From positions 1 through 41,182 of the forward strand of contig JAHELV010000036.1 of the NCBI GenBank assembly GCA_024644015.1: DNA of 41,182 bases. Direction: 5' to 3'. This DNA comes from Nitriliruptorales bacterium. Lineage in GTDB: Bacteria; Actinomycetota; Nitriliruptoria; Euzebyales; JAHELV01. Positions 1-41,182 of this stretch are shown piece after piece (the first letter of the stretch is position 1; every line of letters begins with the position of its first letter). The notes under the pieces are model-generated. The model had not been told where the DNA came from and did not search any database. It saw only the letters and a list, made by a program, of their open reading frames with translations. Made by a program: the position numbers and the translations under genes.

Positions 1-356
1 CGGATGCCGAGTGCGTTGGCCGCGGCCAGGTCGATCGAGTCGACGCCGACACCCGAGCGCACGATCGCCGCGCAGCGCAGCCGGCGCAGCACGCCGGCGC
101 CAAGCCGCGGCCGTGACCCGGCGATTATGACGTCGGCGTCGCCTGCGACGGCGACGATCGCGTCGTCGTCGGCGCCCGCACCGACGACGACGCGTGCCCG
201 TAGCGGACGCAGGATCTCGGCCTCGATCGACAGATCCGGGTACCGCGTCCCCAGCAGCGCCACGACAGGCGATCGGGCCTCGTGCGAGTGCGGTGACTCC
301 TGCCGCCGGTTCCCGGACGGTGTGCGGGCCAGTTGATCGTCGTCGTCGGGTTGCAT
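1..356 (-). CDS. D-isomer-specific 2-hydroxyacid dehydrogenase, N-terminal part (runs off the left edge)
   Basis: The minus-strand frame from ATG at 356 gives about 118 residues before the edge. It shows the N-terminal substrate-domain pattern of phosphoglycerate-dehydrogenase-like enzymes: a beta strand VVALLGTRYP, then DADVIIAG, then IVRSGVGVDSIDLAAANALGI, which matches the family's 'RAGVGVDNID...A...GI' turn. The NAD-binding Rossmann domain and catalytic R/E/H residues lie outside the window, so substrate cannot be judged. The family oxidises or reduces D-2-hydroxyacids with NAD(H) in the cytoplasm. The gene is divergent from the ABC importer and shares its short promoter region, which carries a palindromic operator at 369-382. 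It may therefore belong to the same regulon (inference). Confidence 0.8.
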   Translation of the reverse strand, partial: MQPDDDDQLARTPSGNRRQESPHSHEARSPVVALLGTRYPDLSIEAEILRPLRARVVVGAGADDDAIVAVAGDADVIIAGSRPRLGAGVLRRLRCAAIVRSGVGVDSIDLAAANALGI

Positions 357-368
357 ATGGTCAGACGA

Positions 369-382
369 TACAATCGTTTGTA
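369..382. promoter_or_regulatory. LacI-type palindromic operator 1 (TACAATCGTTTGTA)
   Basis: A perfect inverted repeat, TACAA-T-CG-T-TTGTA, lies in the 36-bp divergent space between the 2-hydroxyacid dehydrogenase and the importer operon. The central CG with CAA/TTG half-sites is typical of LacI/GalR-family operators (compare the cre consensus TGNAANCGNTTNCA). Very similar sites occur at 6991, 10491 and 14619. Its position allows control of both divergent genes. That a LacI-family protein binds here is inference. Confidence 0.6.
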
Positions 383-392
383 ACGCGTAAAG

Positions 393-2162
393 GTGGCGGT
401 CTTCTTGAGAGCACCGGTAGGCGATCGATCGCTCGTGGGGGATGGACGCTGGCGGCTGCTGGCACTGCTGGCCGGGTTGGTGCTCCTGGTTGCCGGGTGC
501 ACGGGCGCGGGCGAGACCGGTGACGCCGACGCCACAGCCGACACAGGCGGCGCGGGCACCGCCAGCGACGCCGCAGCCGGCGGCGAAGGTGCGGCGCCCG
601 CCGGGACCTTCGTGCACGCGGCCGACGACGAGCCGCTGTCGATCGATCCCGCCCAGGTCGAGCCGGGCGAGGGCGGCGAGACGATGATCCTGCAGGCCTA
701 CGAACGCCTGGTGGAGATCGACCCCAACGGCCCCGACTTGATTCCCGGCCTGTCGACGGAGGTCCCGACCCGGGACAACGGGCTCATCTCCGACGACGGG
801 CTGACCTACACGTTCCCGATCCGTGAGGGCGTGACCTTCCACGACGGTTCCGAGCTGACGGCCGACGACGTCAAGTACTCGTGGGACCGCGTCATCGAGA
901 TGGACCTGCCGGAGAGCGCCGCCGACCTGTTGATCGACAACGTGGCCGAGACCGCGGTCACCGACGACGGCGCCTTCGAGGTCACGCTGACGTCGCCGAC
1001 CGCGTCGTTCCTGCGTGCCGTGTCCACCGCAATGGTCGCGTCGGTCGTCAGCCAGGACGCCGTCGAGGCCAACGGCGGGATCACCGCCGGTGAGCCCAAC
1101 GAGTTCATGGCGACCAACATGGTCGGCACCGGGCCCTACACGTTCGTTGCCTGGAACCGCGGTGAGAACATCCAGTTCGAGATCAACAGCGACTACTGGG
1201 GCGAACCGGCCAACCTGGACCTGCGGGTCGAGATCGTGCCAGACCCGGACGTGCGGGTGCTCGGCCTGCGAGCCGGTGACTACGACATGATCGAGACCGA
1301 CCCGTCGTTCATCGGCGACATCGAAGGCGCCGAGGGCGTCGTCATCTACAGCGAGGGCCTGCTGCTCGAGCCGATCCACATCGGGTTCAACCTCAACATC
1401 CCCAAGGACCAGTTGCCCAGCGAAGACACCATTCCGGCGGACTTCTTCCACGACCCGCTGGTCCGCCGTGCCTTCAACCACGCCTACGACTACGACGCGT
1501 TCCTGCAGGGCGCACTTGGTGGCTTCGGGGACTTCAACCCGCACTACGTGCCACAGGGCATGTTCGGCTACGACCCGGAGGCGCCGCTCTACAACCAGCA
1601 GGACACCGCCGAGGCCGAGAAGCTGTTCCGCGAAGCCGGGCTGTGGGACGAGGGGTTCACCGTCTCGGTGATCACCGAGGAGGCGAACCTGTTCGAGATC
1701 GCCGCGCTCGTGCTGAAGGACTCGCTGGAGGCGCTGAACCCCAAGTTCCAGGTGCGGGTGCTCGCCGTGGCCGAAGCGCAGTTCGACGAGGCGCACGCAT
1801 CGGATCCGGTGCCCTACGCGATGTGGGTCAAGAACGCCGACCCGTTCGCCGATCCCGACGCCTACATGCAGGCGTACGAGAACCCGGACGGCGAGTGGGG
1901 TCAGATCCACGGCTTCGCCAAGGGCTACGAGAACCCGGAGCAGATCGCGTCACTCATCGACGAGGCCGCGCTCGAGCTCGACGAGACCCGGCGCGCCGAG
2001 CTGTACAGCGAGCTCGAGACGTTGCTCTACAACGACCCGATGTGGCTCATCGCTGCGCAGGAGGGCATCGCCAACGCGCACCGCGACAATGTGGAGGGGT
2101 TCGTGTTGAACCCGCTGTGGCCGCGACCGAACGTCAAGTTTGCGTTGTTCAACAAGTCCTGA
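393..2162 (+). CDS. ABC transporter substrate-binding lipoprotein, family 5 (dipeptide/oligopeptide type)
   Basis: The extracytoplasmic solute-binding lipoprotein of the importer. With the GTG at 393 it is 589 residues. A hydrophobic stretch ends in the lipobox LVAG-C (Cys36), followed by a Gly/Ala/Thr-rich linker and the family 5 fold (DEPLSIDPAQVEPGEGG; LTYTFPIREGVTFHDGSELTADDVKYSWDRV; GTGPYTF). A second in-frame GTG at 435 would leave a short GDGRWR n-region and is equally plausible, because the AAGG next to 393 is too close to act as a ribosome site. First gene of a five-gene operon with two permeases and two ATPases. The family binds peptides, nickel, glycosides and other small molecules, so the ligand is not predictable. 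Operator 1 lies just upstream. Confidence 0.93.
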   Translation: MAVFLRAPVGDRSLVGDGRWRLLALLAGLVLLVAGCTGAGETGDADATADTGGAGTASDAAAGGEGAAPAGTFVHAADDEPLSIDPAQVEPGEGGETMILQAYERLVEIDPNGPDLIPGLSTEVPTRDNGLISDDGLTYTFPIREGVTFHDGSELTADDVKYSWDRVIEMDLPESAADLLIDNVAETAVTDDGAFEVTLTSPTASFLRAVSTAMVASVVSQDAVEANGGITAGEPNEFMATNMVGTGPYTFVAWNRGENIQFEINSDYWGEPANLDLRVEIVPDPDVRVLGLRAGDYDMIETDPSFIGDIEGAEGVVIYSEGLLLEPIHIGFNLNIPKDQLPSEDTIPADFFHDPLVRRAFNHAYDYDAFLQGALGGFGDFNPHYVPQGMFGYDPEAPLYNQQDTAEAEKLFREAGLWDEGFTVSVITEEANLFEIAALVLKDSLEALNPKFQVRVLAVAEAQFDEAHASDPVPYAMWVKNADPFADPDAYMQAYENPDGEWGQIHGFAKGYENPEQIASLIDEAALELDETRRAELYSELETLLYNDPMWLIAAQEGIANAHRDNVEGFVLNPLWPRPNVKFALFNKS

Positions 2163-2220
2163 GGCTGCAGGATCAATGACGGCAGGGAGTGCATGCGGCG
2201 AGCGGAGGAGGTGAACCGGT

Positions 2221-2234
2221 CCGCCTGACGGCGG
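2221..2234 (+). promoter_or_regulatory. Small hairpin between binding-protein and permease genes
   Basis: CCGCC-TGAC-GGCGG forms a 5-bp GC stem with a 4-nt loop in the 81-bp gap between the binding-protein gene and the first permease gene. Hairpins here in importer operons often stabilise the upstream message or attenuate downstream genes, giving excess binding protein. The function here is inferred from position. The stem is short and could be chance in GC-rich DNA. Confidence 0.3.
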
Positions 2235-2243
2235 CGGAGCGAC

Positions 2244-3257
2244 GTGCAGATCCGCGACTACGTGCTGCGACGGCTGCTGGTGCTGCCGCTGCTCATCGTT
2301 GGCACGTCGATCATCGTCTTCTCGCTGACGCGCATCGGCGGGTCGCCGATCGGGATCTACCTGTCCCACGAGATGAGCCAGGACGAAGTGGCTCAGCTCG
2401 AGGAACGGTTCCACCTCGACGACCCGTTGCCCGTGCAGTACCTGTTCTGGGCGTCGGGCGTGGTACGCGGTGACCTCGGCTGGTCGGGGGTGGCTGCCGC
2501 ACCGGTCACCCAGGTCTTTCCCACCAAGCTGGCCGCGAGCATGGAGTTGGCGATCGCCGCCGCCATCGTCGCGGTCGTGCTCGGACTCGCGCTGGGCACC
2601 TACGCCGGCGCCAGACGCAACCGGTTACCCGACCATCTGACGCGCGTCTTCTCGATCAGCGGCGCCAGCATGCCGCTGTTCTGGTTCGCGATCCTGCTGC
2701 TGATCGTGTTCTGGGTGAACCTCGGGTGGTTCCCGGTGGGGCGCTCCGACGCCGACATCTACGGTCGCATCGCCCATCCGACCGGCCTGTACACCGTCGA
2801 CGCACTGCTGGCCGGCGACTTCGCCGCGCTGCGTGACGCGCTGTGGCACCTGGCGCTGCCGGCGATCACGCTCGGCTACGGCGCCACGGCGATCATCGCG
2901 CGAATGATGCGGTCGTCGCTGGTCGAGGAGCTCCAGGAGGACTACGTCGACGCCGCCCGCGCCAAGGGCCTGCCAGAGCGGCTGGTGCTCAAGCGCCACG
3001 CGCGGCGCAACGCGCTGATCCCCACCGTCACCGTGATCGGGTTGACGTTCGGGTTCCTGCTGCAGGGTGCGGTGGTCGCCGAGATCATCTTCCAGTGGCC
3101 CGGGCTGGGCCGGTGGATGGCCGACGCGGTGCTGCGCGGCGACCAGGCGACGATCATGGCGTACGTGCTGTTCACCAGCGTGCTGTTCCTGTTCGTCAAC
3201 CTGGCGGTCGACGTCGTGTACGCCTACCTCGACCGCCGCGTCGTGCTGGGGGAGTAG
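2244..3257 (+). CDS. ABC transporter permease, DppB/OppB type
   Basis: A 337-residue inner-membrane permease. The N-terminal helix (MQIRDYVLRRLLVLPLLIVGTSIIVFSL) and about six membrane spans fit the BPD_transp_1 family. A clear EAA loop lies in the C-terminal half (DYVDAARAKGLPERLVLKR), the site that contacts the ATPases. The GTG at 2244 is preceded by GGAG at a suitable distance. The stop is two bases before the ATG of the second permease, indicating translational coupling. The protein forms the translocation path with the DppC-type partner. Family assignment is firm; substrate is unknown. Confidence 0.95.
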   Translation: MQIRDYVLRRLLVLPLLIVGTSIIVFSLTRIGGSPIGIYLSHEMSQDEVAQLEERFHLDDPLPVQYLFWASGVVRGDLGWSGVAAAPVTQVFPTKLAASMELAIAAAIVAVVLGLALGTYAGARRNRLPDHLTRVFSISGASMPLFWFAILLLIVFWVNLGWFPVGRSDADIYGRIAHPTGLYTVDALLAGDFAALRDALWHLALPAITLGYGATAIIARMMRSSLVEELQEDYVDAARAKGLPERLVLKRHARRNALIPTVTVIGLTFGFLLQGAVVAEIIFQWPGLGRWMADAVLRGDQATIMAYVLFTSVLFLFVNLAVDVVYAYLDRRVVLGE

Positions 3258-3259
3258 CG

Positions 3260-4189
3260 ATGGCCGACATCCCGCGTCGCATGCCGGTCACGGTACCGAC
3301 CGTCGACTCGGCCTGGCGGGTGCGGGCGCGCCGGTGGCGCGAACTGCTGGGCTCGGTGCTGGCCAACCCGACGACGGTCGTCGGGCTGGTCCTGATCGTC
3401 GGGATGCTGGCCGTCGCCCTGTTCGCGCCGGCGATCACCGAGCCCAACACCCCCGATCCCTACCAGATGCCCCGGGACTGGGGCGCGCTCAACGTGCCGC
3501 CCGGCTCCCCCGGCCACATCCTGGGCACCACCAACACCGGCGGCGACGTCTACTACGGCATCATCTGGGGCGCGCGCACGTCGCTGCGCCTGTCGATCAT
3601 CGTCGTGTCGATCACCGTGGTCGTCGGCGTGGCGATCGGCAGCGCCGCCGGCTTCATCGGCGGCAAGGTCGACGAGATCCTCATGCGCATCGTCGACGTG
3701 TTCCTGTCGATCCCCGAGCTGATCTTCGCCCTGGCGATCGCGGCCGTGCTCGGCCCGTCGTTCCGCAACATCATCCTGGCGCTGGCGGTCGTGTTCTGGG
3801 TCAAATACGCGCGGATCATGCGCGCGCAGATCATCCACGTCAAAGACAACGACTACGTCGACGCCGCGCGCGTCATCGGTGACTCGCGCCTGCGGATCTA
3901 CCTCAAAGACGTGCTGCCCAACTCGATCACGCCGATCATCGTGCAGGCGACCCTGGACATGGGCCACATCGTGCTGGTCGGCGCGACACTGAGCTTCATC
4001 GGGCTGGCCGAAGCCGGGCTTGCAGAGTGGGGAGTCCTGGTGTCCGAGGGTCAGGCGGGCATCTCGGCCGGCCGGTGGTGGGCGTCGACGTTCCCCGGCC
4101 TCATGGTGTTTCTGTGGGCGCTGGCGTTCAACCTGGTCGGTGACGGGCTGCGTGACGTCCTCGATCCACGGACGGAGACCGCGCGGTGA
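3260..4189 (+). CDS. ABC transporter permease, DppC/OppC type
   Basis: Starting at ATG 3260, two bases after the previous stop and preceded by GGGGGAG, the product has 309 residues. It has the extended N-terminus and first helix of DppC/OppC proteins (NPTTVVGLVLIVGMLAVALFAPAI), the periplasmic segment with HILGTTNTGGDVYYGIIWGARTSL, about five further spans, and an EAA loop (DYVDAARVIGDSRLRIYLKDVLP). Longer in-frame extensions upstream lie inside the preceding gene and are not used. It overlaps the next gene by four bases (GTGA). Second permease of the importer. Confidence 0.95.
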   Translation: MADIPRRMPVTVPTVDSAWRVRARRWRELLGSVLANPTTVVGLVLIVGMLAVALFAPAITEPNTPDPYQMPRDWGALNVPPGSPGHILGTTNTGGDVYYGIIWGARTSLRLSIIVVSITVVVGVAIGSAAGFIGGKVDEILMRIVDVFLSIPELIFALAIAAVLGPSFRNIILALAVVFWVKYARIMRAQIIHVKDNDYVDAARVIGDSRLRIYLKDVLPNSITPIIVQATLDMGHIVLVGATLSFIGLAEAGLAEWGVLVSEGQAGISAGRWWASTFPGLMVFLWALAFNLVGDGLRDVLDPRTETAR

Positions 4190-5403
4190 CCCTGCCTCAG
4201 CCGTCGATGTCACCGGCACGCGCGACGGCGACCGACGTCATAGCCAGCGTGACCGACCTTCGGGTCCACTTCCGGGCCAAGGGCGGGACCGTGCACGCCG
4301 TCGACGGGGTCAGCTTCGACATCCACGACGGCGAGACGCTGGGCCTGGTCGGCGAGACCGGTTGCGGCAAGAGCGTCACCGCGCGGTCGTTCCTGCGGCT
4401 CGTGCCGATGCCGCCGGGCATCGCCGCGGGAGGGTCGATCACGTTCGGTCCAGAAAAGACCGACCTGACCACCGTGGACGACCGGACGCTGCGTTCGATC
4501 CGCGGGGACCGGATCGCGATGATCTTCCAAGATCCCGGCAAGGCCCTCAACCCCGCCCTGAACGTCCGTGACCAGATCGCCGAGGTGTTCTGCGAGCACC
4601 GCACCGACGACGTGCTCGACCGCGCCGGCATCGACGTCTCCGGCCAGCCCGGGCCGGGACGGCAGTTGCTGCGCCGCCGCGCCGCGGGCCGGTCGCGCCT
4701 GCACGAGCGCATGGTGCTCGCGCTGCCGCCGCTGCGCGGCAGGCGGCGAGCCATCGAGGACGCGCTCGACGGGATGATCGCCGACGCGCTCGCCGAGACG
4801 CACATCCCCAACCCCCGCAAGGTCATGGACCGCTACCCGCACGAGTTGTCGGGCGGGATGCGCCAGCGGGTCATGATCGCGCAGGCCCTGGCGTGCAACC
4901 CCGACCTGCTGATCGCCGACGAGCCGACCACGGCGCTCGACGTCACCGTGCAGGCGCGGATCATGGAGCTGATCGCCGACCTGAAGGCTCGTCGTCGCAC
5001 GTCGGTGCTCTACATCAGCCACGACCTGTCCCTGGTCCGGCGGATATGCGACCGGGTGGCGGTCATGTACGCCGGGCGGATCGTCGAGATCGGCCCGACC
5101 GACCGGGTGCTCGCCGAGCCGCTGCATCCCTACACCCGCGGCCTGCTGGCAGCGGTGCCGTCGGCCAGTCAACGGCGTGGCGAACTGGTGGCCATCGAGG
5201 GCACGGTACCCGAGCTGATCGACCCGCCACCGTCGTGCCGGTTTGTTGGCAGGTGCCCGCACGCCGCACCGGCGTGCGAGCGCCGTGACCCCGTGCTGGC
5301 GCCGATCGACGACGGACATGCGGTCGCGTGCTTCCTGCATCACCCGCCCGAAGATGTCGCCGACGACGACCTGCCGACCGCCGGCTGGGCGGGCCGGTCG
5401 TGA
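4186..5403 (+). CDS. ABC transporter ATP-binding protein, DppD/OppD type
   Basis: A 405-residue cytoplasmic ATPase with Walker A GETGCGKS (56-63), Q-loop [11 protein letters not shown], signature LSGGMRQR (221-228), Walker B LLIADEP (D245, E246) and a switch histidine in YISHDLS. The C-terminus carries the oligopeptide-transporter cysteine domain ([15 protein letters not shown], then a late Cys), which in relatives can hold an iron-sulfur cluster. A charged insertion of roughly 70 residues between the Q-loop and signature region (about 132-205) makes it longer than typical DppD (about 330). GTG start overlaps the permease stop by four bases. It powers import together with the following DppF-type ATPase. 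Confidence 0.95.
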
Positions 5404-6758
5404 CCGTCACCGCCCACGACGTCGACGCTTCGCCCGCCGCGCCATCCGGCGAGATCGTGCTGGGAGTGCGACACCTCCAGCAGCACTTCCCGATCCGCGA
5501 AGGTGCGCTGCAGCGGGTCGTCGGGCATGTCAAAGCGGTCGACGGCGTCAGCTTCGATCTGTTGCGCGGGCAGACGCTGGGGCTGGTGGGGGAGAGCGGC
5601 TGCGGCAAGACCACCCTCGGCCGCTGCGTCAGCGGCCTGCTGACGCCGACCGGTGGCGGCGTCTACTTCGACCTGTCGGCCGACCAGGGCGCGCAGCTCG
5701 ACGCCCTGTGGTCGGTGCCCGACGACGCGCGCACCGCCCAGCAGCGCGAGCAGCTGGCGGAACTGGACGCCCAGCACCGCGTCGACCTGCTGGGCCGGCA
5801 GGCGTGGCGGCGGTACCGGCGCAACACCCAGGTCGTGTTCCAGGACTCGTTCTCGTCGCTCAACCCCCGCCAGTTCGTGAAGGACATCGTCGGCAGGCCG
5901 CTGCGCGTGCATCGCGAGGCGTCGGGCAGCGCGCTGCGGGAACGGGTCGTCGAGCTACTCGGCCAGGTCGGTCTCGGCCGCCAGCACCTCAACCGCTACC
6001 CGCACCAGTTCTCCGGTGGTCAGCGGCAGCGGATCTCGATCGCCCGCGCGCTGGCGTTGGATCCCGAGCTCGTCGTCCTCGACGAGCCGACCAGCGCGCT
6101 CGACGTCTCGGTGCAGGCCCAGATCCTGAACCTGCTCCACGCGCTCCAGCAGGAGCGCAACCTGACCTATCTGTTCATCACGCACGACCTGTCCGTGGTA
6201 CGCCACATGGCTGACCGCATCGTGGTCATGTACGTGGGCAGGGTGGCCGAGGCAGGACCGACCGGGCAGCTGTTCGCCGCACCCGCGCACCCGTACACGC
6301 GAGCGCTGCTGGCGGCCAGCCCGGACGTGCACGACGACGACGCGGGCTTCCGCGGGCTCGAGGGCAGCGTGCCCGACCCGGCACGCCCACCGGCCGGATG
6401 CCGCTTCCACACGCGCTGTCCCGTGGCCACCGAGGTGTGCGGCTGGGAGGTCGACGACGTCGTCCGCTGGCTCGACCGCCAGCCGGGGATGTTCGAGGGG
6501 CTCATCGGCGTCGAGCGCCGCAACGACTTCGACGCTGCGCTGGCGTTCGGAACCGACGAGGAGGCCGAGCAGCTCGCCGCTGCCCTACGGTCGGACCAGA
6601 TACCGGTGGCGATGCGTGCGGCGCTGCAGCGGGCCGACGTCGACGGCTCGCGGGTGACCGTCGGCTTCCGCCCTGTCGACGAGGTCGTCCTGACCCGCCG
6701 CGGTCCCGACCACCACGCAGCCTGCGTACTCGACGACCCCGACGAACACCACCGCTGA
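5400..6758 (+). CDS. ABC transporter ATP-binding protein, DppF/OppF type, with long C-terminal insertion
   Basis: From GTG 5400 (overlapping the previous stop) the product has 452 residues, against about 330 for usual DppF proteins. It shows Walker A GESGCGKT (64-71), Q-loop VVFQDSFSSLNP, signature FSGGQRQR (204-211) and Walker B LVVLDEP (D228, E229). Two expansions are visible. The first is an acidic/Gln-rich segment at about 91-140 before the Q-loop. The second is about 94 residues (348-441) between the third and last cysteines (C334, C340, C347, C442) of the oligopeptide-transporter C-terminal domain. Last gene of the importer operon; tandem repeats follow. Confidence 0.94.
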   Translation: MTVTAHDVDASPAAPSGEIVLGVRHLQQHFPIREGALQRVVGHVKAVDGVSFDLLRGQTLGLVGESGCGKTTLGRCVSGLLTPTGGGVYFDLSADQGAQLDALWSVPDDARTAQQREQLAELDAQHRVDLLGRQAWRRYRRNTQVVFQDSFSSLNPRQFVKDIVGRPLRVHREASGSALRERVVELLGQVGLGRQHLNRYPHQFSGGQRQRISIARALALDPELVVLDEPTSALDVSVQAQILNLLHALQQERNLTYLFITHDLSVVRHMADRIVVMYVGRVAEAGPTGQLFAAPAHPYTRALLAASPDVHDDDAGFRGLEGSVPDPARPPAGCRFHTRCPVATEVCGWEVDDVVRWLDRQPGMFEGLIGVERRNDFDAALAFGTDEEAEQLAAALRSDQIPVAMRAALQRADVDGSRVTVGFRPVDEVVLTRRGPDHHAACVLDDPDEHHR

Positions 6759-6779
6759 CGCGCCGTATCTCGTCGGCTG

Positions 6780-6979
6780 TGCGCCCGCGTGGCGGTCGGG
6801 GCGAGGGTCGGGTGCGGTTGTGTCCGTATCCGGTCGGTGGCGCGCCCGCGTGGCGGTCGGGCTCGGGGTCGGGTGCGGTTGTGTCCGCATCTGGTCGGTG
6901 GCGCGCCCGCGTGGCGGTCGGGCTCGGGGTCGGGTGCGGTTGTGTCCGTATCCGGTCTGCGGCGCGCCCGCGTGGCGGC
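6780..6979 (+). repeat. Tandem array of a 61-bp unit (3 full copies plus a partial)
   Basis: Copies lie at 6780-6840, 6841-6901 and 6902-6962, with 17 bases of a fourth at 6963-6979, differing at only a few positions each. Each unit opens with CGCGCCCGCGTGGCGG and contains GGGTGCGGTT and CCGTATC. The period of 61 is not a multiple of three and the array lies between two genes, so it is not coding, although Arg/Pro-rich frames run through it. It has no spacers and is not a CRISPR. It ends about 12 bp before operator 2. The core resembles that of the 71-bp repeats at 37589. Confidence 0.9.
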
Positions 6980-6987
6980 GTCGGATC

Positions 6988-7003
6988 TGATACAACCGAT
7001 TGC
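6988..7003 (+). promoter_or_regulatory. Extended -10 promoter for a probably leaderless transcript
   Basis: TGATACAAC reads as an extended -10 (TGN plus TACAAC at 6991-6996) seven bases before ATG 7004. No Shine-Dalgarno sequence is present upstream of that ATG, so transcription probably starts at or next to the A of the ATG. No good -35 is visible, which extended -10 promoters can tolerate. The -10 is embedded in operator 2. Confidence 0.45.
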
Positions 7004-7004
7004 A
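6991..7004. promoter_or_regulatory. LacI-type palindromic operator 2 (TACAACCGATTGCA)
   Basis: TACAA-C-CG-A-TTGCA matches operator 1 in the CAA...CG...TTG frame. It covers the likely -10 element and ends on the first base of the ATG of the LVIVD-type gene. A bound repressor here would block polymerase directly. Family of the binding protein is inferred. Confidence 0.6.
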
Positions 7005-8182
7005 TGCGCGACGGTGAGGCCGAGGGCCTTCGGCAGATCGGCCACCACGACCTGAACGGCTACGGCGACGGCATGCAGGTCATGCGTGCCGGTGACGCCC
7101 TGTACGTCGGGCACTTTGGGCCGTCCGGCATGGGCACCAGCGTGCTCGACGCGTCGGACCCGAGCGCGCTGCGGCTGGTCAGGCAGTGGGCGGCCCCCGA
7201 TGGTGCGCACACCCACAAGGTCCAGGTCGCCGACGGGTTGCTGCTGGTCAACGAAGAGGCCTTCCGTGGCGGCCGCCCCGCGCGGGCCGGCATGACCGTC
7301 TACGACCTGTCCGACCCCTTCGCGCCCGCCGAGATCGGGTTCTGGGACTCGACCGGCAAGGGTGTCCACCGGATCGTCTACGAAGGTGGCGATCTGGCGT
7401 ACGTCTCGGCCACGCCCGACGGCTACACCGGCCGCATCTGGGTCGTGGTCGACGTGTCCGACCCCGCGGCGCCGGCCGAGCGCGCCCGGTGGTGGTGGCC
7501 GGGCATGGGACCCGGCGAGAAGCCCGACTGGCCCGACGACGAGGACCGGTCGGTGCATCACGCGTTGCTGGCGGGCGACCGCGCCTACCTCGGGCTGTGG
7601 GACTCGGGCATGGTCATCCTCGACGTCGCAGACCTCGACAACATCCGGGTGGTGTCGCGGCTGACCTGGGAGGTCGGCGGCAACACCCATACCGCGCTGC
7701 CGTTGCCCGGCCGCGACCTCGTGGTGATCACCGACGAGGCGGTCACCGACGGCTGCGACGACGCGCCGCCGCACATGGTGCGGCTGGCCGACGTCGCCGA
7801 CGAGACCGCGCCGCGGGTCCTCGCGGTCTGCCCGGTGCCCGACGGCGACTTCTGCGACCGTGGCCTGCGCTTCGGCGCGCACAACCTGCACGAGAACCGG
7901 CCCGGCAGCTATCGCAGCGCCGACGTGGTGTTCGTCACCTACTTCAACGCCGGGCTGCGCGTGTACGACCTCGTCGACCCCGAGCGACCACAAGAGATCG
8001 CGCACTGGATCCCCGCGTGCCCGCCCGGACAGCAGGCCGTCCAGATCAACGACGTCTGGGTCGGCGACGACCTGCTGACCTACGTCACAGACCGGGTGCA
8101 CGGTGGCGTGTACGTGCTGGAGCCGACGCCCGACCTCGCCCGCCGACTCGACGCCGCACGGCTGGATGGAGACGACTCATGA
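7004..8182 (+). CDS. LVIVD-type beta-propeller repeat protein of unknown function
   Basis: The 392-residue product begins at ATG 7004; longer frames run back through the tandem repeats and are rejected. The body is a series of beta-propeller blades with the recurring pattern '(V/L)Y(D/V)(L/V)SDPxxPxEI' (MTVYDLSDPFAPAEIGFW; VVVDVSDPAAPAERARW; VILDVADLDNIRVV; LRVYDLVDPERPQEIAHW), as in LVIVD-repeat proteins. Conserved histidines cluster in GAHTHK, SVHHALL, GGNTHT and GAHNLHEN, suggesting a metal or substrate site on the propeller face. No signal peptide is seen, so it is probably cytoplasmic. Its stop overlaps the next start (ATGA), so it is translationally coupled to the hydrolase. Operator 2 overlaps its start. 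Whether it is an enzyme or a scaffold cannot be told. Confidence 0.85.
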   Translation: MRDGEAEGLRQIGHHDLNGYGDGMQVMRAGDALYVGHFGPSGMGTSVLDASDPSALRLVRQWAAPDGAHTHKVQVADGLLLVNEEAFRGGRPARAGMTVYDLSDPFAPAEIGFWDSTGKGVHRIVYEGGDLAYVSATPDGYTGRIWVVVDVSDPAAPAERARWWWPGMGPGEKPDWPDDEDRSVHHALLAGDRAYLGLWDSGMVILDVADLDNIRVVSRLTWEVGGNTHTALPLPGRDLVVITDEAVTDGCDDAPPHMVRLADVADETAPRVLAVCPVPDGDFCDRGLRFGAHNLHENRPGSYRSADVVFVTYFNAGLRVYDLVDPERPQEIAHWIPACPPGQQAVQINDVWVGDDLLTYVTDRVHGGVYVLEPTPDLARRLDAARLDGDDS

Positions 8183-9351
8183 CCACACTGGGGTTCGCGC
8201 CGTCGGAGGACCCGTTCGTCGTCGAGCACGGCGGCTTCTACCGTCGCTGGCTGTCGATGATCGACGACCTGGATGAGCTGCGGGCGACCGTCGACCGGCT
8301 GACCGGCACCACCGAGGACGTGTGGGTGCCGGTGTGGGGCGAGACGGGCCGCCGGCACGAGAACTCCGGCGACCGCCTGGCGGCCGACGGACACGACGCC
8401 GCGGCGCGGCGCGAGTACCTGCTGGCCAAGACGTACTACGCGATCGGGCGGTTCCCCGGCGAGATCACACCGGTCAAGCGCGCGATCAGCGACGACTGCG
8501 CGCGGGCGTACCGTAAGGCCAGTGCCTTCCTCGACCCGCCGCTCGAAGTGGTCGAGGTGCTGCACCAGGGGCGGCCGATCACCTGCCACTTCCGCGCGCC
8601 GGCCGGGGCGTCGGCTGCGCGCCCTGTCGCGGCCGTGCTGATCATGTGCGGAGCCGACGTCTTCAAGGAGGATCGTGGTTGGGCGGCCGACTACGCGTTG
8701 GACCACGGCATGGCGTCGCTCGTGATGGACGGTCCCGGCACCGGTGAGAACCCGTTTCCGTGGTCGCCCGACTCGGTGTCGGCGTGGGTCGCCGCCGTCG
8801 ACCACCTGCAGCTGCGCGACGAGGTCGACGCCGACCGCATCGGTGCGTTCGGCATCAGCCGCGGCGGCTACTCGGTGCTGCAGCTCGCGGGCACCATCCC
8901 CGACCGGGTGCGGGCCGTCGTCGCGTCGGCGGGGCATCCGTTCGGCTACCGGATGACCGACGCCGAGCTCGACGAGTTCGTCGCGGTGCGCAATCAGCGG
9001 GCGACCTGGCGGTTCGGCGCGCGTGACGATCCGCCGTCGTTTGCCGCCACGTCCGTCGAGGAGGAACGCGCCGAGTTCTCACGCTGGGCGCTGTCCGAGC
9101 TCGGGCTGGTCGACCGGATCACCCAGCCGGTGCTGATGATCAACGGCAAGCTCGACCACCTGGCGCCCATCGGCAACATCTACTTCATGCTCGAGAGCGG
9201 TCCGCCGACCGGCCGCCAGGCACGCGTCTACGCCGACGCCGGGCACTGCGCGTTCAAGTACTTCGCCGAGTGGGCGCCAGCGTCGTTCGCATGGCTGGCG
9301 GACAACCTGTCGGCGGCGTGGGATCACAGCGCTACCGCGCCCTCGTCGTAG
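8179..9351 (+). CDS. Alpha/beta hydrolase, FrsA/pseudooxynicotine-hydrolase-like
   Basis: A 390-residue protein with an N-terminal helical cap (about 1-125) and a C-terminal alpha/beta-hydrolase core. The triad is readable: nucleophile Ser227 in GISRGG, Asp326 in GKLDHLAP, His356 in AGHCAF. The oxyanion region is LIMCGADVFKED, followed by DGPGTGE. Cap-plus-core layout and length fit the FrsA/DUF1100 group, which includes 2,6-dihydroxypseudooxynicotine hydrolase, a C-C bond hydrolase; ester hydrolysis is equally possible. Coupled to the upstream LVIVD gene by ATGA and probably under operator 2. Its 3' end overlaps the convergent oxidoreductase gene by 28 bp. Confidence 0.88.
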   Translation: MTTLGFAPSEDPFVVEHGGFYRRWLSMIDDLDELRATVDRLTGTTEDVWVPVWGETGRRHENSGDRLAADGHDAAARREYLLAKTYYAIGRFPGEITPVKRAISDDCARAYRKASAFLDPPLEVVEVLHQGRPITCHFRAPAGASAARPVAAVLIMCGADVFKEDRGWAADYALDHGMASLVMDGPGTGENPFPWSPDSVSAWVAAVDHLQLRDEVDADRIGAFGISRGGYSVLQLAGTIPDRVRAVVASAGHPFGYRMTDAELDEFVAVRNQRATWRFGARDDPPSFAATSVEEERAEFSRWALSELGLVDRITQPVLMINGKLDHLAPIGNIYFMLESGPPTGRQARVYADAGHCAFKYFAEWAPASFAWLADNLSAAWDHSATAPSS

Positions 9352-10340
9352 CGGATCCCCAGCGCATGCAGGCCCTGCTCCACGACCTGCATGACCGCGA
9401 TGGTGTCGTCCAACGGCATCGTCGGGCTCTCGGTCAACCCGGCCGCCAGGCACCGGTGGACCTCGTCGAACTCGTGGACGTAGCCCGCGCCGACCGGCGG
9501 CGCGGTGATGGTCTGCGGCGGCGCTGCGCGTCCATCGCCGCCGACCGGGTGCAACCGGATCGCGCCGGGGTGGTGGAACCGCGCGGGCACTTCGATCCAG
9601 CCTTCGGTGCCGAACGCGCCGGCGACGCCCGGCAGGGGGCTGCGCAGAGAGCATTGGGCGAACCCTGCGCGGCCGTCGCCGGCGCGCCACAGGATGCTCG
9701 CCTCGGCATCGACACCGTTGGGGGCGACGGTACCTGCGACATCCACGGCGTCGGCAGCGCCACCGAGCACCGACTGCACGAACGACACGGGGTACACCCC
9801 CAGGTCGAGCAGCGCGCCGCCACCCTGCGCCGGATCCCACAGGCGGTCGTTCGGATCGAACGGCTTGCGCAGGCCCAGATCGGCGCGAACCGTGCGGATC
9901 TCCCCGATCGCGCCCGCGTCGATCAGTTCCCGCATCCGCACGATCGCAGGCTGGAAGCGGGTCCACATCGCTTCCATGCAGAACACACCGGCGTCGGCGG
10001 CGGCGCGTACGACTTCGCGTGCGCCGGCGACCGTGCACGTGAAGGCCTTCTCGACGAGTACGTGCTTGCCTGCCTCGATCGCCGCGAGGGCGATGGCATG
10101 GTGCTGGCGGTGGGGGGTCGCGACGTAGACGGCGTCGACGTCGGGGTCGGCGAGCAGTGCGCCGTACGACCCGTAGGCGACCGTCGCGCCATGGGTTCCG
10201 GCGAACGCCTGCGCCCGGTCGAGAGACCGCGACGCGACCGCGTGGAGCACACCACCGTCTGACAACGGCAGGCTCTGGGCAGCGCCCGCAGCGATGCGCC
10301 CGGGGCCGACGAACCCCCACCGGATCGTGTCCCTGCCCAT
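9324..10340 (-). CDS. Gfo/Idh/MocA-family NAD(P)-dependent oxidoreductase
   Basis: From ATG 10340 (GAGG seven bases before it) the product has 338 residues. The N-terminal Rossmann domain has IRWGFVGPGRIAAG; then come AVYVATPHRQHHAIALAAIEAGKHVLVEKAF with the family's EK motif, MEAMWTRFQPA, and GGGALLDLGVYPVSF in the substrate domain. These last motifs are typical of the dihydrodiol dehydrogenase / glucose-fructose oxidoreductase branch, so it probably acts on a sugar, cyclitol or diol. It is transcribed toward the alpha/beta hydrolase and overlaps its end. It is divergent from the M24 gene, so operator 3, about 150 bp upstream, might also affect it (weak inference). Confidence 0.9.
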   Translation of the reverse strand: MGRDTIRWGFVGPGRIAAGAAQSLPLSDGGVLHAVASRSLDRAQAFAGTHGATVAYGSYGALLADPDVDAVYVATPHRQHHAIALAAIEAGKHVLVEKAFTCTVAGAREVVRAAADAGVFCMEAMWTRFQPAIVRMRELIDAGAIGEIRTVRADLGLRKPFDPNDRLWDPAQGGGALLDLGVYPVSFVQSVLGGAADAVDVAGTVAPNGVDAEASILWRAGDGRAGFAQCSLRSPLPGVAGAFGTEGWIEVPARFHHPGAIRLHPVGGDGRAAPPQTITAPPVGAGYVHEFDEVHRCLAAGLTESPTMPLDDTIAVMQVVEQGLHALGIRYDEGAVAL

Positions 10341-10378
10341 GTTCTGCCTCGTTTCTCGCCGTGCTCGACCGGTCGCGA

Positions 10379-10401
10379 GGCCGTGGTCCACGCCCACGGC
10401 C
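10379..10401. promoter_or_regulatory. 8-bp perfect stem-loop in the divergent intergenic region
   Basis: GGCCGTGG - 7-nt loop - CCACGGCC lies 39 bp upstream of the Gfo/Idh start, in the 188-bp space shared with the M24 gene. It could be a leader hairpin of the minus-strand message or a protein-binding palindrome. There is no T-tract. Function unknown. Confidence 0.3.
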
Positions 10402-10490
10402 GTCGCCGATCATCCTGCCCGAAGTGGCGGCTGTTGTCGGCGCGGATGGCGGCCCATAGTCGTTGACGCGACCTACGGCCGCGACTACGG

Positions 10491-10504
10491 TTCAAACGAT
10501 TGCA
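10491..10504. promoter_or_regulatory. LacI-type palindromic operator 3 (TTCAAACGATTGCA)
   Basis: TTCAA-A-CG-A-TTGCA has the same CAA-N-CG-N-TTG frame as operators 1, 2 and 4, and its right half is identical to that of operator 2. It lies 25 bp before the M24-fold gene's ATG, where it could block initiation of the M24-E1 alpha-E1 beta operon. Confidence 0.6.
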
Positions 10505-10528
10505 TCACCCCGGCGAGCAGGGTTTGTC

Positions 10529-11779
10529 ATGTCCGAATTTGCGCAGACCGATATCGCAGCGCCCGGTGTCATGGCGGTGGACTGGGAGCAGCGGGTCGAC
10601 TTCGACCGCCTTCGCTCGTACCGGCTCCAGCGCGCCCGGCAGGCGCTCGACGACTCGGATCTCGGTGCGCTGCTGTGCTTCGAGACGTCCAACATCCGGT
10701 ACCTGACCGGTACGCACATCGGCTACTGGGCCTGGAACAAGGCGGAGCGCTACGCGCTGCTGACCCGCACCGGCGAGCCGTGGATCTGGGACTTCGGCTC
10801 GGCAGCGAAGGCACACCGCCTGCAGTGCCCGTGGCTGGATCCCGAGCACTCCCGCGGCGGCAACAGCGGGCTGCAGGGCGCGATCGCGCCAACCTCGGGA
10901 CTGCCCGAGCGCGCGGCGCGTGAGATCGCGCAGGTGCTGGCCGACGAGGGTGTCGCCGGTGAGGCGCTCGGCGTGGACATCGTCGAGATGCCCATCCTCA
11001 ACGCCCTGCAGGAGCAGGGCATCACGGTCCGCGACGGCCAGCAGACGATGCTGCGGGCGCGTGAGATCAAGAGCTCCGACGAGGTCATGCTGCTCAGCCA
11101 GGCGTGCGCGATGGTCGACGGCGTGTACCAGGACATCTACGAGGCGCTCAAACCCGGCGTGCGCGAGAGCGACATCGTGGCGCTGGCGACCCGCCGGTTG
11201 ATCGAGATGGGCTCCGAGCATGTCGAGGCCATCAACTCGATCGCGGGCGAGCGGTGCAGCCCGCACCCGCATGTCTACTCCGACCGGCTGATCCGGCCGG
11301 GCGACCAGGCGTACTTCGACATCATCCACGTGTTCAACGGCTACCGGACCTGCTACTACCGGACGTTCGCGGTGGGGCGCGCAACGTCGGCGCACCACGA
11401 CGCGTACCGCAAGGCGCGGGAGTGGATCGACGCGGCCATCGAACTGGTCAAACCGGGGGTGACCACCGATGAGATCGCCCGGGCGTGGCCCGCGGCGACC
11501 GAGTTCGGCTTTCCCGACGAGATGGAGGCCTTCGGGCTGCAGTTCGGCCACGGTGTGGGCACAGGCCTGCACGAGCCGCCGATCATCAGCCGGCTCAACT
11601 CGCTGGACAACCCGATCGAGCTGCGCGAGGGCATGGTGTTCGCCCTCGAGACGTACTGCCCGGCCAGCGACGGCCACTCGGCGGCGCGCATCGAGGAGGA
11701 GGTCGTGTGCACGGCGGAAGGCGCCAAGCTGCTGACGCTGTTCCCGGCCGAAGAGCTCGTCATCACCAACAAGTACTAG
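10529..11779 (+). CDS. M24-fold (creatinase/aminopeptidase P-like) hydrolase with an altered metal site
   Basis: ATG 10529 was chosen because the earlier in-frame start would place operator 3 inside the gene; the product has 416 residues. The N-terminal creatinase domain (about 30-175) contains ALLCFETSNIRYLTG. The C-terminal pita-bread domain has Asp264 (AYFDII), His341 (FGHGVGTGLHEPP), Glu374 (FALE) and Glu389 (RIEEEVV). The second metal Asp, normally in 'GYxxDxxRTF', is Cys275 (GYRTCYYRTF). Loss of one of five ligands suggests a mono-metal or metal-free enzyme acting on a small C-N compound, as creatinase does, rather than a peptidase. Followed closely by the E1 alpha/beta genes. Confidence 0.85.
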   Translation: MSEFAQTDIAAPGVMAVDWEQRVDFDRLRSYRLQRARQALDDSDLGALLCFETSNIRYLTGTHIGYWAWNKAERYALLTRTGEPWIWDFGSAAKAHRLQCPWLDPEHSRGGNSGLQGAIAPTSGLPERAAREIAQVLADEGVAGEALGVDIVEMPILNALQEQGITVRDGQQTMLRAREIKSSDEVMLLSQACAMVDGVYQDIYEALKPGVRESDIVALATRRLIEMGSEHVEAINSIAGERCSPHPHVYSDRLIRPGDQAYFDIIHVFNGYRTCYYRTFAVGRATSAHHDAYRKAREWIDAAIELVKPGVTTDEIARAWPAATEFGFPDEMEAFGLQFGHGVGTGLHEPPIISRLNSLDNPIELREGMVFALETYCPASDGHSAARIEEEVVCTAEGAKLLTLFPAEELVITNKY

Positions 11780-11800
11780 TACCAACTCCCGAGGAGCCCC

Positions 11801-12835
11801 GTGGTCACCGACATGGCCGAGCCGCAGGACCGCCCGATCAGCGCTGTCGGGCAACGGCCGGACGCCGATACCCGGCTGGATCTGTACCGGATGATGGTGC
11901 GCATGCGCCGCTTCGAGGAGCGTGCCTACAAGCTGTTCATGCGGGGACTGGTCAAGGGCACGTCCCATCTGGGCACCGGCATGGAGGCGATCGCGGCGGG
12001 CGCGGCGGTGGCGATGCGCGACGACGACTACACGTTCTGCACGTATCGCGGGCACAACCACACGCTCGGCCGTGGGGCGTCGATGACGGCGCTGCTGGGT
12101 GAGCTCATGGGCCGCGAGATCGGCGTGTGCGGCGGCAAGGGCGGGTCGATGCACCTGACCAGCACCGAGCACGGCGCCATGGGGTCGTATGCGATCGTCG
12201 GTGCGCACCTGCCGATCGCGGCGGGAGCCGCGTGGTCGGCGCAGGTGCGCGGCAGCGGCCAGGTGGCGGTGTGCTTCTTCGGTGACGGCGCGACGAACAT
12301 CGGTGCCTTCCACGAGGCGTTGAACCTCGCGGCCGTGTGGGGGCTGCCGGTGGTGTTCGTGTGCGAGAACAACCTGTACATGGAGTACACGCCGATCAGC
12401 GCCGTCACCGCCGTGCCGCATCCCGCGGCCGACCGCGCTGCGGCCTACGGCCTCGACGCGATTCTGATCGACGGCAACGACGTCGAGGTCACGTACGAGC
12501 AGATCGGCGGTGCGATCGCGCGGGCGCGCGAAGGCGGGGGCCCGGCGCTGATCGAGGCGGTGACGTACCGACACGGCGGGCATTCGCGTGCGGATCCGGG
12601 CACCTACCGGCCGTCTGACGAGGTCGACTCGTGGCTGGCTCGCGATCCGATCCCCACGTACCGCGACGTGCTCACGTCCGACGGGGTCGACGCGGCCGTG
12701 CTCGACGAGATCGAGGCGGACACCGACGCCGAGGTCGACGAGGCGACAACGCAGGCGCAGGCCTCGTCGCCACCGTCACCATCTGTGATCGAGCGTGACG
12801 TCTGGGCGGACGGAGGCGCGGCATGGCGGAACTGA
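11801..12835 (+). CDS. Thiamine-diphosphate 2-oxoacid (pyruvate/acetoin-type) dehydrogenase E1, alpha subunit
   Basis: A 344-residue protein starting at GTG 11801 with GAGGAG upstream. It contains the E1 alpha landmarks: YRGHNHTL, GGKGGSMHL, the thiamine-diphosphate motif from GDG (161-163) to NN (190-191), and YRHGGHS near the C-terminus. Closest in style to AcoA and E1 alpha of acetoin or branched-chain complexes. It decarboxylates a 2-oxoacid or cleaves an acyloin when paired with the beta subunit, whose ATG lies 13 bp before this stop. No E2 or E3 gene occurs in the window. The gene follows the M24 hydrolase by 21 bp, so the substrate may be a product of that enzyme (inference). Confidence 0.92.
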   Translation: MVTDMAEPQDRPISAVGQRPDADTRLDLYRMMVRMRRFEERAYKLFMRGLVKGTSHLGTGMEAIAAGAAVAMRDDDYTFCTYRGHNHTLGRGASMTALLGELMGREIGVCGGKGGSMHLTSTEHGAMGSYAIVGAHLPIAAGAAWSAQVRGSGQVAVCFFGDGATNIGAFHEALNLAAVWGLPVVFVCENNLYMEYTPISAVTAVPHPAADRAAAYGLDAILIDGNDVEVTYEQIGGAIARAREGGGPALIEAVTYRHGGHSRADPGTYRPSDEVDSWLARDPIPTYRDVLTSDGVDAAVLDEIEADTDAEVDEATTQAQASSPPSPSVIERDVWADGGAAWRN

Positions 12836-13797
12836 CCTACCGCGACGCGGTCGCCCACGCGCTCGCGCAGGAGATGCGCCGCGATCAGTCGGTGTATCTG
12901 ATCGGCGAGGACGTGGCGGCGGCCGGCGGGGTGTTCAAGACCACGCCGGGTCTGCTCGACGGGTTCGGTGCCGACCGTGTGCGCGACACGCCGATCTCGG
13001 AGGAGGCGATCACGGGTCTGGTGATGGGTGCCGCGATGACCGGGCTGCGGCCCGTCGCCGAGATCATGTTCTCGGACTTCCTCGCGACCTGCTGGGACAT
13101 CGTCGCCAACCAGATCGCCAAGACCCGCTACATGACGGCCGGACAGGTCACGATGCCGCTGGTCATCAGGACCGCCAACGGTGGTGGCCTGCGGTTCGGC
13201 GCGCAGCACTCCCAGAGCGTGGAGAACTGGGCGATGATGGTGCCGGGGCTGAAGGTCGTCGCGCCGTCGACCCCCGTCGACGTCGTCGGCCTGCTCGCCG
13301 CCTCGATCCGTGACGACGACCCGGTGGTCTTCTTCGAGCACAAGGGCCTGTACGCGGCGAAGGGCGACGTGCCGGAAGGCGAGGTCGTCGACGAGCTGGG
13401 CACCGCGAAGGTCCTGCGTGAGGGCACCGACGTCACGATCGTGGCGCTGGCCGCCATGGTGCCGAAGGCGGTCGAGGCGGCCGGACGGCTGGCCGACGAC
13501 GGCGTCAGCGCCGAGGTCGTCGACGTCCGCAGCCTGGTCCCGCTCGACGCGCGGACCTTGTGCGAGTCGGTGTCGAAGACCAGCCGGCTGGTCACCGTCG
13601 AAGAGAACCCGCGGTTGTGCGGGTGGGGCGCCGAGATCGTCTCGATCGTCGTCGAGGAGTGTTTCTGGGACCTCGACGGTCCACCGACCCGCGTGACGAC
13701 GCCGCACGTGCCGCTGCCGAGCGCGGGCGAGATCGAGGACCTGACGTTCCCGACGGTCGACCGGATCGTCGAGACGACCCGCAAGGCCCTGGGGTAG
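12823..13797 (+). CDS. 2-oxoacid dehydrogenase E1, beta subunit (transketolase pyrimidine-domain type)
   Basis: A 324-residue protein with TYRDAVAHALAQEM and IGEDVAAAGGVFKTTPGL, the conserved ISEEAITGLVMGAAMTGLRPVAEIMFSDF segment that helps bind thiamine diphosphate, PLVIRTANGGG, and the C-terminal transketolase domain (DVTIVALAAMVPKAVEAA; VVDVRSLVPLD). This matches AcoB/PdhB. It overlaps the alpha gene by 13 bp and pairs with it as an alpha2beta2 E1. The operon ends here; a hairpin follows between this gene and the convergent DinB-like gene. Confidence 0.93.
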   Translation: MAELTYRDAVAHALAQEMRRDQSVYLIGEDVAAAGGVFKTTPGLLDGFGADRVRDTPISEEAITGLVMGAAMTGLRPVAEIMFSDFLATCWDIVANQIAKTRYMTAGQVTMPLVIRTANGGGLRFGAQHSQSVENWAMMVPGLKVVAPSTPVDVVGLLAASIRDDDPVVFFEHKGLYAAKGDVPEGEVVDELGTAKVLREGTDVTIVALAAMVPKAVEAAGRLADDGVSAEVVDVRSLVPLDARTLCESVSKTSRLVTVEENPRLCGWGAEIVSIVVEECFWDLDGPPTRVTTPHVPLPSAGEIEDLTFPTVDRIVETTRKALG

Positions 13798-13826
13798 TCA
13801 GGGCCCGGCCCTCGGTTCGCACCGGG

Positions 13827-13848
13827 GGACCGGCTGCGCGACCGGTCC
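13827..13848. terminator. Bidirectional terminator-like hairpin
   Basis: GGACCGG - 8-nt loop - CCGGTCC is a perfect 7-bp GC stem between the convergent E1 beta and DinB-like genes, touching the latter's stop codon. No U-tract follows on either strand, which is common for GC-rich actinomycete terminators. Confidence 0.5.
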
Positions 13849-14522
13849 TAGCCGATCAGCGGCAGTCTGGGGTCGGGATGGTCGAGCCCGCGGCCGGACG
13901 CCGCCCTGATCCACGTCAGGTCGTCGCGCAGGTCGGCGGGGCGTCCGGCGACCGTCCGTCGCGCGAGCAGCTCGTCGAGGATCTCGGCCGTGAACGCGAT
14001 GCCATCTGGCGTCGCGGCCGGTTCCCACCCGAGCGCGTCGGTCAGGTCAAGCCCGTGGACGACCGCCTCGAGGATCCTGCTGGCGACGAACTCGTCGAGC
14101 CGCATCAGCGCGTAGTAGCCCGGGCCGATGGCGTCCGGAGCGGTCGCCCGGCTCTCCTCGACGGTCTTGCCGAAGGTTTCTTCGAGCACGCCCACCATGT
14201 CCGACGGCGCCTTGCCCTTGACCATCGTGTAGGCGTACTCGTACACGACGGGCGCGACCTCGGAGCGGGGGAAGATGAAGAAGCTGACCCGGTCCCTGCC
14301 GGGTTGGCCGTCCTGTGGATCGGCAATGAGCATCCTCGTCAAGCCGATCGAGATGTCGAGGTGCCCTGCGAGTTCGAACACCGTCCAGTGTGGCAGAGAG
14401 GCGTCGAGGGGCTCGAGGTGCGTCGCAGCCGACCACTGGTCGTCGGTCACCCGGCGAAACCCGTCGAGGACCCGGCCCAACTCCGCTTCGAGGATGTCGA
14501 CTGCTTCACTGAACGCTGCCAC
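13848..14522 (-). CDS. DinB-like / maleylpyruvate-isomerase N-terminal-domain protein
   Basis: Starting at GTG 14522, placed six bases after AAGGAGG on the minus strand, the product has 224 residues; a weaker TTG lies 24 bases upstream. The four-helix pattern with LPHWTVFELAGHLDIS near the start and ILEAVVHGLDLTDALG in the third helix fits the DinB_2/TIGR03083 superfamily, whose histidines bind a divalent metal. Actinobacterial members often use mycothiol as a cosubstrate. The exact reaction is unknown. It converges on the E1 operon and faces away from the amidohydrolase operon, so it may be a detoxification accessory of the island (inference). Confidence 0.75.
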   Translation of the reverse strand: MAAFSEAVDILEAELGRVLDGFRRVTDDQWSAATHLEPLDASLPHWTVFELAGHLDISIGLTRMLIADPQDGQPGRDRVSFFIFPRSEVAPVVYEYAYTMVKGKAPSDMVGVLEETFGKTVEESRATAPDAIGPGYYALMRLDEFVASRILEAVVHGLDLTDALGWEPAATPDGIAFTAEILDELLARRTVAGRPADLRDDLTWIRAASGRGLDHPDPRLPLIG

Positions 14523-14618
14523 CGTCGCCTCCTTCGGCCGCCGCAACCCGGTGACATCACCTTACGTATGGGGTCAAGCCCGTTGAACACGCCGTTCGGC
14601 CTCGCCGTCGGCGTGCGA

Positions 14619-14632
14619 TGCAATCCTTTGCA
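14619..14632. promoter_or_regulatory. LacI-type palindromic operator 4 (TGCAATCCTTTGCA)
   Basis: TGCAA-T-CC-T-TTGCA is an inverted repeat with perfect 5-bp arms and a CC rather than CG centre. It lies in the 200-bp gap between the divergent DinB-like and amidohydrolase genes, 90 bp before the latter's ATG. It matches the cre-like consensus of the other three sites except at one central base. Confidence 0.55.
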
Positions 14633-14722
14633 GAAAGGCTGGACGCGTTGATTGACGCTGCACTAGCCTGCGCATCAGGCGGGCTGAAGGGTTCGTCGAA
14701 CAACACGAAGGGTGGCCGTATC

Positions 14723-16096
14723 ATGGCGGATCGCATCGTTCTGCGCGACGGTTTTGTCGTCACGATGGACCCGGCGGTGGGCGATCTGCCCCGGGCCGAC
14801 GTGCTGATCGAGGACGACAGGATCGCGGCGATCGGGCCCGATCTGGAGGTCGGGGACGCGGACGTCGTCGACGCCGCCGGGATGGTCGTCATCCCCGGCT
14901 TCATCGACACCCACCGCCACACCTGGGAGACGGCGCTCCGTGGCTGCGCGCCCAACGCGACGCTCGACGACTACTTCGTCGAGGTGCTCGACACCTTCGC
15001 CCCCAAGTACCAGCCGGAGGACGTCTACAACAGCAACGTGGCCGGAGCTTTGGAGTGTCTGAACGCGGGCATCACCACGCTGGTCGACTGGTCGCACATC
15101 AACAACACGCCCGACCACGCGGACGCGGCCATCGCGGGCCTCAAAGACGCGGGCATCCGCGCGCAGTACGCCTACGGCAGCGCCAACACATCGCTCAACG
15201 ACTACTGGAACCAGAGCACCATCGTGGTTCCCGCCGACGACGTCCGCCGCATCCGCGACACCTACTTCTCGTCCGACGACGGGTTGCTCACGATGGCGCT
15301 GGCCACCCGCGGCCCGGGGTTCTGCGTCGACGATGTCGTCCGTGCCGAGTGGGAGATGGCGCGTGACCTGGACATCCCGGTGACGGTGCACGTCGGCATG
15401 GGCCGCCTGGCGGGCCGCTTCGGCATGGTCAAGACCCTCGGTGAGATGGACCTGCTGTTCCCCGGCACGACGTACATCCACTCGTGCTACCTCAGCGAGG
15501 ACGAGTGGAAGATGGTCAGAGACACCGGTGGCACGATCTCGATCGCCGCGCAGGTCGAGATGCAGATGGGTCACGGATGGCCGCCCACCGGCAAGTGCTA
15601 CGCGCACGGGCTGCGCCCGAGCCTGTCGACCGACGTCGTGACGACCGTCCCCGGCGACATGTTCACCCAGATGCGTGCCGCGTTCGGGTTAGAGCGCGTG
15701 CAGGTCTGTGCGGTCGCGTGGGAGGCCGACGAGCCGCTGCCCGAGTCGGCCGTCACCGCGCGCAACATGGTCGAGATGGCCACGATGAACGGCGCACACG
15801 TCGCCGGTGTCGAGGACCGCACCGGATCGCTGACGGTCGGCAAGCAGGCCGACATCGTCGTGATCGACGGCAACGCCATCAACACGGCGCCGCTGTTCGA
15901 CCCCTACGCCACGGTCGCACTGTGCGCCGACGTCTCGAACGTCCGTGACGTGCTGGTGGGCGGATCGTTCAAGAAGCGCGACGGCGCGCTCGTCGCGGAT
16001 GTCGCGGCTGCCCTTCGCAAGGTCGGCGAGTCCCGTGACCGCCTCGTGCGCCAGGTGCCGCAGCAACCGGCCTGGACCGCGGTCGGTCAGCGCTGA
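14723..16096 (+). CDS. Amidohydrolase (cytosine deaminase / chlorohydrolase-like metal hydrolase)
   Basis: ATG 14723, with GAAGGG upstream, gives 457 residues. Features are a beta-sandwich start (ADRIVLRDGFVVTMDP), the metal HxH motif in GFIDTHRHTWE (H64, H66), VTVHVGMG, YIHSCYLS, LSTDVVTTVPGDMF with the catalytic Asp, and the C-terminal GSLTVGKQADIVVIDG. This is the subtype III/TRZ-ATZ amidohydrolase pattern, whose members deaminate or hydrolyse heterocycles and cyclic amides in the cytoplasm using one Zn or Fe ion. Earlier in-frame starts run into operator 4 and are not used. Heads an operon with a bicupin and an SDR. Confidence 0.9.
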   Translation: MADRIVLRDGFVVTMDPAVGDLPRADVLIEDDRIAAIGPDLEVGDADVVDAAGMVVIPGFIDTHRHTWETALRGCAPNATLDDYFVEVLDTFAPKYQPEDVYNSNVAGALECLNAGITTLVDWSHINNTPDHADAAIAGLKDAGIRAQYAYGSANTSLNDYWNQSTIVVPADDVRRIRDTYFSSDDGLLTMALATRGPGFCVDDVVRAEWEMARDLDIPVTVHVGMGRLAGRFGMVKTLGEMDLLFPGTTYIHSCYLSEDEWKMVRDTGGTISIAAQVEMQMGHGWPPTGKCYAHGLRPSLSTDVVTTVPGDMFTQMRAAFGLERVQVCAVAWEADEPLPESAVTARNMVEMATMNGAHVAGVEDRTGSLTVGKQADIVVIDGNAINTAPLFDPYATVALCADVSNVRDVLVGGSFKKRDGALVADVAAALRKVGESRDRLVRQVPQQPAWTAVGQR

Positions 16097-16109
16097 CCGA
16101 CCGCGTCCG

Positions 16110-17018
16110 ATGGCAGGCAACCACGTGGTCGTGCGGCCCGACGACGCGGACTACGCCGTCCCCGCCGAACTCGACGGGCACTCCGCCGGTTTTCGGCGGT
16201 GGGACGCCATCGACGAGCACGGCCCGTCGGTGCACATGGGCTTCGGCGTGTGTGCGCTGGAGCCCGGCGGTCGCGTCGCCTGGCACGTCCGGGCGTTCGA
16301 GGAGAGCTTCTACGTCGTCGACGGTGAGGTGGTCTGCGAGACCGACGAGGGCGCGTTCCTGCTCGGCCCGGGTGACTACGGCGTCGTCGGCGTGGGCGCG
16401 CCGCACGCGTGGCGCAACGTCGGCACGCAGCAGGCGCGGTGGGCCCAGATGGCCGCGCCGCAGCCGCGGTCGACGGCGCGGCACACCTTCGTCGTCGCGG
16501 ACCGAACGCCCGGCGCGCCCGTCCGGGTCGACGTGCGCGACCCACGGACCCGGTCGTTCGGTCACGTGTCGCCGGAGAACATGGAGGTCGACCAGCAGAC
16601 CCAGGATCGCCTCGCGGTCTCGGCAAGCATGCGGACGGCGCTGCTGGTCTACAGCGGGATCACGGTCAAGATGATGGTCGACAGCGATCTGGGGGCGGAC
16701 CTGTCGACCATGTTCATGGTGCAGTACGTGCCCGGTGGATTCGCGGGCGCGCACGATCATCCGCTGGAAGAGGCGTACATGATCGTCGAGGGCCAGGTCG
16801 ACGCCGTCTTCGATGGCCACGAGTACCGGATGGCTGTCGGGGACATCGCGCTCGCGGGCGTCGGCTGCGTTCACGAGTTCGCCAACGCCGGGGACGGACC
16901 GGTTCGCTGGCTCGAGACCCAGGCACCGCAGCCGCCGTCGCGGCACTCGTACCGCTTCGCCCGAGACTGGACGTATCTGGCCGACGCACTGCCGGCACAC
17001 GATCAAGACCAGGAGTGA
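16110..17018 (+). CDS. Bicupin protein (ureidoglycine-aminohydrolase-like layout)
   Basis: ATG 16110, 13 bp after the amidohydrolase stop, gives 302 residues with two cupin barrels. The first (about 45-125) has ALEPGGRVAWHVRAFEESFYVVDGE, with only one histidine of the usual pair. The second (about 195-285) has the full metal motif GGFAGAHDHPLEEAYMIVEG (HxHxxxE) and a late His in GCVHEFAN. Two barrels with metal only in the second is the layout of (S)-ureidoglycine aminohydrolase and related bicupins, but that activity is not proven here. It probably acts on a small nitrogenous or oxoacid intermediate produced by the upstream amidohydrolase (inference). Confidence 0.8.
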   Translation: MAGNHVVVRPDDADYAVPAELDGHSAGFRRWDAIDEHGPSVHMGFGVCALEPGGRVAWHVRAFEESFYVVDGEVVCETDEGAFLLGPGDYGVVGVGAPHAWRNVGTQQARWAQMAAPQPRSTARHTFVVADRTPGAPVRVDVRDPRTRSFGHVSPENMEVDQQTQDRLAVSASMRTALLVYSGITVKMMVDSDLGADLSTMFMVQYVPGGFAGAHDHPLEEAYMIVEGQVDAVFDGHEYRMAVGDIALAGVGCVHEFANAGDGPVRWLETQAPQPPSRHSYRFARDWTYLADALPAHDQDQE

Positions 17019-17023
17019 GGGAC

Positions 17024-17725
17024 ATGGCAGACAACAGCGTGGTCGTCGTCGGCGGCAGCGCCGGGATCGGCCTCGAGGTCGCGCGGCACTACGCCGCCGC
17101 GGGGCGCGCCGTGGTTGTCACGAGTCGCGACGGTGGCAGGGCCGAGGCCGCCGCCAAGGACGTCGGTGGCAACACGACGGGCATCGCCCTCGATCTGGTC
17201 GACACGGCTCAGATCGCCGATCGTCTCAACGGCATCGGTCCCGTGTCGTATCTGGTGATCACCGCGATCGATCGCGACGAGAACACCGTGCGCGACTTCG
17301 ACGCCGCTCGGGCCACCAGGCTGACGACGCTCAAACTGGTCGGCTACACCGAGGTCGTCCACGCTCTGCTGCCGCAGATCGACGACGACGGCGCGATCGT
17401 GCTGTACGGCGGGCTCGCCAAGAGCAGGCCCTATCCCGGGTCGACCACCGTGTCGACCGTCAACGGTGGCGTCACGACCATGGTGCACACGATGGCCGTC
17501 GAGCTGGCACCCATCCGGGTAAACGCGCTGCACCCGGCGATCGTCGGCGACAGCCCGTACTGGAAGGACAAGCCCGACAGCGTGCTCGAGGGCTTCAGGT
17601 CACGGACACCGTTGGGCCGGCTGGTCCGCATGCGCGATGTCGTGCACGCCACCGCGTTCCTGCTCGAGAACGGCGCGGTGACGGGCATCAACCTCAACGT
17701 CGACGGTGGCTGGTTGCTGCTCTGA
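17024..17725 (+). CDS. SDR-fold protein with degenerate catalytic residues
   Basis: ATG 17024 (GAGGGA upstream, six bases after the bicupin stop) gives 233 residues. The cofactor motif GGSAGIG (10-16) and the C-terminal FLLENGAVTGINLNVDGGW are typical of classical short-chain dehydrogenases. The active site is not: the usual Ser position reads LYGG (128-130), and the YxxxK position reads VSTVN (143-147). Tyr137 lies nearby and might substitute. It may be a divergent SDR with a different mechanism, or a non-catalytic NAD(P)-binding partner. Third gene of the amidohydrolase operon. Confidence 0.85.
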   Translation: MADNSVVVVGGSAGIGLEVARHYAAAGRAVVVTSRDGGRAEAAAKDVGGNTTGIALDLVDTAQIADRLNGIGPVSYLVITAIDRDENTVRDFDAARATRLTTLKLVGYTEVVHALLPQIDDDGAIVLYGGLAKSRPYPGSTTVSTVNGGVTTMVHTMAVELAPIRVNALHPAIVGDSPYWKDKPDSVLEGFRSRTPLGRLVRMRDVVHATAFLLENGAVTGINLNVDGGWLLL

Positions 17726-17822
17726 GCCGCCGTCGGGCGCCCGGCAGCGTGCGTGCGGCCGTCGCGGGTCCACGCCCGGTGCCCGCAACTCGGCGCGCCA
17801 GGACGGCCTCCGGGCAGCGTGC

Positions 17823-18533
17823 TCAGCCGCCGGCGTCCAGCGGGACCGCTCGTACGATGACGTTGTTGCGGTACGAGCGCGTTGCCGCGTCGAAGTCGCC
17901 GCCGCACGTGATGAGTGTGAGCGTCGCTCCGCCGGTCCGTCGGAACAGCTTGTCCACCGCCAGTGCACGCTTTGCGACCGAAGCCCGCCGCTGCACGACG
18001 AACGTCCGCGTCCGGTCCATGGCGAACGCGACCTCCACGCGGTCGCCGGAACGCAGATCGGCCAGACGGAAGAACACACCCTCGCGGCCGTTGTAGTCGA
18101 CGTGGGCCGCGAGCACCGCTGATCCGCGTTGCCCCGGGCTCGGCCCGTACTCGTACCATGCGACGGTGTCGGCGTCGGTCGGCACGTCCATCTCGCCGCT
18201 CCTGGCAACGCCCAGCGCCGCGACCGGCGCGTCGACACCGAGGCGGGCGATGCGCAGCCGCGACGGTCTCGGCTTGCGGGCCTCGTCGATGTCCTCGATG
18301 CGGGCGGACCGGTGCCGGACGGGCCCGCTGCCGTCCGGCGCGAGCGGCTGCTCCGACCGTGGCGCCGGAGGTGACGGGCGCTCGGTCGGCAGCGCCACCA
18401 TCGCCGTATCGCGCGGAGCAACGGGTTGCCGCCGCGCGTCGCGCGGCCGGCCGTCGAACAGCCCCGGAACCGTGGCGAGCAGCGCGCCGGCCGCCACCAG
18501 TGCAAGCACGACGACGCCCGGGCGGCCGATCAT
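17823..18533 (-). CDS. Class F sortase
   Basis: A 236-residue protein with an N-terminal membrane anchor (VVVLALVAAGALLATVPGLF), a proline/arginine-rich linker, and a sortase domain from about 85. The catalytic His is in VLAAHVDYNG, the Cys in LTLITCGGDFD and the Arg in RSYRNNVIVRA; this spacing and wording is that of actinobacterial class F sortases. These are extracytoplasmic transpeptidases that join proteins to the cell wall. The start overlaps the stop of the DUF4397 gene by four bases, so the two are co-translated and the DUF4397 protein is a likely partner (inference). Confidence 0.93.
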   Translation of the reverse strand: MIGRPGVVVLALVAAGALLATVPGLFDGRPRDARRQPVAPRDTAMVALPTERPSPPAPRSEQPLAPDGSGPVRHRSARIEDIDEARKPRPSRLRIARLGVDAPVAALGVARSGEMDVPTDADTVAWYEYGPSPGQRGSAVLAAHVDYNGREGVFFRLADLRSGDRVEVAFAMDRTRTFVVQRRASVAKRALAVDKLFRRTGGATLTLITCGGDFDAATRSYRNNVIVRAVPLDAGG

Positions 18534-19345
18534 CCGCCGGACGTCGGCGCCTTCCGTCGACCGACGAGCAGCATCGCACCGAGCGCCGCGAGCACCGCGA
18601 GGGCGAGTACCGGCGGACCGTCACCTGGTGCAGCGATCCCGCTGTTGCCCGTCGGCACACCCGTCGGGCTCGACTCGAGGCCCGCGATGGTGTGTGTCAG
18701 CAGGCCCAGCGTCTTCTCCTTCGCGCTGCCAACGAGATACACGACGCGCGCGCCTCCCTCGGGGACCGGCACCCGTGAGCTCTCGACCACAGCCCGGCTC
18801 GATGCGACATCGTTGACCGCGACGGTGTGTCGGCCAGGTGACACCGATTCCACGAGTTGCATCGTCGGCGCCAGCCGCTGACCGCCAGACTGGTCATCGA
18901 GCGCGAGCCGGACGGTGCCGGTCGCGGCGGCGTGGCGCGCGATGAGCTTGCCGGAACCGGCCGCCACGTTGTCACCGGACTCGTCGAAGACGGTGATCGT
19001 GCAGTCCTCGACCCGCGTCCAGTGGGCGATCGCCGTCAGCTTGCCACCTGCGGGAACGCTGAACTCCTTGGTGACGTCGGGCTCGGCGTCGGCGGGCGCA
19101 TCGGCCGCACGAAGATCGATGCGGTGCCGTCCCGCCTTCAGCTTCATCGGCTCAGTCACCCGTTCGGGTGCGAACCCCGCCAGGATCAGCTTGTCGTCGA
19201 GGTAGACGTCGGTGAAGAACCCGCGGATGCCGTGGACGAACGTCACTTCCGATGACTTCGTGCGCGCGTCGTCCTGCGCGAACGCGGGCGCCGCGAGCAG
19301 CAGCGCCGCAGCGATCGCCATGACGCCGACAACAGACCTGACCAC
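18530..19345 (-). CDS. Secreted DUF4397-domain protein with C-terminal anchor
   Basis: GTG 19345 (AAAGGGAG five bases upstream on the minus strand) gives 271 residues. A signal peptide (VVGVMAIAAALLLAAPAFAQ, cleavage after AFA) precedes a DUF4397 domain beginning TFVHGIRGFFTDVYLDDKLILAGF; a second similar beta-sandwich follows. The C-terminus has a hydrophobic span (PPVLALAVLAALGAMLLVG) and a basic tail RRK, the shape of a sorting signal. However, no LPxTG-like motif is present before it; the nearest sequence is TGNSGIAAPG. Function of DUF4397 is unknown. Coupling to a class F sortase is a recurrent pairing. Confidence 0.87.
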   Translation of the reverse strand: MVRSVVGVMAIAAALLLAAPAFAQDDARTKSSEVTFVHGIRGFFTDVYLDDKLILAGFAPERVTEPMKLKAGRHRIDLRAADAPADAEPDVTKEFSVPAGGKLTAIAHWTRVEDCTITVFDESGDNVAAGSGKLIARHAAATGTVRLALDDQSGGQRLAPTMQLVESVSPGRHTVAVNDVASSRAVVESSRVPVPEGGARVVYLVGSAKEKTLGLLTHTIAGLESSPTGVPTGNSGIAAPGDGPPVLALAVLAALGAMLLVGRRKAPTSGG

Positions 19346-19611
19346 AACCGCTCCCTTTCTGCCGGGGACCCGCGACCCACGCGGACATCTGCTACGTGCG
19401 ACGAAACCCGCCCGCCGGCGGCAGCACGTGTGTGACGCAGAGTGAGCTGTCCAGCCTGGGTCCAGCGTAGTCTGCGTGCGCCCAGCGGTCGACTCCAGTG
19501 AATCCGCGGCGGGATTGTGCGGGGCCGACGGTCCGAACGTGCAGGCGACGTCCGTTGTGCGGGGGCGTCGCCAGTCCGATGTCGCGCTCGCGCCGCGGCG
19601 TCCGGCGGCGT
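19346..19611. other. Intergenic region without a recognised gene
   Basis: 266 bp between two minus-strand genes. It must hold the promoter of the DUF4397-sortase operon, but I see no convincing -35/-10 pair, repeat or RNA. Short frames across it lack ribosome sites and are Arg-rich on both strands. Confidence 0.4.
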
Positions 19612-20049
19612 CTACCGTGCGCGGGAGCGGGCGCGCTCGATGCGCCACCGCACCAGGAAGTACACGATCGCGACCATGTGGCCCCAGAACACGAAGCGGT
19701 TGACGTCGAACGCCGGTCGCCAGCGCGCCTCGCCGTCGCGAATGACATACGCGCCTACGGGACGGGCGATGACGCCGAACCCTCCGCCGCTCCCGCTACC
19801 GGACATGGCGCCGCCCACGCCGTCGTCGGGCGCGTCGCCGGCGACGTCGCGATCCGTGGCGTCCGCGGCACCGGTGTCACCCGAGCCCCCTCCACCACCA
19901 CCGATGATCGACGCCGCCGGGATCACGATCACGCCGTCGCGCTCGACCGGTTTGCCGTAGATACGACGTACCGATGCGGATTCCTGCGCCTGCTCGAGGA
20001 TCTCGCGAACACGTCCCGCGTCGCGGTCACCGTCTGAACTCAGCTTCAT
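19612..20049 (-). CDS. GerW/YtfJ-family protein
   Basis: ATG 20049, four bases after GGAGGG on the minus strand, gives 145 residues. The sequence ESASVRRIYGKPVERDGVIVIPAASIIGGGGGGSG, a Gly/Ser-rich acidic middle and GGGFGVIARPVGAYVIRDGEARW fit the GerW (YtfJ) family, first known in Bacillus spore germination but widespread in non-sporulating actinomycetes. The C-terminus adds a membrane span (VFWGHMVAIVYFLV) and an Arg-rich cytoplasmic tail, so it is probably membrane-attached. Role unknown. It stands alone, divergent from the PhyH gene. Confidence 0.8.
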   Translation of the reverse strand: MKLSSDGDRDAGRVREILEQAQESASVRRIYGKPVERDGVIVIPAASIIGGGGGGSGDTGAADATDRDVAGDAPDDGVGGAMSGSGSGGGFGVIARPVGAYVIRDGEARWRPAFDVNRFVFWGHMVAIVYFLVRWRIERARSRAR

Positions 20050-20080
20050 GTGGCCCTCCATGTTGTCGGACTGCGCCGCG

Positions 20081-20120
20081 GTCGCCGACCCCGGTCCGCT
20101 GTCGCCGACCCCGGTCCGCT
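20081..20120 (+). repeat. Perfect 20-bp direct duplication
   Basis: GTCGCCGACCCCGGTCCGCT occurs at 20081-20100 and again immediately at 20101-20120, followed by GTCG of a third copy. It lies in the 179-bp divergent space upstream of the GerW-like and PhyH genes. Either replication slippage or a duplicated regulator site; no palindromic symmetry is seen. Confidence 0.85.
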
Positions 20121-20216
20121 GTCGTCCATTCGCGCCGTGGCCAGCGCTGCGCGGCGCTTTGGTGACTATCCTGTATTGCCGTCGATTGCGAAAGCCGCGG
20201 CCCACTGCGACGACCG

Positions 20217-20228
20217 TAGACTCGCGGC
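20217..20228 (+). promoter_or_regulatory. -10 element for a probably leaderless PhyH-gene transcript
   Basis: TAGACT is followed by six bases and then ATG 20229. This is the TANNNT-N6-ATG arrangement of leaderless actinobacterial genes, and no ribosome-binding sequence is present. A clear -35 is not visible. Confidence 0.4.
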
Positions 20229-21026
20229 ATGAGCGACGCCCAGGTCGACCAGTTCCAGCGTGACGGAGCCGTCTGTGTCCGCGGGATCTTCGACGCCGAC
20301 CAGTTGGCCCAGATCCGCCGGGTGGTCGACGACATGCTCGCCAACCCCGGACCGTACGGGCAGACGGCGAGCAGACCAGGCCAGCCGGAGTTCTTCGAGG
20401 ACTTCTGCAACTGGCGGCGCTACCCGGAACTGCTCGAGGTCGTCGCCGCAGCCGGACTTGCACAGCTGTGCGGCCGGCTGATGGGATCGCCGCAGGTTCG
20501 GCTCTACCACGATCACGTGCTGGTCAAGCAGCCCGGCGCCCAGCAGCCCACGCCGTGGCATCAGGACCAGCCGTTCTACAACGTCGAGGGGCGGCAGAAC
20601 ATCAGCGCGTGGATCCCGGTCGACCCTGTGACGCGGGCTACGACGCTGGAGTTCGTCGCCGGCTCCCACGATGGCACCTGGTATCTGCCGACGACATTCC
20701 TGGACAAACAGGCCAAGTGGTTTCCCGACGGCAGCCTGCAGCCGGTGCCGCCGATCGACGACGAGCGTGACCGCCACCGCATCCTGGGCTGGGCGCTGGA
20801 ACCGGGCGATGTCGTGCTGTTCCACATGCTCACGCTGCACGCGGCGGCCGGCAACAGCCAGACCATTCCACGGCGTGTGTTGTCGCTGCGGTTCCTGGGG
20901 GCCGACGCCACCCACGCGCCGCGGCCGTGGACCACGTCGCCGCCGTTCCCGGGCCTCGACGATGAGCTGGCAGCTGGTGCGGCGATGGACCACCCGCTGT
21001 TCCCGCTGCTGTGGGCGGCCGGCTGA
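20229..21026 (+). CDS. Phytanoyl-CoA dioxygenase (PhyH) family Fe(II)/2-oxoglutarate oxygenase
   Basis: A 265-residue protein with a double-stranded beta-helix core. Iron ligands are His111 and Asp113 in PWHQDQPF and His204 in LTLHAAAGN. Arg216 (RRVLSLRF) is placed to bind 2-oxoglutarate. N-terminal FQRDGAVCVRGIFDADQLAQIRRVV is typical of the family. It hydroxylates an unactivated carbon of an unknown substrate in the cytoplasm; bacterial members act on ectoine, phosphonates, fatty acyls and natural products. Monocistronic by position, with a hairpin downstream at 21087. Confidence 0.92.
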   Translation: MSDAQVDQFQRDGAVCVRGIFDADQLAQIRRVVDDMLANPGPYGQTASRPGQPEFFEDFCNWRRYPELLEVVAAAGLAQLCGRLMGSPQVRLYHDHVLVKQPGAQQPTPWHQDQPFYNVEGRQNISAWIPVDPVTRATTLEFVAGSHDGTWYLPTTFLDKQAKWFPDGSLQPVPPIDDERDRHRILGWALEPGDVVLFHMLTLHAAAGNSQTIPRRVLSLRFLGADATHAPRPWTTSPPFPGLDDELAAGAAMDHPLFPLLWAAG

Positions 21027-21086
21027 CCGAGGATGTGCGAGCCTGCCGACAGTTGCGGCACGCGCCGGCACGCACCCGACTCGGCT

Positions 21087-21108
21087 GACCTGCCTGGCCA
21101 CGCAGGTC
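21087..21108 (+). terminator. Terminator-like hairpin after the PhyH gene
   Basis: GACCTGC - 8-nt loop - GCAGGTC is a perfect 7-bp stem 60 bp past the PhyH stop and before the next gene. No U-tract. Confidence 0.4.
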
Positions 21109-21208
21109 CGAGCGTGGCGCGACCGGCACACCGGGCAACCTCGGCACGTGGCCTGGAGACGTCGTGCCCTGGGCTATCGTGAGGCCCGCCGTCCGCAGGA
21201 GCGTCGTC

Positions 21209-22342
21209 GTGGTCGAACAACTCGCTGCATCCGTCGCCGTGGCGCTGGCGTGCTTCGCGTGCGGGCGCGCGCACGACGCGGCAGCACCGGCGACGGTGTG
21301 CGACGACTGCGGCATGCCGCTCCGGGTCGAGCTCGATCTGCCTCCGGGCACACCCGACGAACGCATCCGCGACGACGTCATGTCGCTGTGGCGGTACGCC
21401 GACCTGCTGCCGGTGCCGATGGCCTCCGCCGTGACGCTCGAGGAGGGCTGGACGCCGCTGATCGAGGTCGGCGAGGGTGTGTGGGTCAAGGACGAGTCGC
21501 GCAATCCGACCGGCTCGTTCAAGGCGCGCGGCATGAGCGTGGCGGTGTCCGCTGCGGTCGAACGCGGCGCGCAACGACTGGTCGTCCCGTCGGCCGGCAA
21601 CGCCGCCGGTGCGCTCGCGGCGTACGGAGCACGCGCCGGCATCCCGGTGGGCGTCGCCATGCCCGCTGACACGCCGAGGCCGTTCGTCGAGGAGTGCCGC
21701 CACTACGGTGCCCGGGTCGACCTGGTGGAGGGCACGATCGCCGACGCCGGTCAGTTCCTTCGTGACCGTGCAAGTCCGGGCGACGTGGACGTGTCGACGA
21801 TGCGCGAGCCCTATCGCGTCGAGGGCAAGAAGACGATGGGCTACGAGCTGTTCGAGCAGTTCGACGGCGACCTGCCCGACGTCGTGGTGTATCCGACCGG
21901 CGGCGGCACCGGCCTCGTGGGCATGTGGAAGGCGTGGGACGAGCTCGAGCGGCTCGGCTGGATCGGTGCGTCGCGACCTCGGCTGGTCGCGGTGCAGGCC
22001 GAGGGCTGCGCGCCGGTGGTCGCCGCCCACCGCCGCGGCGCCGCAGCCACTGTGCCCTGGCAGCAGGCCGAGACGTCCGCGTACGGGCTGCGGGTGCCGT
22101 CGCCGATCGGGGGGTTCCTGTGCCTGCGGGCCATCGAGGAGACCGGTGGCACCGCGATCGCGATGCCCGAGTACGAGATCCACCAGGCGGCCGGCGCGCT
22201 GGCGGCGTGCTCAGGCCTGGACATCTGCCCCGAGGGCGGCGCGGCGTGGGCCGCGGTCGGTCGGCTGCGCGACACCGGATGGATCGGATCGCGCGAGCGG
22301 ACGGTCGTGTTCAACACCGGCACCGGAGTCAAGTATCGGTGA
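21209..22342 (+). CDS. Threonine-synthase-like PLP enzyme (fold type II)
   Basis: GTG 21209 was chosen because AGGAG lies seven bases upstream; an ATG at 21164 is possible but lacks such a site. The 377-residue product has an N-terminal zinc-ribbon-like pair (CFACG at 15-19, CDDCG at 31-35), then LEEGWTPLIEV, WVKDESRNPTGSFKARG with PLP lysine Lys106, VVPSAGNAAGALAAYGARAG, and a glycine loop VYPTGGGTGLVGMWKAW. This is the threonine synthase / cysteate synthase pattern. It may make threonine from O-phosphohomoserine or act as a related beta-replacement or ammonia-lyase enzyme. No other threonine genes are nearby, which leaves the substrate open. Confidence 0.85.
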   Translation: MVEQLAASVAVALACFACGRAHDAAAPATVCDDCGMPLRVELDLPPGTPDERIRDDVMSLWRYADLLPVPMASAVTLEEGWTPLIEVGEGVWVKDESRNPTGSFKARGMSVAVSAAVERGAQRLVVPSAGNAAGALAAYGARAGIPVGVAMPADTPRPFVEECRHYGARVDLVEGTIADAGQFLRDRASPGDVDVSTMREPYRVEGKKTMGYELFEQFDGDLPDVVVYPTGGGTGLVGMWKAWDELERLGWIGASRPRLVAVQAEGCAPVVAAHRRGAAATVPWQQAETSAYGLRVPSPIGGFLCLRAIEETGGTAIAMPEYEIHQAAGALAACSGLDICPEGGAAWAAVGRLRDTGWIGSRERTVVFNTGTGVKYR

Positions 22343-22381
22343 GCGACACCCCAATGTTCGCCCGCCGTTCACATGAAGGTC

Positions 22382-22410
22382 TTGCACGCGGTCGAGCGGT
22401 GGTGTAACAA
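22382..22410 (+). promoter_or_regulatory. Sigma-70-like promoter for a leaderless transcript (CHAD gene)
   Basis: TTGCAC (22382-22387), a 17-bp spacer and TAACAA (22405-22410) form a good vegetative promoter. The -10 ends six bases before ATG 22417 and there is no Shine-Dalgarno sequence, so the transcript should begin at the start codon. Confidence 0.6.
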
Positions 22411-22416
22411 CCCGAT

Positions 22417-23493
22417 ATGGCGTACAGATTACGGCGGGACGAGACACTATCGGACGGCGTGCGTCGCATCGCGCTCGAGCAGTTGACCAAGGCGATCGGT
22501 CTGCTCGACGAACCGGGCGACGACGTCGAGACAGCGGTCCACGACGTCCGCAAGAGCTGCAAGATGCTGCGCGGTCTGGTGCGGCTGGTCCGCCCCGACA
22601 TGGGCAAGCACTACCGTCGCGCCAACGCCACGTTTCGCGACGCCTCGCGGCAGCTTGCGGACTTCCGCGACGCGCATGCGCTGCTGGACACCTTCGACGA
22701 TCTTGTCGCCGCGGACCGCGAGCAGGCGGACGTTGACCTGTTGGGCAAGGTCCGCGGGGGGCTCGCGGCTCGCGCCGACGCCGCCTCGCGAGCGGTCGAG
22801 GGCGACGACCAACGGGTCGGTCAGGCGCGTGAACTGCTGACCAAGGCGCGCAAATCGGTGAAGCGGTGGCCGCTGACCGACGACGTCGACGTCATGGCGG
22901 CCGGCATTGCCAAAACCTACGGACGCGGGCGTGACCGCCTGCGGGACAGCATGGCGGAGCCCAGCGACGAGGTGTTCCACGACTGGCGCAAGCGGGCGAA
23001 GTACACCTGGTACCACGTCCGCCTGTTGCGCGACGCGGCGCCCAGCGTGCTCGTTCCGCTGGTCGACCGCTTCCACGACCTGTCGGACCTGCTGGGGGAC
23101 GACCACGACCTCGCGGTGCTGACCGGCCAGTTCGCTGCCGACCCCGATGAGTTCGGCGGCGCTGACCCCATCGATCAGGCGATGGCGCTCATCGCGCGGC
23201 GTCGCGCGGACCTGCAGCAGCGTGCCTGGCGTCTCGGTGCACGGCTGTACGTCGAGTCGCCGGATGCGTTCGCGACACGGCTCGTCGCGTACTGGCAGAC
23301 GTGGCAGGAACATGGCGACGAGCTCGCGGCGGGCGAGATGTCCGATCTCGGCCCGCCGGCCGACGAGCTCGATGAGCGCTCGGTGCGGCAGCTGTACGCG
23401 ATCGCGCAGGGCCTCGACATCGCCGGCCGGTCGTCAATGAACCGCGCCGTCCTGATCGCGTCGATCCGCGGGACCGGCTGGACGGAGGGCTAG
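22417..23493 (+). CDS. CHAD-domain protein
   Basis: A 358-residue all-helical protein with the conserved CHAD histidines and basic residues in two repeats: VETAVHDVRKSCKMLRGLVRLVR near the start, ADFRDAHALLDTF, then FHDWRKRAKYTWYHVRLLRD and LGDDHDLAVL in the second half. CHAD domains bind polyphosphate through a basic channel and are often near, or fused to, CYTH triphosphatase domains. None is fused here. Cytoplasmic. It has its own leaderless promoter and a hairpin terminator after it, so it is probably monocistronic. Confidence 0.93.
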   Translation: MAYRLRRDETLSDGVRRIALEQLTKAIGLLDEPGDDVETAVHDVRKSCKMLRGLVRLVRPDMGKHYRRANATFRDASRQLADFRDAHALLDTFDDLVAADREQADVDLLGKVRGGLAARADAASRAVEGDDQRVGQARELLTKARKSVKRWPLTDDVDVMAAGIAKTYGRGRDRLRDSMAEPSDEVFHDWRKRAKYTWYHVRLLRDAAPSVLVPLVDRFHDLSDLLGDDHDLAVLTGQFAADPDEFGGADPIDQAMALIARRRADLQQRAWRLGARLYVESPDAFATRLVAYWQTWQEHGDELAAGEMSDLGPPADELDERSVRQLYAIAQGLDIAGRSSMNRAVLIASIRGTGWTEG

Positions 23494-23516
23494 GCCCGCC
23501 CGGCCGTTGGTACATG

Positions 23517-23534
23517 ACGGCGGCCCTCCGCCGT
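23517..23534 (+). terminator. Terminator-like hairpin after the CHAD gene
   Basis: ACGGCGG-CCCT-CCGCCGT is a perfect 7-bp stem with a 4-nt loop, 24 bp past the CHAD stop, followed by TCACTCGGCTCTCT. Its position and tight loop fit an intrinsic terminator with a weak U-tract. Confidence 0.5.
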
Positions 23535-23602
23535 TCACTCGGCTCTCTACAGTCTGCGTCTGTAACTCCTGGTAATTCTAATACTACCGAGAGGATCTAC
23601 AG

Positions 23603-24565
23603 ATGCGCTGTACCCCTGCGCCCCCGTCAGCGCGTGGAACCCGTCGTCGGCGAGGGACGGCAGCCGCCGTCGTGTGCCTGCTGCTCATGACACTCGCAAG
23701 CCCAGCCGCCGCGACCGGTCGTGGGCGACACCGCCACCATCACCATGACGGTCGGTGGTACACGACGGTGGCCGAGCCGACCGGGGAGTCAGCCGCTGGT
23801 GGGTCGCAGGAAGCCGAAGATGGCGGGTCGTCTGACGGCCAGGAGCCGGAGGGGACGAACGACGGTGGCGGCGTCGAGCCGGGCGCGCCGGTGGAGGGTG
23901 GAGACCCGGGTGCGCCGGTGGAGGGCGGAGAGCCGGGTGCGCCGGTGGAGGGCGGAGAGCCGGGTGCGCTGGTGGAGGGCGGAGACCCGGGTGCGCCGGT
24001 TGGCGTTGTTGAGCCGGGTGCGCCCGAAGGTGGCGACCTTGCGGACGGCGCGCTCGGAAGCGGTGCACCGGGTTCCGAGGAGCTGCTCTTCTACCGCCGG
24101 ACGGCCGGCGACGACGGTCGAGGGCTCGGCGAGTACTACGACGTTGACGGGGACGGGCAGCTCGGCCTGATCCAGGCGCTGTACCTGTGGAGCGTGGACC
24201 ACAAGAACATCGTGCCGCTCGAGATCGACGGCACCCCGGGCGACGAGCTGCTGTTCTACCGGCCGAGTCCGGAAGGCGGCAGGGGATGGGGCGAGTTCTA
24301 CGACGTCAGTCCCGACGCGGGCATGCGTCTGATCCGTCGCCTCGAGGACTGGAGCACCGACCACGAGGCGATCGTGCCGATCGACATCGACGGCGACGGC
24401 ACCGACGAGCTCGTGTTCTACCGGCGTGACCCCGAGGGGGCCGGCGCCGGCTGGGGTGAGATCTACGACGTGAGCCAGTTCGCAGGCATGCGGTTGATCG
24501 CGCGCCACACCGACTGGCGTACCGACCACGACATCATCGTCGGGGTCGACATCAGCGGGCGGTAG
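23603..24565 (+). CDS. Secreted repeat protein: low-complexity PGAPVEGG region plus beta-propeller-like repeats
   Basis: A 320-residue protein from ATG 23603 (GAGAGGA upstream). A twin-arginine-rich n-region and hydrophobic core end in SPAAA, a signal peptide. A His cluster (RHRHHHHDG) follows, then an acidic linker with about six imperfect 10-residue repeats of PGAPVEGG(D/E), encoded by near-identical 30-bp DNA units. The C-terminal half has three copies of about 50 residues: (D/E)ELLFYR, GxGEYYDV, GMRLIxRxxDW, DHxxIVPxDIDG(D/T)G. These acidic 'DIDGDGTDE' loops resemble calcium-binding FG-GAP/VCBS repeats. Probably extracellular. Function unknown. Convergent with the glycosyltransferase operon. 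Confidence 0.85.
   Translation: MRCTPAPPSARGTRRRRGTAAAVVCLLLMTLASPAAATGRGRHRHHHHDGRWYTTVAEPTGESAAGGSQEAEDGGSSDGQEPEGTNDGGGVEPGAPVEGGDPGAPVEGGEPGAPVEGGEPGALVEGGDPGAPVGVVEPGAPEGGDLADGALGSGAPGSEELLFYRRTAGDDGRGLGEYYDVDGDGQLGLIQALYLWSVDHKNIVPLEIDGTPGDELLFYRPSPEGGRGWGEFYDVSPDAGMRLIRRLEDWSTDHEAIVPIDIDGDGTDELVFYRRDPEGAGAGWGEIYDVSQFAGMRLIARHTDWRTDHDIIVGVDISGR
23883..24028 (+). repeat. In-frame 30-bp coding repeats
   Basis: About five imperfect 30-bp units, each containing GCGCCGGTGGAGGGCGGAGA, encode the PGAPVEGG decapeptide repeats. Units differ mainly at the D/E codon, a pattern of recent slippage expansion within the secreted protein gene. Confidence 0.8.
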
Positions 24566-24583
24566 GTCGCGGGGCGGCGTGCG

Positions 24584-24622
24584 GACGGTCGCGGTCGGGC
24601 GTGACGCCCTACCGCGACCGTC
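24584..24622. terminator. Strong bidirectional hairpin terminator
   Basis: GACGGTCGCGGT and its exact complement ACCGCGACCGTC form a 12-bp stem. After one C/T mismatch it continues into a 5-bp stem GGGCG/CGCCC with a TGA loop. It lies 19 bp after the secreted repeat protein and 83 bp after the convergent glycosyltransferase, so it can end both messages. No U-tract. Confidence 0.8.
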
Positions 24623-24704
24623 GACCGTCGGGGATGTCTGCCTGCCGCGTCCGCCGAGTGTCGTCGGGGGCTACCCGGTGGCAACCGCGACCGTCCTCGG
24701 GCGC

Positions 24705-26174
24705 CTACCTGGCTGCACCTGCCGGCGTCGGTCCCCGCGGCCGACGTCGCTGGCCTTTCGTGAACTCGGAACGACGCGGCTGGCCCCAGCTGGTGCGGGC
24801 GCCGCGCACGCTGCGGGCCAGGCCGCGCAGCCGCCACCAGGCGTGTGCCTGGCGGAAGCCGAACTGCTCGACGAAGGCGGCGACCACGAACCACACGAGG
24901 TCGCGCCAGCGGCTGTAGCGGAAGAACGCGAACTCCTCCAGCGCCAGCGACGCCAGCGACACCACCAGCGAGTAGCCGACCGCTACGAGCAGGAACAGGA
25001 GTGCGAACGGCACGTTGAGCAGGCCGAACACGAGTCCCAGACAGATCGCGACGATGCCGGTCACCTCGATCAGCGGGCCCATCAGCTCGAACAGCAGCAG
25101 GTACGGCAGCAGCAGCATCCCCACCCGTCCGTAGCGCGGGTTGGCGATGGCGCCGCGGTGCATGAACAGTGCCTCGGCCAGGCCCTGGGACCAGCGTGTG
25201 CGTTGCCTGCTCAGCGACGACCAGCCGTCGGGCACCTGCGTCCAGCACACGGGGTCGGGGATGAAGCCGATGCGCTCGCCGCGGCCGCGCCGGTAGATGT
25301 GGCGGTACACGCGCAGGAGCAACTCGAGATCCTGGCCGATCGCGTCGGTGCGCATGCCGCCGAGCTCGTTCAGCAGGTCGCGGCGGTAGATGCCGAAGGC
25401 GCCCGAGATGATCGGCAGCGCCCGCAGCCGGGCCCAGCCCAGGCGGGCCATCAGGAATGCGCGCATGTACTCGACGACCTGGATCCGCGCGAGCATCCGG
25501 GAGGGCATCATCGGTTTGGTCACGCGCCCGCGGTAGGTCTGCGAGCCGTTGAGCGGTCGGACGGTGCCGCCGGCCGCGATCACGCGCTGCGGGTCGTGGA
25601 CGAACGGCGCGACCATGCGCAGCAGCGCGTCCTCCTCCAACAGCGAATCGGCGTCGATCATGCAGACCAGCGGTTTGCTCGCGAGCAGCAGGCCCGCGTT
25701 GAGGGCGTCGGCGACCCGCATGGCGTTGCGCTTTCGGACCACGGTCAGCGGCACGCCGGCGTGGGCGCTGTAGACGTTGGTGACGTCGCCCACGAGGGCG
25801 ATGTCCCCCGTCAGTGCCAGGGGCACCTCGACGAGGTCGAACGCCTCGGTCAGCCGCTCGAACGTGTCGTCGGTCGAGCCGTCGTCGATGATGATGAGCT
25901 CGTAGTTGGGGTACCGCTGCTCCATCAACGCATGGGCGCTGTCGACCACGACCTCGGCCTCGTTGTACGCCGGCAGCAGGATCGACACGCCGGGCGTCAG
26001 CGGGTTGGCGAACAGGTCGTCGTGACCGACGAACGGCTGGCGGCGGAGTCGCTGGGACAGGTCGACGGCGGCGACCGACAGCAGCAGCACGTACGAGCTG
26101 TTCAGCGCCAGGTAGTAGCCGAGCACGAACCAGTCGAACGAGTAGAGGATGGCTTGCGCGAACTCGAGCATCAT
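24705..26174 (-). CDS. Membrane family 2 glycosyltransferase (processive, cellulose-synthase-like)
   Basis: A 489-residue protein with an N-terminal membrane span (about 12-36), a cytoplasmic GT2 domain, and four or five spans at about 350-440. Catalytic landmarks are VSILLPAYNEAE, IIIDDGSTDD (D97, D98), IDADS (D174, D176), a GQDLE acidic site (D282) and QRTRW (324-328). The DxD-D-QxxRW set marks processive enzymes of the BcsA/NodC/PgaC group, which polymerise and often export a polysaccharide. The long basic C-terminal tail is Arg-rich. Its ATG overlaps the HEAT gene stop by four bases. Probably the polymerising subunit of this operon; the sugar is unknown. Confidence 0.92.
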   Translation of the reverse strand: MMLEFAQAILYSFDWFVLGYYLALNSSYVLLLSVAAVDLSQRLRRQPFVGHDDLFANPLTPGVSILLPAYNEAEVVVDSAHALMEQRYPNYELIIIDDGSTDDTFERLTEAFDLVEVPLALTGDIALVGDVTNVYSAHAGVPLTVVRKRNAMRVADALNAGLLLASKPLVCMIDADSLLEEDALLRMVAPFVHDPQRVIAAGGTVRPLNGSQTYRGRVTKPMMPSRMLARIQVVEYMRAFLMARLGWARLRALPIISGAFGIYRRDLLNELGGMRTDAIGQDLELLLRVYRHIYRRGRGERIGFIPDPVCWTQVPDGWSSLSRQRTRWSQGLAEALFMHRGAIANPRYGRVGMLLLPYLLLFELMGPLIEVTGIVAICLGLVFGLLNVPFALLFLLVAVGYSLVVSLASLALEEFAFFRYSRWRDLVWFVVAAFVEQFGFRQAHAWWRLRGLARSVRGARTSWGQPRRSEFTKGQRRRPRGPTPAGAAR

Positions 26175-27250
26175 GCGACCTCCGCTGGCACGGCCAATGA
26201 GCTGACTCCCGAGCCGATCCGCTGCTCGAGACCCATGAGCACCACAACGAGCGCCTCCGCGGCGACCGGTTGCCTGGTCGCGGGCTCCTCGAGCGCACGG
26301 CGGCCCTCCGGTCCGATCGCGACGAGCGCATAGCTGGCGGCGCGCGCGACCTCCAGGTCGCGATCGTCGACCACGGCGACCAGCGCGTCGATCGCGTGGG
26401 GATCACCGATCCGCCCCAGTGCGGCGGCGGCGGCCGCACGCAGACTCCCATCGAACGTCCGCAGGCACCGCATCAGCGGTTCGACGGCCCGTGGGCCGCC
26501 GACGCGCCCCAGAGCGTGCGCGGCGCCGACCCGGACCGCGGGTTCCGGGTCGTCGAGTGCCAGGGCGAGCCGATCGACGTCCGACGCCGTGCCCACGATC
26601 CCCAGCACCTCCACAGCGACGAGCCGGACGCCGGCGTTGGCGTGGTCGACGGCGTCCGACAGCCGGCTGGCGACGTCGCCGCCCAGGTGGCGCAGCGCTG
26701 CGGACACGTGCCCGGGTGTCAACCCGCGGTCGGACTCGATCGCGGCAAGTAGGAACGGCGCGGCAGCGGGGTCACCCATCCGGCCCAACGCGCGGGCAGC
26801 GACCTGCACGACCTCCGGGTCGGGGTCCTCCAGAAGCCGGACGAGCGACGGTAGCGTCCTGGGCACGCCCATCCAGCCGAGCGTCTCGGCCGCAACCGAG
26901 CGGCTCACCCCGCTGCGGCTGCGCGACCGCGCGAGCGTCCGATCGACGAACCCGCGCTTCTCCATCAACGCGACCAGGTCGTCGCGGGCCTCGCCCCGGA
27001 CGCGCGGCAGCACGTCGCTGATGGCGCGGGCAAGCACGCGGTCGCTGACGTCGAGCCCTTCGGCGATCTCGGGGCTGTCGTCGCCCGCCACCAGTGCGAG
27101 CAGCGCGGGGCGCACGGCATGCGCACGGGCGGTGCGCCACCGTTCGTATGTTTCGCGCAACCCACGACGCACCGCCGTGGCGAACGCCAGGACGACAGCG
27201 AGGAAGGTGACGGCGATCAGCGTGATGGTCAGCAACGCCAGGGTGTTCAT
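26171..27250 (-). CDS. Membrane-anchored HEAT-repeat protein
   Basis: A 359-residue protein with an N-terminal transmembrane helix (LALLTITLIAVTFLAVVLAFATAV), then a cytoplasmic solenoid of about six HEAT/PBS-lyase-like repeats of roughly 31-33 residues. A typical unit is LVRLLEDPDPEVVQVAARALGRMGDPAAAPFL, with PAVRVGAAHALGRVGGPRAVEPL and SLRAAAAAALGRIGDPHAIDAL as others. Such solenoids are protein scaffolds. Lying between the receiver and the glycosyltransferase and overlapping the latter by ATGA, it could link the receiver's signal to the synthase (inference). Confidence 0.9.
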   Translation of the reverse strand: MNTLALLTITLIAVTFLAVVLAFATAVRRGLRETYERWRTARAHAVRPALLALVAGDDSPEIAEGLDVSDRVLARAISDVLPRVRGEARDDLVALMEKRGFVDRTLARSRSRSGVSRSVAAETLGWMGVPRTLPSLVRLLEDPDPEVVQVAARALGRMGDPAAAPFLLAAIESDRGLTPGHVSAALRHLGGDVASRLSDAVDHANAGVRLVAVEVLGIVGTASDVDRLALALDDPEPAVRVGAAHALGRVGGPRAVEPLMRCLRTFDGSLRAAAAAALGRIGDPHAIDALVAVVDDRDLEVARAASYALVAIGPEGRRALEEPATRQPVAAEALVVVLMGLEQRIGSGVSSLAVPAEVA

Positions 27251-27283
27251 GGGATGCAGCCTCAGATGGTGGTCGGACCGCGG

Positions 27284-27652
27284 TCAGACGCTGGGACGCC
27301 GCAGCTGCCGCGAGACGCGGCTGCCGAGCTCCACGATGCTGATCGGCTTGGTCATGTAGTCGTCGGCACCGGCCGCGAAACCGGCCTCGATGTCGCCCTC
27401 GAGCACCTTGCCGGTCATCATGATGATCGGCGTGGTGTCGCCGTCGGCGCGCAGCGTGCGGCAGACGTCGATTCCCGACATGCGGGGCATCATCAGGTCG
27501 AGCAGCAGCAGGTCGAAGTTGCCGGCGCGCGCCTGGTCAAGGCCGTCCTCGCCGTCCTCGGCGCAGCTGACCTCGAGGCCCATCCGCTCGAGTTTGTAGG
27601 TCACGAGATCGCGGATGATCTCATCGTCCTCAACGACAAGTGCATGTGCCAT
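27284..27652 (-). CDS. Stand-alone response-regulator receiver domain
   Basis: At 122 residues it is only a CheY-like receiver: acidic pair E8/D9/D10 in VVEDDEI, phospho-acceptor Asp52 in LLLLDLMMP, Thr80 in IIMMTG and Lys102 in YMTKPIS. There is no output domain, so it must act by protein contact; the adjacent HEAT-repeat protein is the obvious candidate. No histidine kinase is in the window. It sits 33 bp upstream of the HEAT gene in the same operon. Confidence 0.95.
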   Translation of the reverse strand: MAHALVVEDDEIIRDLVTYKLERMGLEVSCAEDGEDGLDQARAGNFDLLLLDLMMPRMSGIDVCRTLRADGDTTPIIMMTGKVLEGDIEAGFAAGADDYMTKPISIVELGSRVSRQLRRPSV

Positions 27653-27766
27653 GGTTCAGTCCTTTGTGCGTCGGTGTCTGCTTGTGGAAGGTCGGGTCCG
27701 CACGGCACGTCACACCGGCCGGCCGGTGGATGCCACCGCGCGAGGCCGCCGGGCGGTCGGCGGGCG

Positions 27767-29917
27767 TCACGGGTCTGCCCGCCGGTGTCGCGGCTGGGTG
27801 AACTCGGCGAGCGCGTCGGTGAATGCCGACAACCCCTTCTTGGGCCGCTCGTGCCATGTGGGCTGGTCCCAGGTCGGCCACGTGTAGCGGGCGCCCTGCC
27901 GCAGGTCGCCGTCGACCAGCACGCTGACGGCCACGCCGTCCGTCGCGACGTCCCGGAGGTTGCCGTCGGAGTCGACGTGCAGTGCGCGCCGCGAGGACGG
28001 ATCGGACAGGCCCACGCCCGCCCACGGCAGGCGGAGCTCGATGGTGCGCCCCTTTGCCATCCACATGTTGCGGGCGTCGAACCGTCGGCCGTCGGCGGCG
28101 GTGGGGCCGTGGCGCAACGCTCCGATGTCGAAGTGCTCGGCGCCGTGGTAGACACCTGTGCTGGGTATCAGGATGGGTCGGTTGAGGATGAGGCGCTGGA
28201 CGTCCCAGCGGTCGCTACCGGGCGCGATGTCGGTCTTGCTGACCCCGGCGACGTAGTCGCGGACCACACCGAACTGGATGAGATAGGGATTGTTGGACGC
28301 GCGCGTCGTCAGCCGGGCCCTGCGACCGGGTCCGATCCGCAGCGCGTTGTCGGCCTCGCGGTGCCGCCGCGGGCCGCCCGGCAGGCGGGCACCGCCGTCG
28401 AGGACGTCGAACCCGACGGTCACGCCGCTGCGCCGCCACACGTTGCGGTCGGCGACCGTGACGAGCAGGTACAGGTAGCCCTCGTCGTGGGTGGCGAGCA
28501 CCTCACGCACGTCGCCCGTGCCGGAGTAGATGACCGACGCGGTCGACCGGTCCCACTCGCGGTCGTCTGCGTCGATCGTGATGGGAGGCTGCTTCGCGCC
28601 GGGACGCGACGCGAGCAGCCCGAACTGAGATTCGTTGGTCCACGGATTGAACCAGAGCGCCCGGCGCTCCGCGGGCAGTTCCTGTTCGATGGTGTTCCAT
28701 GTGAACTTGAACCACTCGTCGATCCACTCGAAGACCAGGCCGCCGGCCATTCCGGCGTCGTGGATCGCGCGCAGCATGTCGGCGTTCTGCCGCATCGCCT
28801 CCTGCTCCGAGTGGTCACCCTGATCGCGGCCGCGCGCGCCGAGGTGGGCGATACCGGGCCCCGACGGCACGCCGAACTCGGCGACCAGCACCGGCAGGCC
28901 CTCGTGATGGCGCCGCAGCGACCGCAGGTAGCCGGTGTACGGGTCGCCGTCGCCGTCGGGGCCGCGCAGCCCGGGCTCGTGGCGCAGGAAGTCGGGGTAG
29001 TACGGGTACGCGTGGTAGCTGGCGAAGTAGCCGCCGCGCCACCGTGCGGTGGGCGCGATGTGGTTGGGGTCGATGCTGACGATGTCCTCGAGGCCTATGG
29101 GCTCCTCGGGGTGGTCGAGCGGATCGGTCGTCACCCAGTTGACGAACGACACCGGCACCTGGCGGCCGTGCGCCTGCTGGACGTCGGCGGTGTGATCCAA
29201 CATCCGCGCCAGCCATGACTCGGTCGGCGTGGCACGCGGCCGTGCGCGGAACCAGCGGCCACGGTGAACATCGACGTCGGCGTTGGCGCGATCGCTGCCG
29301 CGGACGATCTCGGGGTCCCACTCGACACCGATCACCCATCCCAGCAACCACGGGCTGATGTCGGCGGAGTAGCGACCCGACGCGTGGCCGGGCCGCGGCG
29401 CAACGGTCGTCGCGCCGTGCACCGCCTTCACGGCGCGGGTGATCTCACGTTCGAAGCCGCCGGCCGTCGCCGGGTCGTACAGGTCGCGGGTCTCGTAGAA
29501 CGGGCCTTCGGGGATCCACACGCCGTGCAGGACGCCGATCGGCGCCTTCGGGTGTGCCAGGTTGTGCCGGCGCAGCTCGCGGTAGAAGGTCGGCGCCTGC
29601 AACGTGTAGACCCGCACGACCTGGATGCCGTACTCGTGCATGCGGGCGAACCACCGCCGGTAGTCGTCGCGCCCGACCGCCAGTTCGCCCGGCTGATGGC
29701 CGGGCACGGTGACCCCGAGGTTGACGCCCGCGAGGAACGTGCTGGTGCCGCGCGGCGTGTCGAGCAGCAGACGGTCGCCCTCGACGCGTGCATGCAGCGG
29801 CACCGGCTCGGCAGCGGCGGGCGCCGACTCCGGTGCGCTGGTGGCCGGCGCGCGCAGCGCCGGCAGCAGCGCCACCAGGCCGAGCACGCACACCAACGCG
29901 AGAAAACGCAGTTGCAT
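27767..29917 (-). CDS. Secreted glycoside-hydrolase-like protein (clan GH-A-type barrel plus CBM9-like domain)
   Basis: A 716-residue protein. The N-terminus is a signal peptide (MQLRFLALVCVLGLVALLPAL). About 45-420 resembles a TIM-barrel glycosidase or transglycosylase: FLAGVNLG, GIQVVRVYTLQAPTFY, LLGWVIGVEWDPE with Glu199 as likely acid/base, VLVAEFGVPSGPG with Glu347 as likely nucleophile, and GGLVFEWIDEWFKFTWN. From about 430, PITIDADDREWD and YLYLLVTVADRN suggest a CBM9/DOMON-like beta-sandwich. First gene of the receiver-HEAT-glycosyltransferase operon, so it may trim or anchor the exported polymer (inference). The exact GH family is not assigned. Confidence 0.82.
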   Translation of the reverse strand: MQLRFLALVCVLGLVALLPALRAPATSAPESAPAAAEPVPLHARVEGDRLLLDTPRGTSTFLAGVNLGVTVPGHQPGELAVGRDDYRRWFARMHEYGIQVVRVYTLQAPTFYRELRRHNLAHPKAPIGVLHGVWIPEGPFYETRDLYDPATAGGFEREITRAVKAVHGATTVAPRPGHASGRYSADISPWLLGWVIGVEWDPEIVRGSDRANADVDVHRGRWFRARPRATPTESWLARMLDHTADVQQAHGRQVPVSFVNWVTTDPLDHPEEPIGLEDIVSIDPNHIAPTARWRGGYFASYHAYPYYPDFLRHEPGLRGPDGDGDPYTGYLRSLRRHHEGLPVLVAEFGVPSGPGIAHLGARGRDQGDHSEQEAMRQNADMLRAIHDAGMAGGLVFEWIDEWFKFTWNTIEQELPAERRALWFNPWTNESQFGLLASRPGAKQPPITIDADDREWDRSTASVIYSGTGDVREVLATHDEGYLYLLVTVADRNVWRRSGVTVGFDVLDGGARLPGGPRRHREADNALRIGPGRRARLTTRASNNPYLIQFGVVRDYVAGVSKTDIAPGSDRWDVQRLILNRPILIPSTGVYHGAEHFDIGALRHGPTAADGRRFDARNMWMAKGRTIELRLPWAGVGLSDPSSRRALHVDSDGNLRDVATDGVAVSVLVDGDLRQGARYTWPTWDQPTWHERPKKGLSAFTDALAEFTQPRHRRADP

Positions 29918-30299
29918 GAACGTATTGCCGTTCGTTGCAGACGACAGGGGTCACAGCACCCCGTCGTCGGCAATGGAGGCAACCTAAGCACGACGTGAAG
30001 ATGTGATCGCTACTGTGACCCGCCGCACGCGGGTGGCGGGCGAGCGTCGGCGAGCGGGTGGGTGGGGGTGTGAGGGTGCGGGCGAGCGTCGACGAGCGGG
30101 TGGGTGGGGGTGTGAGGGTGCGGGCGAGCGAAACGCGGGTGCGGGTGAGGTGTTGACGGGGGGCGGCACGTGTAGGACGCTGCCATGCGGGATCGCGCCA
30201 GACCGCCGGTCCTGTCCCGGCACGCCGCGGCAACGGAGCCGACATGTACGGATCGCCAGCGATCGGGCGGACGCCTTCGCGTCCGCTGTCGCAGCGACG
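29918..30299. other. 382-bp divergent intergenic region
   Basis: It lies between the glycoside-hydrolase-like gene (minus) and the molybdenum hydroxylase operon (plus). It holds the 42-bp repeats with two G-quadruplex-prone tracts (30038-30130) and otherwise no gene. An in-frame extension of the FAD subunit upstream from 30300 runs through the repeats and is Gly/Arg-rich, so I do not count it as coding. Confidence 0.6.
30038..30130 (+). repeat. 42-bp tandem repeat (2 copies plus a partial) with G-quadruplex motifs
   Basis: Units at 30038-30079 and 30080-30121 differ by one base, and a third begins at 30122. Each contains GGG-T-GGG-T-GGGGG-TGTGA-GGG (30056-30076 and 30098-30118), which fits the G3+N1-7 rule for an intramolecular G-quadruplex on the plus strand. 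It lies 170-262 bp upstream of the molybdenum hydroxylase operon. Confidence 0.85.
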
Positions 30300-31190
30300 A
30301 TGAGCGTCGCGCGTCCCACGACGGTCGCTGACGCGATCGACGCGCTGTCGGCGGCACCCGACGCCGATCTGCTGGCGGGTGGCACCGACTTCATGGTCGA
30401 GGTCAACTTCGGGCACCGTCGCCCCCGGCGCATCGTCGCGTTGCGCCGCGTCGATGAGCTGCGTGGATGGCGCCGCGTCGACGGTGTCTACGACCTCGGT
30501 GCACTCGTCACCTACCGTCAGATCGAGGACGAGCTCGCCGACGAGTTGCCGGCGTTCGCGGCGGCCGCCCGCACCGTGGGGTCGCCGCAGATCCGCAACG
30601 CCGGGACCATCGGCGGCAACATCGGCACCGCGAGCCCCGCCGGAGACGCGCTGCCGCTGCTCGCAGCACTCGACGCGCAGGTCGTGTGCGACGGCGTCGA
30701 CGGCCGCCGGACGATGCCGTTGCGTGAGTTCATCGTCGGACCCAAGCAGATCGAGCGCCGCGACGGTGAGCTGATCGCCCGTGTGCGCTTCGACCGCTGC
30801 CGCGGGCCGCAGCACTTCTTGAAGGTGGGGCAGCGCAACGCGATGGCGATCTCGCTCGTTTCCCTTGCGCTGGTAGCCGACATCGATGCGCGACGCGTCC
30901 GCGTGGGGATCGGCTCGGCGGCGCCCCGACCCGTGCGGCCGGCCGAGGCCGAGGCGTTCGCCTCCGCCGCGATCGACTGGACGACGGGCGACATCGCGCC
31001 GGATGACGTGGCCGCGTTCGCAGACATGGTGGCAGCGGCGACTTCACCGATCACCGATCACCGCGGCACCGCGGAGTACCGGGTCCACGCGGTGGCGGTG
31101 CTGGCCCGGCGGGCGCTACAACGTGCGGTGCGGGACCTGGCGGACGGCCCTGACATCGCGGACGGCCCTGAGATGAGGAGGCAGCGGTGA
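30300..31190 (+). CDS. Molybdenum hydroxylase FAD-binding subunit (XdhB/CoxM type)
   Basis: ATG 30300 gives 296 residues. FAD-binding motifs are readable: LLAGGTDF (25-31) and IRNAGTIGGNIGTASPAGD, the FAD pyrophosphate loop of the CO/xanthine dehydrogenase medium subunit. The C-terminal CO_deh_flav_C domain follows (FLKVGQRNAMAISLVSLAL). It passes electrons from the 2Fe-2S subunit to NAD or another acceptor. Its stop overlaps the GTG of the iron-sulfur subunit by four bases. Gene order medium-small-large matches CoxMSL-type operons. The protein starts directly at the domain with almost no leader. Confidence 0.92.
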   Translation: MSVARPTTVADAIDALSAAPDADLLAGGTDFMVEVNFGHRRPRRIVALRRVDELRGWRRVDGVYDLGALVTYRQIEDELADELPAFAAAARTVGSPQIRNAGTIGGNIGTASPAGDALPLLAALDAQVVCDGVDGRRTMPLREFIVGPKQIERRDGELIARVRFDRCRGPQHFLKVGQRNAMAISLVSLALVADIDARRVRVGIGSAAPRPVRPAEAEAFASAAIDWTTGDIAPDDVAAFADMVAAATSPITDHRGTAEYRVHAVAVLARRALQRAVRDLADGPDIADGPEMRRQR

Positions 31191-31690
31191 CCCAGCCCAG
31201 CACCGTCAACGACGAGTCTGTGACGTACGGCCTGCGCGTCAACGGGCGCGAACACGGCGTGCAGGCGGGCTGGCTCGGCGAGAGCCTGCTGTACGTGCTC
31301 CGTGAACGACTGGGTCTGCCCGGTGCCAAGAACGCCTGCGAGCAGGGTGAGTGCGGTTCGTGCTCGGTCCTGCTCGACGACGTGCTGGTGTGCGCCTGCT
31401 GCGTCCTGGGGGCAGACGCGGTCGGAAGCGATATCCGCACGGTCGAGGGGATCGGCCAGCCCGATTCGCTGACCGACGTGCAGTGCGCGTTCCTCGCCGA
31501 GGGCGCCGTGCAGTGCGGGTTCTGCACCCCCGGGCTCATCGTGGCGGTGCATGACCTGCTGGACCGGTCTCCCGACGCCGACGAACTCGCGGTGCGCGAG
31601 GCGATCAGCGGCAACCTGTGCCGCTGCACCGGGTACGGGCGTATCTTCGCCGCGGTCGCGGCCGTCCAGCGGGAGCGGGCGGATGCCTGA
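31187..31690 (+). CDS. Molybdenum hydroxylase 2Fe-2S subunit (XdhC/CoxS type)
   Basis: A 167-residue protein with the plant-ferredoxin cluster ligands C51, C56, C59 and C71 (CEQGECGSCSVLLDDVLVCACC), and the second cluster motifs QCGFCTPG and NLCRCTGYG. This two-cluster layout is diagnostic of the small subunit of molybdenum hydroxylases. It carries electrons from the molybdopterin site to the FAD subunit. Start GTG overlaps the FAD-subunit stop; its own stop overlaps the large-subunit ATG by eight bases, so all three are translationally coupled. Confidence 0.96.
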   Translation: MTQPSTVNDESVTYGLRVNGREHGVQAGWLGESLLYVLRERLGLPGAKNACEQGECGSCSVLLDDVLVCACCVLGADAVGSDIRTVEGIGQPDSLTDVQCAFLAEGAVQCGFCTPGLIVAVHDLLDRSPDADELAVREAISGNLCRCTGYGRIFAAVAAVQRERADA

Positions 31691-34037
31691 CGGATCGGCA
31701 ACCGACACCGCGACGGCGAGCGCGGCGCACGCGTCTGCCACACGCACGGCGACACGTTCACCGGTGCGCGGCGGCGTTGGCAGCGATGCCGACCGGCCCG
31801 ACGGCATCCCCAAGGTGCAGGGCCGCTTCGGCTTCTCGTCGGACGCCTTCGCGGAGGGCATGCTGTGGGGCCGCACGCTGCGCAGCCCGCACCCGGCGGC
31901 GCGGATCCGGTCGATCGATACGTCGGCGGCCGAACAGATGGACGGCGTCGCCGTGGTCATCACCGCCGCCGACGTCCCGGGGCGTGCGACGTTCGGCCTC
32001 GACCATCCCGACCAGCCGGTGTTCGCCGCCGACGTCGTCCGCTACCAGGGCGAACCGGTCGCCGCGATCGCCGCCGTGCATCCCGAGGTGGCGTTGCGGG
32101 CGTCGTCGGCGGTCGAGGTCGACTACGAAGAGCTGGACCCGCTGGTCGACGCAGAGGCGGCGATCGACGCGGCGCCCATCCATCCCGACGGCAACGTCGT
32201 GCGCCACATCGAGATCGTGCACGGGTCACCCGACGACGCCTCCGGCGAGGTCGTGGTCGACGGTGTCTACGAGGTGGGGATGCAGGACCAGGCCTTCATG
32301 GGGCCCGAGTCCGGCCTGGCGATCCCCGACGGCGACGGCGGCGTCGACCTGTACGTCTCGACCCAGTGGCTGCACGTCGACCGCGACCAGGTCGCGGCCT
32401 GCCTCGGCCTGCCACCCGAGGATGTTCGCGTGACGCTGTCGGGCGTCGGCGGCGCGTTCGGGGCGCGCGAGGACGTCAGCCTGCAGGTGCACCTGTGCCT
32501 GCTGGCGTTGCGGACGGGCCGTCCCGTAAAGATGGTCTACTCACGGGAGGAGTCCTTCTTCGGGCACGTGCACCGCCACCCGGCGCACATGCGCTACCGC
32601 CACCACGCCGACCGGGACGGCACGTTGACCAAGGTCGAGGCGCGGGTGGTCCTCGACGGCGGCGCCTACGCGTCGTCGTCGACGGCGGTGATATCGAACG
32701 CGTGCTCGTTCGCCGCCGGTCCGTACCGGGTGCCCCATGCGCACGTCGAGGGCTGGGCGGTGCGCACCAACAACCCGCCGTGCGGCGCGATGCGCGGCTT
32801 CGGTTCGGTGCAGGTGTGCGTCGCGTACGAGGCGCAGATGGACAAGCTGGCCGCCGCGCTGGGCATGGATCCGGTCGAGCTGCGGCTGCGCAACGCGCTC
32901 GAGACCGGGGATCGCATGATCACCGGTCAGCGCATCACCGGTGTGGCGCCGGTACGCGAGTGCATCCAGGCCGCGGTCGACCTGCCGCTGCCAGACGACC
33001 TCGGCGGGCCGCTGGAGTTCCCCGGCGGAACGGGGCGCACGGCGGACCGCCAGCACGTTCGCCGTGGCGTCGGGATCGCCGTCGGCTACAAGAACCTCAT
33101 GTACTCCGAGGGGTTCGACGACTTCTCGACCGCGTCGGTCAGGCTGGAGCTCGCCGGCGACGGCAGGCCGGCGGCCACGGTGCACAGCGCCGCGGCCGAA
33201 GTCGGTCAGGGGTTCGTGACGCTTGCTCAGCAGATCGTGCGGTCCGAGCTCGGTGTCGAGCGGGTGCAGCTGCGCGCGGCCGACACGGCGATCAGCTCGG
33301 CGGGGTCGACGAGCGCGTCGCGGCAGACCTGGATGAGCGGCGGCGCCGTTCAGGGCGCCTGCGCCGCGCTGCGCACGCACCTGCTCGAACGAGTCGCCGG
33401 GCAGCGTGGCATCGACCTGGCCGGCGCGCGACGTCAGGTGCTGCTGCTGCGTGACGGCGAGATCCACCACGTCGACGAGGGTTGGAGCGTGCCGCTCGCC
33501 GACGCGCTCGTCGCAGGTCCCGTCGAAGAGACATACGAATACCACCATGCCGTGACCGAGCCGCTCGACGAGCGGGGCCAGGGCGACGCGCACGTGTCGT
33601 TCGTGTTCGCCGCCCACCGTGCGGTGGTCGACGTCGACGTCGATCTCGGCCTGGTGCGGGTGCGCCAGATCACGACCGGCCAGGACGTCGGCAACGCACT
33701 CAATCCGCGCCAGGTCATCGGTCAGATCGAGGGCGGCATCGCCCAGGGCGTCGGGCTGGCGGTGATGGAGGAGATCCTGCTGTCGCAGGGGCGGATCCGC
33801 AATCCGTCGTTCACCGACTACCTCATCCCGACCGCGCTGGACATGCCGCAGGTCGAGGCGACGCTGATCGAGCAGCCCGAGCCGGGTGCGCCCTTCGGGG
33901 CCAAGGGCGTCGGCGAACCGCCGACGATCTCGTCGACGCCCGCGGTGGTCGCGGCCATCCGTGCGGCGACCGGGCTCGACCTGCGCCGCGTGCCGGTCCG
34001 TCCCGACGACATCGCGCTGGCGCCCTCGGACAGCTGA
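31683..34037 (+). CDS. Molybdenum hydroxylase large subunit (xanthine-dehydrogenase type)
   Basis: ATG 31683, overlapping the small-subunit stop, gives 784 residues with a short Ala/Thr-rich leader. Landmarks are KVQGRFGFSSDAF, VGGAFGAREDVSLQ, PPCGAMRGFGSVQ, TSASRQTWMSGGAV and GAKGVGEPP with the catalytic Glu. The Mo-site loop is of the AMRGFG/xanthine dehydrogenase type. The AYRCSFR loop of true CO dehydrogenase is absent, so CO oxidation is unlikely. It hydroxylates an N-heterocycle or aldehyde. With an 8-oxoguanine-deaminase-like gene and an adenosine deaminase downstream, a purine is a fair guess. No XdhC-type maturation gene is present. Confidence 0.92.
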   Translation: MPDGSATDTATASAAHASATRTATRSPVRGGVGSDADRPDGIPKVQGRFGFSSDAFAEGMLWGRTLRSPHPAARIRSIDTSAAEQMDGVAVVITAADVPGRATFGLDHPDQPVFAADVVRYQGEPVAAIAAVHPEVALRASSAVEVDYEELDPLVDAEAAIDAAPIHPDGNVVRHIEIVHGSPDDASGEVVVDGVYEVGMQDQAFMGPESGLAIPDGDGGVDLYVSTQWLHVDRDQVAACLGLPPEDVRVTLSGVGGAFGAREDVSLQVHLCLLALRTGRPVKMVYSREESFFGHVHRHPAHMRYRHHADRDGTLTKVEARVVLDGGAYASSSTAVISNACSFAAGPYRVPHAHVEGWAVRTNNPPCGAMRGFGSVQVCVAYEAQMDKLAAALGMDPVELRLRNALETGDRMITGQRITGVAPVRECIQAAVDLPLPDDLGGPLEFPGGTGRTADRQHVRRGVGIAVGYKNLMYSEGFDDFSTASVRLELAGDGRPAATVHSAAAEVGQGFVTLAQQIVRSELGVERVQLRAADTAISSAGSTSASRQTWMSGGAVQGACAALRTHLLERVAGQRGIDLAGARRQVLLLRDGEIHHVDEGWSVPLADALVAGPVEETYEYHHAVTEPLDERGQGDAHVSFVFAAHRAVVDVDVDLGLVRVRQITTGQDVGNALNPRQVIGQIEGGIAQGVGLAVMEEILLSQGRIRNPSFTDYLIPTALDMPQVEATLIEQPEPGAPFGAKGVGEPPTISSTPAVVAAIRAATGLDLRRVPVRPDDIALAPSDS

Positions 34038-34090
34038 CCCCCGCCCGCGCCGGCCGCTACGCAGGTCGCCGACCCCGCCCGCGCCTGATT

Positions 34091-34170
34091 CGCCGGGGGG
34101 CCACTGATCGCCGCTCGCGGGCCGCTGATTCGCTCGCGGGCCGCTGATCGCCCGCCCGAGGGCCGCTGTC
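34091..34170 (+). repeat. Degenerate ~20-bp direct repeats between convergent genes
   Basis: Two nearly perfect copies of CGCTCGCGGGCCGCTGAT (34112 and 34131) are flanked by diverged copies at about 34091 and 34153. They fill the 165-bp gap between the molybdenum hydroxylase operon and the convergent acyltransferase gene. No clear terminator hairpin is seen apart from these. Confidence 0.65.
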
Positions 34171-34202
34171 CGGCCCGAACGCGTCGCCCGTCGCGTCGGT
34201 GG

Positions 34203-35525
34203 TCAGTCCCGCCGCGCTGCCGCGTCGACCCGGTCACAGACGCGCTGGCGGGTGGCTTGGATGCGATCCAGCAGGCCGCGGGTGTTGCGCAGGCCAAGCC
34301 AGCCCGACCACGCCCGCCAGAGCGCGACCGCGCGCTCGAGCCCGCCGACCGCCACGGCACCCGCGATTGGACAGGCGACGAACACCGCAACGGTCCGCAC
34401 GACGCCGGTGCCCGGCGCGAGGATGGCGATCACGGCCCACGTCAGCGGGAACACGATCAACGCGGCCAGCACACGCACCGTGCCCTTGGTGACCGGGGCG
34501 AACGGCCGCCGACCGGCCGTGGCGGTCACCAGGGTGGGCACGATGTTGACCACGATGCCGGCTGCGACGACGACGCCCAGCACCACCAGGTAGGCGGTCA
34601 GGCCGAGCGCACGACGCAGCAGCCACGACGTCTGGACCGGTGGCATCACCTGCTCGTCGCGCAGCCGCAGCAGGTCGAGCTGCACCTGGTAGGTGCCGAG
34701 CGCGTCGAGCACCTCGCGGCGGCCGGTGGCCGGCGCGTCGGCGATCCGCTGGGCCAACGCCTCGCGGCGGGCCAGCGGCACGATCTCGTTCGGTTGGCTG
34801 AGCTCGGTACGCAGCCGGACGCTGGCGGCGCGGTTGAGCATCGCGCGGTCCAGCGCGTCGATGTAGCGCGGGGTCGTCCCGATCAGCCGCTCCCGGACGA
34901 CGTCGGTCAGCAGCTGAGCGTTGGCGTGGTCGTCAAGCGACGCCGCGTGACCAGCACGGACCCAGGCATCGACGTCGATGGGTTGGCCGACCCTGGCGAG
35001 CATGCGGGAGCGCAGCGCCAGCTTGTCGTCGAACGTCAGTCCGATCGGCACGATCGCTACGCGTGCGATGCCCGCCTCGCGCGCGCCCAGCGCGATGCGC
35101 GCCGCGCCCGTGCGCACGCGCTGCAGTTCGAGGTGGTCGTGCGTGGTGCCTTCGGGGAAGATCGCCAGCATGCCGCCGCGGCGGAGGATCTCGTGCGCGC
35201 GGCCGAACAGCGTGGCGTTGTCGACCGGCCCACTGTGGTCCTCGGGTCGGCTGACCGGCACCACGCCCGCGACCGCCAGCACCGGCCGCAGCAGCAACGA
35301 CCGCCACAGCGTCGCCGTGGCGACGAAGCGCGGGACCCCACGCACGATGACCGCGAGCAGCACCGCGTCGACCAGGCCGTTGAAGTGGTTCGCGACGATG
35401 ATCAGCGGTCGGTCGCGGGGGATGCGCGCCGCGCCGGCCACCTCGACCGTTCTGAACAGGCCGCGACTGACCAGCCAGGCCAGGACGTCGAGCGCCTGAT
35501 CGACCAGCGGACGCTGTCTGGCCAC
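34203..35525 (-). CDS. PlsC-type glycerolipid acyltransferase
   Basis: A 440-residue membrane-bound acyltransferase with GTG start at 35525. The active site is NHFNGLVD (N46, H47, D53), the H-x5-D variant found in NHPNSLVDP-type acyltransferases, and the FPEGT motif follows (AIFPEGTTHD). IVPIGLTFDD and RVGQPIDV are the later conserved blocks. The C-terminal third has about four transmembrane spans. It transfers acyl groups to glycerol-3-phosphate or lysophospholipid at the inner membrane. It lies four bases after the stop of the CREST-type membrane gene, so the two form a lipid operon. Confidence 0.9.
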   Translation of the reverse strand: MARQRPLVDQALDVLAWLVSRGLFRTVEVAGAARIPRDRPLIIVANHFNGLVDAVLLAVIVRGVPRFVATATLWRSLLLRPVLAVAGVVPVSRPEDHSGPVDNATLFGRAHEILRRGGMLAIFPEGTTHDHLELQRVRTGAARIALGAREAGIARVAIVPIGLTFDDKLALRSRMLARVGQPIDVDAWVRAGHAASLDDHANAQLLTDVVRERLIGTTPRYIDALDRAMLNRAASVRLRTELSQPNEIVPLARREALAQRIADAPATGRREVLDALGTYQVQLDLLRLRDEQVMPPVQTSWLLRRALGLTAYLVVLGVVVAAGIVVNIVPTLVTATAGRRPFAPVTKGTVRVLAALIVFPLTWAVIAILAPGTGVVRTVAVFVACPIAGAVAVGGLERAVALWRAWSGWLGLRNTRGLLDRIQATRQRVCDRVDAAARRD

Positions 35526-35529
35526 CGCG

Positions 35530-36198
35530 TCACGCTTCCCCGAGGCACGCGTCAGCCCACGCCACCATCGCGGCGCCGCTGAGCGTGTGCCACAGGCCGT
35601 GCAGCTGGATCCAGCTGCCGGGTCGGCACGCCCGCGAGCCGGTCCTGCCGGCGACGTAGGCGGCGACCGCGCCCGCCATCAGCGCTTCCGCCACCCGGTG
35701 TGCGCGCTGCGAGTCACCGCGCGCGATGCGCCGCGCGGAGAGCTCCGCGACCGTCGCGGCGCCTGCGAGCACGGCCGTAACGTGCCGGATGGTCTGCGGC
35801 CGGACCGCCAGCAGCACGCCGATGCCCGCCATCGCCGCCGAGTACGTCAACGTCGCGGAGCGGGTCAGGTCGGGGCGGACCTCACGGACATCCTCGAGGG
35901 CGATGACGCCCAGCATCCCCGCGATCGTGACGTCGTGGGCCCAACCGGCCGCGCGCCCGCCGGGACCGTGGTAGGCCACGCTGCCCAGGCCTGCCGCGGC
36001 GACGACGCCGCCGACGAGCCCGGCGTAGCTGTGGTGCCGGTGGCGGCGCGTGATCCACGCGCCGCCGGCCGCCAGCGTCGCTGCGCTCAACGTGTTGGCG
36101 GGCTGCACGAAGAAGCCGTCGCGCATGCGCTCGCAGTCGCTGGCGCCCAGCGGCGGGTCGGCCGACGCGCGAGTTGAGAAGCGGTTCCAAACTGCCAC
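35530..36198 (-). CDS. CREST-superfamily (alkaline-ceramidase-like) membrane protein
   Basis: A 222-residue, mostly hydrophobic protein with about seven spans. The CREST hydrolase signature is readable: DCERMRDGFFVQPANTLSAA at 21-40, Ser73 and His77 in GSVAYHG, Asp89 in GWAHDV, and His200/His204 in QLHGLWH. The Ser-His-Asp-HxxxH set forms a zinc site in alkaline ceramidases and relatives and predicts amide hydrolysis of a lipid in the membrane. Bacterial members are poorly studied. First gene of a two-gene operon with the acyltransferase, so the two may remodel a membrane lipid together (inference). GTG start at 36198. Confidence 0.8.
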   Translation of the reverse strand: MAVWNRFSTRASADPPLGASDCERMRDGFFVQPANTLSAATLAAGGAWITRRHRHHSYAGLVGGVVAAAGLGSVAYHGPGGRAAGWAHDVTIAGMLGVIALEDVREVRPDLTRSATLTYSAAMAGIGVLLAVRPQTIRHVTAVLAGAATVAELSARRIARGDSQRAHRVAEALMAGAVAAYVAGRTGSRACRPGSWIQLHGLWHTLSGAAMVAWADACLGEA

Positions 36199-36263
36199 GG
36201 TTCGTCAGGCTAGCTGCTCGCCGAGGCGCGATGGCTACGGCGACTACCGCGCCACCGGTTCGG

Positions 36264-36275
36264 TACGCTGCAGCG
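36264..36275 (+). promoter_or_regulatory. -10 element of a possible leaderless promoter
   Basis: TACGCT is followed by six bases and ATG 36276. The spacing is that of a leaderless gene and no ribosome site is present. The -35 is unclear. Confidence 0.35.
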
Positions 36276-37580
36276 ATGGCTGACGAGGCGGCACGGACGG
36301 TGCTTCGCGGCGCCCGCTGGCCCGGTGACGTCGCCTTCTCCGGTGGCCGGATCGAGGCTGTCGGCGACGTCGCGGCGCACCCCGACGATCACGTCGTCGA
36401 CTGCGCGGGCACGATCGTCACGGCCGGCCTCGTCAACACCCACCACCACCTGTACCAGTGGCTGACGCGCGGCCGTGCGGTCGGGTGCGATCTGTTCGGG
36501 TGGCTGACCGAGCTGTATCCGGTCTGGGCTCGGATCACCGTCGAGGACGTCCACGCCGCCGCCCTGGTCGGGCTGGCCGAGCTCGCCCTGTCGGGCTGCA
36601 CGACGGCAGCCGACCATCACTACCTGGTGCCGTCGTCGGACGACTCGGTGTTCGACGCGCTGGCGCAGGCGGCGCGCACGATCGGGCTGCGCCTGCATCT
36701 GGCCCGCGGTTCGATGGACCTGGGCGAGTCCGACGGCGGGCTGCCGCCCGACAGCGTCGTCGAGGACATCGACACGATCCTGGCGTCGACTGAGGCGGTC
36801 GCCGGGCGTCTCCACGACAACGACCGGATCGTCGTCACCGTCGCGCCGTGCAGCCCCTTCAGCGTGTCGACCGAGCTGATGCGGCAGTCGGCGGCCATCG
36901 CGCGCAGCCTGGGGCTGCGACTGCACACCCACCTGGCCGAGACGACCGACGAGCAGGACGACGCACTCGCACGCCACGGCCGGCGGCCGCTGGCGGTCCT
37001 CGACGACCTCGGGTGGATCGCGGACGACGTGTGGGTCGCCCACGGCATCCACTTCGACGACGCCGAGATCGCCCGGTTGGGCCAGGCGCGAACCGGCGTC
37101 GCCCACTGCCCGTCGAGCAACGCGCGCCTGGCCGCCGGCACGTGCCGGGTCACCGATCTGCGCGCCGCCGGGGCCCCGGTGGGCCTCGGCGTCGACGGCG
37201 TGGCATCCAACGAGGTCGGCGGGCTGTTCCCCGAACTGCGGCAGGCGCTGTACGCGGCACGGTTGCGGGCCGGCCGTGCGGATGCGTTCATGCCCGCCGA
37301 CGCGCTGGAGGTCGCGACCGCCGGTGGCGCCGCCTGCCTCGGGCGCGACGACATCGGCCGCCTGGCACCCGGGTTGCGGGCCGACATCGTGGTGTGGCCC
37401 GCCGACGACCTCGCCGACGTGCCGGACCCGGTGGACGGCCTCGTGCTCGGCCCCGATCGCCGCGCACGTGACGTCTACGTCGATGGGCGCCGCATCGTTG
37501 CCGGCGGGGCGCTGGTCGCCACCGACCTGTCGGCGCTGCGCCGTGACCTCGCCGCCCGCGCCCGCCGCCTGTGGCCCTGA
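36276..37580 (+). CDS. Amidohydrolase, 8-oxoguanine-deaminase-like
   Basis: ATG 36276 gives 434 residues. The metal site starts with NTHHHLYQWLTRG (H56, H58), followed by ADHHYLVP, LHTHLAETTDEQD, AHGIHFDDAEIARLG, CPSSNARLAAG and LGVDGVASNE with the catalytic Asp. The NTHHHLYQ.LTR opening, CPSSN and GVDG blocks are typical of 8-oxoguanine deaminase, which converts 8-oxoguanine to uric acid, and of close relatives such as hydroxydechloroatrazine ethylaminohydrolase. Substrate assignment is by motif resemblance only. It is followed by adenosine deaminase and a broken purine permease, supporting a purine role. Confidence 0.88.
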   Translation: MADEAARTVLRGARWPGDVAFSGGRIEAVGDVAAHPDDHVVDCAGTIVTAGLVNTHHHLYQWLTRGRAVGCDLFGWLTELYPVWARITVEDVHAAALVGLAELALSGCTTAADHHYLVPSSDDSVFDALAQAARTIGLRLHLARGSMDLGESDGGLPPDSVVEDIDTILASTEAVAGRLHDNDRIVVTVAPCSPFSVSTELMRQSAAIARSLGLRLHTHLAETTDEQDDALARHGRRPLAVLDDLGWIADDVWVAHGIHFDDAEIARLGQARTGVAHCPSSNARLAAGTCRVTDLRAAGAPVGLGVDGVASNEVGGLFPELRQALYAARLRAGRADAFMPADALEVATAGGAACLGRDDIGRLAPGLRADIVVWPADDLADVPDPVDGLVLGPDRRARDVYVDGRRIVAGGALVATDLSALRRDLAARARRLWP

Positions 37581-37588
37581 GCTCGGCG

Positions 37589-37730
37589 GCGCGGTTGGCG
37601 GCGTGGGTGCGGTTCGGGCCGTATCGGGTCGCGAGTGCACCCGGATGGCGTGTGGTCGTGCGCGGTTGGCGGCGTGGGTGCGGTTCGGGCCGTATCGGGT
37701 CGCAAGTGCACCCGGATGGCGTGTGGTCAC
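37589..37730 (+). repeat. 71-bp tandem duplication
   Basis: Units 37589-37659 and 37660-37730 are almost identical and begin GCGCGGTTGGCGGCGTGG. A 27-bp core at 37605-37631 matches the core of the 61-bp repeat at 6810-6836 at 22 of 27 positions; the differences are a central GTGT/CGGG block and one base. It lies between the 8-oxoguanine-deaminase-like gene and adenosine deaminase. Confidence 0.88.
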
Positions 37731-37775
37731 CTATGCTGATGGCCACGCCCGCCATCGGTCCGCAAGGTAGAGCAG

Positions 37776-38825
37776 ATGTCCGCAGCGACCGGACCCGACG
37801 ATCCGCTCGAACTGCTGCCCAAGGTCGACCTGCACTGCCACGTGGAGGGCACGATGCGTCCGGCAACGGTGGTCGAGTTGGCCGCCAAGAACGGCGTCGA
37901 GCTGCCGACGAGCGACCTCTCGGAGCTGTACCGCTACACCAGTCTCGATTCGTTCCTCGAGGTCTTCTGGCTGGTCCAGTCGCTGCTGGCCGACCGTGAC
38001 GACTGGGCTCGGCTGGGCTACGAGGCCGCCGTCGACAGCGCGGCGCACGGCCTGGTGTACGGCGAGTTCTTCTTCACGCCGGCTCGCCACCTCGAGGCGG
38101 GACAGTTCCTGGCCGACATCGTGGCCGGCCTCGACGAGGGTCTCGCCACCGCCGAACAGGAGACCGGCGCGCAGGTTCGCCTGATCGCCGACTTCGATCG
38201 CGCCCACGGGCCGGACGCGGCCCTCGCGCTCGCGTCGCAGCTGATCGACCTGCGGCACGCGGGCAGCACCGGCATGGACCGGATCGTCGGCGTCGGGATG
38301 GATTCGACCGAGGCGGGTGTCAACCCCGCCCACTACGTCGCGGCGTACGAGCTGGCCGACCGTGCCGGGCTGCGCCGCACCGCGCATCAGGGCGAAACCA
38401 CGCAGGCGTGGACGATCGAGGCGGCGCTCGACGTGCTCGGGTGCGAACGCATCGACCACGGCCTGAGCGTGCTCGACGATCTTGACCTCACACGGCGAAT
38501 GGCCGCCGACGGCATCCCGCTGACCGTGTGCCCGACGTCCAACGTCTTGATCGCCAACCACGTCGAACTGCTGGCGGACCACCCCTACGCCGAGATGCGC
38601 GACGCCGGCCTGATGGCCACGCTCAACACCGACGATCCCGCGCTGACCCAGCTGGATCTCGGGGCCGAGTACCGGGCGGTGCGTGACGCCTTCGGCTACG
38701 AGTTCGCCGACATGGTCGCGATCGCCGGCGACGGCATCGACGCGACCTGGCTCGACGACGACGAGAAGCGCCGTCTGCACACGCGTCTGCGGGAGGCGGC
38801 GCACGAGCTGCAACCGGACCGTTGA
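37776..38825 (+). CDS. add: Adenosine deaminase
   Basis: A 349-residue protein with KVDLHCHVEG (zinc ligands H20, H22), AHQGET with H204 and catalytic E207, ERIDHG with H228, CPTSN, and NTDDPA with D286/D287. These are the full set for the adenosine/adenine deaminase family. The usual HAGE is HQGE here, a minor variant. It deaminates adenosine (or adenine in some relatives) in the cytoplasm. The start is weakly supported by AAGG 14 bases upstream. The gene stands between a purine amidohydrolase and the remnants of an AzgA purine permease, a coherent salvage/catabolism set. Confidence 0.92.
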   Translation: MSAATGPDDPLELLPKVDLHCHVEGTMRPATVVELAAKNGVELPTSDLSELYRYTSLDSFLEVFWLVQSLLADRDDWARLGYEAAVDSAAHGLVYGEFFFTPARHLEAGQFLADIVAGLDEGLATAEQETGAQVRLIADFDRAHGPDAALALASQLIDLRHAGSTGMDRIVGVGMDSTEAGVNPAHYVAAYELADRAGLRRTAHQGETTQAWTIEAALDVLGCERIDHGLSVLDDLDLTRRMAADGIPLTVCPTSNVLIANHVELLADHPYAEMRDAGLMATLNTDDPALTQLDLGAEYRAVRDAFGYEFADMVAIAGDGIDATWLDDDEKRRLHTRLREAAHELQPDR

Positions 38826-38865
38826 CGCAGGGAGGCGCCATCGCAACGTCCACCACGCGCAGTCG

Positions 38866-39416
38866 ACAGGGTTCCTCGAACGGCGCTTCCGGCTGACCCA
38901 GCGTCACAGCGACCCCCGCGCGAGGTGCTGGCCGGCATCACGACGTTCATGACGATGGCCTACATCTTGTTCGTGAACCCGTCGATCCTCGGCGCGGGCG
39001 AGAACGGTCTGCCGTTCGCCGCCGTGCTGTCGGTCACCGGGCTGGTCGCCGGGGTCATGACCATCGCGATGGGGGTCTTCATAGCGATCATCGGCTTCGC
39101 CAACTCTGGTGTGGTGATCCCGGTCCCGGGGGTGGCGCGGCGGTCCTGGCCTGCGCCCAGCTGAGCTCGCCACGGGCGTGTTCCTCATCGGCCTGCTGAC
39201 CATCGTTTTGGTGGCGTTGCGGGTCAGAGGCGCGTTGCTGCTGAGCATCGTCGCGACGACCGTGCTCATTGCGAACGCCCTCTACGGCGGTGCGCTGTGG
39301 GGCGGCACGGCGGCGCGCAGGTGCCGTCGCAGATCGTCGCGCTGCCCGAATTCTCGCTGCTCGGTCAGTTCTCGTTCGGCTACCTGGCCAAGCTGGGCGC
39401 GCGTGCCACCGTGCGA
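38866..39416 (+). pseudogene. Decayed AzgA-type purine permease
   Basis: Fragments of one permease lie in order but in alternating frames. FLERRFRLTQRHSD (from 38872) is the usual N-terminus. EVLAGITTFMTMAYILFVNPSILGAG (from about 38923) is the first-helix signature of AzgA transporters and sits in another frame. AVLSVTGLVAGVMTIAMGV runs directly into FIAIIGFANSGVVIPVPG, although a segment of roughly 80 residues normally separates these. GVFLIGLLTIVLVALRVRGALLLSIVATT (39178) is in a third register, and AQVPSQIVALPEFSLLGQFSFGYLAKLGA (about 39315) back in the second. At least three frame changes and an internal deletion mean no functional protein. Confidence 0.85.
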
Positions 39417-39566
39417 CAGGTGCCAGGGTCCCTGGTCCCACGCGGTCGTACGCGCGTCGTCGCACGTGCATCGTCGTACGTACGGACCGGGGGCGATGGC
39501 GGCACAGCCGGTCGCATCGCTAAGGTGTAGCTCACCAGACCGCGTGCGAGGGGACGTGGGAGCGGT

Positions 39567-40340
39567 ATGACACAGATGCTTGATGTGGACGGTGCCGGCG
39601 GGTCCGAACAGCCCAAGAGGGGTGTCGACCACCGCGGGTTCTGGAAGGTGCTCGAGCGCTTCGCCGGCACGCTCGTCGAGAGGTTCAATCTCGACGACGT
39701 CCTCGAGGAGCTCGGCGACGACATCGCGCGCGTGCTCGGCGTGGAGGGTGCGGGCGTCATGCTCGCCGACTCGCAGGGCAACCTGCGCTTCACGTCGACG
39801 GCGAACGAGGTGCTCTACAAGCTCGAGGCCCTGCAGGTCGACCTGAACGAGGGCCCCTGCCTCCTGGCGTATCGCAGCGCCGAGATCATCCTCGCCGAGG
39901 ACCTGGGCGCCGACCCCCGGTTCCCGCAGTTCGGGCCGCGTGCGCGCGATGCCGGCATGGCTGCGGTGTTCAGCTTCCCGATGCACCTCGATCAGCAGGT
40001 CATCGGCGCGCTGAACCTGTACCGCAACGAGCCAGGGCCGTTCTCGTTTGATCAGATCGAGGTCGGTCGCACGTTCGCCGACGTGGCGACCAGCTACCTG
40101 TTGAACGCCCGCGACATCGAGCAGAAGGACCTGCTCACCAAACAGTTGCAGCATGCGCTGAACAGCCGTGTGCTGATCGAGCAGGCGAAGGGTTTCGTGG
40201 TCGGCTGCACCGGCGTTGAGTTGTCCGACGCGTTCGAGATGATCCGTGGGTACGCGCGTCGGCAGCAGCTCAAGGTGCGTGTCGTCGCACACGGGTTGCT
40301 CCACGGCGACCTCACGCCGCAGGATCTGCTGCGGGGCTGA
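39567..40340 (+). CDS. GAF-ANTAR antiterminator protein
   Basis: A 257-residue cytoplasmic protein (GGGAG upstream of ATG). A GAF domain occupies about 25-175 (LERFAGTLVERFNLDDVLEELGDDIARVLG; NEGPCLLAYRSAEII; FSFPMHLDQQVIGALNLYR). A short linker then leads to an ANTAR domain (about 190-250): KQLQHALNSRVLIEQAKGFVVG, LSDAFEMIRGYARRQQLKVRVVA. ANTAR proteins bind dual-hexaloop RNA hairpins to prevent termination, with the GAF domain sensing a ligand or redox state. GAF-ANTAR fusions are typical of actinomycetes. Its RNA targets are not apparent nearby. Confidence 0.94.
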   Translation: MTQMLDVDGAGGSEQPKRGVDHRGFWKVLERFAGTLVERFNLDDVLEELGDDIARVLGVEGAGVMLADSQGNLRFTSTANEVLYKLEALQVDLNEGPCLLAYRSAEIILAEDLGADPRFPQFGPRARDAGMAAVFSFPMHLDQQVIGALNLYRNEPGPFSFDQIEVGRTFADVATSYLLNARDIEQKDLLTKQLQHALNSRVLIEQAKGFVVGCTGVELSDAFEMIRGYARRQQLKVRVVAHGLLHGDLTPQDLLRG

Positions 40341-40370
40341 CCAGCACGTCGGCGTCGAGCCGGCGGGTGG

Positions 40371-40387
40371 CTCCGGCACCGCCGGAG
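40371..40387 (+). terminator. Terminator-like hairpin after the GAF-ANTAR gene
   Basis: CTCCGGC-ACC-GCCGGAG is a perfect 7-bp stem with a 3-nt loop, 31 bp past the stop and before the YetF gene. No U-tract. Confidence 0.5.
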
Positions 40388-40473
40388 GCGTGATCGACCC
40401 GGTCGCTGGCTATGACATGCCCGCGGCGGGCTCGTGTCGCCGGGGCAACGCGTAGCGGACGAAGGAGACCGGC

Positions 40474-41019
40474 ATGCTGTCGAAGTGGCTCGCGACCTCA
40501 TGGGAGGCCGCGGGCCTGGTGGTCCTGTCAACCGTGTTGATCTTCATCGCTGTCCTCGTGGCGACGCGCATCGCCGGTCTGCGCAGCTTCTCGAAGATGT
40601 CGAGCTTCGACTTCGCGATGACGGTCGCTGTCGGGTCGGTGATGGCGACCACCAGCCTGACGTCGACCACGCCCGTCGCACACGGTGTGCTGGCCCTGGT
40701 CGGGCTCTACGGATTCCAGGCGCTGATTGCACGGATCCGCGAGCACTCGGACCGCTTCAGCGACCTGGTGGACAACACTCCTACTCTGCTGATGGCCGGT
40801 TCGACCGTGCTGCACGACCACCTGAGGAGCGTGCGCGTCACCGAGTCCGACGTGCGTGCGAAGCTTCGCGAGGCGAACGTCATCGACTACGACGACGTCC
40901 TCGCCGTCGTCCTGGAGACCACCGGCGACATCAGCGTGCTGCACGGTGACGGCCCGCTGCAGCGCGATCTGCTCCGCGGCGTCCGCGGTGCGCACCTGCT
41001 CGACGACGTCGCCGGTTAG
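40474..41019 (+). CDS. YetF-family (DUF421) membrane protein
   Basis: A 181-residue protein with AAGGAG before its ATG. Two or three N-terminal membrane spans (AAGLVVLSTVLIFIAVLVATRIAG; SFDFAMTVAVGSVMATT; GVLALVGLYGFQALIA) precede a soluble alpha/beta domain with DNTPTLLMAGSTVLHDHLRSVRVTESDVRAKLREANV and DVLAVVLETTGDISVL, the DUF421 signature. In Bacillus these are linked to germination and forespore membranes, but the biochemical role is unknown. At 181 residues it is of the short type, without the second C-terminal repeat. Confidence 0.9.
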   Translation: MLSKWLATSWEAAGLVVLSTVLIFIAVLVATRIAGLRSFSKMSSFDFAMTVAVGSVMATTSLTSTTPVAHGVLALVGLYGFQALIARIREHSDRFSDLVDNTPTLLMAGSTVLHDHLRSVRVTESDVRAKLREANVIDYDDVLAVVLETTGDISVLHGDGPLQRDLLRGVRGAHLLDDVAG

Positions 41020-41158
41020 GCTCGCGGGCCTGCGGTTGCCGCGGGGTGGACGCAACAGTGTGGTCACGTCCGGACGTTGTCGTCGGCGGGTGACGTAGCC
41101 TTGGGTGGCTGGTGGGGCGGGCTGGCCGGCAGGACGGAAACGATCAGGAGGTCAACTG

Positions 41159-41182
41159 ATGCGGGTCGTGCTGGCGCAGTCG
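41159..41182 (+). CDS. Start of an unidentified gene (cut by the right edge)
   Basis: A strong ribosome site CAGGAGG (41145-41151) is seven bases before ATG 41159, followed by eight codons reading MRVVLAQS. Too little is present to identify a family. Confidence 0.55.

Follow-up and report, generated by a model that had tools for sequence, protein, structure and literature searches.

The pairing of a membrane-anchored HEAT-repeat protein with a putatively processive family 2 glycosyltransferase (GT2; hereafter the GT) is well supported by our comparison of loci, and it is this HEAT–GT pair, not the receiver encoded beside it, that is the constant element of the module described here. In the window, by which we mean the whole 41,182-nucleotide stretch of DNA analysed, the pair lies in an operon with a stand-alone receiver (REC) and a secreted glycoside-hydrolase-like protein (GH). 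We regard it as an even call that these genes make up a synthase-dependent secreted-polysaccharide system, in which the HEAT protein would be the partner of the GT, the receiver would be a switch and the GH would act at the exit.

Organization of the operon and its synthase

An earlier note on this DNA had proposed that four genes form one operon for an exopolysaccharide system, and both parts of that description agree with our results: four intact ORFs, all on one strand, were found at the predicted positions (Table 1), a codon-position gene caller retained the same four genes with no competing frames, and the whole looks like a synthase operon. The GH and receiver genes are 114 nt apart and the receiver and HEAT genes 33 nt. 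A scan for promoter-like and terminator-like sites returned none and one respectively, not above shuffled sequences, and no kinase was matched among those window genes scanned, which were part of the window's genes.

Table 1 Features of the operon in the window
Feature	Positions	Strand	Basis
GT2 synthase, PgaC/BcsA-like, 489 aa	24705..26174	-	Glycos_transf_2
HEAT stop/GT start overlap, 4 nt, ATGA type	26171..26174	-	ORF coordinates
Membrane-anchored HEAT-repeat solenoid, 359 aa	26171..27250	-	HEAT_2
Stand-alone receiver, 122 aa, no output domain	27284..27652	-	Response_reg
Secreted glycoside-hydrolase-like protein, 716 aa	27767..29917	-	ORF + predicted fold

The GT matched its Pfam family with 76.6 bits (cut-off 23.3) and retains DDGS, D98, DAD (174–176), D282 of the (E/Q)D motif, in which the residue before D282 is Q in place of E, and QRTRW (Q324–W328), together with hydrophobic segments near residues 16–34, 351–369 and 381–399. 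This set of D, DxD, ED-type and QxxRW motifs with membrane helices is that of processive GT2 enzymes in general, and on this basis the enzyme is predicted to be processive, as the earlier note had called it. Among NCBIfam models the best match was PgaC_IcaA, yet the protein falls outside the PgaC/IcaA PNAG synthases (it scores 122 bits where TIGR03937 requires 422.3) and also outside BcsA (TIGR03030, CelA; 44.8 against 699.1 bits).

The same sequence deviates at two motifs. In place of NGGK it reads NAMRV, which includes one inserted residue, and its GQD stands at a site where GED occurs in 95 of 97 aligned rows. It also lies on a long branch of 1.75 in the GT tree; a GH or HEAT match was absent in all three congeners. 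Because the near-invariant GGK and GED are missing from its GT, the window copy could be weak or changed, and it is conceivable, if very improbable, that the operon is decaying, its GT having lost donor-binding motifs, and makes nothing. However, none of the four frames is broken and each has a coding signature, D98, DAD, D282 and QRTRW are kept, and the relatives L048 and L049 (NSGR) and L198 also deviate in their motifs, so that the subclade may use another donor.

The HEAT–GT pair is conserved across phyla

The HEAT protein matched its Pfam family with 157 bits (cut-off 27.7; 1.5e-46), and its AF2 model (pLDDT 91.4) was built on an alignment of 75 rows, three of the 77 homologues (L057, L073 and L121) being omitted as near-duplicate or partial. 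With a membrane helix at about residues 4–22, repeats predicted to be cytoplasmic and a hydrophobic N-terminal segment also present in 76 of 78 homologues, it is the membrane HEAT solenoid that had been described. A search of solved structures with its profile returned generic HEAT and alphaRep proteins and gave no clue to a partner.

A scan of genome contigs with the single GT sequence found no relatives, whereas a 3-sequence GT alignment succeeded and yielded at least 559 confirmed relatives, the best 80 of which supply the loci discussed here. The synteny comparison that the earlier note had suggested was run on this set, and gene order is conserved far beyond chance: on six-frame re-reading (greedy gene calls gave 71/80) the HEAT gene lies directly upstream of the GT gene in 79 of the 80 loci, and the remaining locus has just 19 nt of upstream sequence. 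Because the order recurs in this way, the objection that the note had raised against its own proposal, that gene order might not be conserved, falls away. Conversely, 96 of the 98 HEAT features in these loci adjoin the GT. An overlap of the same 4-nt kind as in the window occurs in 45 of 79 scored loci and any overlap in 60, although the GT start taken was always the one closest to the end of the HEAT gene, a choice that favours short distances.

The association is specific for this GT clade. In a matched control, a HEAT gene accompanied all four clade members and none of 26 other PgaC-like GT2 loci. In another sample, taken from the window's phylum, HEAT was present in 28 of 30 loci, the window included and both misses at a contig edge, with a receiver within 1.5 kb in 18 of the 30, and 47 of 296 sampled genomes of that phylum carry the HEAT–GT pair. 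The window itself has a GT of the clade with HEAT directly upstream; Sanguibacter, its neighbour in both the GT and the receiver trees, has exactly REC-HEAT-GT. The best 80 of the at least 559 relatives span 16 phyla, archaea among them. The gene that follows encodes, in some diderm loci, a TPR protein with a YaiO outer-membrane barrel (three of four tested, from a 12-member group).

One locus (L207) encodes HEAT and GT in a single frame of 938 codons, the sole such case. It was considered as proof of contact and set aside, since the first GT helix would need to form a hairpin, an unusual topology, or a stop codon may have been lost by sequencing error; a weak hint remains.

The receiver is probably an accessory element

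The receiver matched Response_reg alone, over residues 5–113 (100.6 bits, cut-off 30.2; 7.5e-29), and possesses D9/D10, the acceptor D52, T80 and K102. Judged by its sequence it is a single-domain, CheY-like response regulator, the 'bare receiver' of the earlier note. In an alignment of 76 receivers the switch lysine is present in all and T/S in 75, and the acceptor aspartate in 68. The other eight carry glutamate at this position, which counts against a phospho-switch.

A receiver lies near the GT in 62 of the 80 best-matching loci, or in 55 of the 67 whose upstream sequence extends to 3 kb or more. Receivers are concentrated in the bin 1–2 kb upstream of the GT, which holds 62 of them, compared with 0–7 per kb at upstream distances beyond 4 kb. 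Since the other 18 of these best 80 of at least 559 relatives have none nearby, the receiver switch must be dispensable. The relatives nearest to the window receiver are HEAT-adjacent receivers of Sanguibacter (55% identity). HEAT-adjacent receivers from different host proteins cluster in the receiver tree, requiring 19 changes against a shuffled mean of 48.5 (none of 500 as low). The earlier note had suggested that phosphorylation controls polymer synthesis through protein contact and not through transcription; the conserved gene order supports that suggestion in part, and we read the receiver as probably an accessory phospho-switch that would act through HEAT.

A mirror-tree analysis had given a partial correlation between receiver and HEAT, given GT, of 0.43 (0/2000 permutations). 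Other receivers of the same loci gave similar values (0.25 for either kind across the 20 loci that contain both), so this signal shows only shared history and was dropped as evidence for contact.

The lack of specificity in that control also agrees with another reading, in which HEAT, GT and GH form a real complex that the receiver never touches. The receiver would then serve upstream, as a phosphorelay intermediate or as a phosphate sink for some kinase with control over c-di-GMP or transcription. We consider this unlikely, although several loci lend it substance. GGDEF domains lie upstream in 18 of the 80 loci (again the best 80 of at least 559); in L132, L135–L137 and L110, L115, L117 and L125 the operon is flanked by REC-GGDEF proteins and by long proteins with two receivers that resemble hybrid kinases in size and architecture. 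The single receiver of this actinobacterial group is encoded divergently from the operon and falls on a separate branch. However, neither the window GT nor its HEAT protein matched PilZ or another c-di-GMP site, and no GGDEF domain was matched near the window operon. Some relatives carry the receiver within a GGDEF or two-receiver protein, and elsewhere it forms the C-terminal end of a REC-GGDEF-REC protein; among 12 such HEAT-adjacent proteins three have a canonical cyclase motif and eight a degenerate one (nine with GADEF), whereas 13 of the 15 GGDEF domains at other positions in the loci are canonical, and yet the receiver persists.

These composite proteins could also be taken to signal by c-di-GMP made beside the synthase, the stand-alone receiver of the window being a relic of one of them. 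Two loci of the window's class (L018 and L020) do carry REC-GGDEF-REC in the receiver's place, and L209 encodes a GT with a C-terminal GGDEF domain in one frame. We nevertheless think this improbable, as the stand-alone form is the commonest of the HEAT-adjacent receivers (29/59) and that of Sanguibacter, and both L018 and L020 have a degenerate motif, GASEF, where GGDEF would be canonical.

The secreted protein is predicted to be a glycosidase

The earlier note had called the fourth protein glycosidase-like, a description that sequence matching did not bear out, with no match to Pfam or NCBIfam for the protein itself and none to Pfam for its 14 homologues, but that its predicted structure did. 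The protein carries a signal peptide, and its AF2 model (pLDDT 80.7, pTM 0.84) shows a glycosidase-type TIM barrel at about residues 43–455 and a β-rich CBM9/DOMON-like tail (weak CBM9 match, E 0.029). In clan GH-A the catalytic glutamate pair lies at strands 4 and 7 of the barrel. The candidates in the model are E199, after strand 4 (191–197), and E347, within strand 7 (343–348); in an alignment that used 13 of the 14 GH matches of the best 80 loci (the short L099 was left out), E347 is invariant in 14 sequences and E199 nearly so. By these structural features the protein belongs with clan GH-A, and its activity is predicted.

The nearest fold was the GH157 endo-β-1,3-glucanase LaGH157 (PDB 9g4n; Z 30.0, 2.7 Å over 314 residues), but at 14% identity, and the GH family profile matched no GH157 chain by sequence up to an E value of 1; the fold matches leave families beyond the GH157, GH2 and GH5 types possible. 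In addition, four relatives are single-frame GT–GH fusion proteins with a membrane helix in each linker, which places the glycosidase outside, at the synthase. We read it as the trimming enzyme of a polysaccharide system.

A model for the module and its relation to known systems

In the model that we propose, and as its motifs suggest, the GT would build the polymer from a sugar nucleotide on the cytoplasmic side of the membrane and export the chain through its own membrane helices. The HEAT protein, with one N-terminal anchor and a cytoplasmic solenoid, would be an obligate GT partner, probably made beside it by translational coupling and most likely serving as its regulatory or assembly subunit, in place of the PilZ domains or PgaD found elsewhere. 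A histidine kinase would phosphorylate the receiver, which may then dock on the HEAT solenoid (or on HEAT–GT) and switch synthesis at the protein level, and the secreted glycosidase would remain at the exit to trim or release the polymer.

In PgaCD/IcaAD systems a membrane GT2 works with a small membrane partner, the operon also encodes a secreted hydrolase, and signals exert their control at the synthase. The window operon likewise has a membrane GT2, a partner and a secreted hydrolase, but HEAT replaces the partner, none of its genes resembles PgaB or PgaD, and the PgaCD/IcaAD hydrolase is of a different fold class from the window GH. With BcsA/BcsB/BcsZ, where a glycosidase also stands beside the synthase, the D, DxD, ED and QxxRW core is common, and the GT family profile matches BcsA among its PDB hits; in the window, however, the GT has no PilZ match, its partner is a HEAT protein and control by a receiver is proposed. 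Discussion of how synthase-dependent exopolysaccharides are controlled centres mostly on c-di-GMP or transcription.

Local switching by direct contact has a precedent in Escherichia coli, where the GT exopolysaccharide synthase NfrB (with NfrA) is reported to be switched by contact with a dedicated signalling protein, DgcJ; the signal there is c-di-GMP, through the NfrB MshEN domain, and the abstract names neither a HEAT protein nor a receiver (PMC8669469). NELoc-2 of Clostridium perfringens lists in order, among its distal genes, a 685-aa hypothetical protein, a 377-aa HEAT protein and a 466-aa GT2 (CP4_0466–0468), which by listed sizes and annotations resembles the GH-HEAT-GT order of Clostridium L083; the GT is listed there as 'chitin synthase', with no HEAT–GT system proposed and no receiver listed (PMC2879425). 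The passages of PMC12419801, PMC3174227 and PMC3826837 that mention HEAT are unrelated. In the open-access literature searched, we found no study of a REC-HEAT-GT module.

We tentatively suggest, at somewhat less than even confidence, that this is a large, undescribed class of polysaccharide synthases, spread over at least 16 phyla of bacteria and archaea, in which a membrane-tethered HEAT solenoid is the obligate regulatory subunit, a receiver plugs into it and phosphate from a two-component signal gates synthesis directly at the enzyme and without transcription, the window version working without c-di-GMP. If the receiver acts on HEAT, this would be a short route from phosphate to polymer, open to study by point mutation in Sanguibacter inulinus and other strains in culture. 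A HEAT–GT pair constant over 16 phyla would amount to a major matrix system, overlooked because each of its parts is blandly annotated.

Organization of the operon

The window is an entire contig of a 4.0 Mb genome assembled in 161 contigs. The four-gene operon described in the earlier note was confirmed, in that the four consecutive ORFs all lie on the minus strand, are all retained by a codon-position gene caller and include Pfam matches for the receiver, the HEAT-repeat protein and the family-2 glycosyltransferase (GT); the HEAT and GT genes overlap by 4 nt.

Positions of the operon genes, and of the barrel genes that follow related GTs at three other loci
Feature	Sequence	Position	Strand	Basis
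Glycosidase-like protein, 716 aa	window	29917-27767	minus	ORF
Receiver, 122 aa	window	27652-27284	minus	ORF, Pfam receiver
HEAT-repeat protein, 359 aa	window	27250-26171	minus	ORF, Pfam HEAT repeats
GT2 glycosyltransferase, 489 aa	window	26174-24705	minus	ORF, Pfam family-2 glycosyltransferase
TPR + YaiO barrel directly after GT	L082	9326-10651
TPR + YaiO barrel directly after GT	L117	9428-10708
TPR + YaiO barrel directly after GT	L125	9416-10741

Convergent to the GT gene is that of a 320-aa secreted protein (23603-24565, plus strand) with no match in Pfam or NCBIfam, which contains a 27-nt tandem array encoding EPGAPVEGG units and then three repeats around 'DELLFYR...GWGE.YDV'. A CHAD-domain protein is encoded immediately upstream of the region (22417-23493, plus strand), and a G-rich 42-nt tandem repeat (30031-30130; 2.4 copies, 96% matches) lies between the glycosidase gene and divergent molybdopterin-dehydrogenase-like genes.

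Conservation of gene order

We used a three-row GT alignment as the sole query against a collection of 84,980 species genomes, so that HEAT and receiver had no influence on the choice of loci, and scored both by six-frame searches with profiles iterated within the same loci. Among the best 80 of at least 559 confirmed GT relatives, a HEAT gene lies directly upstream of the GT on the same strand in 79, the sole exception (L074) having just 19 nt of upstream sequence. A same-strand receiver occurs up to 3.2 kb upstream of the GT in 59 of these best 80 and anywhere nearby in 62, or in 55 of the 67 whose upstream sequence extends for 3 kb or more. Counted on the GT strand in 1-kb bins from -8 to +8 kb, receivers number 2, 7, 1, 0, 16, 29, 62, 0, 0, 4, 2, 0, 0, 1, 0, 1 and 1.

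A second draw of 30 loci from the window's phylum, which includes the window and in part overlaps the earlier sets, gave HEAT in 28, both misses being cut at a contig edge, and a receiver within 1.5 kb in 18. As a control, 30 PgaC-like GT2 loci from 149 genomes of this phylum were divided into members of the HEAT-associated clade (>500 bits) and others (<200 bits or unmatched); HEAT was found beside all four clade members, whereas none of the 26 others had HEAT and one had a receiver. These data show that the HEAT-GT order is conserved.

The HEAT protein and the synthase

The HEAT structure model (pLDDT 91.4) displays a single long N-terminal helix followed by a solenoid. As 76 of 78 homologues have an N-terminal hydrophobic segment, followed within 20 residues by 5-9 Lys/Arg in the seven inspected, we place the solenoid in the cytoplasm. 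HEAT constantly accompanies the synthase and most likely serves as a subunit for its regulation or assembly. At L207, from a two-contig genome, HEAT and GT share a single stop-free frame of 938 codons (4985-7798, minus strand) with an Arg/Gly-rich linker; such a protein would have an unusual topology.

The window GT retains the catalytic motifs, but reads NAMRV where the family reads NGGK (V being inserted after NAMR) and GQD in place of the near-invariant GED, which is present in 95 of 97 rows, this Q and the inserted V both being found in the window alone. Intermediate sequences occur in Sanguibacter (NSGR) and L198. In L209 a GT of this family and a C-terminal GGDEF domain share one 1093-codon frame (6672-9950, minus strand).

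In several diderm phyla a TPR + YaiO outer-membrane barrel gene follows the GT (three of four tested in a 12-member group), and is likely to encode an export pore in these hosts.

The receiver

The window receiver has D9/D10, D52, T80 and K102; across 76 rows the acceptor is Asp in 68 and Glu in eight, and the lysine is invariant. Among 97 GT loci there are 59 HEAT-adjacent receivers: 29 stand-alone frames of <200 aa, 14 final domains of GGDEF proteins, five final domains of two-receiver proteins and 11 in longer frames, these lengths being stop-to-stop and hence upper bounds. Irrespective of host protein, they cluster against 104 other receivers of the same loci (19 changes compared with a shuffled mean of 48.5; 0 of 500 shuffles as low), in a tree with few columns and many unresolved forks. 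The GGDEF motif is canonical in three of 12 readable HEAT-adjacent proteins, GADEF in one and degenerate in eight, as against 13 canonical out of 15 elsewhere in the loci (two of the 15 from the same locus). Such a pattern is consistent with receiver output that does not depend on the cyclase, and is no proof of contact.

A mirror-tree test at first pointed to a special receiver-HEAT link, but its control did not separate the adjacent receiver from others. The earlier proposal, a polysaccharide operon controlled by its phosphorylated receiver through protein contact, is supported in part: the conserved HEAT-GT order supports it, but the mirror-tree result was not specific for the receiver-HEAT pair. 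The receiver is a frequent accessory that in our view would dock on HEAT; a phosphate switch of synthesis is plausible but unproven.

The glycosidase-like protein

The 716-aa protein begins with a signal-peptide-like segment, and its model contains a TIM barrel with Glu199 and Glu347 on strands 4 and 7. It matches nothing in Pfam or NCBIfam, and with its 13 homologues Pfam gave 0 of 14. The closest solved fold is a GH157 endo-β-1,3-glucanase (Z 30.0 over 314 residues, 14% identity), followed by GH2 enzymes; from this GH-A fold we would guess a β-linked glycan as product, which the glycosidase may trim.

The gene is present in 24 of 396 genomes of the phylum, adjoining HEAT-GT in 17 (L018, from the window's own class, included), adjoining a GT at a contig edge in one (G194) and lying elsewhere in six; it falls inside the fetched stretch in 14 of the best 80 of at least 559 GT relatives. 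Four loci (L129, L139, L140 and L144) encode single-frame GT-glycosidase proteins, all with a membrane helix between the parts, an arrangement that locates the glycosidase outside and links it to the synthase. The glycosidase part of L144 is interrupted by a frame change, and the frame of L145 is broken. G194 is a probable further fusion, since its GT and glycosidase matches both report a 1076-codon frame.

Distribution and relation to known systems

The rows of the GT tree span 16 phyla, including Actinomycetota, Acidobacteriota, Bacillota, Gemmatimonadota, Bacteroidota and two archaeal groups. The window GT branches together with those of two Sanguibacter species (SH-aLRT 91, on long branches) and apart from L018 and L020 of its own class. 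In Sanguibacter the order is receiver-HEAT-GT, with the glycosidase absent from the stretch fetched. The GT is held by 47 of 296 genomes of the phylum and, as none of three congeners had a HEAT or glycosidase match, the operon seems to be accessory or to have been transferred.

We found no study of the receiver-HEAT-GT module in our searches of open-access literature. The nearest published match is NELoc-2 of Clostridium perfringens, whose table lists consecutively a hypothetical protein of 685 aa, a HEAT protein and a GT2 named chitin synthase (PMC2879425), a likeness in the table entries. The module is widespread and represents an apparently undescribed variant of synthase-dependent polysaccharide systems.
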